From Bacteroidales bacterium (GTDB lineage Bacteria; Bacteroidota; Bacteroidia; Bacteroidales; UBA932), in contig JAFVWT010000017.1 of assembly GCA_017501525.1 (NCBI GenBank), positions 41,144 through 105,143 of the forward strand: a stretch of DNA of 64,000 nt. Direction: 5' to 3'. The notes beneath the pieces were generated by a model. The model saw only the letters and a list, made by a program, of their open reading frames with translations, was not told the DNA's origin and did not search any database. Shown piece after piece: positions 1 through 64,000 of this stretch (within the stretch, counting starts at the first letter, position 1; every line of letters starts with the position of its first letter). The translations under genes and the position numbers were made by a program.

Positions 1-283
1 GCATTCCTTTTATATGAAGTTGCGAAACACTCTTTTTAATGAAATTGGCATGAACAGGATTCATTTCTACTGAATAAATCTCTTTAACTCCTCGGGATGC
101 GAATTCATAAGATATACTTCCGGTACCTGCAAACAAATCCAACACCCGACACTCTTCCAAATCATACTCATTACCCAAAATATTGAAAAGTCCCTCCTTG
201 GCAAAGTCTGTAGTAGGACGAGCTGTAAATGTAGTCGGAGGGAGGATTGTCTTCCCCTTTAATATTCCACCAATAATCCTCAT
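1..283 (-). CDS. rsmD: RsmD-like 16S rRNA guanine methyltransferase, 3' part cut by window edge
   Basis: The leftward frame from the ATG at 283 reads MRIIGGILKGKTI, then RPTTDFAKEGLFNIL, then VLDLFAGTGSISYEFASRG and an acidic VEMN. This is the usual N-terminal half of RsmD, the SAM-dependent enzyme that makes m2G966 in 16S rRNA; VLDLFAGTGS is the SAM-binding motif I. About 94 residues are visible and the catalytic NPPY motif lies beyond the window. Its ATG overlaps the stop of the upstream DUF3822 gene (ATGA), so the two are translationally coupled. This pairing is common in Bacteroidales and supports the call. Confidence 0.9.
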   Translation of the reverse strand, partial: MRIIGGILKGKTILPPTTFTARPTTDFAKEGLFNILGNEYDLEECRVLDLFAGTGSISYEFASRGVKEIYSVEMNPVHANFIKKSVSQLHIKGM

Positions 284-957
284 AAAATATAGTTTACTTC
301 AGCAAAATATTTCAACAATGAATCTTTCATCTCTTTATTATGTTCACCCAATATATATATATAGGTATGCTCAGGATTGAACAAAACAGTACGCGCAACA
401 GAAAAAATAAAATATTGAGCAGTGACCATATCCTCAACCGGAAAAGAGTTTGCAAACAAGAGACGATCCCTCTCAGAAGCCACAATATGAAGCTGTCCCT
501 GAGTGAATGCACAAATCAACCTATTATTATGCGACAGAGATGGAATAATATCTATAAGATGGTATGTCAACGGATAAAATTTCGCTTCCTTCTGATGCTC
601 CCTCAATGCAGAGATTATTTCATCCTTTATCGCATAAATCATCACTGACATCTGTCCCGGCAAAGCAAGAGTATCCACCTTTTCATCAATATCAATACTC
701 TTCAAGGAAGAGAGAACCTTTACAGCCTCTTCCCTTGAATAATATTCGGAAGGGACCAATGTGTACTTAGAGGTAGGACAATAGACACTTACAGAAGCAA
801 AAGAACCTTTCAGTATAGCATCAGTCAATCTATCCGATTTCTCAAATGGATAACTTCCTTTCCCACTTTTAAGGACAGCCCCGCTACTGTCATATATAGT
901 AAAAGAAAAACCACCCAAATCAAGTTGAATGGTTAATCTATTATTGTATTTAGACAT
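280..957 (-). CDS. DUF3822 family protein
   Basis: A 225-residue protein read from the ATG at 957. A longer in-frame start at 1005 would overlap the upstream gene and is less likely. The sequence resembles the DUF3822 family of Bacteroidetes, an actin/RNase-H-fold-like protein of unknown function that normally sits directly upstream of rsmD, as it does here with a 4-base ATGA overlap. Features are an N-terminal beta-hairpin pattern (LTIQLDLGGFSFTIYD) and a C-terminal half that looks like an ATPase-fold remnant. No catalytic motif is evident. The call rests on family memory plus gene order. Confidence 0.7.
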   Translation of the reverse strand: MSKYNNRLTIQLDLGGFSFTIYDSSGAVLKSGKGSYPFEKSDRLTDAILKGSFASVSVYCPTSKYTLVPSEYYSREEAVKVLSSLKSIDIDEKVDTLALPGQMSVMIYAIKDEIISALREHQKEAKFYPLTYHLIDIIPSLSHNNRLICAFTQGQLHIVASERDRLLFANSFPVEDMVTAQYFIFSVARTVLFNPEHTYIYILGEHNKEMKDSLLKYFAEVNYIL

Positions 958-961
958 TATA

Positions 962-1576
962 TTACTCCCAGTTACCTGCGTTGTTGTTAGGGTTATTGAT
1001 ATCACCTACTTTATATCCGGGATACCTTCCCATATCTTCTTTCTCCGCCTTCAAGTTTACGATAAGTTGTCTATCCAAACCTTTCAAAAGAATATCATAA
1101 GGCATAGTCGCTTCAAATAGAGGAATATCCACTCCTGAAACCTTTCTAATTACAGACTCCATGATGATTCTTTCTCCACCTGAATAGGGGATAAACGAAA
1201 GAGAATCTATAAATGCTGCTCTCTCTTTCAACAAAGTATCCTTAACTGCGATTGTAATATTCTCACGAGTTACACGTTTTTGAGCGACTGCCAATGAGTC
1301 GTCCATTGAACCGATCTGCTTAACGATAACAATTGAATCATTCTTGTAGAAATCGATTAAAGAATCTGTGGTAGAAAGATACCTTCCTGTTTTTGTTTTG
1401 TAAGCTTCCTGAAGGGTTCTGATATTTTTAAGGCGTTCAATAGCTACAGCACCTCTTTTCTCAACCTCATTGTTGAATCTTACAGGTTGCATTACACTTT
1501 GATAAATAAGATACACTAAAAGTAAAATAGCGGCAGGAAGAACCAAGTAGGTCAATACCTTGTTTAATGTCTTCAT
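962..1576 (-). CDS. Membrane-anchored protein of unknown function
   Basis: A 204-residue protein with one N-terminal transmembrane segment at about residues 7-26, followed by a mostly charged, partly helical ectodomain. The ectodomain begins with a pilin-like stretch (LKNIRTLQEAYKTKTGRYLSTTDSLIDF), as in conserved Bacteroidales proteins of unknown role. It lies 4 bases upstream of the DUF3822 gene and forms an operon with it and rsmD. A TACTTTTG -7 box on the minus strand at 1622-1629 serves this operon. No enzyme motif is visible and no function is assigned. Confidence 0.75.
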   Translation of the reverse strand: MKTLNKVLTYLVLPAAILLLVYLIYQSVMQPVRFNNEVEKRGAVAIERLKNIRTLQEAYKTKTGRYLSTTDSLIDFYKNDSIVIVKQIGSMDDSLAVAQKRVTRENITIAVKDTLLKERAAFIDSLSFIPYSGGERIIMESVIRKVSGVDIPLFEATMPYDILLKGLDRQLIVNLKAEKEDMGRYPGYKVGDINNPNNNAGNWE

Positions 1577-1621
1577 TAGATATTATTGTTAAAATTATTA
1601 TTAAATCATGCAAATTGCCCA

Positions 1622-1629
1622 CAAAAGTA
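1622..1629 (-). promoter_or_regulatory. -7 promoter box of the DUF3822-rsmD operon
   Basis: TACTTTTG on the minus strand matches the Bacteroidetes TAnnTTTG box and lies 45 bases before the ATG at 1576. Confidence 0.5.
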
Positions 1630-1660
1630 AAAATAATAATTAGGACTTGCAATATATTTT

Positions 1661-1668
1661 TAAATTTG
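1661..1668 (+). promoter_or_regulatory. -7 promoter box of the DHH phosphoesterase operon
   Basis: TAAATTTG on the plus strand matches TAnnTTTG and lies 31 bases before the ATG at 1700. It is divergent from the box at 1622-1629, so the two operons share a short promoter region. Confidence 0.55.
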
Positions 1669-1699
1669 CATCCACAAAGAATTTGCAATATTTTGAAAA

Positions 1700-2728
1700 A
1701 TGAGAGAGCCAATTGAGATATTTGAGAGATTAATAACTGAGAATAAAGACATTACAATCATCAGCCATTTCAATCCTGATGGTGATGCCGTTGGCTCCAT
1801 AATGGGAATGAAGTGGTTTTTAGAGTCAATCGGGAAAAAATGTATTCCTATTTTACCAAATCCGATTCCAAAAACAATAGACTTTCTCGTCAATGGGAAT
1901 GAGATATTGTACTATACTCTTGATCGCCTTAAAGTTTCACAGGCTCTTTCCGCATCTGAACTGATAATCTGCCTTGATTTCAACAAATTATCCCGCACTG
2001 AGTGGATGGAGAAAGAGATAAGGGAAGCCAAAGGAACCAAAGTGCTCATTGACCACCACCTCTCTCCTGACACCGAAGCATTTGATTTGATTATTTCCGA
2101 GCCGGGCAGTTCTTCCACATGTGAGCTTATATTCAAAACCCTGATGGAGACATCATTTACAAAAGGGGACGTATTAAATCTGCCTCACAAAGCCAGAATA
2201 TCTTTAGCCACAGGCCTTATCACAGATACCAACAACTTCAGCAACTCATTATCGTCATACACATTTATTATGGCATCCGAACTCCTCAAAAGTGGAATAG
2301 ACTTCAATTACATTACCGATATGGTTCAAAAGAGGTTTTCACAAGAGAGAATCAGATTGATGGGACATCTTATGTCTGAAACCATGATAGTATACAAGGA
2401 GATAAGAGGAGCCTGTACAATTTTGACAAAACAAGACAAGGCCAGATATTCATTCAGAGATGGGGACAGCGAAGGGTTTGTAAATATACCATTAACTATA
2501 GAGGATGTAGACGTATCCGGATTTTTCTCAGAGTCCGATGGTTTTGTAAAAGTCTCATTGAGATCCAAAAACCAATTCTCAGCCAACAGATTTGCTAATC
2601 AATACTTCAATGGAGGAGGACATGAAAAAGCTGCGGGGGGAAGATTGTTTATTCCAATTGGAGAAGTACCTGAATATTTTCAAAAATCGCTGGAACAATT
2701 CTTGCATAACGAAAAAGCACAACAATGA
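1700..2728 (+). CDS. DHH/DHHA1 phosphoesterase, NrnA-like oligoribonuclease / pAp phosphatase
   Basis: A 342-residue soluble protein with the DHH family signatures in order: HFNPDGDAVGS at about residues 22-32 (metal ligands), VLIDHHLSPD at about 114-123, and the DHHA1 glycine loop GGGHEKAAGG near residue 304. Proteins of this type degrade nano-RNAs and dephosphorylate 3'-phosphoadenosine 5'-phosphate with Mn2+. It is the first gene of a tight rightward operon: its stop overlaps the next ATG, and the following genes also overlap. The family is secure; whether the main substrate is nano-RNA, pAp or a cyclic dinucleotide is inference. Confidence 0.88.
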   Translation: MREPIEIFERLITENKDITIISHFNPDGDAVGSIMGMKWFLESIGKKCIPILPNPIPKTIDFLVNGNEILYYTLDRLKVSQALSASELIICLDFNKLSRTEWMEKEIREAKGTKVLIDHHLSPDTEAFDLIISEPGSSSTCELIFKTLMETSFTKGDVLNLPHKARISLATGLITDTNNFSNSLSSYTFIMASELLKSGIDFNYITDMVQKRFSQERIRLMGHLMSETMIVYKEIRGACTILTKQDKARYSFRDGDSEGFVNIPLTIEDVDVSGFFSESDGFVKVSLRSKNQFSANRFANQYFNGGGHEKAAGGRLFIPIGEVPEYFQKSLEQFLHNEKAQQ

Positions 2729-3255
2729 AAAAAATAATAACAATACTGCTTGTAGCTTTGGGAACAATAGTCTCCTGCACCAAGGAGGATATCAAACTAA
2801 CCCTAGCCAAACAAGAAGAAAACATTGAGAAATTTATTCAGCAACGCTATGCCGGAAATGACGTTGTAAGAAGAAACGGATCCAACAGAGTCATCATTGA
2901 CTCGTCGTATGTTGCAGACTCATTGATGTTTGGCGACTCACTCCACTTCTTATATGCAGGATATATCTTCACAAGTGCTCCAAATTCAATATTTGCAACC
3001 AATATTGAACAACTGGCCAACTCGTCAGGTCTAATCCTCACAGAACAGGATTTCTCAGTGGAAAAAGTATTGTTCAGTGAAGATTGCTACATCCCCGGAC
3101 TGGTAAACGGACTTTACGGAGTCAAAGAAGGAGAACACTCCCTGATACTATTTTCTGCAGAGCACGGATTTTACGATGAAACAGTATACAACATTCCCAA
3201 ACTTTCTGCACTGGCATACGAAGTTTGGATTGAAAAAGTAATAAAAAACAAATAA
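2725..3255 (+). CDS. DUF4827-like lipoprotein with a degenerate FKBP-type fold
   Basis: A 176-residue lipoprotein with a hydrophobic signal ending in IVSC, lipidated at Cys18. The mature part starts with a helical segment (LAKQEENIEKFIQQRY) and continues with a strand pattern resembling FKBP peptidyl-prolyl isomerases; typical catalytic aromatics are not obvious. The ATG overlaps the stop of the DHH gene, and its own stop overlaps the next ATG (TAATG). In Bacteroides a DUF4827 protein commonly follows the DHH gene, which supports the identification. It is probably exported and anchored in the envelope, with a chaperone-like role at most inferred. Confidence 0.65.
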   Translation: MKKIITILLVALGTIVSCTKEDIKLTLAKQEENIEKFIQQRYAGNDVVRRNGSNRVIIDSSYVADSLMFGDSLHFLYAGYIFTSAPNSIFATNIEQLANSSGLILTEQDFSVEKVLFSEDCYIPGLVNGLYGVKEGEHSLILFSAEHGFYDETVYNIPKLSALAYEVWIEKVIKNK

Positions 3256-4238
3256 TGAAACCAAGACAACTCTTTTTTATCACATCCCTACTGTCGTTGA
3301 TATTCTCATCATGCGGTAAGGATATTGAAGAAAGCAACGAACAGGCCCACAGAAGATATATAGAGGCATTCATCGCTACCAATTATCCAGGGATAGAACC
3401 CACTGAATCGGGACTTTACATATTGGATTCAATACCAGGAACAGGGGCAAAAGTAGCAGATACTTCATTTGCTCTCGTTGACTATACTATAACATACTTG
3501 GACGGATACTTTATTGACTATACAAGTGAAGATATAGCAAAGCAACTTGGAGTATTTTCAAATTCAACACTCTACGGCCCTAAAATTTGGAATATTTCCG
3601 AACAGGAACCCGGAATAAACGAAATTTTTTCCCATCTCAGGGAAGGTGGACAGATAGAAGCCATCATCCCTCCTTGGCTGATGGGAGAAGAGACTGAAAA
3701 CCTCACCGGCAACAGTTCCGGCACTGCAAAAATTTACAATATCACACTTAGAAAAGTAATTAATGACATTACTGCATATCAAGACAGTCTGCTGACAGAG
3801 TACAAAAACAACCATTATCCCCTACTCGATACAACAGAAGCAGGTTTCTACTTCCGCAAAACAAAATCAAACCCGGATCCCACTGACACACTTCTTGACG
3901 AACAGAGCATCAAAGTAAGATATGTCGGAAGATACCTCAACGGAAAAGTATTCGACACAAACATTGCAGACACTGCAAAAAAATATGGAATCTACTCTGA
4001 ATGCAAATACGAACAATTATCCTTCAAATTCTTTGATAATGAAGATGATGCAATAAATCAGAACTCACTCGTTGTAGGTTTTTCAAAAGCACTTTGGAGA
4101 ATGACTTATGATGAGAAATGCAGAACATTCTTCCGTTCAGACTTTGGATATGGAAGTGACGGTAGCGGTAAGATTCCCCCATACACACCACTTTATTTTG
4201 AAATTCAAGTAGAAAAGAATCCAAAGAAGGATGAGTAA
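3255..4238 (+). CDS. Lipoprotein with two FKBP-type peptidyl-prolyl isomerase-like domains
   Basis: A 327-residue lipoprotein: the signal ends IFSSC, lipid on Cys20. Two similar halves are visible. Each begins with a helix ending in NNHYP or ATNYPG, followed by an ETGLY/EAGFY-like strand and then a VDYTITYLDG or VRYVGRYLNGKVFDT segment, the FKBP core strand. The C-terminal half ends in IPPYTPLYFEIQV, the usual last FKBP strand. This suggests an internal duplication, with the N-terminal copy more degenerate. It overlaps both neighbours in the operon. A role in folding exported proteins is inferred from the family. Confidence 0.75.
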   Translation: MKPRQLFFITSLLSLIFSSCGKDIEESNEQAHRRYIEAFIATNYPGIEPTESGLYILDSIPGTGAKVADTSFALVDYTITYLDGYFIDYTSEDIAKQLGVFSNSTLYGPKIWNISEQEPGINEIFSHLREGGQIEAIIPPWLMGEETENLTGNSSGTAKIYNITLRKVINDITAYQDSLLTEYKNNHYPLLDTTEAGFYFRKTKSNPDPTDTLLDEQSIKVRYVGRYLNGKVFDTNIADTAKKYGIYSECKYEQLSFKFFDNEDDAINQNSLVVGFSKALWRMTYDEKCRTFFRSDFGYGSDGSGKIPPYTPLYFEIQVEKNPKKDE

Positions 4239-5679
4239 AAAACGGATTTTTCTCACAGGGGCTACCGGAAATATGGGGTTTAGCACCTTTAAGGAGTTGC
4301 TAGAAAGACGAGACCGCTTTCAAATAGCAATACTTGCAAGACCCAGTAATAAGAACAAGGAAAAACTGAAAGAGTATATCAACCTTCCGGGGGTAGAAAT
4401 TATCTGGGGGGATTTGACAAACTACTCTGATATACTGAGGGGAGTAACAGGGTCAGACTTTGTCCTGCATGTGGGAGGGATGGTATCCCCTTATGCAGAT
4501 TCACACCCAAAAGAGACAATGGAGGTAAATATCAACTCCGCCAGAGATATCGTCAAAGCTGTCAAACAACAGCCCAACAAAGACGAAATTGGGGTTGTAT
4601 ATGTAGGTTCAGTAGCACAGATGGGTAATAGACTTTCACCGTTGCATTGGGGAAGAGCCGGAGACCCGATTTGTACCAGCATTTTCGACTATTATTCTGT
4701 TTCCAAATGTATATCTGAATTAATTTTTGCCGAATCGGGATTAAAAAAATGGGTTTCAATAAGACAGACAGGGATGCTATACCCTGCCCTGCTCAACAAA
4801 GCCAATGACCCCATCACATACCATGTACCTTTGAATGGTGTCCTTGAATGGAGTACAATAGAAGATTCGGGACGGGTGCTTGCCAATGCCTGTGAAGATT
4901 GGGTGCCTGAACACTTCTGGAGGGGATTCTACAATTTGAGCAGCGGTAAATCATTCAGACTTACCAACTACGAATTTGAGTCATTGCTCCTTAAGACAAT
5001 CTCTTGCCCTCCGGTGGAGAAAGTTTTTGAACCCAATTGGTTTGCCACTAAGAATTTCCATGGAATGTGGTACCTCGATTCTGACAAACTGGAAGAGATT
5101 CTAAAGTTCAGAGAAGGAATTGAGTGCAAGGATTACTTTAAACGGTTAAAGAAAGGATTACCATGGTATTTTTCTTTAGCAAAACTTGCTCCGGGTTGGC
5201 CCATAAAGATGTTTATGAAACATATCGCATCAACAAACCCTTTAGGCACTCTATATTGGTTCAAGCACAACAATATTGAAAGGATTACAGCTCATTTTGG
5301 ATCACATGACCAATGGGAGAAGATACCATCCTGGGAAAATTATAAACTGGAGAACCCTTCTCAAACACCAGTGATATTGGATCACGGGTACGACGAGCAG
5401 AAACCTATATCCGAAATTGATATTGAGGATATTAGAAAAGCGGCTCAATTCAGAGGGGGAACCTTACTCTCCGAATCCATGAAAAAAGGAGATATGTTTA
5501 CCCCACTTCATTTCAGTTGTCAGTTCGGTCATAAGTTTACAATGACCCCTAACACGATGCTAAAAGGGGGACATTGGTGTCCTGAGTGTTTACCAAAATA
5601 CGACGAGCACGAAAACCAATGGAATTTTGACAAAATAGCTGAGGGAAATCCATTTTTTGCCCAACTATGCAGCAAATGA
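4231..5679 (+). CDS. Extended SDR (NAD-dependent epimerase/dehydratase-like) with C-terminal zinc-ribbon-like tail
   Basis: A 482-residue protein. The N-terminus has the Rossmann glycine motif TGATGNMG (residues 9-16), and the catalytic pair YYSVSK fits the extended SDR YxxxK motif. The middle resembles NAD(P)-dependent epimerase/reductase enzymes. The last 60 residues differ from ordinary SDRs: a Cys at about 430, His at 434 and CPEC at 450-453 resemble a zinc ribbon. It overlaps the FKBP lipoprotein gene by 8 bases and is the last gene of the operon. The substrate cannot be told from sequence. Confidence 0.78.
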   Translation: MSKKRIFLTGATGNMGFSTFKELLERRDRFQIAILARPSNKNKEKLKEYINLPGVEIIWGDLTNYSDILRGVTGSDFVLHVGGMVSPYADSHPKETMEVNINSARDIVKAVKQQPNKDEIGVVYVGSVAQMGNRLSPLHWGRAGDPICTSIFDYYSVSKCISELIFAESGLKKWVSIRQTGMLYPALLNKANDPITYHVPLNGVLEWSTIEDSGRVLANACEDWVPEHFWRGFYNLSSGKSFRLTNYEFESLLLKTISCPPVEKVFEPNWFATKNFHGMWYLDSDKLEEILKFREGIECKDYFKRLKKGLPWYFSLAKLAPGWPIKMFMKHIASTNPLGTLYWFKHNNIERITAHFGSHDQWEKIPSWENYKLENPSQTPVILDHGYDEQKPISEIDIEDIRKAAQFRGGTLLSESMKKGDMFTPLHFSCQFGHKFTMTPNTMLKGGHWCPECLPKYDEHENQWNFDKIAEGNPFFAQLCSK

Positions 5680-5725
5680 AGTAAATCAGAAGAACAATTG
5701 CAGGGATATTCTTTATTGAAATCCC

Positions 5726-6355
5726 TTAAAAGAATTTTTCAACAACCACTTTAATAATGTCATCAACTACCTGATTGATGGACAGCACTGAAGTATTTAG
5801 ACACATATCATATCCCGCTGCATTACCCCACTCCCTGAAAGTATAATAGTTATAGAATTCTGATCTTTTCTTATCACATTCAGAAATCATCTGTTTTGCC
5901 TTTGCATGGTCCACTTGTGCCAGCTTGGAGACCCTCTCTATCCTATCACTTATATTTGCTGTAAGAAAGACAGACAACATTCTTGGATGATCCCTGAGAA
6001 TATAATCTGCAGCTCTTCCGACAAATACAGCAGAACCTTTTTGAGAGAGCATTGTTATGGTATCGCACTGGATCTGAAATAGATTATCCCTTGACAAACA
6101 AGAATTCTCCATTGCTCCTGAAATAGGATAAAATGGAAATCCATATTCCATTCCAAAGCAATTAAGAAATGAGGAAGGTTTCTCATCCACATTCTCAAAA
6201 CAAGACTTATTCAATCCGCTATGGAGGGAAGCTTCACTTATTATCTCCTTGTCGTAATATGCGATATTGAGACGCTCTGAAATTTTTTTTGCGACCTCTC
6301 GACCTCCACTTCCCAATTGACGTCCAATGCAAATTATATAATTATCAGATTTCAT
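5726..6355 (-). CDS. Cytidylate kinase-like family protein
   Basis: A 209-residue P-loop protein. The N-terminal motif IGRQLGSGGREVAKKI is the Walker-A-like signature of the cytidylate kinase-like family (PF13189), followed by YYDKEII. Members resemble nucleoside monophosphate kinases, but their substrate is mostly unknown. It overlaps the upstream MATE gene by 11 bases, so the pair is an operon. True CMP kinase (Cmk) has a different lid and CMP-binding pattern, so this is not called cmk. Confidence 0.8.
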   Translation of the reverse strand: MKSDNYIICIGRQLGSGGREVAKKISERLNIAYYDKEIISEASLHSGLNKSCFENVDEKPSSFLNCFGMEYGFPFYPISGAMENSCLSRDNLFQIQCDTITMLSQKGSAVFVGRAADYILRDHPRMLSVFLTANISDRIERVSKLAQVDHAKAKQMISECDKKRSEFYNYYTFREWGNAAGYDMCLNTSVLSINQVVDDIIKVVVEKFF

Positions 6356-7700
6356 TTGTTTGCTTATATTTTTTAAGGAATAAATACAATATTATGTAAG
6401 CCACAACTGTAGCCAGAAAGTCGGAAACTGCAAAGCTGTACCACACACCTAATGTCCCGAAAATGGGCGGCAAAATCCACAAACAAGGCAAAAGAAATAT
6501 CAATTGTCTTGAAAGGGACATAAAAATTGAACGCTTGGGTTTACCGATACTTTGGAAGAAATTACCGATAACCATTGAAGAGGCCACAAGAGGAAACATA
6601 AGGACAATATATTTCAAGCCCTCGGCAGACTTCTGCAGCAACTGCTCGTCAGTGGTAAAAATAGAAACTACAGTTCTCGGGAAAAACATGCACACCACAA
6701 AACCAAGCGTTAGAACAAGAGTCGCATAGAATATGGTTTTTTTAAGAGCCTCAAAAACACGATCTATCTGCCTGGATCCGTAATTGTAACCCACAATCGG
6801 TTGCATCCCCTGAGTAAGTCCCATCACCACCATAATAAAGACAAACACTATTCTGTTTACAATACCATAAGCCCCAATAGAAAGGTCTCCACCATAAATC
6901 TTCAAACTTTTGTTAATGACAATTACAATAAAACAAGAGACAAAATTCATTAGAAAGGGGGCAAGGCCAATTGCAAAAGACTCTTTTACAATTCGGGGAT
7001 CAAGTACAAAAATCCCTTTCTCAAAGTGAACTACAGCCCGTTTATTGGTAAAGAAAAGAATAATCCAAAGCAAAGAGCATATCTGCGCCAGTACGGTTGC
7101 AATTGCAGCACCTTTAATTCCCATATCTAAAGTAAAAATAAAGATTGGGTCTAAAATAGCATTAAGAATAACTGTAATAATGGTAGCTGCCATTGCTTTT
7201 TTAGGATGCCCTGACGAACGTACCAGCGAATTGAGTCCAAAATAAATATGAGTTATCACATTGGCCAACAAGATGATTTCCATATACTCCCTTGCATAGG
7301 GGATGGTATCTTCACTCGCACCGAAAAAATATAGAATCGGATCAAGGAATATCAACGATACAATGGTAAACAGAATACCTATCACAAAGTTGAGAACTAT
7401 CACATTTCCCAAAACCTTCTTAGCTATATCGTAGTTCCTTTGTCCAAGCAACATAGACAATAAGGTTGAAGCCCCTACCCCCACCAGAGTACCAAATGCA
7501 GTAGCAAGGTTCATAAATGGGAATGTTACTGCCAATCCTGAAATAGCCAAAGGCCCCACCCCTTGACCAATAAATATAGCATCTACCATATTATACAACG
7601 AAGATGCCGTCATAGCGATAATTGCCGGCAATGCATACTGCCTCAACAATTTAGATACGTTTTCTGTTCCTAATTCTGTAGGTACTGCTACTTTATTCAT
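6345..7700 (-). CDS. MATE family efflux transporter
   Basis: A 451-residue integral membrane protein with about 12 hydrophobic segments and MATE signatures near the N-terminus (LLRQYALPAIIAMTASSLY, VDAIFIGQGVG, GLAVTFP). MATE pumps export cationic drugs or metabolites using Na+ or H+ gradients. The start is put at 7700 (MNKVAVP), because the -7 box TAACTTTG lies at 7706-7713 and would fall inside the coding region if the longer start at 7736 were used. Only five bases separate box and ATG, so the mRNA is probably leaderless or nearly so. It overlaps the cytidylate kinase-like gene downstream. Confidence 0.9.
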   Translation of the reverse strand: MNKVAVPTELGTENVSKLLRQYALPAIIAMTASSLYNMVDAIFIGQGVGPLAISGLAVTFPFMNLATAFGTLVGVGASTLLSMLLGQRNYDIAKKVLGNVIVLNFVIGILFTIVSLIFLDPILYFFGASEDTIPYAREYMEIILLANVITHIYFGLNSLVRSSGHPKKAMAATIITVILNAILDPIFIFTLDMGIKGAAIATVLAQICSLLWIILFFTNKRAVVHFEKGIFVLDPRIVKESFAIGLAPFLMNFVSCFIVIVINKSLKIYGGDLSIGAYGIVNRIVFVFIMVVMGLTQGMQPIVGYNYGSRQIDRVFEALKKTIFYATLVLTLGFVVCMFFPRTVVSIFTTDEQLLQKSAEGLKYIVLMFPLVASSMVIGNFFQSIGKPKRSIFMSLSRQLIFLLPCLWILPPIFGTLGVWYSFAVSDFLATVVAYIILYLFLKKYKQTNEI

Positions 7701-7705
7701 AGATG

Positions 7706-7713
7706 CAAAGTTA
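7706..7713 (-). promoter_or_regulatory. -7 box of the MATE gene, almost abutting the start codon
   Basis: TAACTTTG on the minus strand ends 5 bases before the ATG at 7700. Just upstream on the same strand is GGGATTTTATAGAAC, which matches the right end of the dispersed terminal-inverted-repeat element described elsewhere in this window. Confidence 0.5.
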
Positions 7714-7941
7714 AGGAAAGTTCTATAAAATCCCACTCTTTAGTACTCCAACATCGTTCGCTACACCAACCCAACCCTGAATTCATCCTAAAACCACATC
7801 ACAGCTGACAAACAACTAATCACATCAGAGACCTAACCCGTTGCAGCTTATAACATTTAGGGTGACTACAGCAGGAAACTAATAAAAACTCTTACGACAT
7901 CCATATCGCAACTTAGGGAGATTACTGAGAATAGCTGATAT

Positions 7942-7979
7942 AAAAAAGTGGCTACCTGAATCTACATCAGATAGCCACC
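7942..7979 (-). terminator. Rho-independent terminator of the ackA-ptb-buk operon
   Basis: On the minus strand a GTGGCTA ... TAGCCAC stem is followed by TTTTTT. It lies 32 bases after the buk stop codon. Confidence 0.85.
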
Positions 7980-8010
7980 CATTAAAAATTTACTTATCCA
8001 AAAGGATATG

Positions 8011-9075
8011 TTAGTATTGTTTAACCTCTTCTTTTCCTTCGATTACTGCAAGTGCATTTTTAGCCAAAGCACCCATTTCATCTTCACCAGGATAGATTCT
8101 TACAGGGGCAATAAACTTAACCATATCGGTAAGTTGCTGCATAATAAGTTTTCCGTATGCAATACCTCCTGTAACAACTATACCATCTACGTTTCCTGAA
8201 AGAGCTGCAGCCATACCTCCGATAGCTTTTGCCACATTGTAAACAAATGCATCAGAAATAAGGGTTGCTTTAGGATCACCTGCTGCCACCATATCATCTA
8301 CATCTTTGAAAGAGTTTGTACCCAAATGAGCAACTATACCACCTTTACCAGAGATAATTTTCTTAATCTCTTCGTGAGTATATTCTCCTGAGAAACAAAC
8401 TTTTGCAAGTTGCATTGCACTGATTCCACCTGTACGCTCAGGGCTGAAAGGACCGTCTCCCATAAGGGCGTTGTTTACATCTACCACTTTACCCTTGCTA
8501 TGAGCTGCAATAGAACAACCACCACCCAAGTGAGCAACTACAAGATTCAAGTCGTTATAATCACGACCAATCTCCTTTGCGTAAAGTTTTGCGATGGCTT
8601 TGTGATTCAATGCGTGGAAAATAGACAAACGGGGGAACATAGGGTGTCCACCTACTCTTGCCACATCACACATTTCATCTACTACTACGGGGTCAGCAAT
8701 ATAAGCAGGACAACCTACTCTTTTTGAAATCTCCAAAGCGATTATACCGCCAAGGTTACTTGCATGCTCTCCGTATTTAGCAGATTTTAGGTCCTCTACC
8801 ATCTCTTCATTAACTGCATACACACCAGAAGAGATAGGTCTTAGAAGTCCACCACGACCCACAACAGCTGTAAGGTCTTCAAGTTTAACACCGCTCTCCT
8901 CCAAAGCTGCAACTATAGTTCCTTCACGGAATTTGAATTGGTCTATAACTTTTTCAAAACCTCCTATTTCTTCTGAGGAGTGGCGCAATGTTTTTGTAAA
9001 TACTTCCTCTGCACCATTGTACAAAGAGATCTTTGTAGAAGTAGAACCGGGGTTAATGGCTAATATATAAGTCAT
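8011..9075 (-). CDS. buk: Butyrate kinase
   Basis: A 354-residue cytoplasmic enzyme of the acetate/butyrate kinase (ASKHA) superfamily. It converts butyryl phosphate and ADP to butyrate and ATP. The N-terminus ILAINPGSTSTKISLY is the phosphate-binding loop of butyrate kinases; GRGGLLRP, FHALNHKA and VAHLGGGCSIAAH are typical Buk segments, and the length matches the family. It is the last of three leftward genes (ackA, ptb, buk), followed by a strong terminator. Branched-chain acyl phosphates are possible alternative substrates. Confidence 0.93.
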   Translation of the reverse strand: MTYILAINPGSTSTKISLYNGAEEVFTKTLRHSSEEIGGFEKVIDQFKFREGTIVAALEESGVKLEDLTAVVGRGGLLRPISSGVYAVNEEMVEDLKSAKYGEHASNLGGIIALEISKRVGCPAYIADPVVVDEMCDVARVGGHPMFPRLSIFHALNHKAIAKLYAKEIGRDYNDLNLVVAHLGGGCSIAAHSKGKVVDVNNALMGDGPFSPERTGGISAMQLAKVCFSGEYTHEEIKKIISGKGGIVAHLGTNSFKDVDDMVAAGDPKATLISDAFVYNVAKAIGGMAAALSGNVDGIVVTGGIAYGKLIMQQLTDMVKFIAPVRIYPGEDEMGALAKNALAVIEGKEEVKQY

Positions 9076-9110
9076 TATATTTATACTTGTTAAATTGTTC
9101 TGTTTAATAA

Positions 9111-10016
9111 TTATTTTGCGGACAATGCTGCAAGAGCGATTGAATTAAGTTTTGTTTCAATACTGTCTGCGCGGCTTGAAAGAACGCAAGGAGCCATAGC
9201 ACCGGCTACGATAGCAGCTTGTTTAACACCTACGCAAAGTTGTGAGTTAACTTTATAGAATACGTTTGCCGACTCGATGTTAGGGAATAGCAAGCAGTCT
9301 GCATCACCTGCAACGGGGCTAGCGAGTTTCTTGATTTCAACAGCCTCTTTTGAGATAGCAACGTCAAGAGTCAAAGGACCGTCAGCGACACAACCGGGGA
9401 TCTCACCTCTATCAACTTTTTTAGAGATAATAGCTGCATCTACACAAGCGGGCATACCTTCAAGCATTTGTTCTGTAGCTGCAATGATTGCCAACTTAGG
9501 TTTCTCAATTTGAAGAGATTTTGCTGTATTTACAAGATATTTTGCAATTGCAATTTTTTGTTTCAAGTCAGGCAATGGAATAACAGCCATATCACCCAAT
9601 ACCACAAGTTTATGATAGTTAGGGTTTTGAAGAACACAAACGTGGCTCAATACAGCTTTGGGAGGGAGAAGACCTTTCTCTTTATTAAGGATACCTCTCA
9701 TATATTTGTCGGTAGAGCACAAACCTTTCATAAGGATGTCACCTTCACCGTTTCTTACCATCTCAACAGCCTGTGCGATAGATTTCAATTCATTGTCATT
9801 GTGAACGATAGTCAATTTTGAAGGATCCAGCTTTTCGTGTTCACAAACTGCCATAATTTTTTCAGTATCACCTACCAAAGTAGCATCAACGATACCCAAT
9901 TCAACTGCTTTGTAAGCAGCAGTAATAGTGTGATCATCGACTGCCCAAGCAGCAACTAAACGTTTTTTTGATTTAGAACGAAGAAGTTCAAAAATTTGGT
10001 CAAAATTTGTAATCAT
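9111..10016 (-). CDS. ptb: Phosphate butyryltransferase
   Basis: A 301-residue enzyme of the phosphate acetyl/butyryltransferase family. It converts butyryl-CoA and phosphate to butyryl phosphate. Typical segments are the N-terminal LVAAWAVDDHTITAAYKAVELGI, a central VLSHVCVLQNP, and GPLTLDVAISKEA near residue 215; the length fits Ptb rather than the longer Pta. It lies between ackA and buk with spacers of 12 and 35 bases, so the three genes are almost certainly cotranscribed. No pta is adjacent, so this Ptb may also serve acetyl-CoA, which is inference. Confidence 0.92.
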   Translation of the reverse strand: MITNFDQIFELLRSKSKKRLVAAWAVDDHTITAAYKAVELGIVDATLVGDTEKIMAVCEHEKLDPSKLTIVHNDNELKSIAQAVEMVRNGEGDILMKGLCSTDKYMRGILNKEKGLLPPKAVLSHVCVLQNPNYHKLVVLGDMAVIPLPDLKQKIAIAKYLVNTAKSLQIEKPKLAIIAATEQMLEGMPACVDAAIISKKVDRGEIPGCVADGPLTLDVAISKEAVEIKKLASPVAGDADCLLFPNIESANVFYKVNSQLCVGVKQAAIVAGAMAPCVLSSRADSIETKLNSIALAALSAK

Positions 10017-10028
10017 AGTAACTCTATT

Positions 10029-11240
10029 TTATTTATTATTTACAAGATTCATTGTATCTTGAGCTATCACAAGCTCTTCATTTGTAGTCAAGGTAACCAC
10101 TTTTACCTTAGAACCATCTTTGGTCAAAATTTTATCTTCACCTCTAACGCCATCATTTCTTGAATCGTCAAAGTCAACTCCAAGATACTCCAATGTCGAG
10201 CAAATCTCCTTACGTAAAGGTGCATCGTTTTCTCCGATACCTCCGGTAAATACAATTGCATCGATACCTCCCATCACAGCACTATAGGCGCCGATATATT
10301 TTCTTACACTGTGACAAAACATTCCGAGTGCGAGAGCCGAGCGGTAATTTCCACCCTCAGCTGCCTGCTGAACGTCACGACAGTCTGAAGAGAGACCAGA
10401 AATACCAAGGAAACCGCTCTTCTTGTTCAAAAGGGCATTTATACCGTCTGCATTGAGATTTTCTTTATTCTGAAGATATGTAATGACACCGGCATCAATG
10501 TTTCCGCAACGGGTTCCCATTACAACTCCTTCAACAGGTGTAAATCCCATTGAAGTATCCATTGATTTACCATCTTTCACCGCTGTAACAGAACCTCCAT
10601 TACCCAAATGGCAGGTTACTATCTTCGAATTATTTATATCAAGTCCCAATACATCACAAGCCTTTTTCGCAACAAATTTGTGTGATGTTCCATGGAATCC
10701 GTAACGACGAACTTTGTAATTCTCATAACATTCGTATGGAATTGCATACATATATGCATAGTCGGGCATTGTCTGATGGAACGATGTGTCAAATACCGCC
10801 ACCTGGGGAACTGTAGGCAACAATGTTTCTACAGCCCTTATACCCAACAAGTTTGCAGGGTTATGAAGAGGTGCAAGCTCACATAGTTCTTCAATACCTT
10901 CAATAACTTTAGCATCAACTATACAAGATTTAGGGAACAATTCTCCACCATGAGCGACCCTGTGACCCACTGCATCGATCTCATTCAATGAGCTGAGGAC
11001 ACCACATTGGGGATCTGTAATCAATTCAAGGACACTTTTTATACCCTCTGTATGGTCAGGAACCGGTTTATTAATTTCAACTTTTTGTTTTCCGGTGGGC
11101 TTATGGGTAATATCCCCGTGCTCCATACCGATTCTTTCTACAAGACCTTTTGCAAGCAAAGAGTATTCAGATTCTGATTGCATGTTCAAGACTTGATACT
11201 TTAACGAAGAACTTCCGCAATTAAATACAAGTACAATCAT
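10029..11240 (-). CDS. ackA: Acetate kinase
   Basis: A 403-residue acetate kinase that forms acetate and ATP from acetyl phosphate and ADP. Seen motifs: NCGSSSLKYQV at the N-terminus (phosphate loop), HRVAHGGE, FDTSFHQTMP, RRYGFHGTSH, HLGNGGSV and the adenosine loop FTGGIGEN. All are canonical and the length is normal. It is the promoter-proximal gene of the ackA-ptb-buk cluster, with a -7 box at 11278-11285. The cluster joins acetate and butyrate substrate-level phosphorylation in one transcription unit. Confidence 0.96.
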   Translation of the reverse strand: MIVLVFNCGSSSLKYQVLNMQSESEYSLLAKGLVERIGMEHGDITHKPTGKQKVEINKPVPDHTEGIKSVLELITDPQCGVLSSLNEIDAVGHRVAHGGELFPKSCIVDAKVIEGIEELCELAPLHNPANLLGIRAVETLLPTVPQVAVFDTSFHQTMPDYAYMYAIPYECYENYKVRRYGFHGTSHKFVAKKACDVLGLDINNSKIVTCHLGNGGSVTAVKDGKSMDTSMGFTPVEGVVMGTRCGNIDAGVITYLQNKENLNADGINALLNKKSGFLGISGLSSDCRDVQQAAEGGNYRSALALGMFCHSVRKYIGAYSAVMGGIDAIVFTGGIGENDAPLRKEICSTLEYLGVDFDDSRNDGVRGEDKILTKDGSKVKVVTLTTNEELVIAQDTMNLVNNK

Positions 11241-11277
11241 AACTATTGGATTTTGACTAATATAATTCTTAATCTTG

Positions 11278-11285
11278 CAAAGATA
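11278..11285 (-). promoter_or_regulatory. -7 promoter box of ackA-ptb-buk
   Basis: TATCTTTG on the minus strand, 37 bases before the ackA ATG, matches the Bacteroidetes TAnnTTTG consensus exactly. Confidence 0.7.
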
Positions 11286-11321
11286 ATCAAATAATAGGAA
11301 TATTACGAAGAAATTCCTATC

Positions 11322-12404
11322 TTGCTCAAAAATAATTTGAGAGGTATGAGGAGAGAGCTTTTTTTACTATTATGTGCCCTATTTCTATTTATCGGAAATC
11401 TGATTTCTGCATATTTGCTAACACCTAAATCAATCCCTTTTATCCTAATTCTAATAATAATTGCAATAATACTTTCACGATATATTAAAGTCACTTTTTT
11501 GGCAATCTTCCTCCTTTTGGGAGCTCTTGGAAAACAATACTCAGTCTTCGAGAGAATCTTCCCTGAAAATACGGATAGAAACATATCAGAAATTTTGCTC
11601 GAAGAGAGGGAGAGATTTTCAAATTACATAGACAACCTATACCATGGTCGGGACGATAATTCAATAGCTATAATCAAAGCACTGTCAATTGGTTCTAAAG
11701 AGCAAATTGATGACCAGGCCTGGGAAAATTTCAGAAAAAGTGGAACATTGCACCTGCTTGCCCTATCAGGAATGCACCTGGGGATAATATATCAGATGCT
11801 CCATTACCTGCTTGCAATTATGGGCAATTTCCCATTGGCAAGAAAGATCAAAAGTATCATTATCATCACTTCAATATGGCTATATACTATTTTCACCGGT
11901 GCAGGAGTATCGCTTCTAAGAGCCTCTATAATGGCCACTGTCTATGAATTTGCAACTCTCATAGAAAGAGAGAAGAATGGAATAAATGCACTTTCCATAA
12001 GTGCAATAGTCATTATTTTAATATGGCCGGAGGCCCCTCTTGGAGCAGGATTCCAACTCTCATTCGGTGCAATGATGGGAATCTTTCTAATCTATCCACA
12101 TCTGGCAAAATTATCAACTCCTAAGAATTTCATAGTTGGATATATCCTGAGAATCACTTTGTTTTCAGTAAGTTGCACAATTTTCACCACCCCGTTGCTA
12201 CTTTTCAGATTCAATACCTACGCATTGTTTTCCATGCTTACGAACTTATTATGTACACCACTGATAACTGTTTCAATGGGTCTTATACCTATAAGTATAG
12301 CCTCATCTGTCATTGTTCCCCAACTAAATGGCCTCATCAATTTTCTATTATTCAAAACCATCGAGATATTCAGTTTTATCAATCACGTATTAGGCAATAT
12401 ATAA
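11322..12404 (+). CDS. ComEC/Rec2-type membrane protein, competence domain only
   Basis: A 360-residue polytopic membrane protein with about nine hydrophobic segments. It carries the ComEC core motif LLALSGMHLG, a later GAGVSLLRASIMA and LGAGFQLSFGAMMGI, all characteristic of the Competence domain (PF03772). ComEC forms the inner-membrane channel for single-stranded DNA in transformation. This protein lacks both the N-terminal OB-like DUF4131 part and the C-terminal metallo-beta-lactamase domain, so it is much shorter than classical ComEC. The start may be the ATG at 11322 or the one at 11346 (MRRELF). A DNA-uptake role is uncertain. Confidence 0.82.
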   Translation: MLKNNLRGMRRELFLLLCALFLFIGNLISAYLLTPKSIPFILILIIIAIILSRYIKVTFLAIFLLLGALGKQYSVFERIFPENTDRNISEILLEERERFSNYIDNLYHGRDDNSIAIIKALSIGSKEQIDDQAWENFRKSGTLHLLALSGMHLGIIYQMLHYLLAIMGNFPLARKIKSIIIITSIWLYTIFTGAGVSLLRASIMATVYEFATLIEREKNGINALSISAIVIILIWPEAPLGAGFQLSFGAMMGIFLIYPHLAKLSTPKNFIVGYILRITLFSVSCTIFTTPLLLFRFNTYALFSMLTNLLCTPLITVSMGLIPISIASSVIVPQLNGLINFLLFKTIEIFSFINHVLGNI

Positions 12405-12423
12405 CCTGCATTTTCAATTTTCC

Positions 12424-12769
12424 GTATATTTGCACCGCAAGGGTGCAGATATACGGCTTCGCTCGTTGAGAAAATCAAAGACAAGCTTTGCTTTTTTTAT
12501 TTCCCGCGTCGTATATTTGCACCACAAGGGTGCAGATATACGGCTTCGCTCGTTGAGAAAATCAAAGACAGACTTTGCTTTTTTTATTTCCCGCGTCGTA
12601 TATTTGCACCACAAGGGTGCAGATATACGGCTTCGCTCGTTGAGAAAATCAAAGACAGGCTTTGCTTTTTTATTTCCTGCGTCGTATATTTGCACCGCAA
12701 GGGTGCAGATATACGGCTTCGCTCGTTGAGAAAATCAAAGACAAGCTTTGCTTTTCACTCGCTCGCGTC
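12424..12769 (+). repeat. Tandem array A: four 86-87 bp promoter-hairpin units
   Basis: Four near-identical units start at 12424, 12511, 12598 and 12684 (periods 87, 87, 86, then 86 to the next box). Each starts GTATATTTGCACC, which contains the -7 box TATATTTG. This pairs over 13 bases with GGTGCAGATATAC around a 5-base loop (one T-G pair). A GGCTTCGCTCGTTG core follows, then CAAAG(5 nt)CTTTG, and in units 1-3 a run of six to eight T, resembling a rho-independent terminator. The array ends at the promoter of the PurF-like gene. Open frames on both strands arise only because 87 is a multiple of three. Confidence 0.9.
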
Positions 12770-12770
12770 G

Positions 12771-12778
12771 TATATTTG
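12771..12778 (+). promoter_or_regulatory. -7 promoter box of the PurF-like gene, fifth copy of the repeat start
   Basis: TATATTTG lies 17 bases before the ATG at 12796. It is the start of an incomplete fifth repeat unit whose inverted-repeat right arm is absent. Confidence 0.65.
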
Positions 12779-12795
12779 CCAAAAATTTTAATAAC

Positions 12796-14232
12796 ATGGG
12801 AGGAGTATTTGGAGTTATCTCTACAAAAAAATGTACCAATGATTTGTTCTTTGGTGTTGACTACCATTCACATCTTGGAACCAGAAGAGGTGGTATGGCC
12901 GTGTATAATGGTAATGGCATATTTGCCCGGGACATCCACTCTTTGGAAAACACCTACTTCAGAGTAAAATTTGAAAAGGACATTTTGAAATATACCGGAA
13001 ACTCCGGCATTGGTGTTATCAGCGACACAGACGCACAACCTATTGTAGTAAACTCACACTTAGGGCGTTTTGCAATAGTTACAGTTGGTAAAATTCGAAA
13101 CATCAAGGAACTGGAAAAAGAGCTTCTTGAGCAGAACAAAAACTTCACAGAACTTAGTTCAGGTGACACAAACCCCACAGAGCTTATAGCCCAAATCATT
13201 ACCTGTTCACCCACTTTCGCTCAAGGAATTGAGGAAGTTCAAAAGAAAATCAAAGGTTCTTGTTCATTCTTGATACTCACCGAAGATTCAATAATAGCAT
13301 CAAGAGACCTTTATGGAAGGACACCTCTTGTATTGGGGAAAAAGGATACTGTGGATGACAATGGTGAAGAAGTTACAGCACATGCTATTGCTACCGAAAC
13401 TTGCAGTTTCCCGAATTTGCTGTACAAAGATGAATATGTCCTTGGACCCGGTGAAGCCATAGAAATCACTGCACAATCATTCAAACAAATAGTGCCACCT
13501 AAGCAGAAGAAACAATTTTGCTCGTTTATGTGGATTTACTACGGATACCCGCCAAGCAGTTATGAAAACATAAATGTTGACGAGGTCCGATATCGTTTGG
13601 GAAGAAGTCTTGCTCAAAGAGATGAGACTGAAATAGATATAGTATCTTCAATTCCTGACTCCGGCAGTTGCATGGCAATCGGATATTCTAATGGCAAACA
13701 ACTTCCTTACAGATCGGCTTACGTGAAATACACTCCCACCTGGCCCCGCAGTTTTACCCCGGTGACTCAGGACCAAAGAAATCTGGTGGCCAGAATGAAG
13801 CTTATTCCAAACAGCTCAATTCTTAAAGACAAGAGACTTGTATTCTGCGATGACTCAATTGTTAGAGGGACACAATTGAGAAATAATGTAAGATACCTAT
13901 ATGAATATGGTGCAAAAGAGGTACACATCAGAATCAGTTGTCCTCCTCTATTGTACCCTTGCGAATTCGTAAATTTCTCTGCTTCAAAATCTGTTCTTGA
14001 ACTTATAACAAGACGATACATCCTACAAAAGGAAGGTGATATGAACAAGAATCTTGAAAAATATGCCGACCACAACTCCGAAGAATATAAAGAAATGGTT
14101 GAGCATATAAGAGAGGAAATAAAAGCAGCCTCTCTGAAATTCAACACAGTAGAGGAACTTGTGGACGGTATCGGATTACCTAAGGAGATGATTTGCACAC
14201 ACTGCTTTGACGGAAGCAGCTACGGATATTAG
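12796..14232 (+). CDS. Amidophosphoribosyltransferase-like (PurF-family) protein lacking the N-terminal Cys nucleophile
   Basis: A 478-residue protein with a class II glutamine amidotransferase (Ntn) domain and a C-terminal phosphoribosyltransferase domain, as in PurF. The PRPP loop LVFCDDSIVRGT (about residues 348-359) is intact, and DYHSHLGTRRGGMA fits the Ntn-domain core. True PurF starts MCGI, where Cys becomes the glutaminase nucleophile; this one starts MGGVFG, so the glutaminase site lacks its nucleophile. It may use free ammonia, or be a Bacteroidetes paralogue with another role. Start 12796 is chosen because the upstream start at 12748 would precede the promoter box. Confidence 0.82.
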   Translation: MGGVFGVISTKKCTNDLFFGVDYHSHLGTRRGGMAVYNGNGIFARDIHSLENTYFRVKFEKDILKYTGNSGIGVISDTDAQPIVVNSHLGRFAIVTVGKIRNIKELEKELLEQNKNFTELSSGDTNPTELIAQIITCSPTFAQGIEEVQKKIKGSCSFLILTEDSIIASRDLYGRTPLVLGKKDTVDDNGEEVTAHAIATETCSFPNLLYKDEYVLGPGEAIEITAQSFKQIVPPKQKKQFCSFMWIYYGYPPSSYENINVDEVRYRLGRSLAQRDETEIDIVSSIPDSGSCMAIGYSNGKQLPYRSAYVKYTPTWPRSFTPVTQDQRNLVARMKLIPNSSILKDKRLVFCDDSIVRGTQLRNNVRYLYEYGAKEVHIRISCPPLLYPCEFVNFSASKSVLELITRRYILQKEGDMNKNLEKYADHNSEEYKEMVEHIREEIKAASLKFNTVEELVDGIGLPKEMICTHCFDGSSYGY

Positions 14233-14287
14233 TAATATAGTACTAAGACATATTGGAGATCTCTGTTGAGATTATCTGCACATAAAA

Positions 14288-14331
14288 GGAATGTTCTATA
14301 ATTGATACAAAGTTAATCATAGGACATTCCT
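14288..14331 (+). terminator. Hairpin after the PurF-like gene, possible terminator or minimal dispersed element
   Basis: AGGAATGTTCTAT and ATAGGACATTCCT form a 13-bp stem with one mismatched pair, 55 bases after the stop. There is no long T tract. The arms match the termini (ATGTTCTATAA) of the dispersed inverted-repeat elements found elsewhere in this window. Confidence 0.5.
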
Positions 14332-14360
14332 AAATGTTTGTTATATATGTAAAATCTTCT

Positions 14361-14368
14361 TATCTTTG
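14361..14368 (+). promoter_or_regulatory. -7 promoter box of the RRM gene
   Basis: TATCTTTG, an exact TAnnTTTG match, lies 27 bases before the ATG at 14396. Confidence 0.7.
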
Positions 14369-14395
14369 CATGTCAACTAAATTTAAACTCAGGAT

Positions 14396-14671
14396 ATGAA
14401 TATATTTGTATCAAGCCTAAATTTCAAGGCACGGAAAGAAGATCTCATTGACTTATTTGCTCCTTTCGGAGAAGTTACAGCTGCAAGAATCATTGTCAAT
14501 ACCGAAACACGACGTTCTCGTGGATATGGCTTTGTTGAGATGTCCCAAGAGGACGGACTAAAAGCTATTGAAGCTCTTAATGGTACAGAACATATGGGCA
14601 GAGTAATAAATGTAGCAGTTGGGAATGAAAAAACACAAAAGACTGCTACTCAAGAGTCAAAAACTGAGTAA
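14396..14671 (+). CDS. Small RRM RNA-binding protein
   Basis: A 91-residue single RNA-recognition-motif protein. RNP2 is NIFVSSLNF at residues 2-10 and RNP1 is RGYGFVEM near residues 42-49, carrying the aromatic residues that stack on RNA bases. A short Lys/Thr/Gln-rich tail follows. Bacteroidetes commonly encode such proteins; members of this group act as post-transcriptional regulators in Bacteroides. The gene is monocistronic, with its own -7 box and a strong terminator 5 bases after the stop. Its RNA targets cannot be seen here. Confidence 0.93.
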   Translation: MNIFVSSLNFKARKEDLIDLFAPFGEVTAARIIVNTETRRSRGYGFVEMSQEDGLKAIEALNGTEHMGRVINVAVGNEKTQKTATQESKTE

Positions 14672-14676
14672 TGCTA

Positions 14677-14710
14677 AGAGGCTGACAATTTGTTTTCAGC
14701 CTCTTTTTTA
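14677..14710 (+). terminator. Rho-independent terminator of the RRM gene
   Basis: AGAGGCTGA and TCAGCCTCT form a perfect stem, followed by TTTTTT. Confidence 0.9.
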
Positions 14711-15130
14711 TATTGATTGGCCGTTCTGATAGCGGCCTGACCATAATGAACTCCCCGACACTTCATAAAAGGATAATGGATAGATTTGGGGATTTTCTAT
14801 AAATTACAAGTTTTAAAGTTAAAACATCGTAACCTTACAACTTGAATCCTAAAACTTTTGCACCCCTTATGGCTTTTATCGGTGACATTCCATAAATTTC
14901 TGGAATGTCTTTTTTATCCTAATTACATCAACTAAAGTATTATGATTTATTTCTGGAAATGGAAATCTATATTTTGTGAAGAGATGGCAGAGCTATCTGA
15001 CGAAGTGAAGAGGATAAAGATGCCTAAAAATTGTGTATCAGGATAATAGGAAGAGAATAACTGCAACAATTAATGATTTTAGTAGAAATATTTGAACAGT
15101 TTCTATATATTTACAAAAAATTTGATCACA
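14711..15130. other. Spacer with an orphan terminator and a short ORF
   Basis: There is no convincing protein gene here. At 14884-14915 a perfect 9-bp hairpin (GACATTCCA / TGGAATGTC) followed by TTTTTT looks like a rho-independent terminator with no annotated gene ending at it. A 34-codon ORF at 14941-15045 (start MIYFWKWKS) has no recognisable homology and is probably chance. The CCATAAAT wording resembles the dispersed element. Confidence 0.5.
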
Positions 15131-16258
15131 ATGAACACGCTTCCCAAATATATTTTAATAGCTGCCGGGGTCTCTATCGCAGCATTCCTTTCGTGGTACT
15201 TCAGGGATATCATCATCTACATTGTTATATCTGCAATCGTTGCTATGATAGGACGTCCGATAGTCAGCAAATTGACAAACATCAAATTTAAGAAAATCTC
15301 TATCCCAAGATGGGCAGCCTCTGCTCTGACACTTATTCTAATCATCTGTATCGTCCTCTCCCTTCTATTATTGCTAACACCTATGGTGGGAGAATTCTCA
15401 ACACTTATCAACAGCCTGAATATTGAAAATCTGGGAGAGAACATCAAGGAGCCTTTGTCAAGATTGAATGAATATATAATAAATACATTTCCATCCATTG
15501 ACAAAAATTTCAAAATAGAAATACTAGTTCTTGACTATATCAAGAATTTTGCAAGCATTGATACATTTTCGAATATTGTAACATCCTTCACATCAATTGT
15601 AACAGACTTTTCAATCGCAATATTCTCAGTCATATTCATATCATTCTTCCTACTGATGGAAAAAGGATTGATAACAAATACCATCACTGCATTCTTCTCA
15701 GACAGCAATGAAGAGAAGATAAGAAAAACGTCAGCATCCATAAACAAATATCTAAGCAGTTATTTTATTGGAATATGCATTGAATCACTCTGTATTGCAT
15801 TACTCAATAGCCTTGGACTTATCTTCATAGCCAAAATGGATACAGAGCTTGCAATTGTCATCGGCTTCACTTCCGGTGTTTTGAATATTATACCATATAT
15901 AGGTCCACTGATTGGAGACATATTGGCGGTTGTAATGGGAATGGTATTTCACCTTAATGGTGGGAACACACTTCCACTAACATTATACCTGACCCTAATT
16001 CTATCCATCTTTATTATTACACAACTAATTGACAACTACGTATTTCAGCCAATAATCTATTCAAACAGCGTCAAAGCACACCCCCTTGAAATATTCTTGA
16101 TAATCCTCATTGCCGGACAAATAGGAGGGGTAATAGGAATATTGGCAGCAATCCCTTTCTACACCATAATTAGAGTAATTCTCGTAGAATTCCTTCCTGA
16201 TAAGAAATTTGTAAAACGGCTGATAGGGAAACTCAACAACGAGCAATCCGACAAATAA
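15131..16258 (+). CDS. AI-2E family transporter (PerM/TqsA-like)
   Basis: A 375-residue polytopic membrane protein with about eight hydrophobic segments. It has the AI-2E family layout: two N-terminal helices (AAFLSWYFRDIIIYIVISAIVA), a soluble segment, and the C-terminal signature FTSGVLNIIPYIGPLIG. Members export autoinducer-2 or act as Na+/H+ antiporters, so the substrate is open. The start at 15131 (MNTLPKY) is preferred over the in-frame 15092, because an AT-rich promoter-like stretch lies between them. It appears monocistronic. Confidence 0.88.
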   Translation: MNTLPKYILIAAGVSIAAFLSWYFRDIIIYIVISAIVAMIGRPIVSKLTNIKFKKISIPRWAASALTLILIICIVLSLLLLLTPMVGEFSTLINSLNIENLGENIKEPLSRLNEYIINTFPSIDKNFKIEILVLDYIKNFASIDTFSNIVTSFTSIVTDFSIAIFSVIFISFFLLMEKGLITNTITAFFSDSNEEKIRKTSASINKYLSSYFIGICIESLCIALLNSLGLIFIAKMDTELAIVIGFTSGVLNIIPYIGPLIGDILAVVMGMVFHLNGGNTLPLTLYLTLILSIFIITQLIDNYVFQPIIYSNSVKAHPLEIFLIILIAGQIGGVIGILAAIPFYTIIRVILVEFLPDKKFVKRLIGKLNNEQSDK

Positions 16259-16271
16259 ACTATTTGAGATA

Positions 16272-16325
16272 AAGTTCTATAAAAGAGTTTCCCGAAAGTT
16301 GTGGAATCTTTTCTGAGAAGAATTT
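16272..16325 (+). repeat. Left-end fragment of the dispersed terminal-inverted-repeat element (copy D)
   Basis: It starts AGTTCTATAAAAGAG and continues through GTGGAATCTTTTCTGAG, matching the left half of the full element at 24610-24782. No right end is found before the next gene. Confidence 0.55.
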
Positions 16326-16432
16326 TAGTAAATCATTTGTTCCCCATTTACTTGGAAAATCATCCCTACTCTGCTTCAACCAAATAATACTATTGGTACA
16401 GATTAGACAAAATAAGAAAAGTCAACAAAATA

Positions 16433-16462
16433 GGCCGGTCTCATCAATTATGAAACCGGCCC
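16433..16462 (-). terminator. Terminator of gyrA-TPR operon
   Basis: GGCCGGTTTCAT and ATGAGACCGGCC (minus strand, one G-T pair) form a long GC-rich stem followed by TATTTTG. Confidence 0.75.
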
Positions 16463-16533
16463 ACTTTTTAAATATCTTTATTTAAGGTAATATCTATAAA
16501 TTACAATATCACAATCTGTAGATTACCATTAAA

Positions 16534-17841
16534 TTACTGTTTTGAAGCTACATACTCATCGTATTGTTTGTACTTTTCTGCATATTCAGGATTCTTTTCA
16601 CGATAACGGAAGAAAATCTGTTTCAAAGCAAGAGCTACATTTGTTTTAACATCCTCATTATCAGAAATCTCGAATGCTTTTTCAAAGGGTTCAATTGATT
16701 TTTGCAAATATTCATCCATTTTAGCAGTTAGAGCTTCATAACCTTTAATATCTGAGATATCCAAAAGGTCAATTTCTGTCTGAGCTTGAACAGCCAACTC
16801 AAAATATGTATTACCTACTGCATAGATACCATAGAAATATGAGTTGTCAGTATCATAAGATTTCTGATAGAATTCTATGGCTTTCTCATAATCTTTCAGA
16901 TTCAAATAAACATTACCTTCTGCATAAATCAAAGATGCATTATCAGGCTCATTTGCTTGAGCGGCATGGAGAAGTTCCAATACCTTTGTAGGATCATCTT
17001 TAGTTTCAAGATACAAATTGATTAAAGATACCAAAATCGCCTGATTAGAAGGAAATTGCTGGAATGCAGCATTCAAACAACTCTTTGCTCCTTCAATATC
17101 ACCCTCTTTCTTTAAGATATCAGCCAATGCTGCAGGGATATCACCATTTTCCATATATCCAAGGTCAACGCATCTTTGGAAATAGGTTTTGGCTTTCGCA
17201 AAATTACCTGCATCATTGTAAGCAACACCGGTATAATAAACAATCATAGTATCGATTGCACCTACTACAGGATTCTCACTACATGGAAGAGAATTTTCAA
17301 AATAATCAGCAGCATTTGCCAAATCACTCAATGCATAGTATGAGAAAGCATCGTTAACAAATACATCACGCAAAGAGATTAATTTCTTGTACAAATCTTT
17401 ATACTTAGACTGTTTTGCGTCCAACTCAGCAGCTTTTACATAAGCATCACGAGCTTCAGTAAGAAGATTGCCTTCAATTAGTTTTTCTGTAACAATAATT
17501 GACTCAACAAGACCTGCTGCATTATAATAAAGGTCTTTGGTAGGGTAATGAACTAAAAGGAAAGGGATACCTCCTTTAACTACCTCTTCTTGTGATACAA
17601 TATTGGATCCACCACCGAAGAGACCTACTTCATTAACATTCCAACCAACCTGAAAATCACCTCTAAGTTGTTGGTATGCCGAGAAATAAGCATCTCCTAA
17701 CTTGATATAAGATGAAGTCGAAGGTTTGTCAACAACATTCTCCTGAGCTTTTTTAATGGATTTTAAAAGTTTCTCAGTATTCTGAGCACTAACATTGGCT
17801 GCAATAATCAACGCAGCTACGATTAATAATACTTTTTTCAT
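16534..17841 (-). CDS. Secreted tetratricopeptide-repeat protein
   Basis: A 435-residue protein with a signal peptide ending in NVSAQ, followed by helical repeats; clear TPR units appear around IYAEGNVYLNLKDYEKAIEF. The start at 17841 (MKKVLLIV) gives a classical signal peptide; longer starts run back into the end of gyrA. It begins 20 bases after the gyrA stop, so it is cotranscribed with it, and a terminator follows. TPR proteins of this kind serve as periplasmic scaffolds; the partner is unknown. Confidence 0.85.
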   Translation of the reverse strand: MKKVLLIVAALIIAANVSAQNTEKLLKSIKKAQENVVDKPSTSSYIKLGDAYFSAYQQLRGDFQVGWNVNEVGLFGGGSNIVSQEEVVKGGIPFLLVHYPTKDLYYNAAGLVESIIVTEKLIEGNLLTEARDAYVKAAELDAKQSKYKDLYKKLISLRDVFVNDAFSYYALSDLANAADYFENSLPCSENPVVGAIDTMIVYYTGVAYNDAGNFAKAKTYFQRCVDLGYMENGDIPAALADILKKEGDIEGAKSCLNAAFQQFPSNQAILVSLINLYLETKDDPTKVLELLHAAQANEPDNASLIYAEGNVYLNLKDYEKAIEFYQKSYDTDNSYFYGIYAVGNTYFELAVQAQTEIDLLDISDIKGYEALTAKMDEYLQKSIEPFEKAFEISDNEDVKTNVALALKQIFFRYREKNPEYAEKYKQYDEYVASKQ

Positions 17842-17860
17842 ATAATTAAAGTTATTTAAA

Positions 17861-20377
17861 TTATAATTCTTCTGTATATTCCTGTGTTTCAGATATTTTA
17901 TCTTCACTCTTATTAACCACACAAACCGCTGCAATCATATCTCCCTCGCGCAAGTTTATGAGTTTGACACCTTGTGTAGCCCTACCTGCAATTCTGATGT
18001 CAGATACAGGAACCCTGATAGTAATACCGGACTTATTGATAATCATCAAATCATTTTCGTCTGTAACTTTCTTGATTGCAATCAGATTTCCTGTCTTTTC
18101 GGTAATATTTATAGTCTTGACACCTTTGGCTCCACGACTGGTAATTCTATAATCATCAATTGAAGACTGCTTGCCGAATCCGTTTTCACTGACTACCAGG
18201 ATATGATTGAAATCTTTGTCTTCCTGTGTATTCTTTACACATATCATACCAATGACCTCATCATCATCTTCAATAGAGATACCTCTTACACCGGTAGCAG
18301 TACGTCCTATAGCTCTTGCATCCGACTCATGGAAACGGACACACTTGCCATTTTTGGCAGCAATCAGTATATCATTGTCACCATCAGTCAATATAGCCTC
18401 CAAAAGGTTGTCATTGTCCCTGACAGTAATTGCATTGACACCATTGACGCGCGGACGAGAATATGCCTCAAGAAGGGTCTTCTTAACAACTCCACGTTTG
18501 GTAGCCAAGACTATGTAATTATTATTTATATACTCTGTATCAGACAGATCACCTACATTCAGATATGCACATACGCTATCGTCAGGTTCAATATTAATCA
18601 CATTCTGTATTGCCCTGCCCTTTGAAGTCTTCGTTCCTTCCGGAATCTCATATACCTTCAACCAATAGCATTTGCCTTTGCGGGTAAAGAACAACATAGT
18701 GCTATGAGTATTAGCTACATATATATGTTCTATGAAGTCCTCTTCCTTAGTGGTACTACCCTTCGATCCGATTCCTCCTCTGTTCTGAAGCTTATACTCT
18801 GCAAGAGGTGTCCTCTTAATATATCCAAGATGTGAAATGGTTATAACTACATCTTCATTAGCATAGAAGTCTTCTGGATTGAAGTCGTCAGCTGTCATCA
18901 CTATTTCTGTCCTGCGCTCATCTCCATATTTTTCCTTCAACTGCAAAGTTTCCTGCTTAATCATTGCCATCTGAAGAGCGACACTTCCCAAGAACTCATT
19001 CAACTCTGCAATTCTCTTCAACAAAGCATCATACTCCTCACGGAGTTTCTCACGCTGCAAACCGGACAACTGGCCTAAACGCATTTCAGTAATTGCAACC
19101 GCCTGCAACTCTGAAAATCCGAATTTTTCAGTAAGAGCTACGCGAGCGGCAGGGGTATTTGCAGATGAACGGATAGTATCAATTACCTCATCAATAATAT
19201 CAATCGCTCTTAGCAAACCTTCCAGTATATGCTCCCGCTTACGGGCCTCATCCAATTCATTCTGAGCTCTTCTAACCACGACATTATGTCTATGTCGTAC
19301 AAAATACTTGATAAGTTCGCGCAAACTTAGAAGTCTTGGTCTTCCATCTACCAGAACAATATTGTTGACCGAGAAACTTGACTGTAAAGGAGTCATCTTG
19401 TACAATGTGTTCAGAACCACATTTGCAACTGCCCCCATCTTCAATTTGATGACTATACGCATACCCTTGCTGTCACTCTCATCGTTGATATACGCAATAC
19501 CATCGACCTTCTTTTCCTCAACAAGTTCTGCAATCTTCTCAATCAATTCCCTTTTATTGACCATATAAGGAATTTCCGATACAACTATCACTTCGCGGCC
19601 AGAAGGTTGCACCTCAATATCTGTCTTCGAGCGTACAACTATTCTTCCACGACCAGTCTCAAATGCTTCACGGATACCACCAATCCCTTGAATTATACCA
19701 CCTGTAGGGAAATCGGGGCCCTTGATATAATGCATTAACTCATCAGTAGTTATATCATTATTGTCAATATATGCACAAATTGCATCAGCTACTTCCGAAA
19801 GATTATGCGGAGCCATATTTGTCGCCATACCAACGGCAATACCGGAAGCTCCATTGAGCAGCAATAAAGGGGCCTTTGAAGGAAGTACAAGAGGTTCCTT
19901 GAGAGTCTCGTCAAAGTTCGAAGTGAAATCGACTGTATTATTATCCAAATCTTCAAGACACTCCTCTGCAAGACTTCTGAAACGAGCTTCAGTATAACGC
20001 ATTGCCGCAGCAGAATCACCATCTATGGAGCCAAAGTTTCCCTGACCATCCACTAACATATACCTCATGCTCCAGTCCTGGGCCATTCTCACCATGGCCT
20101 CATAAACACTTGAGTCACCATGAGGATGGTATTTACCCATCACTTCACCGACAATACGGGCAGATTTTTTATGTTGTCCGCCGGAACTCAATCCTAAGTC
20201 GTACATTCCGTACAACACCCTTCGGTGTACAGGTTTTAACCCGTCCCTTACATCAGGTAGAGCACGAGCTACGATAACAGACATGGAATAGTCAATATAT
20301 GCTGACTTCATCTCACTCTCGATATCGACTTGCACAATTCTACCCCGATTCAATTCCTCATTTTCGATCTTTTCCAT
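17861..20377 (-). CDS. gyrA: DNA gyrase subunit A
   Basis: An 838-residue gyrase A, which with GyrB supercoils DNA. Visible are the N-terminal [20 protein letters not shown], the quinolone-resistance region [17 protein letters not shown], the catalytic tyrosine in [10 protein letters not shown], and six C-terminal beta-pinwheel blades including the GyrA-box-like [10 protein letters not shown]. The position equivalent to E. coli Ser83 is Ser, and the Asp87 equivalent is Glu, a natural variant in many species, so no resistance mutation is evident. It is divergent from clpC, with a 95-base AT-rich spacer that lacks an exact TAnnTTTG box. Confidence 0.97.
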
Positions 20378-20472
20378 TTATACTTTTATATTCTTAAACA
20401 AAATGCTAATTTAAGAAAAATTTTTATATTTTAGTGCTTTAATTTACTAAAATTTCAAATAAAATAAATCAG

Positions 20473-22950
20473 ATGGAGCCACAACAGGAGTTCAATAGAA
20501 TAATAAGATACGCAATACAGGAGGCATTACTCACTGGATGGGATACTATCTGTCTGGAACACTATCTTTTAGCCATAATCAGAGATGGAGAAAACGAAGC
20601 CTTCAGGTTTATGGAAGAGATAACATCCACACAAGAACTCAAGCACAAAATAAAATCATACATAGACAAAGGTGAATTCATAGGAGAAACAGACACTTCA
20701 AACATGAAAAACAACCCCGAGAGCAGCAGGATATTCAAATTGCTGCTTAACGAGCTGAAAGGAACACAGGAATACGAATTTCCCTCAGCTGCCAACATCT
20801 TAGGGATAATACTCAAAGACGGAAAGACCAAAACAGCTGAATTCCTATACAATGCCGGCATTGACTACGACATGGCAAAAGAAGGGATATTACTTCCCCG
20901 GGACAGAGCCGGATTTTACGGAGCTATGGATGAAGAATTTTCAAACCAGCCCTACCCCAATAACTCCGATTACGAAAAAGAAGAAAATCTATCAGTAGAA
21001 TTCATAATAGAAAATTATGGCACTGATCTCACCGATGAGGCCCTTGTAAAAGAGAAAGACCCGATAATAGGAAGGGAAGAAGAAATATCCAGAGTAATAA
21101 GAATACTCGGACGAAGAAAAAAGAACAACCCGATTCTTGTTGGAGAAGCGGGAGTAGGCAAAACCTCCATAGTTGAAGGAATTGCCCGAAAAATAGTCTC
21201 AAAAGAAGTTCCCATACAATTATACGGAAAAAGGATCATCTCCCTCGACATTGGAAGCATAATTGCAGGGACAAAATTCAGAGGTGAATTTGAAGCCAGA
21301 ATCAAGAAAATACTCAAGGCGGTAAAAGAGAATAAAGATATAATTTTCTTTATCGACGAGATCCACACCATAGTCGGAGCAGGAAGTTCCATTGGTTCCA
21401 TGGATGCGGCAGACCTATTGAAACCTGCATTAGCAAGAGGTGATTTCCAATGTATTGGAGCCACAACTCACGAAGAGTTCAGAAACACTTTCGAGAAAGA
21501 CAAGGCATTGGCAAGGAGATTTCAGAAGGTAAGTATCGAGCCTTGTTCCATTACCCAAACACTTGAAATCATAGAGGGAATCAAGAGAGGCTACGAAGAG
21601 TACCACAGCGTCAATTATACCCCCGAAGCCATTAGAGCATGCATCAATCTTTCGGTCAGATATATTTCAGACAGAGCCCTGCCCGATAAGGCTATTGACA
21701 TTCTCGACGAGGCAGGAGCCAAAGTAAGTGCAAACAGCCACAATATCCCCCACACCATAATCGAGACAGAAAAAGAGATAAGGAATCTCGAGCATAAGAA
21801 AAGGGAGGCTATAAAAAATTCCAACTTTATCTTAGGGGCCGAATATCGCAAGAGCATAGTGGAAAAAACTAATTTTATTGATATTGCGATAGAAAATTTT
21901 AATAACAGTAGGAATAATAAAAAATATATTGTTACCGAGGAGGACATATTTGATACAGTAGCAAATATGACAGGTATTCCGCTCAACAAGATAGCCACCT
22001 CAGAAAGTAACCGCCTATTGAAGATGGAAAACATCCTTAAAGAAAGGATTATTGGGCAAGACCAGGCTGTCGAAATGATTTGCAAAGCAATTCGTAGAAA
22101 CAGAGCCGGTCTGAAAGACCCCGATAGACCCATTGGAACATTTCTATTTTTAGGCCCTACGGGGGTTGGAAAAACACACTTGGCCAAAACTCTATCTGAG
22201 TTTATGTTCGATACATCCGACTCACTTATAAGAATCGACATGAGTGAATACATGGAAAAATATTCTGTCAGCAGACTCATCGGAGCCCCTCCCGGATATA
22301 TCGGATATAACGAAGGTGGACAACTCAGCGAGAGAGTACGCAAAAAACCATATTCAGTGGTACTGTTGGATGAAATAGAAAAGGCCCACCCCGACATATT
22401 CAACATTTTGCTGCAAATCCTTGACGAAGGAAGACTTACCGACAGTTCCGGAAAATATATAGATTTCAGAAATACCATTCTGATTCTCACCTCCAATATA
22501 GGAAGCAAGGAAATCAGTAATTTCGGAAATGGTTTGGGATTTAAGTCCTTAGAAACAGATGAAAAGGGTTCCCTTCACAAATCATTGATTGACAAATCAC
22601 TCAACAAGCACTTTGCTCCGGAGTTTCTAAACCGCCTTGACGAAAAAATATATTTCAACTCACTATCCGCCAAGGACCTTGAAAAGATTCTTCATATTGA
22701 GATGAAATACCTCTACCAAAGAGTAACACAAGCAGGATACGAACTCAAGCTGACTAAAGGGGCCATAGATTTTCTGCTAAGAAAAGGATATGACCCGAAA
22801 TTTGGGGCAAGACCGTTAAAAAGAGCTATCAGGAGATATGTTGAAGACCCCTTGGCAGAGGCCATAATCGGAGGAATACCCGCAGGTAGCACCATTACCT
22901 TTAAAATCAACGGTACAAAAGAGAACCTTATACTTGGAACAAAACAATAA
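20473..22950 (+). CDS. clpC: ATP-dependent Clp protease ATP-binding subunit ClpC-like
   Basis: An 825-residue double AAA+ unfoldase: N-terminal Clp repeats (about 1-150), AAA1 with Walker A GEAGVGKT and Walker B IIFFIDEIHT, a UVR/M-like helical segment (IRNLEHKKREAIKN), then AAA2 with GPTGVGKTHLAKTL, VVLLDEIEKAHPD and a C-terminal ClpB_D2-small domain. ClpC feeds unfolded proteins to ClpP. The UVR-like segment and the lack of a long coiled-coil M-domain favour ClpC over ClpB. The sialidase lipoprotein gene begins only 14 bases after its stop and may be cotranscribed. Confidence 0.9.
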   Translation: MEPQQEFNRIIRYAIQEALLTGWDTICLEHYLLAIIRDGENEAFRFMEEITSTQELKHKIKSYIDKGEFIGETDTSNMKNNPESSRIFKLLLNELKGTQEYEFPSAANILGIILKDGKTKTAEFLYNAGIDYDMAKEGILLPRDRAGFYGAMDEEFSNQPYPNNSDYEKEENLSVEFIIENYGTDLTDEALVKEKDPIIGREEEISRVIRILGRRKKNNPILVGEAGVGKTSIVEGIARKIVSKEVPIQLYGKRIISLDIGSIIAGTKFRGEFEARIKKILKAVKENKDIIFFIDEIHTIVGAGSSIGSMDAADLLKPALARGDFQCIGATTHEEFRNTFEKDKALARRFQKVSIEPCSITQTLEIIEGIKRGYEEYHSVNYTPEAIRACINLSVRYISDRALPDKAIDILDEAGAKVSANSHNIPHTIIETEKEIRNLEHKKREAIKNSNFILGAEYRKSIVEKTNFIDIAIENFNNSRNNKKYIVTEEDIFDTVANMTGIPLNKIATSESNRLLKMENILKERIIGQDQAVEMICKAIRRNRAGLKDPDRPIGTFLFLGPTGVGKTHLAKTLSEFMFDTSDSLIRIDMSEYMEKYSVSRLIGAPPGYIGYNEGGQLSERVRKKPYSVVLLDEIEKAHPDIFNILLQILDEGRLTDSSGKYIDFRNTILILTSNIGSKEISNFGNGLGFKSLETDEKGSLHKSLIDKSLNKHFAPEFLNRLDEKIYFNSLSAKDLEKILHIEMKYLYQRVTQAGYELKLTKGAIDFLLRKGYDPKFGARPLKRAIRRYVEDPLAEAIIGGIPAGSTITFKINGTKENLILGTKQ

Positions 22951-22964
22951 AACATATAGAAAAA

Positions 22965-24560
22965 ATGAAACGACTTTTATCTACACTGCTCATTACCATG
23001 CTTATGCCGGCAACTTTGGCCACCGGGTGCAAACACAATGAGCCACAGACAAACGAACCGCCTCTGGAATCTCCTATTATCAATATCACCAACAATGAAA
23101 TATACGCCGATATTGAAGGGGGTATCTATTCAATCAGCTATACCATTTCCAATCCGATAGAAGATGGAACATTAGAAATTGAAGGAGCCCCTGAATGGAT
23201 TGAAAACATTAGGATTACCGATGAGACTATAGAATTGGAAGTACTGCCAAACGAGAAAAATATTGATCGTAATGCCACTCTGACTGCATCATACCCCGGA
23301 GCAGAAGAGTCAAAATCGGTTAAAGTGTACCAGAACAGAATTTCCAAAAGATGCGACATATTTGCAATGTATAGCAATAGCGATATTCCATACAGGATTC
23401 CTGCTATCGCTGTAACAAATTCTGGAAGAATAATTTGCGTTGCAGACTACAGACACTCCAGAGCAGATATTGGAGTTGTGGAAAATGGCCGTATAGACCT
23501 ACACTACAGGATTAGCGAGGACAATGGAAATAGCTGGGGAGAAGTTCTGACCCTCATCGAAGGAAAAGGTGAATACTCTGAAGACTTTATGAATGTCGGA
23601 TATGGAGACCCTTGCATTGTCGCAGATAGAGAAAGTAACAAAGTAATGATAATCAGTTGTGCAGGAAATGTTTCATATCAAAACGGAACACGAGACAATC
23701 ACCAATGTATTGCAAGATTCTATAGCGAAGATGGAGGAATTTCCTGGAGCGAACCTGAAGACATAGCAGAGAGCATCTACTCACAATTTGACAATAGCAA
23801 CAATGGTCCTGTCAGATCAATGTTCATAGCTTCCGGAAAAATACACCAGAGCCGTTTTGTAAAAGTCAATGATTATTACAGACTATATTGCGCAGCTCTG
23901 GTTAAAAATGTAAATAATGTAGCGACAAATTTCGTATTCTACTCTGATGACTTTGGACAAAATTGGACTATCCTCGGAGGAGCAGACAGAGCACCCGTCT
24001 CACAATACGCAGACGAACCAAAAGTCGAGGAACTACCTGATGGTTCAATCCTAATCAGCTCCCGCTGGGAAGGTGGCAGATATTACAACATCTTCACATT
24101 CGACAACCCCGATGCGGCAACAGGAAGCTGGGGACACAGCTCTTTCTCAGGAGCCTCAAATAATGGAGTGGAAGCAAAAGGGAACTCCACCAACGGAGAA
24201 GTTCTGGTCGTGCCTGTAACACGTCTGAGCGACAACACTCCAATGCACCTGATTTTCCAATCGCTTCCTTTGGGACCTGGCAGAGCAAATGTAGGTATTT
24301 ACTACAAAGTGCTTGAAAATCAAGACAGCTATAACACTCCAAGTACCATTGCAAAAAATTGGGAAGGCCCTTATCAGACAACAAACCTCAACTCTGCATA
24401 CTCAACCATGGTCCTTCAACAAGACAACTCTATAGGTTTTCTTCTTGAAGAGACAACCCACTGCGATGGCGGAGGAGGTTATGGAGGCTATACAATTGTG
24501 TACGACAACTACTCGATAGAACTCCTCACCGAAGGAAAATTTACTTATCGGGAAGAATAA
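22965..24560 (+). CDS. BACON-domain exo-alpha-sialidase lipoprotein (GH33)
   Basis: A 531-residue surface lipoprotein: signal and lipobox LATGC (Cys22), a BACON-like Ig domain at about 40-125, then a six-bladed sialidase domain. It has YRIP at 143-146 (first catalytic Arg), three Asp boxes (SEDNGNSW, SEDGGISW, SDDFGQNW), KVEELPDGSILISSR with a second Arg, and a C-terminal AYSTMVL with the likely nucleophile Tyr. It would release terminal sialic acid from host glycans outside the cell. It follows clpC closely and converges on a second sialidase gene. BACON domains are thought to bind mucin or glycans. Confidence 0.88.
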   Translation: MKRLLSTLLITMLMPATLATGCKHNEPQTNEPPLESPIINITNNEIYADIEGGIYSISYTISNPIEDGTLEIEGAPEWIENIRITDETIELEVLPNEKNIDRNATLTASYPGAEESKSVKVYQNRISKRCDIFAMYSNSDIPYRIPAIAVTNSGRIICVADYRHSRADIGVVENGRIDLHYRISEDNGNSWGEVLTLIEGKGEYSEDFMNVGYGDPCIVADRESNKVMIISCAGNVSYQNGTRDNHQCIARFYSEDGGISWSEPEDIAESIYSQFDNSNNGPVRSMFIASGKIHQSRFVKVNDYYRLYCAALVKNVNNVATNFVFYSDDFGQNWTILGGADRAPVSQYADEPKVEELPDGSILISSRWEGGRYYNIFTFDNPDAATGSWGHSSFSGASNNGVEAKGNSTNGEVLVVPVTRLSDNTPMHLIFQSLPLGPGRANVGIYYKVLENQDSYNTPSTIAKNWEGPYQTTNLNSAYSTMVLQQDNSIGFLLEETTHCDGGGGYGGYTIVYDNYSIELLTEGKFTYREE

Positions 24561-24609
24561 ATATCCTGCACAAGTACGGCAAAAAGTCACTGCACTTCTG
24601 AAATAAAGG

Positions 24610-24782
24610 GATGTTCTATAAAAGACCTTGTAGAGATTTATGGAATTTTCTCCAGGAAGATTTTCTTGATTAAGCATAGCGGGGCTATGGGAATGAAAGA
24701 AAAAGGGAAAGATTCCGAAAAAACATAAAGAGGGCAAAAGTTCTTAGAATATATTTTTTAAACGTGGATTTTATAGAACATC
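24610..24782. repeat. Dispersed element copy A, complete with 14-bp terminal inverted repeats
   Basis: It is bounded by GATGTTCTATAAAA (24610-24623) and its exact reverse complement TTTTATAGAACATC (24769-24782); total length 173 bp, with no ORF of note. Internal words GATTTATGGAATTTTCTCC and TTTAAACGTGGA recur in other copies in this window. The features are those of a MITE-like non-autonomous element or a mobile intergenic repeat. Confidence 0.75.
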
Positions 24783-25179
24783 ACTTAAGTGCAAGGCATC
24801 AGAAATGGAAATGGTGGTTTCCTTACATTTCCGAGGTTCAGCCTCAAATGCCCATGAAACGGGAATCGTCATTCCCGGCGCCAACTTAGATGTGTCATTC
24901 CTGGCTCCTACCTATAATCGTCATCCCCAACTCCTACCTATAAGTGTCATTCCCGGCCCCGACCGGGAATCTCAATTTATCAATATCGGTAATAGCAATA
25001 GCTGACATATCCTGCCAGCTTGGATTGATGGTTTCAGGCAATTGATTCTTCTGCTACATATCCTTATCGTAGATTCTTGAACAATGAATACATAGATCAA
25101 TAGATTAATAGATCCCCGATCAGGTCGGGGATGACTTTGTCAGGCCCCAACCCTATCAGGAATGAATTAATAGGTATTT
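24783..25179. repeat. Spacer with GTCATTCCCGGC direct repeats and a palindrome
   Basis: There is no gene between the convergent sialidase genes. GTCATTCCCGGC-type words occur at 24868, 24893 (GTCATTCCTGGC), 24920 (GTCATCCCCAAC) and 24946. A palindrome built of GATCCCCGA and TCGGGGATGAC occupies 25111-25135. A near-identical 25-bp palindrome lies at 34473-34497, so this is a dispersed family. Confidence 0.7.
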
Positions 25180-28100
25180 TTACAATGCCTCTACCAACTT
25201 ATACCTTCCAGAAGTGATTGTTTCCAAATCGTAGTTTATAAAGACAATATCATATCCGTCAAAATTATGGAACCCCTCCCCAGTAGGGAATGTAGTCGTT
25301 ACAGGATTTGGTCTTTTACCAAACCATTTGTAGTTTTCCTCAAACAGCAAGGCAATCTTACCATCATCCTGCAAAACAAGTGTGCTATATGCTGAGGTAG
25401 TATTTGAAACAAAGTAACATCCTGTCCACCCCTCTGCAATATCATCAATATCTATCACTTCCGAATTGAATGACAACTCCTTAAAATATATACCTAGATT
25501 TTCTCTACTATCTGCTGTTGGAATAGAGTGCAGAAGCAGAGAACATTCTTGACCATCAGAAAGCCTTACCGCCCTGACAACCAACATCTCACCATTTGTT
25601 GAATTTCGACCGATCCTATAACCCGTATCTGAAAAATCTGTTTTAGAGGCCTGCCCCCACTCTCCTTTGCCCCTTCGCACATTTCTATAGGTAAAGAAAT
25701 TGAATAGCCGACCACCGGAAGTACGGCTTGAAAGTATCAGAGTGCCGTCTTCCAGTTCTTCACATTTGGCTTCATTACCACCTTCTACAGGCAAAGCCTC
25801 TGCTCCACCAAGGGGCTTCCAACTCTCTCCGAAATCATCAGAAAATATAACTCTGTTTCCCCCTTCTCGCACACATAAAGCGGCATATATACGATAATAT
25901 TCCCCCACCTTGATAACCCTGCTTTGAAAAATCTTGCCGCTAGTCACAAAAGCTGCATCAATAGGATTAAAATTATCAAATAAGGAATAAATAACCTCCG
26001 TAACATCAACAGGCTCACTCCACGACGCACCATTGTCTTCACTGCGGAGAATCGCTATCAAATTTGGATTTTTTCTGTTTGTCTTCGTATCTGTAAAAAG
26101 TGTACATCCTGCCACTGACATCAGCAACAGACCTTGTCCATCCCTATCGGCCACGATTGCAGGATCCCCGAATGCAGTATCAAAGAAATTCTCCTCAGCT
26201 GAAACCCTTCCTGATCCAACCGCCACCTCGGAAATTTCACTCCAGGTTACTCCAAAATCATCACTTGTCCTTGAGACAAGATCTATCCTGCCGAAACCCG
26301 GATCTGTCCCACAAACCAATCTTGCAGCCACAGCTACCAATCTTCCATGCTTTGCCGAAGCGAGCGCAGGTATCCGATAAGGGGCTCGAATCCCATCCCC
26401 ATCAGAAGTATTAAACAAGATTTGTTTGTCATAATCGGCACACACACTGATAGAATCAGCACCATTGAGAAAAGCCTCCATTTCATTTACCATTTCGGCA
26501 CACTTTTTCCCATCTATACTACTATCCTTGAACCCCTCCAACAGATGATTCAATCGGGAGAGTCTCTCCGGCTGATTTTTGAACTCTTCCTTGAGAATCA
26601 TCACTTTTTCATACTGATGGATACCCTCTATCAATCTTTCAAATCGCACACTTGAACGGTTTCCCGGATAATAGCAGTAAGTATCACCCGATCCAAACAT
26701 CCTATACCTGCTATCTGCAAGAGGGTTTTCGTGCCAATTGATCCATGACCAATGGAGATAACCATCAAGTCCTGCTGCTGCAGCGTACAAAGGGATATAT
26801 GCTGCCTCCGCAGGAAGCGAATTTGTAAAAATATTAGGCTCCTTATCTGCACAGGATGTATAGATTGTAGTGATTTGCCCCTTACTTTTCCGAGAAGATA
26901 GTTCTGCTGCTGTAAACATCTTGTCCTGACCGATTGCCACTGAATAATCTTGAATAATCTCAGACAAAGAACTGTGATAATTCCCCGCCAAAGCCACTTT
27001 AAAGCCCAAAGCCACTGCTATCTGATAGGCATTTGAGACATCTTCGGGAGAACGCTCGTCCATCGCTATATTAGTCTTTTCGAACCACCCTTTTTCGATA
27101 AGGTGTTCCTTGAAGGAGTAGAGAAAATCAGACCATAGTGTTCTGTAATCTTCGTGAGATGTAGACGTTTTTAGGAAACAATAATCATTTATAGCCTTAT
27201 CGAAATACCTGAAATTCATATCCCAAGGTACCATACTATAACAGTTTATCTGGTGATTTATCCCATATTCATCACACAGTTCGACATATTTGTCAAAATC
27301 GGCATAGTCATACTCCCAGGAGCCATCCTCACTTTTTATAACATCAATCATTGGATCAAATTTATCCTCATAATATATCTGCTCTCCCCAAGGCTCATAA
27401 AACATAATTGCTGTAACACTTCTCTGACCTGCCCTTGCCAATGCTTCAAGATAGGGACGCAAAGCCTGCAAATGGCCTTGACTCCATCTTTCAACACCAT
27501 AATACCTGCTTACAGAATATGGCTGCTGCCACAAATCCAGATGAAACTTTTGATGTCGGACTTCCGGCAAAGTACGATTGACCACATTTATCTTCAGCTG
27601 AAGTTTCCCTAAAATTTTCCCATCTTTTCCAACAACTTCCATTGTTGTATAATACTTACCTGAGCAAATGTCCCGAGGCACTTCCACCGTACACCAGACA
27701 GGTCTTGTCTCCATAGCAGAGATATCTTTAGATAGATCCATATCTATCACATCTGCAACAAGCCACTGAGGCAAATCGGTCGGATGATACCCACAACTTT
27801 TATAATCATCAGTAATTACATAATTTACAAACCTTGCCTGTGCCGAATTTATTTGTGTCACAAATCCATCTTTTATCCAAGGGGTCATTCTAAGCGAGAC
27901 TTCCTCAAATGAACTCTTAGAGAATATTACCGCCATAAGATTAACCCTCTCCCCTTTCCATCCCCACACCATTGTATCGCTCACATATTTGAGATATGGA
28001 ACTTGATATTTCTCGTAATGGATATCCCTCGAAGCCCACGATATATTCAATCCTTCAGATAGATTCTGCCAAGCGGCACTGTCAATTGGCAAATCCAAAT

Positions 28101-28242
28101 CAGGCTCCACATACTTTTCCAAAGGATATACACTTACATTATTTTGCCCCATCATATCGGTTATCGGAAGAAAAAAAATAATCAGACCAAAGATGAAAAA
28201 CGGTAATTTGAACAGGGTAAATCTGAAAAAAGAGTTGCTCAT
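25180..28242 (-). CDS. Secreted fusion of GH123-like beta-N-acetylgalactosaminidase and GH33 sialidase
   Basis: A 1020-residue protein with an N-terminal hydrophobic signal. Residues about 40-550 resemble GH123/DUF4091 enzymes: an N-terminal beta-sandwich, a TIM-barrel part and the acidic pair Asp395-Glu396 in NIAMDERSPED, placed like the catalytic Asp-Glu pair of GH123. DGYLHWSWINW is typical of the barrel end. Residues about 605-1020 are a sialidase: PYRIP at 621-625, Asp boxes at about 660, 734 and 801, Arg840 and Tyr952. Each half looks complete with its catalytic residues. It has its own -7 box and converges on the other sialidase gene. Confidence 0.78.
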   Translation of the reverse strand: MSNSFFRFTLFKLPFFIFGLIIFFLPITDMMGQNNVSVYPLEKYVEPDLDLPIDSAAWQNLSEGLNISWASRDIHYEKYQVPYLKYVSDTMVWGWKGERVNLMAVIFSKSSFEEVSLRMTPWIKDGFVTQINSAQARFVNYVITDDYKSCGYHPTDLPQWLVADVIDMDLSKDISAMETRPVWCTVEVPRDICSGKYYTTMEVVGKDGKILGKLQLKINVVNRTLPEVRHQKFHLDLWQQPYSVSRYYGVERWSQGHLQALRPYLEALARAGQRSVTAIMFYEPWGEQIYYEDKFDPMIDVIKSEDGSWEYDYADFDKYVELCDEYGINHQINCYSMVPWDMNFRYFDKAINDYCFLKTSTSHEDYRTLWSDFLYSFKEHLIEKGWFEKTNIAMDERSPEDVSNAYQIAVALGFKVALAGNYHSSLSEIIQDYSVAIGQDKMFTAAELSSRKSKGQITTIYTSCADKEPNIFTNSLPAEAAYIPLYAAAAGLDGYLHWSWINWHENPLADSRYRMFGSGDTYCYYPGNRSSVRFERLIEGIHQYEKVMILKEEFKNQPERLSRLNHLLEGFKDSSIDGKKCAEMVNEMEAFLNGADSISVCADYDKQILFNTSDGDGIRAPYRIPALASAKHGRLVAVAARLVCGTDPGFGRIDLVSRTSDDFGVTWSEISEVAVGSGRVSAEENFFDTAFGDPAIVADRDGQGLLLMSVAGCTLFTDTKTNRKNPNLIAILRSEDNGASWSEPVDVTEVIYSLFDNFNPIDAAFVTSGKIFQSRVIKVGEYYRIYAALCVREGGNRVIFSDDFGESWKPLGGAEALPVEGGNEAKCEELEDGTLILSSRTSGGRLFNFFTYRNVRRGKGEWGQASKTDFSDTGYRIGRNSTNGEMLVVRAVRLSDGQECSLLLHSIPTADSRENLGIYFKELSFNSEVIDIDDIAEGWTGCYFVSNTTSAYSTLVLQDDGKIALLFEENYKWFGKRPNPVTTTFPTGEGFHNFDGYDIVFINYDLETITSGRYKLVEAL

Positions 28243-28268
28243 TGCTACTATAACTGTTGTTTCCTTAG

Positions 28269-28276
28269 CAAATATA
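28269..28276 (-). promoter_or_regulatory. -7 promoter box of the GH123-GH33 gene
   Basis: TATATTTG on the minus strand, 26 bases before the ATG at 28242. Confidence 0.6.
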
Positions 28277-28322
28277 GCACAAAAAAGAAAAAGGAAAAAT
28301 CCGAAGATTCTTCCTTTATGTC

Positions 28323-28409
28323 TGGTGCCCAGAACAAGACTCGAACTTGCACACCGTAATCGGCACTACCCCCTCAAAGTAGCGTGTCTACCAATTTCAC
28401 CATCTGGGC
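28323..28409 (-). tRNA. tRNA-Leu (anticodon GAG)
   Basis: Read on the minus strand, it folds with acceptor GCCCAGA/TCTGGGC, a D arm containing GGTAGACACG, anticodon loop TTGAGGG (anticodon GAG), a long class II variable arm and a T arm with GTTCGAGTC. The CCA end is encoded. The promoter box is at 28420-28427. Confidence 0.95.
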
Positions 28410-28419
28410 TTGTGGGCTG

Positions 28420-28427
28420 CAAATATA
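28420..28427 (-). promoter_or_regulatory. -7 promoter box of tRNA-Leu
   Basis: TATATTTG on the minus strand, 10 bases upstream of the mature tRNA 5' end. Confidence 0.6.
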
Positions 28428-28513
28428 CAATCTTTTATTTAAAATGGAACAACTTTTCTCAAAAAAGTTTATTTTTACATAAAATTTCACAATTAACAAA
28501 TTGGCGAGAAATT

Positions 28514-28906
28514 ATGAATAGAGATTTTAATAGCAAAGGAGAGACCCTCTACCTTGTTTCATCGGTAGAAGCCATTAACTATCTGGAAGATGCAAGTGAT
28601 AGTGATTTCATATCATCTATAAGGCGCATAGATGCTAAAGGAATTTTTGAAACACTTGTAGATTGTTGCAAAAAGAACAGACTTGGTTTCGACATCACAG
28701 GAGACTCTGAACTCAGTGATGAAGAATTTCTTAGAGGCAATACAAAGTATCTTGCAATCGTCTCAGTTGACGAGGAGCAGGAAAATGACTTTGTAGATTT
28801 TATGTTCAGTCATGACATTGAAACCACCCTGCTGGGACACGTCACCAAAGGTGAATTTCGTTACGACGGACATTCATTGGGAATTATTGATGAATACCTA
28901 AAATAA
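28514..28906 (+). CDS. Orphan PurL/AIR-synthase C-terminal-like protein
   Basis: A 130-residue protein read from the ATG at 28514; longer in-frame starts would run through the tRNA-Leu gene. Its C-terminus TTLLGHVTKGEFRYDGHSLGII resembles the end of Bacteroidetes phosphoribosylformylglycinamidine synthase (PurL), where a LGHVTKG strand closes the AIR-synthase C-terminal domain. The catalytic and ATP-binding parts are absent. It could be a stand-alone domain gene with a regulatory or structural role, or the remnant of a larger gene. The frame is intact, and menG follows 120 bases downstream. Identification is by resemblance only. Confidence 0.55.
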   Translation: MNRDFNSKGETLYLVSSVEAINYLEDASDSDFISSIRRIDAKGIFETLVDCCKKNRLGFDITGDSELSDEEFLRGNTKYLAIVSVDEEQENDFVDFMFSHDIETTLLGHVTKGEFRYDGHSLGIIDEYLK

Positions 28907-28907
28907 T

Positions 28908-29019
28908 CGTCTATAAAGTATAACACTTTATGGGGCCTTCTAAAATACAAGATTTAACATAACACTGATATTCACGCTTATACATCAACATACTTATAGA
29001 ATTCCCCTTATAGAACTTC
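28908..29019. repeat. Degenerate copy F of the dispersed inverted-repeat element
   Basis: The left end TCTATAAAGTATAA with ACTTTATGGGGCC and the right end CTTATAGAACTTC (29007-29019) correspond to the ends of copy A, with several changes. It fills the spacer before menG. Confidence 0.45.
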
Positions 29020-29026
29020 ACTTGAA

Positions 29027-29764
29027 ATGACAACAACGGACGAGAAAGAACTTTCAAAAAAGAGGGAGACCATATCCTCGATGTTTGACTCGATAGCACC
29101 CACCTATGACCTTCTCAATCATATTCTCTCATTCGGAATAGATGTATCATGGAGGAAAAAACTTGTAAAGGCCGTAAGTAAACATACAGAATTATCAAAG
29201 TCACACATTCTCGATCTGGCTTGCGGCACAGCAGATGTATCTATTGCACTATATAATAAAGGTGCAAAGGTTACAGGTGCAGACATTTCTGAACAAATGC
29301 TCAAGATAGCCGTCGAAAAATGCCAGAAAGAAGGGATTGGAGATATAAATTTCATACTTGCAGATGCGTATCGGCTTCCTTTTGATTCAGACACATTTGA
29401 TGCAATTACAATTTCATTTGGCATCAGGAACTTTGACAAAAGGGGAAGTTGCATAAATGAGCTTTACAGAGTTCTCAAAAAAGGGGGTGTACTCGCCATT
29501 CTTGAATTTTCCATCCCCAAAAACAAACTTTGGAAATGGATTTACTCATTCTATTTCAAAAAGATACTTCCAACAATCGGCAGAATGATCTCAAAACAGA
29601 AATGGGCATACAGGTATCTACCCGAATCCTCATTCAGCTTTCCATCAAGGGAAAATTTCTGCAGGGAACTTGAACAAGGGAACTTCACCAAGTGCCAATA
29701 CAAATCCCTCACAGGTGGAATTGCCTGCATATACACAGCTATAAAACCTACCACAAACAAGTAA
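29027..29764 (+). CDS. menG: Demethylmenaquinone methyltransferase
   Basis: A 245-residue class I methyltransferase of the UbiE/MenG family, which methylates demethylmenaquinone in the last step of menaquinone synthesis. Seen are MFDSIAPTYDLLNHILSFG (family N-terminus), WRKKLV, the SAM motif I LDLACGTADVS, and FGIRNFDKR. Bacteroidales make menaquinone and not ubiquinone, so menG is the appropriate name. The next gene, cls, begins 3 bases after its stop, giving a small membrane-lipid operon. Confidence 0.93.
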   Translation: MTTTDEKELSKKRETISSMFDSIAPTYDLLNHILSFGIDVSWRKKLVKAVSKHTELSKSHILDLACGTADVSIALYNKGAKVTGADISEQMLKIAVEKCQKEGIGDINFILADAYRLPFDSDTFDAITISFGIRNFDKRGSCINELYRVLKKGGVLAILEFSIPKNKLWKWIYSFYFKKILPTIGRMISKQKWAYRYLPESSFSFPSRENFCRELEQGNFTKCQYKSLTGGIACIYTAIKPTTNK

Positions 29765-29767
29765 GCT

Positions 29768-31249
29768 ATGGACTGGAGACAATTTTGGCAAATATTATCG
29801 GGATTACTTTACGCAATGAATGTTGTACTCGTGATATACACATCATTCTCACTGCTATTTAAAAGAAGAGACCCCATCAAAACCATATCCTGGATATTGG
29901 TCATGCTGCTCCTTCCATACATCGGCATCACTCTATACTTTTTCCTGGGCCGTAACTTCAGAAAAGAAAAAATGTACAGCCGTAAAGGTGCTGGTGATCT
30001 CAGACTCAGAAAAGGGCTCAGCAAAGACTTTCTCAATAAATATAAGAAAGCCAAGAATCTCCCCGAGGAGGTAATTCCTTTTCACAAACTCATTATACAA
30101 AACCTTAAGAACAGTAACAGCCTACTGCTTGCCAGCAACGGCCTTGAGATCTATTTTTCAGGCAAAGAGTCTCTATCTGCCATGTATAAAGCTATGCAAC
30201 AGGCAAAAGAGCATATACACCTGCAGTCATTTATTGTGGAGGATGACATCATCGGAAATCGCTTCAAAGAACTCATGATACAGAAGGCAAAAGAGGGAGT
30301 CGAAGTAAGGTTCCTTGTAGATGGATTCGGAGGCAGAAAACTAAGTAAAAACTTTATCAAAGAGTTGAAAGAGGCAGGCATAGAGATATTGATCTTTTCT
30401 CCATTTAAGTTTTTCTTTCTTCCCCCATTTGTAAACTACAGGAATCACAGAAAAATATTGGTAGTAGATGGCAAAACCGGATTTTTGGGAGGAGTTAACA
30501 TTGCTGACAGATATTATGACGGAGGCAAATTTGAAGAATGGAGAGACACACACGTCAAACTTACCGGGGATGCGGTAATATCTCTTCAGGCAAGTTTCCT
30601 CCTTGACAGATTCTTCATCATCAATAAAAACCTCAAAAGGAAGAAATACTACCCTCAGTTTGATCTTGGAAAAAGGTGCTATTTTGAATCTTCCGACAAA
30701 AAAATATACACACAAGTCATTTCATCCGGACCCGATAGTGATTGGTCTGCCATTATGCAGTGCTATGCTACAGCCATAACACAAGCAAAAGACCATATAT
30801 ATATAATCTCCCCCTATTTTATCCCAAATGAGACAATTCTTGATATTGTAAAAATAACAGCCCTGTCAGATGTTGAGGTATCAATAATGATTCCGGAACG
30901 CTCAGACACATGGCTTGCTCATTGGGGGACAATGTCATATATATCAGAACTTTTGGCTGCCGGAGTAAATATATATTTGTTCGAAAGGGGATTCAATCAC
31001 TCCAAAGTGCTAAGCATTGACGGTGAATTTTGCATAATAGGCTCAGCAAACATGGATAACAGAAGTTTTGAGCACCACTTTGAGGTGACATCCGTAATCT
31101 ATGATAGTGAGTCTGCTTCGGTTATAGAAACCAAGTTCAATGAAGACCTCTTAAGATGCAAGAAAATAACATCAGTAATGTGGCATCTGCGACCAAAAAA
31201 ATACAGAATCTATGAATCAATCGCAAGAATTGTAGCCCCAATGCTGTAA
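29768..31249 (+). CDS. cls: Cardiolipin synthase
   Basis: A 493-residue phospholipase-D superfamily enzyme that condenses phosphatidylglycerol molecules into cardiolipin. Two N-terminal transmembrane segments (about 10-30 and 40-60) precede two HKD motifs: NHRKILVVDGKTGFLGG and NHSKVLSIDGEFCIIGSANMD. The length is normal. It is tightly linked to menG, and no clear terminator follows before the DUF6562 gene promoter. Confidence 0.93.
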   Translation: MDWRQFWQILSGLLYAMNVVLVIYTSFSLLFKRRDPIKTISWILVMLLLPYIGITLYFFLGRNFRKEKMYSRKGAGDLRLRKGLSKDFLNKYKKAKNLPEEVIPFHKLIIQNLKNSNSLLLASNGLEIYFSGKESLSAMYKAMQQAKEHIHLQSFIVEDDIIGNRFKELMIQKAKEGVEVRFLVDGFGGRKLSKNFIKELKEAGIEILIFSPFKFFFLPPFVNYRNHRKILVVDGKTGFLGGVNIADRYYDGGKFEEWRDTHVKLTGDAVISLQASFLLDRFFIINKNLKRKKYYPQFDLGKRCYFESSDKKIYTQVISSGPDSDWSAIMQCYATAITQAKDHIYIISPYFIPNETILDIVKITALSDVEVSIMIPERSDTWLAHWGTMSYISELLAAGVNIYLFERGFNHSKVLSIDGEFCIIGSANMDNRSFEHHFEVTSVIYDSESASVIETKFNEDLLRCKKITSVMWHLRPKKYRIYESIARIVAPML

Positions 31250-31468
31250 CGCAATATTATTTCATCTAATTTTATAATAATACAACTATCAAAAAACATA
31301 AACATACATCAATACAAAAAAATATTCATACATATAACTCACAATATATTATACACTTATATTTATTGCGGTAAAAAATAACCAGATAATCAAAATCAAT
31401 AATCCTTATAACCTTTTTATTCCATACGGAGAAGTCTCTTATAATGAATTTTGAAAGAGATTTTTTCG

Positions 31469-31476
31469 TATATTTG
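31469..31476 (+). promoter_or_regulatory. -7 promoter box of the first DUF6562 lipoprotein
   Basis: TATATTTG, with TTTTGAAAG about 18 bases upstream as a possible -33 element. It gives a leader of roughly 70 bases before the ATG at 31548. Confidence 0.65.
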
Positions 31477-31547
31477 TACCTTGAAATACCGCTTTAAAAT
31501 TCCAGAACCAAACTAAAACAAAATAATTAACCACTAATCACAATCTT

Positions 31548-33908
31548 ATGAAAAGGATTTTATCTCTTGCAATACTTGCTACCGCTATGTTGGCAAGTTC
31601 ATGTGCTTTGAAGGATGATTTCAAAGGTACAGATTCTGATTTTGCTACTGTATCTGTCACAGTTGGTGAACCTGGTACAGTTTCTACTCGTGCTATCGGT
31701 GATGGCACTACTGTTGATGAACTTCATTATGCAGTCTACGATGACCAAGCCAACCTCATTGGAGAACTTGGAAGAACCATTCAAGATGTAACCTTTCCAA
31801 CCCAAGTTAAGATTACATTGGCAAAAGGACAGACATATAGCATTGTATTCTGGGCCCAAAACGGAGAGACCGATGCTTATTCTATCGCTACAATAGACAA
31901 CTATAACGATTTAAGACACATTACAATCAACTACCAGGATGAAAACAATGATGAGAAACGTGATGCATTCTTCAAAACCGTATCTCATACCGTAACAGGC
32001 GACATCGAGTTGGATGTAACCCTTGAGCGTCCTTTCGCACAAATCAATCTTGGTGTTACCGAGGAAGATTGGAATGCTGCTAAAGTAGCAGGTATCGAAG
32101 TGGAAAAATCGGAAGTGGTTATCAGCAATGCTGCTACATCATTGGATTTGTTCAACGGAAAAGTCGGAAACGGCGGAGTACCAGTACCGGTTACCTACAC
32201 CGCTTCAGTTATCCCTGGTGAAGATTTGATGGTAGATTTTGACAAGAACGGAACCAAAGAAGCATACAAATATCTCTCATTGAGCTATATTCTTGTATGC
32301 GACGAGACTCAGACACCTGACAATGAAGGTATGTATGGTACTAACAGTTCTCTTGTGAACACAACATTCACTCTATCCACCACCAAAGCTCCTGTAGTTG
32401 TAAAAGTTGACAATCTTCCTGTTCAAAGAAATTGGAGAACCAATGTTATAGGTAGAATGCTTACCGGTGACATTACATTCAATATCGATGTTGATCCTAT
32501 CTTCGATGGTGAAGAGAATTATCCTGATACAGATGAAGAAAGACTTCGCTTTGCAGCTCTTAACGGCGGTACAGTTACATTGACTGATGATGTTGAATTG
32601 GAATCCAGCCTTATCGTAGCTGATAATAAAGATATGGTTATCGACCTTAATGGCCATAACATTACTAATACCTCAGGCAGCACTCTAATTGGTGAAGGCG
32701 ATGGCATTATAGTTTACGGTAACCTTACAATTAAAGGTAATGGTACTGTATCATCAAATACTCGTACTGTTTGGGCAAGAGGTGACTATGGTGCTAAAGT
32801 TACAATCAATGGTGGACACTACATCGGTGTAAATCATGCTGATGCCAAATGTGAGGTTATCTACGCAAGTGGCAACGGAATTATCGACATTTATGGCGGT
32901 ACTTTTGAAGCTACCAATATGGCTGAAGGATTTGCTGCACCCCAATATGCAGTTTTGAATCTCCACGGAAATGGCCAAACCGGTTGTGACATCAATGTAT
33001 ATGGTGGTACATTCGTGAAATTCGACCCTTCTAACAATATTTCTGAAAATCCTAAGAAGAACTTTGTAGAAGAAGGATATTACAGTGTGGAAAAAGATGG
33101 CAACTTCATCGTTGTTGAAAATCCTGCAAATGTCCTTGTTTCTAATCTTTCAGAATTGGGATCAGCTCTAAATGCTGCAACTGGAGACTTCATCATCGGA
33201 CTTATTGGCGATATCACTGGCGATGTAACCGTTGAACAAAAACCTGATGTAAAAATCACAATTGAAGGTAATGGTCACAACTACGACGGAACAATCCTTG
33301 TAAATGGAAAAAGTGCACGTTATGCAACAGCAGGATTGACCATTCAAAACATCAACTTCAAGAGCACTAGCATTACAGCAGATGCATACATCAATCTTGG
33401 CTCAGGTGATAACAATACTCGCTACACCAGCAACGTTATCGTTAAGAACTGTACCTTTGAAGGATATGCCAATGAACCTGTCGCTGTTAAATCATACACA
33501 GGTGGTGATCACAACCTCTCAATCATTGGTTGTACAGTAGATAACCAAATGCATTCATTGGCTCAGCTAGCCAATGTTGAGACCGATTTGCAAATTAAAG
33601 ATTGTAAAGTTTATTCAAAGAACGGTGCAAACATCAACAATTCACCTTCACTTGAAATGAGCAATTGTATCTTCGACGTAAAAGGTTACGCTGTTCGCGT
33701 AGGTGTAAACGGTACAGTAAATTCTGAACAAAAGACATTTGCCATTACCAACAGCACATTGAAATCAGCTTGCGCTGAAAGTGATGATGCAGTTATCGTA
33801 TTCCGTACCTCTGCAACCAATGCAAAACTTACCTTGACCAGCACAACTCTTACCGGTGCTCGCCAAATTATCGGAAACACAACTGATACTCAGATTATCG
33901 TTAAATAA
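31548..33908 (+). CDS. DUF6562 / beta-helix surface lipoprotein
   Basis: A 786-residue lipoprotein: signal with lipobox ASSC (Cys19), then a DUF6562-like fimbrillin-type region to about residue 325 marked by IVFWAQNG, RPFAQINLG and LPVQRNWRTNVIGRML. Residues about 335-786 form a right-handed parallel beta-helix with many short TINGGHYIG, IDIYGGTF and IKDCKVYS rungs. It is probably surface exposed; adhesin, glycan binding or pilus accessory roles are all possible. It has its own -7 box and a strong terminator. Codon use is more regular than in its neighbours, suggesting high expression. Two paralogues lie at 55.8-58.7 and 61.7-64 kb. Confidence 0.8.
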   Translation: MKRILSLAILATAMLASSCALKDDFKGTDSDFATVSVTVGEPGTVSTRAIGDGTTVDELHYAVYDDQANLIGELGRTIQDVTFPTQVKITLAKGQTYSIVFWAQNGETDAYSIATIDNYNDLRHITINYQDENNDEKRDAFFKTVSHTVTGDIELDVTLERPFAQINLGVTEEDWNAAKVAGIEVEKSEVVISNAATSLDLFNGKVGNGGVPVPVTYTASVIPGEDLMVDFDKNGTKEAYKYLSLSYILVCDETQTPDNEGMYGTNSSLVNTTFTLSTTKAPVVVKVDNLPVQRNWRTNVIGRMLTGDITFNIDVDPIFDGEENYPDTDEERLRFAALNGGTVTLTDDVELESSLIVADNKDMVIDLNGHNITNTSGSTLIGEGDGIIVYGNLTIKGNGTVSSNTRTVWARGDYGAKVTINGGHYIGVNHADAKCEVIYASGNGIIDIYGGTFEATNMAEGFAAPQYAVLNLHGNGQTGCDINVYGGTFVKFDPSNNISENPKKNFVEEGYYSVEKDGNFIVVENPANVLVSNLSELGSALNAATGDFIIGLIGDITGDVTVEQKPDVKITIEGNGHNYDGTILVNGKSARYATAGLTIQNINFKSTSITADAYINLGSGDNNTRYTSNVIVKNCTFEGYANEPVAVKSYTGGDHNLSIIGCTVDNQMHSLAQLANVETDLQIKDCKVYSKNGANINNSPSLEMSNCIFDVKGYAVRVGVNGTVNSEQKTFAITNSTLKSACAESDDAVIVFRTSATNAKLTLTSTTLTGARQIIGNTTDTQIIVK

Positions 33909-33957
33909 TTGCAACAGATTGAAGTAACATAAATCTCCTATTCGGAGTAAATAAATT

Positions 33958-33995
33958 GGGTGGACAAAAGGATAGAACTATTTGTCCACCCTTTT
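33958..33995 (+). terminator. Rho-independent terminator of the DUF6562 lipoprotein gene
   Basis: GGGTGGACAAA and TTTGTCCACCC form an 11-bp perfect stem followed by TTTT. Confidence 0.9.
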
Positions 33996-34682
33996 GCATA
34001 TAGAAGGGTACCCGAACTGTGTTCAATACCTGTTCCTTATCTAAGACTTGGTGAAAACTGCAACCTTGTAAGTTTCCGAAAAAAGTATCTTCCAAAGTCT
34101 ATAAATTTATCTCGAAATTGACGAAATTGAATTAAGACGGATAAGCCTTCGAAACACACATAAGTATACTCTAAGCTTATTTCGATACCGTAATAATTTC
34201 AAGCCACCCGGAATTGAGATTACGAAAATGAAGGGAAATGAACATTGCCAATAACAACGTCAGCATAACCAAATAAAATATCCAAGATAGCAACACCTAT
34301 GTCATCCCCGACCACATATCAGCACTTTTCCGTGACCGAAACAATTTTAATCCACCTAGAATTGAGCGCGAATGCTTTGCGGAGTGAGGACCAAGGGCGA
34401 TGAGTGAATGAGCCCCCGAACGCACCAATGAGCAATAAAACAGATGATTCTTCGCTCAATGGTAAGGTACTAGATCCCCTATATGGTTGGGGATGACTGA
34501 GTATCGGGTTAAGGAAGAGAGAGCAGAGAGTTGACGATGACTGGGGCACAAAACTAGGGATAACAGAGCTCAGAGCAGGGGACGGTTGAGTCTGGATTAG
34601 CATACTTTTGGGGATTGAGAGGAAACTGGGTGCAAGTTCTCTTTATCTAAAGACCCCTACAAATGCGACAAGATGGCGTACT
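33996..34682. other. Long gene-free spacer with GTCATCCCCGACC-type repeats
   Basis: No ORF here resembles a protein. The stretch holds GTCATCCCCGACC at 34301-34313 and a 25-bp palindrome with GATCCCC and GGGGATGAC ends at 34473-34497, matching the one at 25111-25135. The rest is unassigned and has no clear promoter box. Confidence 0.65.
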
Positions 34683-34717
34683 AAAAAAAGAGAGAAACAT
34701 TTCTGCTTCTCTCTTTT
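34683..34717 (-). terminator. Terminator after tRNA-Arg
   Basis: On the minus strand AGAGAGAA and TTCTCTCT form a stem, followed by seven T. Confidence 0.8.
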
Positions 34718-34719
34718 AG

Positions 34720-34793
34720 TGACCTCGGCGGGATTCAAACCCACAACCTTTTGATCCGTAGTCAAATGCTCTATTCAGTTGAGCTACGAGGCC
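34720..34793 (-). tRNA. tRNA-Arg (anticodon ACG)
   Basis: The minus strand folds as a class I tRNA: acceptor GGCCTCG/CGAGGTC, D arm GCTCAACTGAATAGAGC, anticodon loop CTACGGA (ACG) and T arm GTGGGTTTGAATCCCGC. CCA is not encoded. It lies 15 bases after rplS and is probably cotranscribed with it. Confidence 0.95.
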
Positions 34794-34808
34794 TTATTAA
34801 TATTGTGA

Positions 34809-35183
34809 CTATTCAGCTTTAGCCTCAGTTGCCACAAATCTTTTTTCTTTAATACGAGCCTTCTTACCGGTAAGATTTCTAAGGTAGAAAATTCTTGCTC
34901 TACGAACTTTACCACTCTTGTTAAGTTCAATTTCAGAAATAAAAGGAGAGTAAAGAGGGAAAATTCTTTCAACACCTACTCCGTTAGAAATTTTACGAAC
35001 TGTGAAAGTTTGTGAAACTCCTGAACCTTTTCTCTGAATAACAACACCGCGGAATTTTTGAAGTCTCTCTTTATTTTCTTCTTTAATTCTATATGTTACG
35101 GTAATTGTATCACCTGCTTTAAATGCAGGGAAATTTTTTTCTTCTTGAGCAAACGCCTGCTCTGCAATTTTAATTAAATCCAT
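34809..35183 (-). CDS. rplS: 50S ribosomal protein L19
   Basis: A 124-residue ribosomal protein L19, located at the 30S-50S interface. FKAGDTITVTYRIKEENKER, FRGVVIQRKGSG and the basic segment KVRRARIFYLRNLTGK are canonical. The start at 35183 (MDLIKIAEQ) fits the family; the 8-residue longer start is unlikely. A TATCTTTG box at 35259-35266 serves it, and tRNA-Arg with a terminator follows. Confidence 0.96.
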   Translation of the reverse strand: MDLIKIAEQAFAQEEKNFPAFKAGDTITVTYRIKEENKERLQKFRGVVIQRKGSGVSQTFTVRKISNGVGVERIFPLYSPFISEIELNKSGKVRRARIFYLRNLTGKKARIKEKRFVATEAKAE

Positions 35184-35258
35184 CTCAATTCTAAATTTAA
35201 GTGGCAACGTTGCTTCTCAAATCACATACGCAAGAGGTTGCTTTTTTTTTTCGGACTG

Positions 35259-35266
35259 CAAAGATA
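35259..35266 (-). promoter_or_regulatory. -7 promoter box of rplS-tRNA-Arg
   Basis: TATCTTTG on the minus strand, with TTTGG about 21 bases upstream as a -33 element. The leader before the ATG is about 75 bases. Confidence 0.7.
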
Positions 35267-35311
35267 GTCAAAATAGACTACCTTCCAAATTTTTTTGAAA
35301 AACTTTTTATA

Positions 35312-36484
35312 TTAACTGAACATTTTCTTCAATCGGTCAAAAAAATTCTTTTCAGTTTTTGTAGGCTTAGGTTCAAAATTCGGGGACCTTCTGAGCTTTT
35401 CAAGTAATTCTTTTTCTTCCTTGTCTACTTTTTTAGGTGTCCACACCTGGATAAGAACTAATAAATCACCTCTTCCATATCCATTCAAGTCGGGGATACC
35501 TTTACCTTTAACTCTCAATAATGAACCTGACTGCGTTCCGGGTTCTACTTTGATTCTCACTTTGCCATCTGCGTGAGGTATCTCCACAGAAGTTCCCAAA
35601 ATCAAATCGGGAACAGATAGGAATAAAGTATGTATCAAATCATTTCCGTCACGCTGCAATTCAGGATGTTCCTCTTCCTCTATCAAGACTATCAAGTCTC
35701 CGTTGATACCATTACCTTTTGCAGCATTTCCTTTTCCTTGAACAGTGACCTGCATTCCCTGGACCACGCCTGCAGGAATCTTGAATGAGACCTCCTCTAT
35801 GTCCTCAACAACACCAGATCCATGACAAGATGCACAAGGTTTTGTAATTATACGTCCTTCTCCTCCACAAGCAGGACATGGGGATGTAGTCTGCATTCGT
35901 CCCATAAATGACTGAACTATGCGGGAAACTACTCCTGTACCATGACATGTTTCACAAGTTTTGATATCCGCTTCCGACTCGGCACCCCGTCCGCCGCATT
36001 TGGGGCAGTGTACAGATTTTTTAATTTTTACGGTCTTGCTGACACCATTTACAATCTCCGATAGAGAAAGTTTGACTCTGATTCTGATATTGGAACCTTT
36101 TCTAACCCTCTGTGAAGATCTGCCTGAGCCAAAGCCACCATCAAAGCCGCCAAAGCCGCCAAAACCTCCACCAAATATATCTCCAAAACGACTGAAGATA
36201 TCCTCCATAGAGAACCCTCCAAAGCCTTCAAAACCACCGCCGCCACCGGCAGCTCCACCCATTCCAGCATGGCCGAATCTGTCATATCTGGCTTTTTTAT
36301 CGGGATTACTCAAAACATCATACGCCTCAGCAGCCTCCTTAAATTTTTCTTCTGCTGTGGTGTCTCCCGGATTCTTATCGGGATGATATTTAATCGCTAA
36401 CTTCCTGTATGCTTTTTTAATATCTTCAGGGGTCGACTCTTTAGTAACCCCCAAAACTTCATAATAATCTCTTTTTTCTGCCAT
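35312..36484 (-). CDS. dnaJ: Chaperone DnaJ
   Basis: A 390-residue type I Hsp40. The J domain carries HPD in [11 protein letters not shown], followed by a Gly/Phe-rich linker (about 75-125) and four zinc-binding repeats [24 protein letters not shown] and CASCHGSG, then the C-terminal substrate-binding domain. It stimulates DnaK ATPase. It starts 3 bases after grpE, forming a grpE-dnaJ operon; dnaK is separate at 44-46 kb. Confidence 0.97.
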
Positions 36485-36487
36485 TTG

Positions 36488-37057
36488 CTATACCCCCACT
36501 ACTACTTTAGCGTAACGAATCACTTTATCATTCAACATATATCCTTGCTGCACTACATCTATTATCTTATCTTTCTTATCTTCCTCTTGTACAGGAAATT
36601 GAGCAACAGCTTCATGAAAATCTGTATCAAGTTCCTTTCCAAGTGAATCTATCACTGCAAGTCCTTTCCCCTTTAGGAATGTCATAATCTTGGTATAAAT
36701 CAACTCAGTTCCCTCTATAGCTGCCTGACTTGAATCTGACTGCTTGAGCACTTGAAGAGCCCTTTCACAATCATCCAATATGGGAAGAAAACCTTTGATT
36801 ACATCCTCTGAAGCTGTAGAAACAAGTTCCAATCTTTCTTTCGCTGTACGCCTTCTGTAGTTGTCAAATTCGGCGGCCAATCTGATATATTTGTCACTCA
36901 CTTCTGCCACTCTGGCTTCCATCTGCTTGAACTCCTCTTCCATTGCAGCTTTTTCAGCCTTTTTCTTTTTCTTGTTTTCAGCACCCTTATTAGACTGTTG
37001 TTGAGCCGATTGTTCCACATCTTGCTCTATAGTTTCATTTATATTTTCCTTGCTCAT
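36488..37057 (-). CDS. grpE: Nucleotide exchange factor GrpE
   Basis: A 189-residue GrpE. A charged Gln/Lys-rich N-terminus leads into the long coiled-coil helix (MEARVAEVSDKYIRLAAEFDNYRRRTAKER), the four-helix bundle, and the C-terminal beta domain ending VIRYAKVVVGV. It exchanges ADP for ATP on DnaK. It is the first gene of grpE-dnaJ, with a TATCTTTG box at 37080-37087. Confidence 0.96.
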   Translation of the reverse strand: MSKENINETIEQDVEQSAQQQSNKGAENKKKKKAEKAAMEEEFKQMEARVAEVSDKYIRLAAEFDNYRRRTAKERLELVSTASEDVIKGFLPILDDCERALQVLKQSDSSQAAIEGTELIYTKIMTFLKGKGLAVIDSLGKELDTDFHEAVAQFPVQEEDKKDKIIDVVQQGYMLNDKVIRYAKVVVGV

Positions 37058-37079
37058 GATATCTTATTTAATTAGCACG

Positions 37080-37087
37080 CAAAGATA
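37080..37087 (-). promoter_or_regulatory. -7 promoter box of grpE-dnaJ
   Basis: TATCTTTG on the minus strand, 22 bases before the grpE ATG. No CIRCE-type inverted repeat is seen beside it. Confidence 0.65.
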
Positions 37088-37185
37088 TAAACAAAAATAC
37101 TGCCAGCAAGAAATATGGACAATTTGTCAGTTCACAAGAAAAATGAGGTCCATACAACAGGCAAATAATATGAAAAAAGTGTAGG

Positions 37186-37297
37186 GAGATTCTATAAAAG
37201 ACTTTGCGAAGACCTATTGAATCTTCGCAAAGAAAAAACATAAAAATCACAGAAGGTTTCGAATCCTATCTTTTAAACGTGGAATTTATAGAACATC
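37186..37297. repeat. Dispersed element copy B
   Basis: The left end GGAGATTCTATAAAAGAC and the right end TTTAAACGTGGAATTTATAG...ACATC are nearly the same as in copy A. The middle is shorter and holds a local hairpin (CTTTGCGAAGA / TCTTCGCAAAG). It lies between grpE and the transglutaminase-like gene. Confidence 0.7.
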
Positions 37298-37309
37298 CCC
37301 ATAATAACC

Positions 37310-38755
37310 CTATAACTTTTCTATAGTTGGAGAAGTATTCCTAAATTTAGGCATTGTAGCGCCTATTGGAGCTCCGATATAGGTGGGGTCACACATTACA
37401 TATTTTACCCCATTGTATCTGAAATAATCACCATCCATCTCCTCCCCTAAATTGACAGCACAAGCCACATGACCGGGGTATGTCAACATCACAACATCAA
37501 GTCCCAGAAGATCCCTGACTATCCATGAGAATATCAGAACTCTGTCTTTACAATTGTTTGAACCATAGAAAAACGACTCCTCTACAAATAGAGGTTTTGC
37601 CCTGCCAAACATTTCATAATCGGTTTTATAGACAAATCCATGCTGTATGAGATCCAACACAAATGCCACAGCCTCCACTGCATTCATCTGATCCTTAATT
37701 ATCTTATACCTCAACGATTTAAAAACTGCCTTTTGAAGCTGATCATCCACCGCTGACCTGTGATATGTCATCAAATCTGACTGAGGATAGTCAAGAGTAA
37801 ACTGCACCAATGGTATATTTATGGGCACCAATACCTCTTCACCTACACTTGTTTCCCACAATTTAAGGGATTTAAGCTGGTAGAAATCGTACCCTACAGA
37901 GAGAGCTCTGCTTCGCACGAGAGAAAGAGATTGGTCTGACATTGAGAAATCCTGTCCAAAAGAGTAAAGGGGTTCACTGGAATTCAGCCTTGAATATCCA
38001 TATATATAATAATCCTGGCCATCGTCACTGATGTAAGAAACCTGATACACCGGGGAATCAAAAGGGAGTAGAAGTATTAGTTCATCACCTGAGGCTCCTA
38101 CTCTTGCCTTGTAGTTCATCTGTGAGAGGAGAAACATTTGTGTAAGAATCTTTTCATTCACATACTCCTCAATATAGACTGCATCTGTAATTTTTCTAAT
38201 TGTAGTATAAATAGCCCAGTCACTCAGTGAAAGCTGATCCTTCAGAGCGATTAATGCTTCTATAGTCTCTTGGTAATCAGAAGCGCTCAATTGCTCCCAA
38301 CCCTTGGAAACATCATTTTCATTAGCCCTTATTCTTGAAATCCTCATATTGGATGAAAAGGGGATATTCTCAGGAATACCGAAAAAATCTACCTTTACAT
38401 AAGCATCTGCCGCAGGATATGCCGCTATAGCCTCTATAGCCGACGGTTTCGGTGCAGGCGTTGCAAAATAACCTATAGGAAGTCCATGATTTAAAGACCT
38501 TTGTGTTACATTTTCCCTATAGAATGTAGGCTCATCGGGTAAAAGGCCCACAGGGTCTTCTTTTGCTCGGGAAACTTTAAATTCCTCCCAAGCCTGAGAA
38601 AGGAACTCTGCAAACTCCTTATTGGCTTTTGCTCTCTTATCTTTAAATTCCTTAACGCTCTTATTATAATACTCTCTAAATTCCTCAATGCTCTGACCAC
38701 TAAGGAAAAGAGGAAGAGAAATCAACGCTATAATTATTAGGGCTCTTTTACTCAT
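37310..38755 (-). CDS. Secreted transglutaminase-like cysteine protein
   Basis: A 481-residue exported protein with a signal peptide (residues 1-20, ending LSGQ). A helical N-terminal part is followed by a C-terminal transglutaminase/papain-like domain with a probable triad: Cys in NNCKDRVLIFSW, His in YPGHVACAV and Asp in CDPTYIGAPIG. Such proteins act as peptidases or ligases in the envelope. It follows the LPP20-like lipoprotein gene, with a terminator-like hairpin between them. Its substrate is unknown. Confidence 0.72.
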   Translation of the reverse strand: MSKRALIIIALISLPLFLSGQSIEEFREYYNKSVKEFKDKRAKANKEFAEFLSQAWEEFKVSRAKEDPVGLLPDEPTFYRENVTQRSLNHGLPIGYFATPAPKPSAIEAIAAYPAADAYVKVDFFGIPENIPFSSNMRISRIRANENDVSKGWEQLSASDYQETIEALIALKDQLSLSDWAIYTTIRKITDAVYIEEYVNEKILTQMFLLSQMNYKARVGASGDELILLLPFDSPVYQVSYISDDGQDYYIYGYSRLNSSEPLYSFGQDFSMSDQSLSLVRSRALSVGYDFYQLKSLKLWETSVGEEVLVPINIPLVQFTLDYPQSDLMTYHRSAVDDQLQKAVFKSLRYKIIKDQMNAVEAVAFVLDLIQHGFVYKTDYEMFGRAKPLFVEESFFYGSNNCKDRVLIFSWIVRDLLGLDVVMLTYPGHVACAVNLGEEMDGDYFRYNGVKYVMCDPTYIGAPIGATMPKFRNTSPTIEKL

Positions 38756-38780
38756 AATTTTAATTTTTTATAGCTGTTCT

Positions 38781-38818
38781 AAAAAAAGGGCCGGACCAAC
38801 CCAAATTTGATCCAGCCT
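38781..38818 (-). terminator. Terminator after the LPP20-like lipoprotein gene
   Basis: An imperfect minus-strand stem pairs GGCTGGATCAAA with TTGGTCCGGCC, followed by TTTTTTT. Partial readthrough into the next gene is possible. Confidence 0.65.
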
Positions 38819-38838
38819 TTCTATTATACATAAAGATA

Positions 38839-39423
38839 CTATCTGCCTTGTGCTGCTTTTTGCATTTCCAAAGCCATCTCTTCTTTAAAAACTTCGCGGA
38901 AAAGATGTTGGTTGAAATCCAGATTCAATAGTTCATCATTTGAAATTCCCTCTACTGCCTCTTCTTCTACAGGCACTCTTGACATTTCAATATTAGTCCA
39001 GAATTCATAAGTACCATCAGCATTCTGATACAATTTGGTATCTTTGATTGTAGCTCCCTGCAATGTTTGATTTATGACCTGACGGGTGTTTTGTTCTACT
39101 TTTTCCATAAACTCCCTTTGATTCTGAATTGCAGCCTGCTTTGCATATTTTTCAGCCACAGATTTGATAACTGTAGATACCTGTGCTGCCAACTGTGTAC
39201 GGGCATTCATTTCTGAAATTGTTCTTGCCATTTCAAGATCAGGGCTGGTACCTGAAGCTGTTGCTCTGAAATAGTCAATATCAGTTCTGTTCGCAGGGGC
39301 CTGGAAAGGCATAATAATTTCTTGTTTACCTGCGTTCATCACTTGTTTCTGACCACCACAAGAGGTTAAAGAAACGGTTACTGCCAAAAATGCAATAAGG
39401 GCAAAAATTGATTTTGTTTTCAT
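38839..39423 (-). CDS. LPP20-like lipoprotein
   Basis: A 194-residue lipoprotein with signal and lipobox LTSC (Cys22). The mature part contains an alpha/beta domain with DIDYFRATASGTSPDLEMARTIS, similar to LPP20/FlgP-type lipoproteins, and a helix rich in Gln/Ala/Lys. No catalytic residues are evident. It is probably an outer-membrane accessory protein. It lies upstream of the transglutaminase-like gene and downstream of fba. Confidence 0.68.
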   Translation of the reverse strand: MKTKSIFALIAFLAVTVSLTSCGGQKQVMNAGKQEIIMPFQAPANRTDIDYFRATASGTSPDLEMARTISEMNARTQLAAQVSTVIKSVAEKYAKQAAIQNQREFMEKVEQNTRQVINQTLQGATIKDTKLYQNADGTYEFWTNIEMSRVPVEEEAVEGISNDELLNLDFNQHLFREVFKEEMALEMQKAAQGR

Positions 39424-39495
39424 AACATTATTATTTAAAATTTATTTTCTTTTACATTAATGAATTAAGTGAATATTTGTGACAACTTTTCAGCA

Positions 39496-40458
39496 CTACA
39501 TTTTGTCGTTACTTCCCAAAACATTGTATATCTTGTGTACATACAAGTCTTTGAGTTTGTCTCTTGCAGGTCCCAAATATTTACGAGGGTCAAATTCTGC
39601 AGGTTTTTCAGCCAACACCTTTCTTACGGCAGCTGTCATTGCCAATCGTCCGTCGCTATCAATATTTATTTTACAAACAGCCGATTTTGCAGCCTCACGA
39701 AGCTGGTCTTCAGGAATTCCGATAGAATCTTTCAACTGTCCGCCGTAATGATTGATCTCAGCAACGATATCTTGAGGAACTGAAGATGATCCATGAAGAA
39801 CAATAGGGAATCCAGGGATTCTCTTTTCAATTTCGTGAAGAATATCAAGACGGATCTCAGGCTTCTGACCCGGCTTAAATTTATATGCGCCATGCGAAGT
39901 ACCGATAGAAATAGCTAACGAATCAACAGCTGTTCTCTTTACAAAGTCTTCTACTTCCTCCGGACGTGTATAGGTATGTGTTTCAGCTTTCACATCATCC
40001 TCAACACCAGCAAGAACGCCTAATTCACCCTCAACTGTAACATCGAATTGATGAGCGTATTCCACCACCTTGCGGGTAAGTTCAATATTTTCTTCATAAG
40101 GAAGGTGGGAGCCATCTATCATCACAGATGAAAAACCATATTCTATACAAGATTTGCACAATTCAAAAGAATCACCATGATCCAAATGTAGTACAATCGG
40201 AATATTTGCACCTAACTCTTTCGCATATTCAACAGCACCTTGTGCCATATATCTCAACAATGTTTGGTTTGCATATTTTCTTGCACCACTGGATACCTGA
40301 AGGATAACGGGAGATTTTGCTTCAACACATGCAGAAATAATTGCCTGCATCTGTTCCATATTGTTAAAATTAAAAGCAGGAATCGCATAGCCACCTGCCA
40401 CAGCCTTGGCAAAGAGCTCTCTAGAGTTCACCAAGCCCAATTCACTGAAACGTACCAT
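39496..40458 (-). CDS. fba: Class II fructose-bisphosphate aldolase
   Basis: A 320-residue zinc-dependent aldolase that cleaves fructose 1,6-bisphosphate in glycolysis. Seen motifs are PAFNFNNMEQMQAI, the zinc ligands in HLDHGDSFELC, SVMIDGSHLPYEEN, VEGELGVLAGVED and the glycine loop VLHGSSSVPQ. It is divergent from gmk, with promoter boxes 2 bases apart. Confidence 0.95.
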   Translation of the reverse strand: MVRFSELGLVNSRELFAKAVAGGYAIPAFNFNNMEQMQAIISACVEAKSPVILQVSSGARKYANQTLLRYMAQGAVEYAKELGANIPIVLHLDHGDSFELCKSCIEYGFSSVMIDGSHLPYEENIELTRKVVEYAHQFDVTVEGELGVLAGVEDDVKAETHTYTRPEEVEDFVKRTAVDSLAISIGTSHGAYKFKPGQKPEIRLDILHEIEKRIPGFPIVLHGSSSVPQDIVAEINHYGGQLKDSIGIPEDQLREAAKSAVCKINIDSDGRLAMTAAVRKVLAEKPAEFDPRKYLGPARDKLKDLYVHKIYNVLGSNDKM

Positions 40459-40506
40459 AATGAGTTATATTTTAAGTTAATTGCGTATTTCAATTTCGTT
40501 ATTTTA

Positions 40507-40514
40507 CAAATTTA
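40507..40514 (-). promoter_or_regulatory. -7 promoter box of fba
   Basis: TAAATTTG on the minus strand. It abuts the gmk box, so the two promoters must overlap. Confidence 0.5.
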
Positions 40515-40516
40515 AA

Positions 40517-40524
40517 TATTTTTG
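40517..40524 (+). promoter_or_regulatory. -7 promoter box of gmk
   Basis: TATTTTTG on the plus strand, 17 bases before the gmk ATG. Confidence 0.55.
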
Positions 40525-40541
40525 CAAAATAATTCTTCAAA

Positions 40542-41108
40542 ATGGATAAAAAAGTTATCATATTTTCTGCTCCCTCGGGAGCCGGCAAGAGTACCATTGT
40601 AAAACACCTGATAAAAAAGTACCCTTTCTTAGAGTTTTCGATATCAGCAACATCCAGACAACCAAGAGGTTCTGAAAAAAATGGTATTGAATATTATTTT
40701 TTTACGACCGAGCAATTCGAGCAACTCATTGAAAAAGGGGCATTCATTGAATATGAAGAGGTATACAAAGGCTCATACTATGGTACACTTCGTTCAGAGA
40801 TGGAAAGAATCTGGGATAAAGGCAATATAATCCTATTTGACATTGATGTTAAAGGTGGAATCAACATTAAAAGGCTACTTGGCAACAATGCCTTGTCTGT
40901 ATTTGTAAAACCTCCTTCGATTACAGAGCTCCGGAATAGACTGATGAAGAGAAACACCGATAGCCAGGATGCTATCAACAAAAGGATTTCAAAAGCAGAG
41001 GAAGAGCTTGGATACGAATCCCAGTTTGATTATGTATTAGTAAATGATGACCTTCAGAAAGCCCTTATCGAAGCCGAGAAACTAATTGAAGAATTCTCCT
41101 CCAGATAA
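40542..41108 (+). CDS. gmk: Guanylate kinase
   Basis: A 188-residue enzyme converting GMP and ATP to GDP and ADP. The P-loop is SAPSGAGKSTIV at 8-19; the GMP-binding segment ISATSRQPRGSEKNGIEYYF and the core FIEYEEVYKGSYYGT are typical. nadD follows 42 bases downstream in the same direction. Confidence 0.96.
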   Translation: MDKKVIIFSAPSGAGKSTIVKHLIKKYPFLEFSISATSRQPRGSEKNGIEYYFFTTEQFEQLIEKGAFIEYEEVYKGSYYGTLRSEMERIWDKGNIILFDIDVKGGINIKRLLGNNALSVFVKPPSITELRNRLMKRNTDSQDAINKRISKAEEELGYESQFDYVLVNDDLQKALIEAEKLIEEFSSR

Positions 41109-41150
41109 TCGGTGAAACTATATGAGATAACAATCTAACCAACTGACCCA

Positions 41151-41678
41151 ATGCTTAATTGCGCCTTATACTTTGGTTCATTCAATCCTGTTCATTTCGG
41201 ACATATCGCCATTGCCAAATATCTGGCATCCATGGATGACATCGACATAGTTATGATTGTTCCCTCCCCTCACAATCCGTTGAAAGAGGTTGGAACACTC
41301 GCCCCCGCCGAGGAGAGACTTGCCAAAGTAAGGGAAGATTTTGGTGGAATCTCTTCCAAACTGACAGTAAGTGACATTGAATACACATTAGAAGAGCCAC
41401 TATACACTATTAAAACACTACGGAGACTCAAGGAAATTTATCGGGATTACAATTTTATTTTGACAATGGGCGCAGACAACATCCTAATCATAGAGAAATG
41501 GTACCAATGGAGGGAAATTCTCGCAGATTTTGAAATAATTGTTTATCCCAGAGATGGCTACGAGTGTTACAATAAGTGCAAGGAACTGGCTTCTATATCA
41601 AAGAAACTAACATACCTGAAGGAAGCCCCGCTACATAAAATATCTTCTACCCAAATAAGAGAAGCCTCCCTAAAATGA
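41151..41678 (+). CDS. nadD: Nicotinate-nucleotide adenylyltransferase, C-terminus shortened
   Basis: A 175-residue NadD that makes deamido-NAD from NaMN and ATP. The nucleotidyltransferase motif LYFGSFNPVHFGH is at 6-18 and the second motif ISSTQIREA is near the end. The protein stops a few residues after this motif, whereas NadD proteins usually continue about 15-20 residues. The stop codon lies at the start of a dispersed element fragment, which probably replaced the native end. Both catalytic motifs remain, so activity is likely. Confidence 0.88.
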   Translation: MLNCALYFGSFNPVHFGHIAIAKYLASMDDIDIVMIVPSPHNPLKEVGTLAPAEERLAKVREDFGGISSKLTVSDIEYTLEEPLYTIKTLRRLKEIYRDYNFILTMGADNILIIEKWYQWREILADFEIIVYPRDGYECYNKCKELASISKKLTYLKEAPLHKISSTQIREASLK

Positions 41679-41945
41679 TTTATGGAATTTTCCCCGAGAA
41701 GATTTTCATTTTTCATGATGTAGAAACAACGCTAACATACCCAAAAACGAGGAAGTGATATATCGGAGTAAAGAAATAACTCCTGAATAATCGTCACTTC
41801 TGGAGCTACCCAATTTCGCTCAATATCCGACTGAACAAGAGTTATCTGACAATAAAGATACAAGAAATTTACCACATGCTAACGCTTTAGACAAAAAAGA
41901 AAGGTGGAAAGATTTCGAGAAAAGCCATATAGGGAGCAAAAATTT
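41676..41945. repeat. Dispersed element fragment copy E
   Basis: It starts GATTTATGGAATTTTCCCCG, matching the interior left part of copy A. Near its other end a GGAAAGATTTCGAGAAA / AGGGAGCAAAA stretch matches the A interior. It overlaps the nadD stop codon. The terminal repeats are not intact. Confidence 0.5.
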
Positions 41946-41968
41946 TGGAATTCTGCCATTAAGTCTCC

Positions 41969-42418
41969 TCAGCGAAGTTCGTTGGCTAAAATTTCACAAG
42001 CTACAGCGACACAACGAGTACAAGGACGCAGATTGTAATAAGCATGGTCTCTTGACGATGGGACTGGAGACTGAGGTTCTCTTTTGATTGCCAATAAATC
42101 GGCACAGATATAAGACCCCATACGTTCTTTAAACTCTGATGCAACCCTTTGCACTGCCTCATAATTTCGTTTTTTAGCCTCCTTATCTGTCACATTATCA
42201 TATGGGTAAATCCATCCTAAGACCATAAACATTCCTGTAACAGCACCACATACCTCTCTCAATCTTCCCATTCCTCCCCCAAAAGAAGATGAAAATTTCA
42301 AAGCACTGGAAGTATCTATCCCCAACTGTTCACTAAAAGCCAACACAACTGCCTGCGAACAGCTATAACCATTCTCAAAAAATCCGATACCTTTTCTTAC
42401 TAAATCTTCTTTCATCAT
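41969..42418 (-). CDS. C_GCAxxG_C_C family redox-type protein
   Basis: A 149-residue protein of the C_GCAxxG_C_C family (PF09719). Conserved cysteines appear in NGYSCSQAVVLAF, the glycine-rich FSSSFGGGMGRLREVCGAVTG, and C-terminal RPCTRCVAVAC. Members are thought to bind metal or a cofactor or take part in redox reactions; none is well characterised. It is a single gene, convergent with nadD. Confidence 0.85.
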   Translation of the reverse strand: MMKEDLVRKGIGFFENGYSCSQAVVLAFSEQLGIDTSSALKFSSSFGGGMGRLREVCGAVTGMFMVLGWIYPYDNVTDKEAKKRNYEAVQRVASEFKERMGSYICADLLAIKREPQSPVPSSRDHAYYNLRPCTRCVAVACEILANELR

Positions 42419-42609
42419 AGCTCCAATATCAAATATCTTGTCAATAAATCCTACTCAATATATAACCACACCTATTCAGCGAACTTACGTAATTGGTTTA
42501 CAGAATCATCGGATTTTAAACTTAATCAAAGGGCTAAACCCATTTGACACTCTATCGGCAAATTTAAACATATTTTAACAGCAGCATAGAAATTTATTGA
42601 AAACTATTT

Positions 42610-42617
42610 TAATTTTG
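42610..42617 (+). promoter_or_regulatory. -7 promoter box of ppa
   Basis: TAATTTTG, 27 bases before the ATG at 42645. Confidence 0.6.
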
Positions 42618-42644
42618 CATCAAATATCTATATAGTCATATATT

Positions 42645-43268
42645 ATGAATATCATTCAATCGCATAAGTCACATCCATGGCACGGAATTCCATTAGGAGA
42701 CAATGCTCCTTGCGAAGTTACTGCATTCATTGAAATTGTTCCCACCGATACCGTCAAATACGAAGTCGATAAAGTTTCAGGCTATCTGACAATTGACAGA
42801 CCTCAGAAATTTTCAAATATAGTACCTGCCCTGTATGGTTTTCTACCCAGAACACTATGCTCGAAAAATATGGCTGCCAGAAGTGCTGAAGTCTTGGGAA
42901 GAAATGACATTGAAGGGGACGGAGATCCCTTAGACATATGCGTTCTAACAGAGAAAGAGGTTACCCATGGAGATATTGTTGTAAAAGCAATTCCAATCGG
43001 AGGACTCAGACTACTCGATCACAATCAAGCAGATGACAAAATAGTAGCTGTCCTTAAAAACGATGCAATATATCAACAATATACTGATATATCGCAACTC
43101 CCTGAGGCCATTGTAAAAAGACTCATCCACTATTTCACAACATATAAAGACATCCCCGGAAGCAGCAAAGTCCGAATGAGATTTGAAGGACTATATGGAG
43201 CAGAAGAAGCCCATGAAATAATAAGACGTTCCATTAAGGATTACGACAAGGAAATATGGGGCAAATAG
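42645..43268 (+). CDS. ppa: Inorganic pyrophosphatase, family I
   Basis: A 207-residue soluble pyrophosphatase. It has EVDKVSGYLTIDRP, YGFLPRTLC and the metal-binding DGDPLDICVLTE (DxDPLD), followed by the usual DNQADDKIVAV-like segment. It hydrolyses PPi made by biosynthetic reactions. It is monocistronic, with a -7 box upstream and a hairpin (43318-43348) downstream. Confidence 0.94.
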   Translation: MNIIQSHKSHPWHGIPLGDNAPCEVTAFIEIVPTDTVKYEVDKVSGYLTIDRPQKFSNIVPALYGFLPRTLCSKNMAARSAEVLGRNDIEGDGDPLDICVLTEKEVTHGDIVVKAIPIGGLRLLDHNQADDKIVAVLKNDAIYQQYTDISQLPEAIVKRLIHYFTTYKDIPGSSKVRMRFEGLYGAEEAHEIIRRSIKDYDKEIWGK

Positions 43269-43317
43269 CATAGTACATCTGAGTATATTCTATCTTTACT
43301 GACTTTCAATAACCTAC

Positions 43318-43348
43318 GGATGTTCTACACCCCAGTTTAGAACATTCC
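43318..43348. repeat. Short inverted-repeat hairpin of the dispersed family
   Basis: GGATGTTCTA and TAGAACATTCC surround a 10-base loop. The arms match the terminal repeat of the full element at 24610-24782. It may serve as the ppa terminator, although no long T tract follows. Confidence 0.55.
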
Positions 43349-43366
43349 TTTAACAATATTCAAATC

Positions 43367-44290
43367 ATGAAGTCAGTAAATACATTAAAACCCAAAGGAG
43401 GAAAAGAATGTTTCTTTGAGTTTATGGATTCTATTATCAATGAACTTCATAAACTTGAAAAGACCCGTACGGCAGAGACCTACACATCTGCGAGAAGAAG
43501 TTTAAGAAAATTTTACAAACAGAAGAACCTCCCCTTCTACAAACTAGATGCCCAACTTATTCATTCATACCAGAGCCATCTAATCCAAAAAGGGCTCAGT
43601 ATGAATACTATCTCATTCTACAACAGAATATTAAGAGCTACATACAACAGAGCTGTCTCACAAAACAGAACTAAAAACCGCCACCCTTTCAAAGAAGTTT
43701 ACACTGGAGTTGACAAAACCTTAAAAAGATCTGTTCCCATTAGCTGTATCAAAAAGATCAAGCAGATGAAATTCATTGAAGGGAGCTGCGAAGACTTTGC
43801 AAGAGATATCTTTATGTTCAGCTTTTATACCAGAGGAATGTCTTTTATAGATATAGCATATTTGCAGAAGAAAGACCTCAAGAACGGGATCCTCACTTAC
43901 AGAAGAAAAAAGACCGGACAACTACTCTTTATAAGGTGGGAACAATGCATGGAAAATATTGTATTGAAATACTACGACAATGAATCACAATATCTGTTAC
44001 CTATTCTAAACAACAATAATAGAGATACAAGAAAGCAATATATCTACACTGCTCATAGGGTAAATCAGGCCCTTAAAAAAATAGGAAAGAGACTTAATCT
44101 GGATATACCATTGACAATGTATGTTGCCAGACATTCGTGGGCAAGCATAGCACAAAATAAGAATATTCCTCTATCAATTATCAGCAAAGGAATGGGACAC
44201 GATTCAGAGGAAACGACTAAAATATACTTAAACTCATTAGACAACAACAGGATAGACAATGCCAACAATAAAATTATAAGATCACTCTAA
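43367..44290 (+). CDS. Tyrosine site-specific recombinase of the Bacteroidales type
   Basis: A 307-residue integrase with an N-terminal SAM-like DNA-binding domain (about 15-105) and a catalytic domain. Catalytic residues are Arg156 (FYTRGMSF), a Lys in RRKKTGQ, Arg255 (YVARHSW), His278 (GMGHDS) and Tyr287 (TKIYLNS). The residue that is usually His three positions before Arg255 is Tyr252, as in many Bacteroides recombinases that invert DNA. No mobile element surrounds it and no att site is visible, so it may act on chromosomal invertible segments such as that at 58.8-59.0 kb (inference). Confidence 0.86.
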   Translation: MKSVNTLKPKGGKECFFEFMDSIINELHKLEKTRTAETYTSARRSLRKFYKQKNLPFYKLDAQLIHSYQSHLIQKGLSMNTISFYNRILRATYNRAVSQNRTKNRHPFKEVYTGVDKTLKRSVPISCIKKIKQMKFIEGSCEDFARDIFMFSFYTRGMSFIDIAYLQKKDLKNGILTYRRKKTGQLLFIRWEQCMENIVLKYYDNESQYLLPILNNNNRDTRKQYIYTAHRVNQALKKIGKRLNLDIPLTMYVARHSWASIAQNKNIPLSIISKGMGHDSEETTKIYLNSLDNNRIDNANNKIIRSL

Positions 44291-44326
44291 ATAGACCATT
44301 AAGAGGTTATCCCACTGAGATAAAAC

Positions 44327-44368
44327 AATTTCAGGGGCACATCCACATATAGATACACCCCTGAAATT
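44327..44368 (-). terminator. Terminator of dnaK (shared with the recombinase gene)
   Basis: AATTTCAGGGG and CCCCTGAAATT form an 11-bp stem. On the minus strand it is followed by GTTTTATC. Confidence 0.7.
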
Positions 44369-44391
44369 ACTATTAATACTCTATATTATAC

Positions 44392-46302
44392 TTACTTGAC
44401 TTCTTCAAAGTCCACATCTTTAACCTCCTCTTCTGATGAGCCTTGACCGCCGGCAGGACCTTGTGCACCAGGATTAGGGGCTCCGGCCTGCTGTGCCTGA
44501 GCAGCTTTTGCCATATCTTCAGATGCTGCATGCCAAGCTGTATTAAGTGCCTCAGTTGCACGTTCGATAGCAGTAATATCGCTCGATTTGTGAGCCTCCT
44601 TCAACTGTCCAAGAGCATTTTCGATCGCACCCTTCTTATCTGCAGGAATCTTGTCTCCATATTCCTTCAGATTCTTCTCGCTTTGGAAAATCATTGCATC
44701 TGCAGCATTGATCTTATCGATTCTCTCTTTCTCAGCTTTGTCAGCTGCCTCGTTGGCTTTAGCCTCATCACGCATTCTCTTAATTTCATCATCACTTAGT
44801 CCTGAAGAAGCCTCGATTCTGATCTTCTGCTCCTTACCTGTAGATTTGTCTTTTGCAGAAACATTGAGAATACCATTTGCATCTATATCGAAAGTCACTT
44901 CAATTTGAGGAATACCTCGAGGTGCAGGGGTAATTCCATCCAAGTGGAAACGTCCGATAGTCTTATTGTCACGAGCCATTGAGCGTTCGCCCTGAAGGAC
45001 ATGTATTTCTACTGAAGGCTGGTTGTCACTTGCTGTAGAGAACACCTCCGACTTACGGGTAGGGATTGTTGTATTAGACTCGATAAGTTTTGTCATCACA
45101 CCTCCAAGTGTCTCTATACCAAGTGATAGAGGGGTAACATCCAACAATAGGACATCTTTCACATCTCCCGCCAATACACCACCTTGGATAGCAGCACCTA
45201 CTGCTACAACTTCGTCAGGGTTAACTCCTTTGTTAGGAGCCTTTCCGAAGAATTTCTCAACAATCTGCTGAATTGCAGGAATACGGGTAGAACCTCCTAC
45301 CAACAATACTTCATTTATATCTGATACTGTCATTCCTGCATCTGCAAGAGCCTTGCGGCATGGTTCGATGGTTCTTTGAATGAGATCATCACATAGTTGC
45401 TCAAATTTTGCTCTGCTCAAAGTTCTTACCAGGTGTTTTGGAACTCCATCAACAGGCATGATATAAGGAAGATTGATTTCAGTAGTTGTCTGGCTCGACA
45501 ATTCAATCTTAGCTTTTTCCGCAGCTTCTTTCAGACGTTGGAGAGCCATAGGATCCTTGCGAAGATCCACTCCCGGATTTTCGCTCAAAAACTCTTCTGC
45601 CATCCAGTCTATGATTCTGTGGTCAAAATCATCACCACCAAGATGTGTATCTCCGTTGGTTGACTTCACTTCAAACACGCCATCACCCAATTCGAGGATA
45701 GAGATATCGAATGTACCGCCACCAAGGTCATATACTGCAACCTTCATTTCACTGTTCTTCTTATCCATACCATACGCCAACGCTGCAGCAGTAGGCTCAT
45801 TGATGATACGTCTTACTTTTAGACCTGCAATCTCTCCGGCCTCTTTTGTAGCTTGTCTTTGTGAATCACTGAAATATGCAGGAACTGTGATAACGGCCTC
45901 TGTTACCTCCTGACCCAAATAATCTTCTGCTGTCTTCTTCATCTTCTGAAGAACCATAGCTGAAATTTCCTGAGGAGAATAAAGTCTGCCATCAATGTCC
46001 ACTCTTGCAGTGGCATTATCACCCTTTACTACCTTATAGGGAACTCTTCCGATTTCCTGTTGAACTCTATCATAAGGTTCGCCCATAAATCTTTTAATTG
46101 AGAAAATGGTCTTATGAGGATTGGTAATAGCCTGTCTCTTTGCAGGATCTCCAATCTTTCTCTCACCATTATCTGTAAAAGCAACTACCGAAGGGGTAGT
46201 TCTTTTTCCTTCACTGTTAATGATAACAGCAGGTTCATTACCTTCCATCACTGCTACGCAGGAGTTGGTAGTACCTAAGTCGATTCCAATAATTTTTCCC
46301 AT
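44392..46302 (-). CDS. dnaK: Chaperone DnaK
   Basis: A 636-residue Hsp70. Seen are the ATPase motifs [27 protein letters not shown] and [14 protein letters not shown], the linker [16 protein letters not shown], the substrate-binding domain and the acidic tail [13 protein letters not shown]. It is separate from grpE-dnaJ and has no exact TAnnTTTG box upstream. A stretch resembling a sigma-54 promoter lies at 46364-46378. Confidence 0.98.
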
Positions 46303-46460
46303 AATTTGTATTTTTATTTTTAATTTTTATTCAGTTGTTTTTGTATCGTTTGTCTTCCTATTCGCCAAGATTGTGCCAAAACAAAAAAACTGACAAGGTG
46401 TCATATTGTTTATATGATAATTATTCTTTTCCTTTGTATTCCATTTCTAATCAAATCTAT

Positions 46461-47276
46461 ATGTCAACTGAAGGAAAAGGCAGGGTGATGACCACCCACA
46501 AACTGCTGGAAATGAAACGCTCCGGCGAAAAAATAGCGATGCTTACCGCATACGACTACACCTCTGCTAAAATTGTAAACGAAGCAGGTATTGATATTAT
46601 ATTGGTAGGAGATTCCGCCGCAAATGTTATGGCCGGTCATGAAACCACGCTTCCAATTACCATAGAACAAATGATCTACCACGCACAGAGTGTCATGAGA
46701 GCAGTCAAAAATCCATTGGTTGTGGTTGATATGCCATTCGGTACCTATCAGGGCAACTCGAAAGCTGCCTTGAGCAATGCCATCAGAATAATGAAAGAAT
46801 CTGAAGCTGATGCAGTTAAAATGGAAGGGGGTATGGAGATTATCGAGTCTGTCGAGAGAATTCTGTCTGCAGGAATACCTGTAATGGGACATCTGGGCCT
46901 CACTCCTCAGTCAATTCACAAATTCGGCACATACGCCGTAAGAGCAAGAGAAAACGAAGAGGCAGAAAAACTTGTTCAAGATGCGATTGCTCTTGAAAAT
47001 GCAGGATGTTTCGCTCTTGTACTTGAGAAAATTCCGGCATCATTGGGTGAAAGGGTCGCAAAAACCCTTCAAATTCCGGTCATTGGCATAGGTGCCGGCA
47101 AACATGTCGACGGACAAGTTCTCGTTATGCACGACATGTTGGGACTGACAAACCAATTTTCTCCCCGCTTTTTGCGCCGTTACGCCAACCTTTACGATTC
47201 ATATCTTGATGCATTCAAACAATATGTTTCTGATGTAAAAGGAAATGATTTTCCAAACGAGAATGAACAATATTAA
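46461..47276 (+). CDS. panB: 3-methyl-2-oxobutanoate hydroxymethyltransferase
   Basis: A 271-residue PanB, the first enzyme of pantothenate synthesis. It has [13 protein letters not shown], the metal-binding [35 protein letters not shown] and IGIGAG. The start at 46461 (MSTEGKG) fits the family, while the longer in-frame start overlaps the dnaK promoter region. No other pantothenate gene is adjacent. Confidence 0.94.
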
Positions 47277-47344
47277 TTTTAAAGAGAAGTGAGTTGCTAA
47301 AAGAGGAAGTCCATCTGCAGGAAAAGTTGACTATGCCATAACGG

Positions 47345-48073
47345 ATGAACAGGAAACAATATTCAAAGAATAAAATGGGCGAAGTTTACAGACATATTGA
47401 CATAACAGAATATGAAGATATCACCTCAAGAATACTATACGAGGACAATCATCTGCTTATCTTCAACAAACGCAGTGGTGAAATTGTACAAGGAGACAAA
47501 ACTCAGGACGAGCCCATTCCTGAAACTCTAAAGGCATACATTGCCCAGAGGGACAACAAACCATCCAAAGTATTCCTAGGAGTACCTCACAGACTTGACC
47601 GCCCTGTCAGTGGTATTGTGGTCTTGGCAAAAACATCAAAAGCTCTGCAAAGAATGGCAGATATGTTCAGAAATGGAGATGTTACAAAATATTATTGGGC
47701 CTTGGTGGAAAAATCTCCCGTTCCTGCTCAGGGAGAGATTAGAAGTTTCCTGACAAGAAACGAAAAGCAAAACAAATCCTACTCTTCAGCAACCCCAAAG
47801 CCGGGCGCAAAAGAGGCAATACTCCGCTATAGACTTGTCGAACCGACAAAAAATTACTTTTTGGTGGAAGTCGAACTTCTCACAGGAAGGCACCATCAGA
47901 TAAGATGCCAACTCGCTTCCATAGGTTCCATCATAAAAGGAGACCTGAAATATGGAGCAAAACGTTCCAATAAAGATGGTAGCATATCTCTGCAATCACA
48001 TAGAATAGTATTTGAACATCCTGTTAAGAACACTACAATAGATATCACAGCTCCGGGCTTCCCTACTTTCTGA
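47345..48073 (+). CDS. RluA family pseudouridine synthase
   Basis: A 242-residue protein of the RluA family, which isomerises uridine in rRNA or tRNA. It has LYEDNHLLIFNKRSG, the catalytic HRLDRPVSGIVVLAKT (Asp in HRLDR), and LLTGRHHQIRCQLA. It lacks an N-terminal S4 domain. The start may be 47345 or the in-frame ATG at 47375 (MGEVYRH). Its end overlaps the convergent lytic transglycosylase gene by 11 bases. Confidence 0.88.
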   Translation: MNRKQYSKNKMGEVYRHIDITEYEDITSRILYEDNHLLIFNKRSGEIVQGDKTQDEPIPETLKAYIAQRDNKPSKVFLGVPHRLDRPVSGIVVLAKTSKALQRMADMFRNGDVTKYYWALVEKSPVPAQGEIRSFLTRNEKQNKSYSSATPKPGAKEAILRYRLVEPTKNYFLVEVELLTGRHHQIRCQLASIGSIIKGDLKYGAKRSNKDGSISLQSHRIVFEHPVKNTTIDITAPGFPTF

Positions 48074-49145
48074 CATAAAAAAGATACTCCTCAAAAATGG
48101 AGGTGACATCATCCACATACCTTATTGTCTCCGTCCCATTGAACGCACCATGGTTAAGGTAGTCCGCATTCAGATAATATTCTGGCATTGACATCATAGG
48201 AATATACCTTGAAACTGATTCCCAATCTGTAGGATCACCACCGTTCTCTCTGGTAAATATAATGCAGTCCCCAACCCTACTCTCTCCTGCATTATAGGCC
48301 GCAAGGGTAAATTTGATAGCATTGACCGAATCAAGTCCGCTACTACGATAACGGGACTGGATACTCCCTAAAAATTTAACTCCCGCACGAATATTCTCAT
48401 CCGGATCTATAAGATTTCTGACTGAGTATGTCTTTGCGACAGATGGTCCTAACTGCATCAGTCCTTTTGCCCCTCTGGAAGACTCTGCTGCCACTGAAAA
48501 TCTTGACTCTTTATAAATTATCGCAGCCAGCATTCTCCAATCCCAGCCCAATACCGACGAATATTTTTTTATCAGATCATCAAAAGGTGAAATTCTGTCA
48601 GTCTGCGTCAACGACTCCTTATAGCTATCCAGTAAATAGGAAGCAAAATAATTACTTTTAAAATAATGATACCTCTCTGTCTGTAAAAAATAACCAATCC
48701 ATTTGTTAATCTTTTCTGACAGATGGTCAACCCTTCCTCTCTTCACTATCCAAACAGCTCCAAATATTTGAATACTCTGGATAAGTTCCTGATTCTCCAA
48801 TTCTGTTTGTATCAAAGAATCATCAGGTGCCACAATCACAACATCAACCGAATCCCTTAACAACGCAGAGAGTGTGTAACCCTCCTTAAAATCATCATTG
48901 GCAAAGAGTTCTGCCCCTTCCAAGTCACTGAATTCCTTCAAAAGAGCATATTGGGCCGCTATCGGAAATCCCTTTGAATAGTACATTCCACCATCTACCC
49001 CAATTGTAGCTTTAAGGGTATCGATACGATTGTAATGATTGGAGGACGACCTCACTCCCGAAGTATCAAGAAGAAAGGCTATTAGCGCGACTATAAGGAG
49101 TAATGAGATAGAGACAATACACTTGACTACTTTATTCATAGGCAT
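48063..49145 (-). CDS. MltF-like membrane-bound lytic transglycosylase
   Basis: A 360-residue protein with an N-terminal membrane anchor (about 8-26), a degenerate periplasmic solute-binding-like domain (about 45-180) and an SLT domain (about 195-340). Catalytic Glu213 is in IIYKESRF; GAKGLMQLGPSVA and YNAGESRV are the usual SLT motifs. It cleaves peptidoglycan glycan strands to 1,6-anhydromuropeptides. It starts directly at the porin stop codon (TAAATG), so the two are coupled. Confidence 0.87.
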   Translation of the reverse strand: MPMNKVVKCIVSISLLLIVALIAFLLDTSGVRSSSNHYNRIDTLKATIGVDGGMYYSKGFPIAAQYALLKEFSDLEGAELFANDDFKEGYTLSALLRDSVDVVIVAPDDSLIQTELENQELIQSIQIFGAVWIVKRGRVDHLSEKINKWIGYFLQTERYHYFKSNYFASYLLDSYKESLTQTDRISPFDDLIKKYSSVLGWDWRMLAAIIYKESRFSVAAESSRGAKGLMQLGPSVAKTYSVRNLIDPDENIRAGVKFLGSIQSRYRSSGLDSVNAIKFTLAAYNAGESRVGDCIIFTRENGGDPTDWESVSRYIPMMSMPEYYLNADYLNHGAFNGTETIRYVDDVTSIFEEYLFYVRK

Positions 49146-51992
49146 TTACTTGATATAGAACGGCCAATGAATACCAATCTTAAATGTTCTTACAGGTTTG
49201 ATGTATCTATATGCTGAGAATGTATCTTTATTAGGCCAGCCCTGTCCCACATTTACCACTTTCAAGAATATACTTGCCCTCTTCCACTGTAAATTGACAA
49301 AGACATCTATGTAAGGATTATTACCTATAAGTTCTTTATTTTGAAGTTGGAATGAAGCCAACGCCGGATTATATGCAGGAGCATAGTATTTGGTATTGAA
49401 TGTAGCATCAGCACCTATCTGAATATTCAAGACATCCTTGACAGCTGTAAATTGAAGATACCACCTCAAATGAAGAGAGAGCAGAGGTAAAGGAAGAATA
49501 TCACTGTCAGAAGAGTACTGAAAAAGAACTCTGTTGTCTAAATGGAAAAGCCATACTTTGAAATCTTTTCTCAAATATGCACTCATAACATTGACAATAC
49601 CCTCATCTTGACGGACATATCCCAAAGTATCGTTATATAGATAATTATCAATAAGCGAATAGGCAAAACCCGCATCCATATCCCACTTGGGTATCTCCAA
49701 ATTTGCCTTTATTGTAGTAGTAGATGTCTTGTCATAATTATTTTCCCAAACATAGTGATTTGAATAATAGTGTTGGGTGAACCAGTCAGGTTCCTTTAAT
49801 GAGGTATGGAAAGAGCCTTTTAGTGTAATCGGTTCTGACTTATCCTTGAATGGATAGAAAGAGACCCCGATATCCCCATCTATCGACATATCATTCTGAT
49901 AATATCCCATAAAATCGTACCTTGCCAGAGCATTCCACTCCAGATATTTGCGATATTTTCCACTTGCTGCGGCATAAAAATAGACATTATTCTGATGTAT
50001 ATTTCTGTTTCCGGTAAGGAATGACCTGGGATTTAGCATATAAATACTGTTCCATTGATGTGCGACCCCACCTGTAATCTGAGCCAACACCGCATCACGC
50101 GATACAGGTTGATAACTTAAATACAATTTGTTCTCTACAGATAAAACCCTGGTAGAGTCTGCAGAAACTTGGGGATTTATATAGAACTGATTATTATAGA
50201 ACTCCCTTTCCTGAACAGAGCCTGTTCCTATATTGTCTGTATATAATCTATAATACCTTGACAATTCACTCACATGACCAATTTTCAGCATCGGCCCATC
50301 TCCCAAAGACTTAAGTTCCGCCAATGCAACACTGTCAATCTCCCCAGGCTGAAGTTTCTTTTTATTATTTTGCTGACCTTGAGACTGTCCCCCTCTATTG
50401 GCGTTACTTCCTTGCATACCAGGTACCCCTTGTGAACCTTGAGCCCCCATTCCCGGCATTGTTGCCTCCGAAGGAGGTGTACCTCTCTCTCCCGCTGGTG
50501 GAGTATTTGGTCCTGCAGGGGGAGTCACACCATGGGTTCCTGATGGAGGTGTCACACCCTGTCCATCGCTCCGTCCCTGCCTTGCGGCCATTCTATCAGT
50601 TGTTCCCGCAAAAGAAGCTGAATCGGAAACAGCTCCCGAATTTGGGTCTGAATTAAATTGTCGTTTAGGATCGCCTGATGGCAACGAACCTTTACCCACA
50701 TCGGCTCTATCAGATTCACTCCTCACTCCACGAGGTGGAATTGAATCTGACGGAGTATCCATGAATAAAGAATCACCCGGTAAAGTGATATCCGAAGTAT
50801 CCGTCATATCTCTGTTTCTATCCAGCTTCAAAGAGATATTATACGAATGATTGAGAAAAACCGTATTTCTAGAGAGTTTATTCTGCGCATCAGAAAGATA
50901 TACCGGAATAGTTTTGGCATCGACTACAGTATCCCTCACAAATGAAGGGTCAGAAACTCCACCATTCTCCTGACGACTAATATTCTGATGGATAAAACCC
51001 GCACTTGCTACATAATTTTCCCCCACATAATTTGCCGACAGATGAAAATTGTTGTTGTAGGTAGCCTCATTGGTAAGACGTCCTGCAGCCCCCCACCTGT
51101 CGACCATAATAGCAAAATTGAATTCAGGAGTAATATTCTGAGTATGAAGAAAGTGAATATTAATTTCCTCTTTATCCTTATATGTAAACAAGGTACCCCA
51201 ATATGCCAATTCTGTATATGGAGACTTGGTGTTGTACATAGGCAAAGTTTCGGGAGTATATGACCACACCAGATAAGGAGCATAGGGTTTGAAAAGATCG
51301 AATCTCCTACGCTTGTGAAAATCGATATTCTCCGTAGCGGAGCCCACAGTTCCAAGATTTGTCACATTTACATCCTCCCAATAATAGGGATATTCAGAAA
51401 ACCAGTCATTGTAAGTGGTATCTATACGGGCTCTATGAAATGTATTGACATAAGGTTGCGCATTCCATGAAATTATCCTTTCATAATATAGTGAATCGGG
51501 GATAAAACCTGTATGAAGAACCCGAGGAGTTGCCCACCTGATGCTATCTTTAACTGCCTTTATACTGTCTCTTACAGCCTTACGGCGCATGCGCTCATTA
51601 TATCTTCTATTTAAAGAATCTTCACGTGCAATCGAATCTACTCTTGCCAAAGAATCCAATGTCAGCGAATCAAGTGTATGCAAAGAATCAGGAACAAGCA
51701 ACGAATCCATAACATGCAATGAGTCAAGAACTTGTAATGAGTCGACAACTTGCAATGAATCCAGAACCTGCAGGGAATCCAAAGTCTGTATAGAATCTGT
51801 CACATTGACTGAATCAACAACTGATAAAGAGTCCGAACTCTCCACGATAGATCCCCTACCCGTAGTGTCTATATATGCGAAAAGATTAACTGATGTAACA
51901 GAAGGACGATTACCCCTAAGAGTAACTGCACCACACCACATCAAAACAGCAATTGCTGCAAGAGTTAAAAATCGACTAAAAATCTTTCGCAT
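49146..51992 (-). CDS. Putative outer-membrane porin with N-terminal hexapeptide repeats
   Basis: A 948-residue exported protein of the Bacteroidetes putative porin family. After the signal peptide come about seven hexapeptide repeats of the form DSLxVx. A beta-barrel region follows, interrupted at about 430-570 by a disordered Pro/Gly/Ser/Gln-rich insert (PPSG, PPAG, GMQG words). The C-terminal half has alternating amphipathic strands and ends FKIGIHWPFYIK. Start 51992 (MRKIF) is chosen because the -7 box at 51999-52006 precludes the start at 52010. It is cotranscribed with the lytic transglycosylase. Confidence 0.78.
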   Translation of the reverse strand: MRKIFSRFLTLAAIAVLMWCGAVTLRGNRPSVTSVNLFAYIDTTGRGSIVESSDSLSVVDSVNVTDSIQTLDSLQVLDSLQVVDSLQVLDSLHVMDSLLVPDSLHTLDSLTLDSLARVDSIAREDSLNRRYNERMRRKAVRDSIKAVKDSIRWATPRVLHTGFIPDSLYYERIISWNAQPYVNTFHRARIDTTYNDWFSEYPYYWEDVNVTNLGTVGSATENIDFHKRRRFDLFKPYAPYLVWSYTPETLPMYNTKSPYTELAYWGTLFTYKDKEEINIHFLHTQNITPEFNFAIMVDRWGAAGRLTNEATYNNNFHLSANYVGENYVASAGFIHQNISRQENGGVSDPSFVRDTVVDAKTIPVYLSDAQNKLSRNTVFLNHSYNISLKLDRNRDMTDTSDITLPGDSLFMDTPSDSIPPRGVRSESDRADVGKGSLPSGDPKRQFNSDPNSGAVSDSASFAGTTDRMAARQGRSDGQGVTPPSGTHGVTPPAGPNTPPAGERGTPPSEATMPGMGAQGSQGVPGMQGSNANRGGQSQGQQNNKKKLQPGEIDSVALAELKSLGDGPMLKIGHVSELSRYYRLYTDNIGTGSVQEREFYNNQFYINPQVSADSTRVLSVENKLYLSYQPVSRDAVLAQITGGVAHQWNSIYMLNPRSFLTGNRNIHQNNVYFYAAASGKYRKYLEWNALARYDFMGYYQNDMSIDGDIGVSFYPFKDKSEPITLKGSFHTSLKEPDWFTQHYYSNHYVWENNYDKTSTTTIKANLEIPKWDMDAGFAYSLIDNYLYNDTLGYVRQDEGIVNVMSAYLRKDFKVWLFHLDNRVLFQYSSDSDILPLPLLSLHLRWYLQFTAVKDVLNIQIGADATFNTKYYAPAYNPALASFQLQNKELIGNNPYIDVFVNLQWKRASIFLKVVNVGQGWPNKDTFSAYRYIKPVRTFKIGIHWPFYIK

Positions 51993-51998
51993 AAACTG

Positions 51999-52015
51999 CA
52001 AATATAACAAAGGTA
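51999..52015 (-). promoter_or_regulatory. Two overlapping-phase -7 boxes before the porin gene
   Basis: TATATTTG (51999-52006) and TACCTTTG (52008-52015) both match TAnnTTTG on the minus strand. The nearer one is 6 bases from the ATG, implying a leaderless or very short-leader transcript. Confidence 0.55.
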
Positions 52016-52018
52016 CAT

Positions 52019-52564
52019 TTATACAACAAATTTATCTGCCACCAATGCTCCTAACAGCACCATCTGCCCAATCTGTTTGCCATCTTCCGCCCACTCCAAT
52101 TCGATTTGAAAAAAATCTGATAATGTTGCAGTTACATCAAACCCTAAAGCTTCCAGTGAAAGTCTGCTACGCTCTTTATGAAAACAGCCGCGACCACTGG
52201 GTCTGCCGCAACATCCGGCATCACACACTATACAACTTCCCGCAAAAAGAGCCAAAGATCCATTACGTTCAGACTCTTTGGAAAGTAATAAGGCATCGAA
52301 ATACTCCCTTGCCCTGAAATATTGTTCCAAATCACCTGGAGAGACCCTCATAATGACCAATTCCAATGTTTTATATTCATTAAGAAGCGAATATCTTTCC
52401 TCATCAAAAGGTGGACATGTGTACAATTTCCCATAATTGCCACACTTTCTGCACATTGGAAGAAACTGCTCCACATTCTGATACTTCAAGACATACTCTT
52501 TACAATCTAAACATAAGGTTTCAATACTATATTGAATTCCTTTGGGGGGTATCATAAAATCCAC
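52019..52564 (-). CDS. DUF2284 metal-binding protein
   Basis: A cysteine-rich protein (181 residues from the GTG at 52564, or 178 from the ATG at 52555). Cysteines occur in CLDCKEYV, MCRKCGNYGKLYTCPPF, SCIVCDAGCCGRPSGRGC. DUF2284 proteins bind metal through such clusters, with CPPF being a hallmark. The function is unknown. A TAATTTTG box lies at 52579-52586. Confidence 0.82.
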   Translation of the reverse strand: MDFMIPPKGIQYSIETLCLDCKEYVLKYQNVEQFLPMCRKCGNYGKLYTCPPFDEERYSLLNEYKTLELVIMRVSPGDLEQYFRAREYFDALLLSKESERNGSLALFAGSCIVCDAGCCGRPSGRGCFHKERSRLSLEALGFDVTATLSDFFQIELEWAEDGKQIGQMVLLGALVADKFVV

Positions 52565-52578
52565 AAAATTCTATAGCA

Positions 52579-52586
52579 CAAAATTA
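52579..52586 (-). promoter_or_regulatory. -7 promoter box of the DUF2284 gene
   Basis: TAATTTTG on the minus strand, about 24 bases before the ATG at 52555. It is divergent from repeat array B. Confidence 0.5.
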
Positions 52587-52597
52587 GTTATTTCTTC

Positions 52598-52768
52598 GTA
52601 TTTTTATCCCTAACGGGATAGAAATACTGCGGCGCTCGTTGTAAAAATCAAACCTTTAAGGTTTGCTTGTACTTGTTTCTTCGTATTTTTATCCCTAACG
52701 GGATAGAAATACTGCGGCGCTCGTTGTAAAAATCAAAGCTTGTGGCTTTGCTTTTCACTCGCTTCTTT
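52598..52768 (+). repeat. Tandem array B: two 85-86 bp units of the same design as array A
   Basis: Units start at 52598 and 52683. Each begins GTATTTTTATCCC, pairing over 13 bases with GGGATAGAAATAC around a TAAC loop, followed by TGCGGCGCTCGTTG, AATCAAA and a hairpin (CAAACC/GGTTTG in unit 1, CAAAGC/GCTTTG in unit 2), then TTTGCTT. The arm sequences differ from array A but the pairing is kept. The embedded box is TATTTTTA rather than TATTTTTG. The array ends in the promoter of the APH-RapZ gene. Confidence 0.88.
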
Positions 52769-52769
52769 G

Positions 52770-52777
52770 TATTTTTG
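52770..52777 (+). promoter_or_regulatory. -7 promoter box of the APH-RapZ gene
   Basis: TATTTTTG occurs 21 bases before the ATG at 52799. It is the third repeat start, with the consensus G restored, and is preceded by TTTGCTTTTCACTCGCT, also present before the last box of array A. Confidence 0.65.
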
Positions 52778-52798
52778 CCCTTATTCAACACTATTGAG

Positions 52799-54235
52799 AT
52801 GGAAACATTACATAGACTTGCATCGAACTTTTACAAGAAAACCAAATACAATATCACAGAACTACCCCAATCGGGCAGTAACAGAAGATATTTCAGAATC
52901 ACACCTGAAGATTACCCTGCCCAAAATAGCACAATTGGTGTGATTGGAGAATCAGTAGAAGAGAATAAAGCATTCATCTCAATTTCCAAAACCTTTTCCG
53001 AAAATGGAATTCCTGTTCCTAAACTCATTGCACATAGTAGCGACATGAGTTGCTATTTACAGGAGGATTTAGGACAGCTCACGCTATTCGATGCAATTGC
53101 ATCAGGGAGAAAGAGTGGTTCGTTCAATTCAACTGAAACAGAGCTTTTAAAAAAGACCATTTACCTTCTTCCCATTATCCAACACATTGGGCCTGTTGGA
53201 TTTGACTTCAACGATTGTTACCCTATCAAAGAATTTGACAGACAATCCATATTCTTCGATCTTAATTACTTCAAATACTGCTATCTTAAAGGGACAGGCG
53301 TAGAATTTGACGAAGTTCGTTTAGAAAGAGATTTTGAAAAGTTTGCAGAAGAGTTGTTGCTTCACAATGGAGATACATTTATGTATCGGGACTTCCAGAG
53401 CCGCAATGTCATGATCACAGAAGGAGAACCATACTTCATTGATTTTCAAGGAGGTAGAAAAGGACCCATTTACTATGATGTCGCATCTTTTTTATGGCAG
53501 GCCAAAGCAAATATACCTGAAAGCCTCCGCAGCGACCTCATTGATATATACCTTGATTCTTTGAGTACATTCAAAACAATCAAAAGAAGAGACTTCATCA
53601 GAACACTTCACCATTTTGTCCTATTCAGATTATTACAAGTGCTTGGAGCATACGGATTTAGAGGAAAGTTCGAGAGAAAGGAGCATTTTCTTATGAGCAT
53701 CCCTGCTGCGATCAATTCATTAGATTCACTTCTCGAGGAAGGATTTGACCAATTTCCATACCTGTGTGATGTATTGAAAAGAATGATAAACAGGTACAAT
53801 GCAAATATCTATAATCACCCTGATGGTAAGAGTCTCTATGTCAGAATCTTCAGTTTCTCATACAAGAAGGGAATACCTGAGGATATCTCAGGAAATGGAG
53901 GAGGCTACATATTTGACTGCAGGGCACTGCCAAATCCCGGAAGAGAAACCCAATATCGGAATGTTACGGGAATGGACACTCCTGTCATAGATTTTTTTGC
54001 CCAACACAAAAAGGAGACGGAAGAGTTTTTTGAAAGTGTTTTCTCATTGGCAGACAAACACATAGAGAACTATCTTGAAAGAGGATTCACCGATCTCCAA
54101 TTTTCTTTCGGTTGTACAGGAGGGCAACACCGCTCAGTTTATTGCGCTGAAAAATTGGCAAAACACCTACACGAAAAATACAATATCAGAATCTGCCTCT
54201 GTCATAGAGAACAAAGGGTTGAAAAGAGACTTTAA
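52799..54235 (+). CDS. Fusion of APH-type kinase and RapZ C-terminal domain
   Basis: A 478-residue protein. Residues about 1-310 are an aminoglycoside-phosphotransferase-fold kinase resembling AmgK/MurK amino-sugar kinases: SGSNRRYFRI near the start, the catalytic YRDFQSRNVM and IDFQGGRKGPIYYDVASF. Residues about 335-478 match the C-terminal half of RapZ: FSFSYKKGIP, FDCRALPNPGRE, TGMDTPV, GCTGGQHRSV and CLCHRE. RapZ-C binds glucosamine-6-phosphate in enterobacteria. The join suggests amino-sugar sensing tied to a sugar kinase (inference). The Walker A kinase half of RapZ is absent. Start 52799 follows the -7 box. Confidence 0.82.
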   Translation: METLHRLASNFYKKTKYNITELPQSGSNRRYFRITPEDYPAQNSTIGVIGESVEENKAFISISKTFSENGIPVPKLIAHSSDMSCYLQEDLGQLTLFDAIASGRKSGSFNSTETELLKKTIYLLPIIQHIGPVGFDFNDCYPIKEFDRQSIFFDLNYFKYCYLKGTGVEFDEVRLERDFEKFAEELLLHNGDTFMYRDFQSRNVMITEGEPYFIDFQGGRKGPIYYDVASFLWQAKANIPESLRSDLIDIYLDSLSTFKTIKRRDFIRTLHHFVLFRLLQVLGAYGFRGKFERKEHFLMSIPAAINSLDSLLEEGFDQFPYLCDVLKRMINRYNANIYNHPDGKSLYVRIFSFSYKKGIPEDISGNGGGYIFDCRALPNPGRETQYRNVTGMDTPVIDFFAQHKKETEEFFESVFSLADKHIENYLERGFTDLQFSFGCTGGQHRSVYCAEKLAKHLHEKYNIRICLCHREQRVEKRL

Positions 54236-54273
54236 GTTGACAAATGCACCTATTACGGGTTCTTCAAATGCGA

Positions 54274-55521
54274 CTACTCTACCTTAATCGTCCTATCTGG
54301 TGATACCTTAGAGATAAATAAAGTAGGGATAATCATTATTAGAATATTTATGGCAAAAGCAATAATATTTATTGCGCCCCACTGCCACAACGGTAGCTCT
54401 ATGGGGACATAGTTTACAAAGTAACTTCGGGGATCCAAAGAGATCAGATGAGTATATTTCTGAATCAATAATACGATAACAGCAAAGATATTTCCATATA
54501 GCATCCCCTTCAGAACTATCCCACCACCTCTGACAAGGAACACCCTACATATCGCCCAAGTTCTCATCCCCAACGCCTTAAGAAGGCCTATCATGGAAAT
54601 CTTTTCAAAAAGGATTATAAGAAGACCTGAAATCATATTAAATCCGGCAACCGCTATCATAAGTACCAGAACGACTAAAACATTCAAATCAAGGAGCCCC
54701 AACCAATCAAAAAGTGCAGGATATATATTATCTATAAGAGTCACAGCTACAGGTGCATCCAGATCTTTGTCCCTTTCCATAATAATTCGGGATATCTGAT
54801 TGTCTATCAAGACCCTATCATAATAACTACGCATAATGGAGTTGCTTTCCAAAAAGATCTCCACACAAGAAGACTCTCTGCCTTTCCATCCGTTCAAACG
54901 TCTGATTTGTCTGATATCAGCCACAATCAATTTCTCATCAAGATCATCCAGCTGGATATCATATAGTCCGACAATGTCAAATCGTCTGACCCTCACCTGT
55001 TCTCCAATAAAATAAACCGTCATCTTATCCCCGACACTATAACCGGTACTTCTGGCAAGACGTTCAGAAATCATCACCTCATTACTGAGCTTTTCACCGG
55101 AAAAGTCTGGAAGACGGCCTGAAGAAATAGACTCCGAAAAAAATTCAAAAGAATAAAGAGAATCGACCCCTTTGAACAGTACCCCATAAACATTCTCCTG
55201 AGTTTTAATCATCCCGGGTTTGTAAGCCACATCATACAACGCACAAACATCATCCAATGCCTCAATATTATCCCTATAAGACAAATTTGCATCCAATGGG
55301 TACTCATCATTTAAATAATCAGCCCCGGGAGCAGTCATAACGATTTCCCCGCTAAATCCGACAACTCTGGATGCAATCTCTTTTTTAAATCCATTTGAAA
55401 TGGCCACAGCAATGACAATCACTGCAATACTGACTGCCACAGAAATACACGCAATTGTGTTGCTGAGTGAACTCAGCCCACGACTACGCATCCTGGATGC
55501 TATAAAGAAATGCAAATTCAT
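54274..55521 (-). CDS. FtsX/LolC-E-like ABC transporter permease
   Basis: A 415-residue inner-membrane protein with one N-terminal transmembrane segment (TIACISVAVSIAVIVIAVAIS), a large periplasmic MacB-type domain and three C-terminal segments. It resembles the LolC/LolE subunit that extracts lipoproteins from the inner membrane. No ATPase gene is adjacent; in Bacteroidetes LolD can be elsewhere. A TATCTTTG box at 55543-55550 serves it. Confidence 0.85.
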   Translation of the reverse strand: MNLHFFIASRMRSRGLSSLSNTIACISVAVSIAVIVIAVAISNGFKKEIASRVVGFSGEIVMTAPGADYLNDEYPLDANLSYRDNIEALDDVCALYDVAYKPGMIKTQENVYGVLFKGVDSLYSFEFFSESISSGRLPDFSGEKLSNEVMISERLARSTGYSVGDKMTVYFIGEQVRVRRFDIVGLYDIQLDDLDEKLIVADIRQIRRLNGWKGRESSCVEIFLESNSIMRSYYDRVLIDNQISRIIMERDKDLDAPVAVTLIDNIYPALFDWLGLLDLNVLVVLVLMIAVAGFNMISGLLIILFEKISMIGLLKALGMRTWAICRVFLVRGGGIVLKGMLYGNIFAVIVLLIQKYTHLISLDPRSYFVNYVPIELPLWQWGAINIIAFAINILIMIIPTLFISKVSPDRTIKVE

Positions 55522-55542
55522 CCCTAATGACTATTAATGGCC

Positions 55543-55550
55543 CAAAGATA
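55543..55550 (-). promoter_or_regulatory. -7 promoter box of the LolC/E-like gene
   Basis: TATCTTTG on the minus strand, 21 bases before the ATG, with TTTTTTGG upstream. Confidence 0.6.
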
Positions 55551-55630
55551 ATATTTTTTGGAAAAAGAAAACAGGGGAAAGAGTTTGAAGACAATACCAC
55601 TGCATACAGATATATTATAGCTGGAATAAA

Positions 55631-55656
55631 GAAAAGCCCGGCACAAAACCGGGCTC
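55631..55656 (-). terminator. Rho-independent terminator of the 975-aa DUF6562 lipoprotein gene
   Basis: AGCCCGG and CCGGGCT form the stem on the minus strand, followed by TTTTC. It lies about 165 bases after the stop, with a dispersed element copy between. Confidence 0.75.
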
Positions 55657-55729
55657 AACTAAAATGAAAACTCACCATGTTTCGGGGAGATCATATTTTA
55701 AGGAGAATTCACAAGGACTCCCTATGGGT

Positions 55730-55795
55730 AGTTCCATAAAAGGACTGTACATAGATTTATGGAGTCTTCTCTGAGTGGAATTTATAGAACTTCCC
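55730..55795. repeat. Dispersed element copy C, short form
   Basis: The left end AGTTCCATAAAAGGAC and the right end GTGGAATTTATAGAACTTC enclose only about 30 bases (with GATTTATGGAGTCTTCTC). It is an internally deleted version of copy A. Confidence 0.65.
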
Positions 55796-55819
55796 TTAAA
55801 TAAAAGCACTTGTAATACT

Positions 55820-58747
55820 CTAGAATAGGCTGAAGTTGTATCCATTAGGGATGTCAACATATTGATGGAAGTCTGCCTTTCCGTTAATTTTTACACCATT
55901 TACAGTAATATTATGCACCATAAATTGGAGTTCATACATGTAAAGATCACTTGACAATATCTTTTCGCCATCTTCAAGTATAAAGTCCACATCTGATAAT
56001 ACGATTGTATTAGAGGCATTAATCTCGATACCCTTTGCTACTGTAGACTCATATATATGAAGTGCGTGTACAGTTCCATCAAGCACCATACCTTCATTGA
56101 TAGTACACTTTTCAAACTTATATTGATTGGGAGCTGCTTCAATTGTAACTGCTTCGTCGTATGTTTGTTCAGAAACAACATAAACCAAACCATTATCACC
56201 CATTTCCAATTTATATCCGTCCAAGATCACTGTATTTCCATCTTCACTGAAATCAAATGTATTCACGTCTGTATCTGTTTCATAAATATACAATCCTTGA
56301 TCTCCTTTCTGACAATCAATAAATTTAGAATTGGTAATTGATACTTCTGTCTCTGCATTTAATGTTCCTATTGCAATTCCAGGTTTCTCTGTCAATTTCT
56401 CAAAGGTACAATTTTTAACGATTACACTCTCAACTTCACTTCCATAAGCCTCGTGTATCTTAAGACCACGGGTTCCTGTAAATGAGCACTCATCAAATGA
56501 GACCTGAGAATCACTGAACCAAACAGAATAAACACTACTTTCTTCAGACTTAAATGAACAATTCTTGAACTCAAAAATACCGCTCAAAGTAATACCACTC
56601 AAGAATGTTACATTCTCAAAATAAAACTGTTCATCATTGCCATCTCCAATCTCCAAATAAGTAAATTCCCAAGCATCCTCCGCATACGAGACAGACTCAT
56701 CATCTATTGTTATATTTTTAACAATCAGCTTTTTATCACTGTTTGCCAGACGAATAGGGCCCACACCCGAACCTGTTGCAACAAGAGTTCCATTGCCATC
56801 AATAGTCAATTGAGTAGGACAATCTTCTGAAAGGAAAGGCGTACTACCATGTTGTGCACCGGTTTTCCATTCAAGTCTTGCACCGTCAGAAATAAGAATG
56901 ACAGCTTCCTGAGGTTGACTATTCTCTATATCTGAGAAGATGGTTGTGAGAGCATCGGTTCCTGCAACAGCAGAGACATTATATGTATTATCAATCAAAG
57001 TTATACCGTCAGCCAAAGCTACCACTTCTTTACCATCGATAAATACTCTGCCTGTTCCTCTGTTACCTCCCAACAATACTCCGTAAGGAGATACATACTC
57101 GCTCTGATCTGTGTAGTTTTCAACTTCTGCCGAACAATTGTCTATATACAAGTTTGAACCTACTGATTGACCTACTGAGCCTATAAAGCGGCTGTTGGCT
57201 CTGTATTCATTATTCCTCGAATTGATGAGGGTGAAGGTTCCTCCTGAGACTTGAGAATTTGATATTTTACTGTCTTGATTTTTTCCGGCAATCATTCCGA
57301 TCAAACCACCGGCCAAACCGGATTCATCAGCCATCTGATGTGTTGTGATATTGGTATTTTCAACACGACAGTTGTTTACAATAATTCCATTTTCAGCGAC
57401 AAAACCAATAAGTCCGCCCACTTTGTTTGTTCCTTTAATATCACTGTTGATAACCTTGACATTATTCAATGTTATGGTTCCGTATGTACGAGCAAACAAT
57501 GCTCCTGCATAAGCACTCTCTCCTATACCTGCATCTGATTTGGCATTCTCTATAATAAGATTTTCAACTGTTGCTGTTGCAACATCAGGGAATAACGCAG
57601 AGATATCTCCTGAGGCCTTTGTTGCTATACCTGCAAGATAATTCTTGATGGTATGACCGTTTCCAATAATTGTAAGGTTATTAAACCTATTTTTTTGAAC
57701 AGGTACAGGATGATTGTTGAAATTGATATTTGCATCTATACTCAGTTTGGGAGAAGCGGGGTTATTGGCAATTATCCACGCCAAATGCTCTGCTGTGGAA
57801 ATTCTGTATACTCCATCCGAGTCTTTTCTAGGCTCGGTAAGGGTTTTACCATCCCAATCTGTAACATCTCCCAGGAACCTCTCATCAACGATTACATTGA
57901 AGTCGGTAGTGGTGGTAAGGATATTTCCGAGGATATTGGTACGATAGTTTCTCTGAACGGGGATATTGAACCATTCACGAGTGACTGCACTTTCGTTTGT
58001 CTCCATCTTAGCTCTTACTGTAGTTTTTGCATCTACAAGAAGATAGTTCATTGAAAGCCATGTATATTCCTCATATCCTGTCAATTTCTGCTTTTCTGCT
58101 GAAGGTGTGCTCGCTTTGGATAGAGTTATTGTCGTAGTATTTCCTTCTACCTTTCCATCTTTATCGAGCAGATTAAAGCTTGTATATATTCCTTCCACTT
58201 CAATAGCAGTCTGAGTAATCTCAATACCTGAATCTGTCGCCAGAGCATAATCCAATGTTGCAACATTCAACTGTGCAAAAGGACGGGTAAGATAAATTGT
58301 TTCAGATTTGGCTCCTTCTACGGTGTAACCCAATTTGTTTGCATAGAATGCGTCAAGATCTTCATTGTTGGCAGCCACAGATGTATAATCAACTGAAACC
58401 TTACCACTATTTGCGTCAAAGTTGTAAGGTGCACCGTCGGCTTGCGCCCAAAATACGATGTCATAAGTAACACCTGTTACCAATGGAAGGCTTACTGTCG
58501 TTACTCCTCCTTGAAGTGTAGCTGTTTGGGTAAGAGATTCACGATATTCTCCTCCCTGATAAACAGCGACTGTCAGATCTGTAGCTGTCATTCCGTCGGA
58601 GTAGGCACGTGTTCCCATCTCAGGAGCGGCGATATTGAATGTCACCATATCTCCATTTTCTGCGATGTAAGGAGTCTCTTCCTTACTACAAGCAGATGAA
58701 AGCAACATAGCCGCTATTGCGACCAATGAGATTAAATACTTTTTCAT
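55820..58747 (-). CDS. DUF6562 / beta-helix surface lipoprotein under an invertible promoter
   Basis: A 975-residue lipoprotein: lipobox SSAC (Cys20), a DUF6562-like region to about residue 300 (IVFWAQAD, RPFAQLNVA, IPVQRNYRTNILGNIL), then a long right-handed beta-helix with rungs such as GSNLYIDNCSAEV, FEFKNCSF and VSFDECSF. It is paralogous to the genes at 31.5 and 61.7 kb. It should sit on the cell surface, where it could bind or adhere to host or bacterial glycans (inference). Its only candidate promoter lies in a segment with inverted repeats and points the other way in this sequence, so the gene is probably OFF here. Confidence 0.8.
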   Translation of the reverse strand: MKKYLISLVAIAAMLLSSACSKEETPYIAENGDMVTFNIAAPEMGTRAYSDGMTATDLTVAVYQGGEYRESLTQTATLQGGVTTVSLPLVTGVTYDIVFWAQADGAPYNFDANSGKVSVDYTSVAANNEDLDAFYANKLGYTVEGAKSETIYLTRPFAQLNVATLDYALATDSGIEITQTAIEVEGIYTSFNLLDKDGKVEGNTTTITLSKASTPSAEKQKLTGYEEYTWLSMNYLLVDAKTTVRAKMETNESAVTREWFNIPVQRNYRTNILGNILTTTTDFNVIVDERFLGDVTDWDGKTLTEPRKDSDGVYRISTAEHLAWIIANNPASPKLSIDANINFNNHPVPVQKNRFNNLTIIGNGHTIKNYLAGIATKASGDISALFPDVATATVENLIIENAKSDAGIGESAYAGALFARTYGTITLNNVKVINSDIKGTNKVGGLIGFVAENGIIVNNCRVENTNITTHQMADESGLAGGLIGMIAGKNQDSKISNSQVSGGTFTLINSRNNEYRANSRFIGSVGQSVGSNLYIDNCSAEVENYTDQSEYVSPYGVLLGGNRGTGRVFIDGKEVVALADGITLIDNTYNVSAVAGTDALTTIFSDIENSQPQEAVILISDGARLEWKTGAQHGSTPFLSEDCPTQLTIDGNGTLVATGSGVGPIRLANSDKKLIVKNITIDDESVSYAEDAWEFTYLEIGDGNDEQFYFENVTFLSGITLSGIFEFKNCSFKSEESSVYSVWFSDSQVSFDECSFTGTRGLKIHEAYGSEVESVIVKNCTFEKLTEKPGIAIGTLNAETEVSITNSKFIDCQKGDQGLYIYETDTDVNTFDFSEDGNTVILDGYKLEMGDNGLVYVVSEQTYDEAVTIEAAPNQYKFEKCTINEGMVLDGTVHALHIYESTVAKGIEINASNTIVLSDVDFILEDGEKILSSDLYMYELQFMVHNITVNGVKINGKADFHQYVDIPNGYNFSLF

Positions 58748-58821
58748 AAACTTGATTTTTAATTGTTATAAAGTGTATTATGTTTTGTTAATATTGTAAA
58801 TTTATATGCTAAATAGTCAAA

Positions 58822-59023
58822 TCTCTAAGTAAGAGAAATTTGACATTCTAAATATCTCATATACAAAGTTTTGAAGCGAATAGCAATTTAATTTGAGCAA
58901 GATCTCAGGCGTGAATGACAAATTTTAGTTAAGGTGCATACTTTTTTTTTATGTTGTTTTTCAGGGAAAATCAATATAATTTACCTACATTTGTCATTAA
59001 GTAGAACTTCTCTTACTTAGAGA
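58822..59023. promoter_or_regulatory. Invertible promoter segment bounded by perfect 16-bp inverted repeats
   Basis: TCTCTAAGTAAGAGAA (58822-58837) and its exact reverse complement TTCTCTTACTTAGAGA (59008-59023) bound a 170-bp segment. Each repeat is itself TCTCT-5-AGAGA, the form of a recombinase site with two arms around a spacer. Inside, TACATTTG at 58986-58993 matches TAnnTTTG and points rightward, away from the lipoprotein gene starting at 58747. After inversion it would point at that gene, with a leader of about 100 bases. Confidence 0.8.
58986..58993 (+). promoter_or_regulatory. -7 box inside the invertible segment
   Basis: TACATTTG lies 14 bases inside the right repeat. In this orientation it transcribes toward the ATP-grasp-like gene at 59123. 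Confidence 0.6.
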
Positions 59024-59105
59024 AGAACAATTGACACACAATCTCCAATACTCTCAAAATCATCACTATTCAGAAAATATTTTTGGGATTTTTCCTACTT
59101 GTTAA

Positions 59106-59113
59106 TATGTTTG
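59106..59113 (+). promoter_or_regulatory. -7 promoter box of the ATP-grasp-like gene
   Basis: TATGTTTG matches TAnnTTTG, with TTTTGGG about 22 bases upstream as a -33 element. It ends 9 bases before the ATG at 59123 and thus decides the start. Confidence 0.6.
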
Positions 59114-59122
59114 TACTGCAAT

Positions 59123-60175
59123 ATGTACATCTTCAATCCCGAACACGACCTTTGCTTAGCAAATGGAGACATCCATTTTGTTCCACCCGACAGCGCCCTC
59201 GCTTTTGGGAGAGATTGCGCATCATTAACCAAATATATGCAAGGATTAGAGGCAGCTTCAGATTGCGACTTCCCCACAATAAAAAAGATAACCCCCTGGG
59301 GATGGAACCTCCATTTGAGAGAGAGACTGCTTAAAGAGGGATACCCGGCAGAACTAATAGCTACAGCCGAGGAAATCGCATCTATAACAAGATTATCACA
59401 TAGGGAAAATTGCACTGCTTGTCACAAATACATAGAAGAGAGAGTTGAAGATACCGCAAATTTGCTCCTTCCTCACACATATAGAATAACCGCAAGAAAT
59501 ATTGAAGAGGTTCTCTCATTCCTTTCAGAGAGAGGCAATGTAGTTCTCAAAGCCCCCCTTTCAGGGAGTGGCAAAGGGATCAGATTTGTCAGCAAACAAC
59601 TATCTCACAGTGATATAGGATGGTGCAAAAACAACATTCTCAAACACCATTCTGTAATCGTGGAGAAGAGATACACCCCTACCCTCGAATTTGCACTGCT
59701 ATTCAAAATCTCAAAAGAGCAAGGGGTAGAGTTTAAAGGCTACTCCCTATTTTTCACCCAGAACGGGGCTTATAGAGGAAACATCCTTGGCAGCAATAAA
59801 TATATTTTGGAGAAAATTGTTGAATACATCCCTAAGAGAATGCTTTTAGAAACAATAAAAGCTTTTAAAGAATACTTTTCCAAAAATATTGCAGAGGAAT
59901 ATGAAGGTTTCATAGGAGTAGACCAATTTATTTGCACCGACTACCCAAGCGGAGAAAAACTATACTACAATCCATTAGTCGAGATAAACTTCCGAATGAC
60001 AATGGGACTCCTCGCCCGCAATATATTTGACAACTTCTCCTCAAAACTACAAATTCAAGATGGAACACACATATTTGAAATCATTCGGGACAAAACAGGC
60101 AAATCGGTAAATTACCGTTATGAGATAACACCTGTTAATTTCCCCATCACAAATCAGAGGCAAAATAGAATATAA
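59123..60175 (+). CDS. ATP-grasp-like protein
   Basis: A 350-residue protein. It begins MYIFNPEHDLCLANGD, and the middle holds VVLKAPLSGSGKGIRFV, like the ATP-binding glycine loop of ATP-grasp enzymes, followed by an acidic VEKRYTP and a C-terminal YNPLVEINFRMTMG with the Glu-x-Asn metal-binding pair. ATP-grasp enzymes join a carboxylate to an amine or thiol. The substrate is unknown, and similar Bacteroidales proteins are annotated as hypothetical. It starts at 59123 rather than 59099, since the promoter box lies between. Readthrough from the invertible promoter could raise its expression in the present orientation. Confidence 0.68.
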   Translation: MYIFNPEHDLCLANGDIHFVPPDSALAFGRDCASLTKYMQGLEAASDCDFPTIKKITPWGWNLHLRERLLKEGYPAELIATAEEIASITRLSHRENCTACHKYIEERVEDTANLLLPHTYRITARNIEEVLSFLSERGNVVLKAPLSGSGKGIRFVSKQLSHSDIGWCKNNILKHHSVIVEKRYTPTLEFALLFKISKEQGVEFKGYSLFFTQNGAYRGNILGSNKYILEKIVEYIPKRMLLETIKAFKEYFSKNIAEEYEGFIGVDQFICTDYPSGEKLYYNPLVEINFRMTMGLLARNIFDNFSSKLQIQDGTHIFEIIRDKTGKSVNYRYEITPVNFPITNQRQNRI

Positions 60176-60234
60176 CACCGTTTTCCTCGCCGCACATTAT
60201 CAATCATAGCCCATCATACAACCTCACAAAATAA

Positions 60235-60262
60235 AAGCGCCCGAACAAATGTCCGAGCGCCA
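60235..60262 (-). terminator. Terminator after the beta-helix pseudogene
   Basis: GCGCTCGGA and TTCGGGCGC pair on the minus strand, followed by TTTTATTTT. Confidence 0.75.
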
Positions 60263-60283
60263 AATAGAAAGATATTACAAATT

Positions 60284-61296
60284 TTATTTAACGATCCAAC
60301 GACCTTCACTATCCTGTTCAGCCACTTTTCCCTCTGACAAATATTTTGATGGATCATATTTAAATATACCACCTTTGATAAATTTCTCGTTAAATCCTTT
60401 TCCAAGAGGAACATATTGTCCACGATTAATGGTAATATCGCCTTCAAACACACCATTTTCAATATTTAGGACAATACCACTTGCATCTGTTTCCAATCCT
60501 GCTCCGAACACTTGAATAATGTAGGTGATTTTATTCCTTGAGGTACAAATTTACCACCTGTAATATTCAAAGTTCCTTTAACACCGGCCTTAGATGAAGA
60601 CATTTGGTGATCGATTCTACCACGGATTTCACCACCTGAGATATTTGCAACCACATTTTCAGTCTGACTATCGGCTCTCACGCGTAGAGGACTGTAGTAC
60701 TTAGCATCTATGATACCACCTTCAATATTCACAACTACCTCTTCAGCCTCTCCCCAAATGCTTGTATCAATCACATAAGGATATCCGACATTAGCTAACG
60801 CTTCACTTGAAAGGTTTTCAATTGTACCACCTTTAATTGTAAGGGTTCCACGATTTGTAATTGTGTTGGACACATATTCTCCTCCGACACCTAAGTCGGT
60901 GTAAGAAATTCTACCCGTACCAACCCCATCTGCAATTGTCAAATCACCATCATTTAGTAGTAACTGATAACCTGAAGTTTGTTCCTTTTCCAAACTGATA
61001 GAGTGACCATTAAGATCGAGAACAGCTTTACCTCCATAAGGGAAAGTGAACTGCTCATCCAATACAACATCTTCTCCAAGAGTCAATCTTTCATTATCGC
61101 TGTCCATATATGTCATAGGATCCAATGATGAGAATTGACCTCCTGTTATAGTAATAGATTTTGCTGCAAGCGCATCATCTGCCCAACTAAGGAGATTAGA
61201 CATTGTGCTACCAACATAGTTATGATTGTGGAAAACACCTCCTGTAATTGTCAGATTCTCCATTTCTAATTGAATTGATTGCAATATATGTTTCAC
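60284..61296 (-). pseudogene. Decayed beta-helix lipoprotein fragment (5' truncated, frameshifted)
   Basis: The minus strand encodes beta-helix rungs (LTITGGVFHN, ITITGGQFSS, LTIKGGTIEN, VNIEGGIIDA, LNITGGKFVPQGI) like the C-terminal parts of the DUF6562 lipoproteins. The frame breaks near 60535: after PQGI the homologous sequence continues in another frame (KITYIIQVFGAG, then IENGVFEGDITINRG) to 60284. No signal peptide or DUF6562 region is present. The 5' end abuts an IS66-like remnant near 61300. A terminator remains, so it was once a complete gene. Confidence 0.75.
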
Positions 61297-61299
61297 CGG

Positions 61300-61608
61300 C
61301 TTGACCGGATATCTATGTTATCATAAGTCAAATAGAGACAGCATTCTTATGATACTACATCGTTGAACAAAAAAATGCCTGTTTATTGCTCAACTGAACA
61401 ATTATTAGCGTCAATCATTAGGGGAGCCACTCAAAATTGTTTCGAGCTCTAAGTGTTATGCTTATCTGGCGTTATGGGTTAGCTTGTGCTCTGCACAGTA
61501 CTCTTCAATCGCAAGGACTTCTTCACGTGTTATCATATGCTTTCCTTTTTAATGCAAAAGTAGCCAGGAACATTCCTGACTACAATATGCATTTCATCGG
61601 ATGCTTAC
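61300..61608 (-). mobile_element. Probable IS66-family remnant
   Basis: The minus strand from 61608 starts GTAAGCATCCGATGAAATGC; IS66 termini begin GTAA. A 24-codon ORF at 61462-61536 (MITREEVLAIEEYCAEHKLT) resembles the start of the small accessory protein of Bacteroidales IS66 elements and then stops. A later piece near 61310-61340 (YDNIDIR) recalls TnpB. No transposase is present. It joins the truncated beta-helix fragment. The identification is tentative. Confidence 0.4.
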
Positions 61609-61637
61609 AATCCTACTATACCAGCAGTTTGTATAAC

Positions 61638-61668
61638 AAAAAACCGAGTCCTATCGACTCGGTTTTTA
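61638..61668 (-). terminator. Rho-independent terminator of the third DUF6562 lipoprotein gene
   Basis: ACCGAGTC and GACTCGGT form a perfect stem. On the minus strand TTTTTTG follows, and the plus strand also has TTTTTATTT. Confidence 0.85.
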
Positions 61669-61689
61669 TTTAACAAAGCTTATTATTCA

Positions 61690-64000
61690 CTATTTTACTT
61701 CAATACAATCACTAATATTTGTAGCCCATGATGGTAGATCTACTGTAAACAACTTAGTATCGTAGTCATTATCACATGAAGGAACTGTGAATACATCTGC
61801 TGCAATAAGCTGACCATTTACAGTACAATTCTCAATTACAATCTTATGACCTTCTGTCAAGCTTGATAAGTCCAAGTTCATATGTGCTATAAACGAGCAA
61901 TTTGTCAAGGTTGTATTAACATATGGCTTAAGAACACGACCATAAATATTATTATAGTAAGTTCCTTGTTTAAACTCGACATTAGTGAATGACGCACTTG
62001 AAATATATGAATAGCTTGTCCACCCTGCCAAAGTAGAGTTAGAGACAATCAATTTTGCAGTTTGTGATGCGTCTCCTTCTTCTCCTGTATTAATAGGATA
62101 TAGTACTCCTTCACCACCGAGACGAACATTATCCAAAATAACATCATCCTTTACATACATAATCATAACAGCGCGAGTACCATTTTCAATAGTAAGGTTT
62201 TTAATAGTCCCACCCGATGTCATAATTCCATAATCATCACCATAACATTCAATATCCAACTTATGGCCATTACCATCTAGAATTCCTCCATCCATTTTGT
62301 AACCGTATTTATTTCCATAAGGCGCTATGGTAGCTGCCTCTGAATAAATATCGTTTGCGACGACAACATTTTCTTGACCAAGTTCAAGGAACATTTCTAG
62401 TTCATAAGCTGTGGTAGCTTCAAGGTCTGTATTAAGTGTTAAATCATAGAATAGACCGCCGTTAGGAGCCAAGAAAATTCTGTGGCTTTCTGCTGGGATA
62501 TTATTGAATTCGCAACCTTCTACATTCACAGTATGGTTAACTTCTTTATTGGTTTGGATAGTGATAGCTCCTTCAGTGCCGAAGTCACCATTGAAAGTAC
62601 AATTCAAAATGTTGTAAGTAGCACCGGAGATATTTTCATTAATATAAATACCTTGTGTTCCAACACCGTTGAAAGTACAGTTTTCAATAGTATAAACTCC
62701 GTCAGCTTTGTTTCCACTTCCAAATACTATATGTCCCCAGCTCTTAGTTGCCATATGTAGGATTTCACAATTTTTAATTGTAAAATTCTTGACTAATGCC
62801 ATCATTACTTGTAGTTCGGCAAATTCAACCTTTGTTCCTTTAGTTCCAATTATAGTTAGATTCGCATCAAATGATGCTGCCATATAAAGATCAATTGTAT
62901 GCTTACCTGCTGAAAGTTGAAGAAGGATATTATCATTGTCTCTAAGCACCTCTCCATTCAGTTGTGCAGGGTCGGTAATAACTATATCATAATTTTCAGC
63001 TGTTGGAAGAACAACATAAGTTTTTCCATCTGCAGCTAGTACTGCTTGATAACCTTCTGCAATTTTTGACTCACAGAATACTTGAGCACCACAGTCGGTG
63101 TTATTGCCTAGTGTAAATTGGCCAGCATAAATTGAAGAGACACAGTAAGTACAATGGTCGCTGACATCTGGATTTTCCATTAATTCAAAAGAACCGCCAT
63201 AAATTTTTGTATTGTCATTTGATTCAGCACCAGCGACAGCTCCATGACGACCTTTTACAATTGCATTATTGATAATAGTTTCTTCCCCTTCGTTTATAAT
63301 TGCATAAGTCAATTGGCTATATGCGATAAAGGTACCTCCGTTAACAATTACATTACCACCTGTTGAGCGTGTATTCAATGCTGCGCCATACGAACCTTCT
63401 ACTATTTGACCATCTTCACCACTTATAAATGTTCCACCATTGATTGTAATATCGCCTTCATTCCAGATAGCAGCACCACCATTTGTATCAATGTTTGTAA
63501 TAGAAATATCACCATCAATAGTCATTGTACCAAAGTTTTGGATACCACGAGCATAGATTGCGCCTTCACCAACGATAGTCAGATTAGCATAGTTATTAAT
63601 TGCATAATAGTGACGACCTTCTGATTGTAGATTAGTTGTAATAGTGTTGCCTCCCAAGTCCAAAACAAATGAAGGTACTTCAGTTGCAGAGGCACGACCA
63701 ATTGGAGATGTCGGTGGAACTCCGAAAATCAATGACCCATCAAGATTAATATCCTCTTCCAAGATAATATTGTCTACACCATTGTTAATTGCTTCTTGCA
63801 ACTCTTCAGGGGTTGATACAAATGTATAGTTGTTATCGGGATTAGAATTTCCATTTTCATCCACAAATCCCTCTTCGATAGTGATATTGAAGTCTGTGGT
63901 TGAAGAGATTAGGTTACCTACAATATTGGTACGGTAGTTCTCTCTTACGGGTACACTGGTAAAAGTGTGATCAATTACCTGACCATTATCCAATGTAATC
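61690..64000 (-). CDS. DUF6562 / beta-helix surface lipoprotein, 5' end outside the window
   Basis: The reading frame is open to the window edge. About 770 residues are visible. The first part has the end of the DUF6562-like region (SVPVRENYRTNIVGNLISSTTDFNITI), and the rest is a beta-helix with rungs such as MTIDGDISITN, ITINGGTFISG, VIVNGGTFIAY and YTIENCTFNGV. The signal peptide and promoter are outside. It is paralogous to the 975-residue gene and followed by its own terminator. A surface adhesin or glycan-binding role is inferred. Confidence 0.78.
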   Translation of the reverse strand, partial: ITLDNGQVIDHTFTSVPVRENYRTNIVGNLISSTTDFNITIEEGFVDENGNSNPDNNYTFVSTPEELQEAINNGVDNIILEEDINLDGSLIFGVPPTSPIGRASATEVPSFVLDLGGNTITTNLQSEGRHYYAINNYANLTIVGEGAIYARGIQNFGTMTIDGDISITNIDTNGGAAIWNEGDITINGGTFISGEDGQIVEGSYGAALNTRSTGGNVIVNGGTFIAYSQLTYAIINEGEETIINNAIVKGRHGAVAGAESNDNTKIYGGSFELMENPDVSDHCTYCVSSIYAGQFTLGNNTDCGAQVFCESKIAEGYQAVLAADGKTYVVLPTAENYDIVITDPAQLNGEVLRDNDNILLQLSAGKHTIDLYMAASFDANLTIIGTKGTKVEFAELQVMMALVKNFTIKNCEILHMATKSWGHIVFGSGNKADGVYTIENCTFNGVGTQGIYINENISGATYNILNCTFNGDFGTEGAITIQTNKEVNHTVNVEGCEFNNIPAESHRIFLAPNGGLFYDLTLNTDLEATTAYELEMFLELGQENVVVANDIYSEAATIAPYGNKYGYKMDGGILDGNGHKLDIECYGDDYGIMTSGGTIKNLTIENGTRAVMIMYVKDDVILDNVRLGGEGVLYPINTGEEGDASQTAKLIVSNSTLAGWTSYSYISSASFTNVEFKQGTYYNNIYGRVLKPYVNTTLTNCSFIAHMNLDLSSLTEGHKIVIENCTVNGQLIAADVFTVPSCDNDYDTKLFTVDLPSWATNISDCIEVK

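Follow-up and report, generated by a model that had tools for sequence, protein, structure and literature searches.

Introduction

For Bacteroides fragilis three master invertases, Mpi, Tsr0667 and Tsr19, are described (PMC4747536). Mpi is a serine recombinase acting on 13 regions, with seven capsule promoters among its targets, and Tsr0667 acts on three SusC/SusD clusters and nine other regions by shufflon-type inversions (PMC4747536). The tyrosine recombinase Tsr19 (BF2766) flips two promoter segments, a local and a distant one, action at a distance being described for both Tsr19 and Tsr0667 (PMC4747536). In B. thetaiotaomicron, several phase-variable S-layer lipoproteins of the BT1927 family lie behind invertible promoters (PMC12548429, PMC12118408), and phage and complement resistance are ascribed to BT1927 (PMC12548429). 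Gut invertons of the Bacteroidota have been sorted into inverton-invertase groups by their repeats, with recombinases within 5 kb (PMC11892184).

Here we analyzed a stretch of DNA of 64,000 nucleotides (the window, C16:41144-105143) from a draft genome of 1.53 Mb in 19 contigs that is 82.8% complete. Judged from its sequence and by comparison with other loci, the segment at 58822-59023 of the window is very probably an inverton of the site-specific type that carries a promoter close to one of its ends, is flipped by a tyrosine recombinase and switches a DUF6562 lipoprotein ON and OFF. As a switch it is of a known kind (Mpi, Tsr19 and BT1927-type), and phase-variable surface lipoproteins are already known; the more interesting part is the multi-locus set of such switches, with a recombinase that lacks a local target.

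Compared by description, Tsr19 is similar in being a tyrosine recombinase that acts on promoter segments and has a distant target, and it differs in having a target close by and a reported total of two regions (PMC4747536), whereas eight distant pairs of sites and no adjoining site were found here. Mpi and Tsr0667 share with the proposed system the arrangement of one master recombinase and many dispersed inversion sites; Mpi, however, is a serine recombinase, a family (PF00239) with no match here, and the inversions by Tsr0667 are shufflon-type, in contrast to the single promoter segments found here. Compared by arrangement, the BT1927 family likewise places several homologous surface lipoproteins behind invertible promoters. 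Its described repeat is CCGTTACCTABVRAGTAAC and its loci lie near site-specific integrases, whereas the sites here are TCTCT-N5-AGAGA and no pair was found with a tyrosine recombinase closer than 14.6 kb, several contigs ending sooner than that. The published inverton-invertase groups share the repeat-based grouping and the link to a recombinase, and TCTCT-N5-AGAGA is possibly among their motifs (PMC11892184). DUF6562 was named in no paper of the literature searched, with supplements and most subscription journals outside that search, and the string TCTCTTNNNAAGAGA was found in none, in a search with the same limits that a site drawn as a logo would also escape.

The first-pass annotation had drawn its comparison from Bacteroides. 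The DnaK protein shared 81% identity with that of a MAG bearing the name Alistipes; for a Butyricimonas MAG the value was 77%, for B. muris 74% and for an uncultured Bacteroides 73%, and five same-family genomes gave 79-92% (nine genomes compared in all). This one protein suggests that the organism is not a Bacteroides but belongs to the Bacteroidales as a relative of Alistipes. Alistipes belongs to the Rikenellaceae.

Proposed recombination sites and invertible segment

The sequence TCTCTAAGTAAGAGAA occupies 58822-58837, and 59008-59023 holds its exact reverse complement, with all 16 bases matching and 170 bp enclosed, as the first-pass annotation had reported. The repeat can be extended to 19 nt at 95% identity. 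The left recombination site (+ strand) reads TCTCT-AAGTA-AGAGA-A and the right site (- strand) is its exact inverted copy; together they bound a predicted invertible segment of 202 bp (58822-59023), whose flipping is proposed by comparison with other loci. Inverted repeats of at least 16 bp with partners 60-600 bp apart occurred in 0 of 100 dinucleotide-preserving shuffles of the whole window, and chance was rejected as the origin of the pair on this count. At a minimum of 14 bp, the shuffles contained 0.17 inverted repeats on average and the window two, namely the repeat at 58822 and a 14-mer at 24610. TCTCT-N5-AGAGA was present in the 64-kb window at two sites only, both ends of the segment, with a mean of 0.13 in the shuffled windows, one of which (1/100) held two. 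The arm-spacer-arm form given in the earlier annotation (TCTCT-5-AGAGA) is thus correct, and it turned out to be the key feature.

In the proposed mechanism, a tyrosine recombinase would bind TCTCT-N5-AGAGA at both ends, the inverted copies would pair through their identical 5-bp spacer AAGTA, and the segment would flip. In one orientation transcription from the promoter would pass through the 74-bp leader to the gene of the DUF6562 lipoprotein (ON), and in the assembled orientation the promoter would point away (OFF).

Promoter box and proposed target lipoprotein

The window segment contains one TAnnTTTG box, TACATTTG at 58986-58993 (+ strand), whose end is 30 bp from the outer end of the repeat. 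TAnnTTTG is given as the -7-type consensus of the Bacteroidetes in two papers (PMC3090145, PMC8748976). No TTG was found within 30 bp upstream of the box and the -33 element of this promoter is therefore weak or absent; a TTG 19-22 bp from the box was present in only three of the seven lipoprotein loci described below. As the box points away from the gene at 55820-58747 (- strand), the assembled state is OFF, which agrees with the single outward-directed promoter box noted earlier. This is the one state in which the locus has been seen, in a single assembly of the species.

The leader between the segment and the start codon of the lipoprotein gene spans 74 bp (58748-58821, - strand). The gene encodes a predicted lipoprotein of 975 aa, which is the proposed target. 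Its DUF6562 domain (PF20200) scored 31.6 bits (E 1.5e-7) against a curated cut-off of 25, in line with the earlier assignment, and the protein was aligned with 10 paralogues. The long C-terminal part had no Pfam match over cut-off, and no relatives of solved structure were found at E 0.1. The description of this protein as a beta-helix was not confirmed, since Pfam Beta_helix had no match to it; among the seven sister proteins three were matched, one over cut-off. The signal peptide and lipobox, both read by eye, suggest that the protein would be exposed on the surface.

Could the segment be a relic, formerly invertible and now fixed in the OFF state? A single state has been seen, and the AAGTA spacer occurs at no further TCTCT-N5-AGAGA site in the genome. 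The repeats are, however, still perfect over 16 bp with the spacer included, the box and its distance agree with what is found elsewhere in the set, and the reading frame is uninterrupted over 975 aa, so that a locked relic is very unlikely.

A DUF6562 paralogue of 786 aa without an inverton is located at 31548-33908 (+ strand), where no TCTCT-N5-AGAGA site is present. More lipoprotein-like coding sequence, split over several ORFs on the - strand and cut by the contig end, occupies 60284-63999, and a weak PF20200 match at C16:104999 falls in this coding stretch at the end of the window.

A genome-wide set of probable switches

The genome was searched for the pattern TCTCT-N5-AGAGA, 155-185 bp, TCTCT-N5-AGAGA with both 5-base spacers free. 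Eight complete pairs were found (segments of 187-202 bp), and the reversed control pattern gave none. Besides the window pair with spacer AAGTA (58822-59023), there were two pairs with spacer AAATA (C4:7307 and C15:50933, the latter referred to as C15b), four with AAAAA (C1:558, C15:1149 or C15a, C5:109233 and C14:264) and one with TAAGA (C1:14104). Contig C18 starts with half a segment, which is 53-69% similar, about equally, to either half of other segments; its state was left uncalled for this reason. As a single site, TCTCT-N5-AGAGA-A gave 30 listed strand hits, merged by hand into 19 distinct places, with 15 at the pair loci and C18, and the reversed control gave seven strand hits. No paired site was found in viral contigs. 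A contig ends within 1.2 kb for four of the eight pairs and for the C18 half-segment, and within 5 kb for the window pair.

Seven of the eight pairs (196-202 bp) are located upstream of DUF6562-type lipoproteins of 784-1259 aa, which share a common N-terminal region and are strongly divergent beyond it. The label DUF6562-type is used because three of the seven pass the Pfam cut-off for DUF6562 (window, C4 and C15b; three below, C5 unmatched) and four pass in a six-frame PF20200 search (C5 with a weak match), the remainder being weaker or unmatched. Searched with PF20200, the genome gave 12 matches up to E 1. Seven had an inverton upstream, one was the second gene behind the C15:50933 inverton, one begins beyond a contig end, and three, including 31548-33908, had no inverton by the pattern. 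In each of the seven lipoprotein segments a TAnnTTTG box lies at a distance of 28-31 bp from an end, a sequence-predicted promoter that in the ON state would read out there toward the gene. By the direction of the box, C15:50933 and C14 are ON, and the window, C4, C1, C15:1149 and C5 are OFF. The eighth pair, C1:14104, is located upstream of an operon that looks fimbrial by reading, and its box is one base off TAnnTTTG. The DUF6562 lipoprotein named as target in the first-pass annotation is retained, with the amendment that the window switch is one of a set on sister lipoproteins.

The position of the box in the assembled state bears on a second reading, in which the segment would be a two-way selector, one state driving the lipoprotein and the other a 350-aa ORF on the far side (59123-60175, + strand; no Pfam or NCBIfam match). 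The OFF-state invertible promoter points at this ORF in the sense direction from about 130 bp before it, and the fimbrial-looking C1:14104 locus likewise has a far-side gene directed away from its inverton. The ORF, however, has a fixed promoter candidate of its own, the box TATGTTTG at 59106-59113 (+ strand), 9 bp before its ATG, and the far-side genes at C4 and C15b point toward the inverton, so that an OFF promoter would read them antisense. These two loci alone are clear on the far side, because repeat, short ORFs or contig ends are present there at C1, C15a, C5 and C14. Since the far-side genes at C4 and C15:50933 face the inverton, ON/OFF switching of the lipoprotein fits better, and a two-way choice is to be regarded as doubtful.

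Dispersed units of near-constant length with terminal inverted repeats might also be non-invertible, MITE-like transposon relics whose termini resemble recombinase sites, and the genome does contain a dispersed repeat that abuts several invertons. Against such an origin, inspection of the ends by eye showed no direct target duplications, segments that belong to different spacer classes have little or no similarity, seven of the eight units stand upstream of one gene family with the promoter box at a constant place, and homologous segments flip while their flanks stay, as described below. We consider relics of this kind extremely improbable.

The dispersed repeat is about 130-143 bp long (L029:120-262, C14 of the same genome, and elsewhere) and was matched 35 times in the genome at E 1e-5; of these matches 31 exceed 100 bases, with 82-100% identity. 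The repeat lies directly against several invertons on their far side and may explain the contig ends there. Four leaders are long (197-370 bp; L026:758-1127, L027:1349-1717, L024:6966-7306 and L028:11037-11233) and contain an imperfect inverted repeat, TCGTTC...GAACGA, which by eye is not in the three short leaders; it is possibly an RNA element or a second mobile unit.

Evidence for inversion

Tyrosine recombinases test the spacer by strand exchange. Although the spacers were left free in the search, both sites had the same spacer in all 22 pairs, which come from 13 genomes and among which related loci are not independent observations. Paralogous loci of the same genome were compared in both orientations. 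The C15a and C14 segments aligned inverted with a score of 190 and directly with 25 (shuffle maximum 28), whereas their far flanks aligned directly (408 against 22 inverted) and their leaders aligned as well (122). For C1 and C14 the segment scored 101 inverted and 20 direct, and the far flank 76 direct and 21 inverted.

Relatives gave the same picture. In the recombinase-linked segment of G013:C22 and G015:C15, 111 of 111 bases were identical in opposite orientation (222 against 15), with both flanks direct (580 and 590). The segments of B. muris and B. rodentium were inverted (90 against 15; flanks 312 and 336), as were those of B. rodentium and B. stercorirosoris (55 against 19) and of L088 and L090 (176 against 24), the last pair being alike in the left flank alone. 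The same orientation was found for the two copies of G077, for B. muris and B. stercorirosoris, and for C1 and C15a; G100/G257, G003/G013, G003/G001 and G001/G013 gave no clear result.

These three kinds of comparison (spacers, paralogous loci and relatives) argue that segments of this kind invert. The window segment itself reached a best score of 26 against the paralogous segments (shuffle maximum 25) and has no clear homologue, and for this reason its own flipping is a deduction from the set. The invertible OFF-state promoter proposed in the first-pass annotation is nonetheless well supported by the eight pairs, the 22 matched spacers and the flipped homologous segments between unflipped flanks. 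Inversion of the window copy, the part of the recombinase encoded at 43367-44290 in it, a resulting change in expression and a surface location of the protein are all inferred.

Opposite orientations were seen at a same-genus, recombinase-linked inverton (L057:9575-9731 and L058:5030-5184) before an operon with fimbrial-looking lipoproteins, where the spacer lengths of the sites differ by one base.

The candidate recombinase

The whole genome contained five PF00589 matches. No PF00239 (serine recombinase) match was found at E 0.001 in the 82.8%-complete genome, and a serine invertase of the Mpi type was rejected on this ground; of the two families left open in the first-pass annotation, the tyrosine recombinases are most likely. 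The proposed invertase is a stand-alone tyrosine recombinase of 307 aa (43367-44290, + strand; PF00589 E 3.6e-10) with a SAM-like N-terminal domain and a catalytic domain. R156, K182, R255, H278 and Y287, which we take to be its catalytic residues, were invariant in 10 of 10 aligned members. HxxR is a motif of tyrosine recombinases; residue 252, in the H position, is Y in all 10 aligned members (YxxR). NCBIfam gave distant Xer-type models only, far below cut-off.

An inverted repeat of at least 15 bp, starting at most 131 bp past the aligned end, accompanied the gene in 16 of the 18 relatives with 51-58% identity; the exceptions were L082, which is cut by a contig end with one site visible, and L056, which had none. 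Five of the 18 were chosen for having a pair, and 11 of the 13 chosen by protein similarity alone had the repeat. By reading, 11 of the 16 repeat cores were exactly TCTCT-N5-AGAGA, L057 and L087 had a 6-bp spacer, L088 and L090 had ACTCT-AGAGT, and L055 was partial. Among recombinases at 30-44% identity, one of nine had such a repeat within 200 bp, and that of L061 lies about 660 bp on.

Across 299 genomes of the family, pairs were found in 13 and a reversed control hit in one. A recombinase of at least 300 bits was present in 11 of the 13 pair-positive and 4 of 52 pair-negative genomes (Fisher p 1e-7), a cut-off that was set after the scores had been seen and that G058 just misses at 297.6. 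The two pair-positive genomes without it, G001 and G003, had relatives of 37-39% identity only. The pair-negative genomes with a close relative were G054, 1 of 37 taken in order from G019-G060 with three skipped and thus not a random sample of the 286 negatives, and G012, G015 and G018, 3 of 15 from the same genus; in G012 and G015 a variant repeat beside the recombinase gene was missed by the pattern. At a cut-off of E 1e-60 the counts were 13 of 13 and 12 of 52. The sequence comparisons point to a recombinase clade linked to TCTCT-N5-AGAGA sites, and the 4 of 52 weaken the number and not the link.

The usual adjacency of recombinase gene and inverton, seen in 16 of 18 relatives, is not found for the window copy. 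No TCTCT-N5-AGAGA site is present beside it, and 42400-44500 holds four short or imperfect inverted repeats of other form. The gene is 14.6 kb from the window inverton, and its product would for lack of such a site act at a distance. Any recombinase match is at least 210 kb away from the two C1 pairs, and none was found on contigs C4, C5, C14 and C15, with the caveat that four pairs stand within 1.2 kb of a contig end.

The segment may therefore be invertible and flipped by another enzyme, either a Xer protein, one of two integrases of about 410 aa, or one missing from the draft. The genome contains four other tyrosine recombinases, it is 82.8% complete with several pairs at contig ends, and the window recombinase, unlike 16 of its 18 relatives, has no site beside it. 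The four are, however, less apt, as the window recombinase is the only one close to the site-linked clade; the two integrases are 25-29% identical to it, and by reading the remaining two resemble XerD and XerC. In nine pair-positive genomes no window-clade recombinase was found in the sequence examined around at least one pair, and seven of these have one elsewhere (G000, G013, G033, G062, G077, G100 and G257, not G001 and G003); at G062 and G077:C5 a contig ends close to the pair, which a recombinase gene may yet adjoin. Another recombinase is unlikely, and the tyrosine recombinase at 43367-44290 is most likely the invertase of the window segment. It would act in trans on the window pair and at least seven others, so that cells would differ in the sister lipoproteins that they display.

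A tentative extension, possible but not favored, is that this one recombinase without an adjacent switch of its own is a dedicated trans-acting master of at least seven sister lipoproteins and the fimbrial-looking operon, with the 5-bp spacer in the role of an address. Single loci in the genome carry AAGTA and TAAGA, two carry AAATA, and the AAAAA loci could recombine with each other, in which case they could trade promoter segments or rearrange the chromosome. The C15a locus is patchy in its similarity. Its far side is 96-97% identical to C5 and C14 and 83% to C1, and its gene-side leader is 92% identical to C1 and 62% to C5 and C14. This pattern fits an exchange between AAAAA loci and does not show it, because the far side is the dispersed repeat and the gene starts of C1, C14 and C15a are about equally alike (81-82%).

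With this set, the DUF6562 lipoproteins of a small, Alistipes-like genome would join the targets of promoter inversion. A recombinase clade is also linked to the simple site TCTCT-N5-AGAGA, and the matching of its spacer would make switches and their partners findable from assemblies alone. If the eight switches are independent, up to 256 surface states would by arithmetic be possible, and a use against phages and immunity may be envisaged by analogy with BT1927.

In a more distant relative, L061:2782-2994, a 29-bp inverted repeat with the core TCTCT-TCGCT-AGAGA lies between a recombinase (39% identity) and an operon of exopolysaccharide type by reading, an arrangement that resembles the one described for Tsr19.
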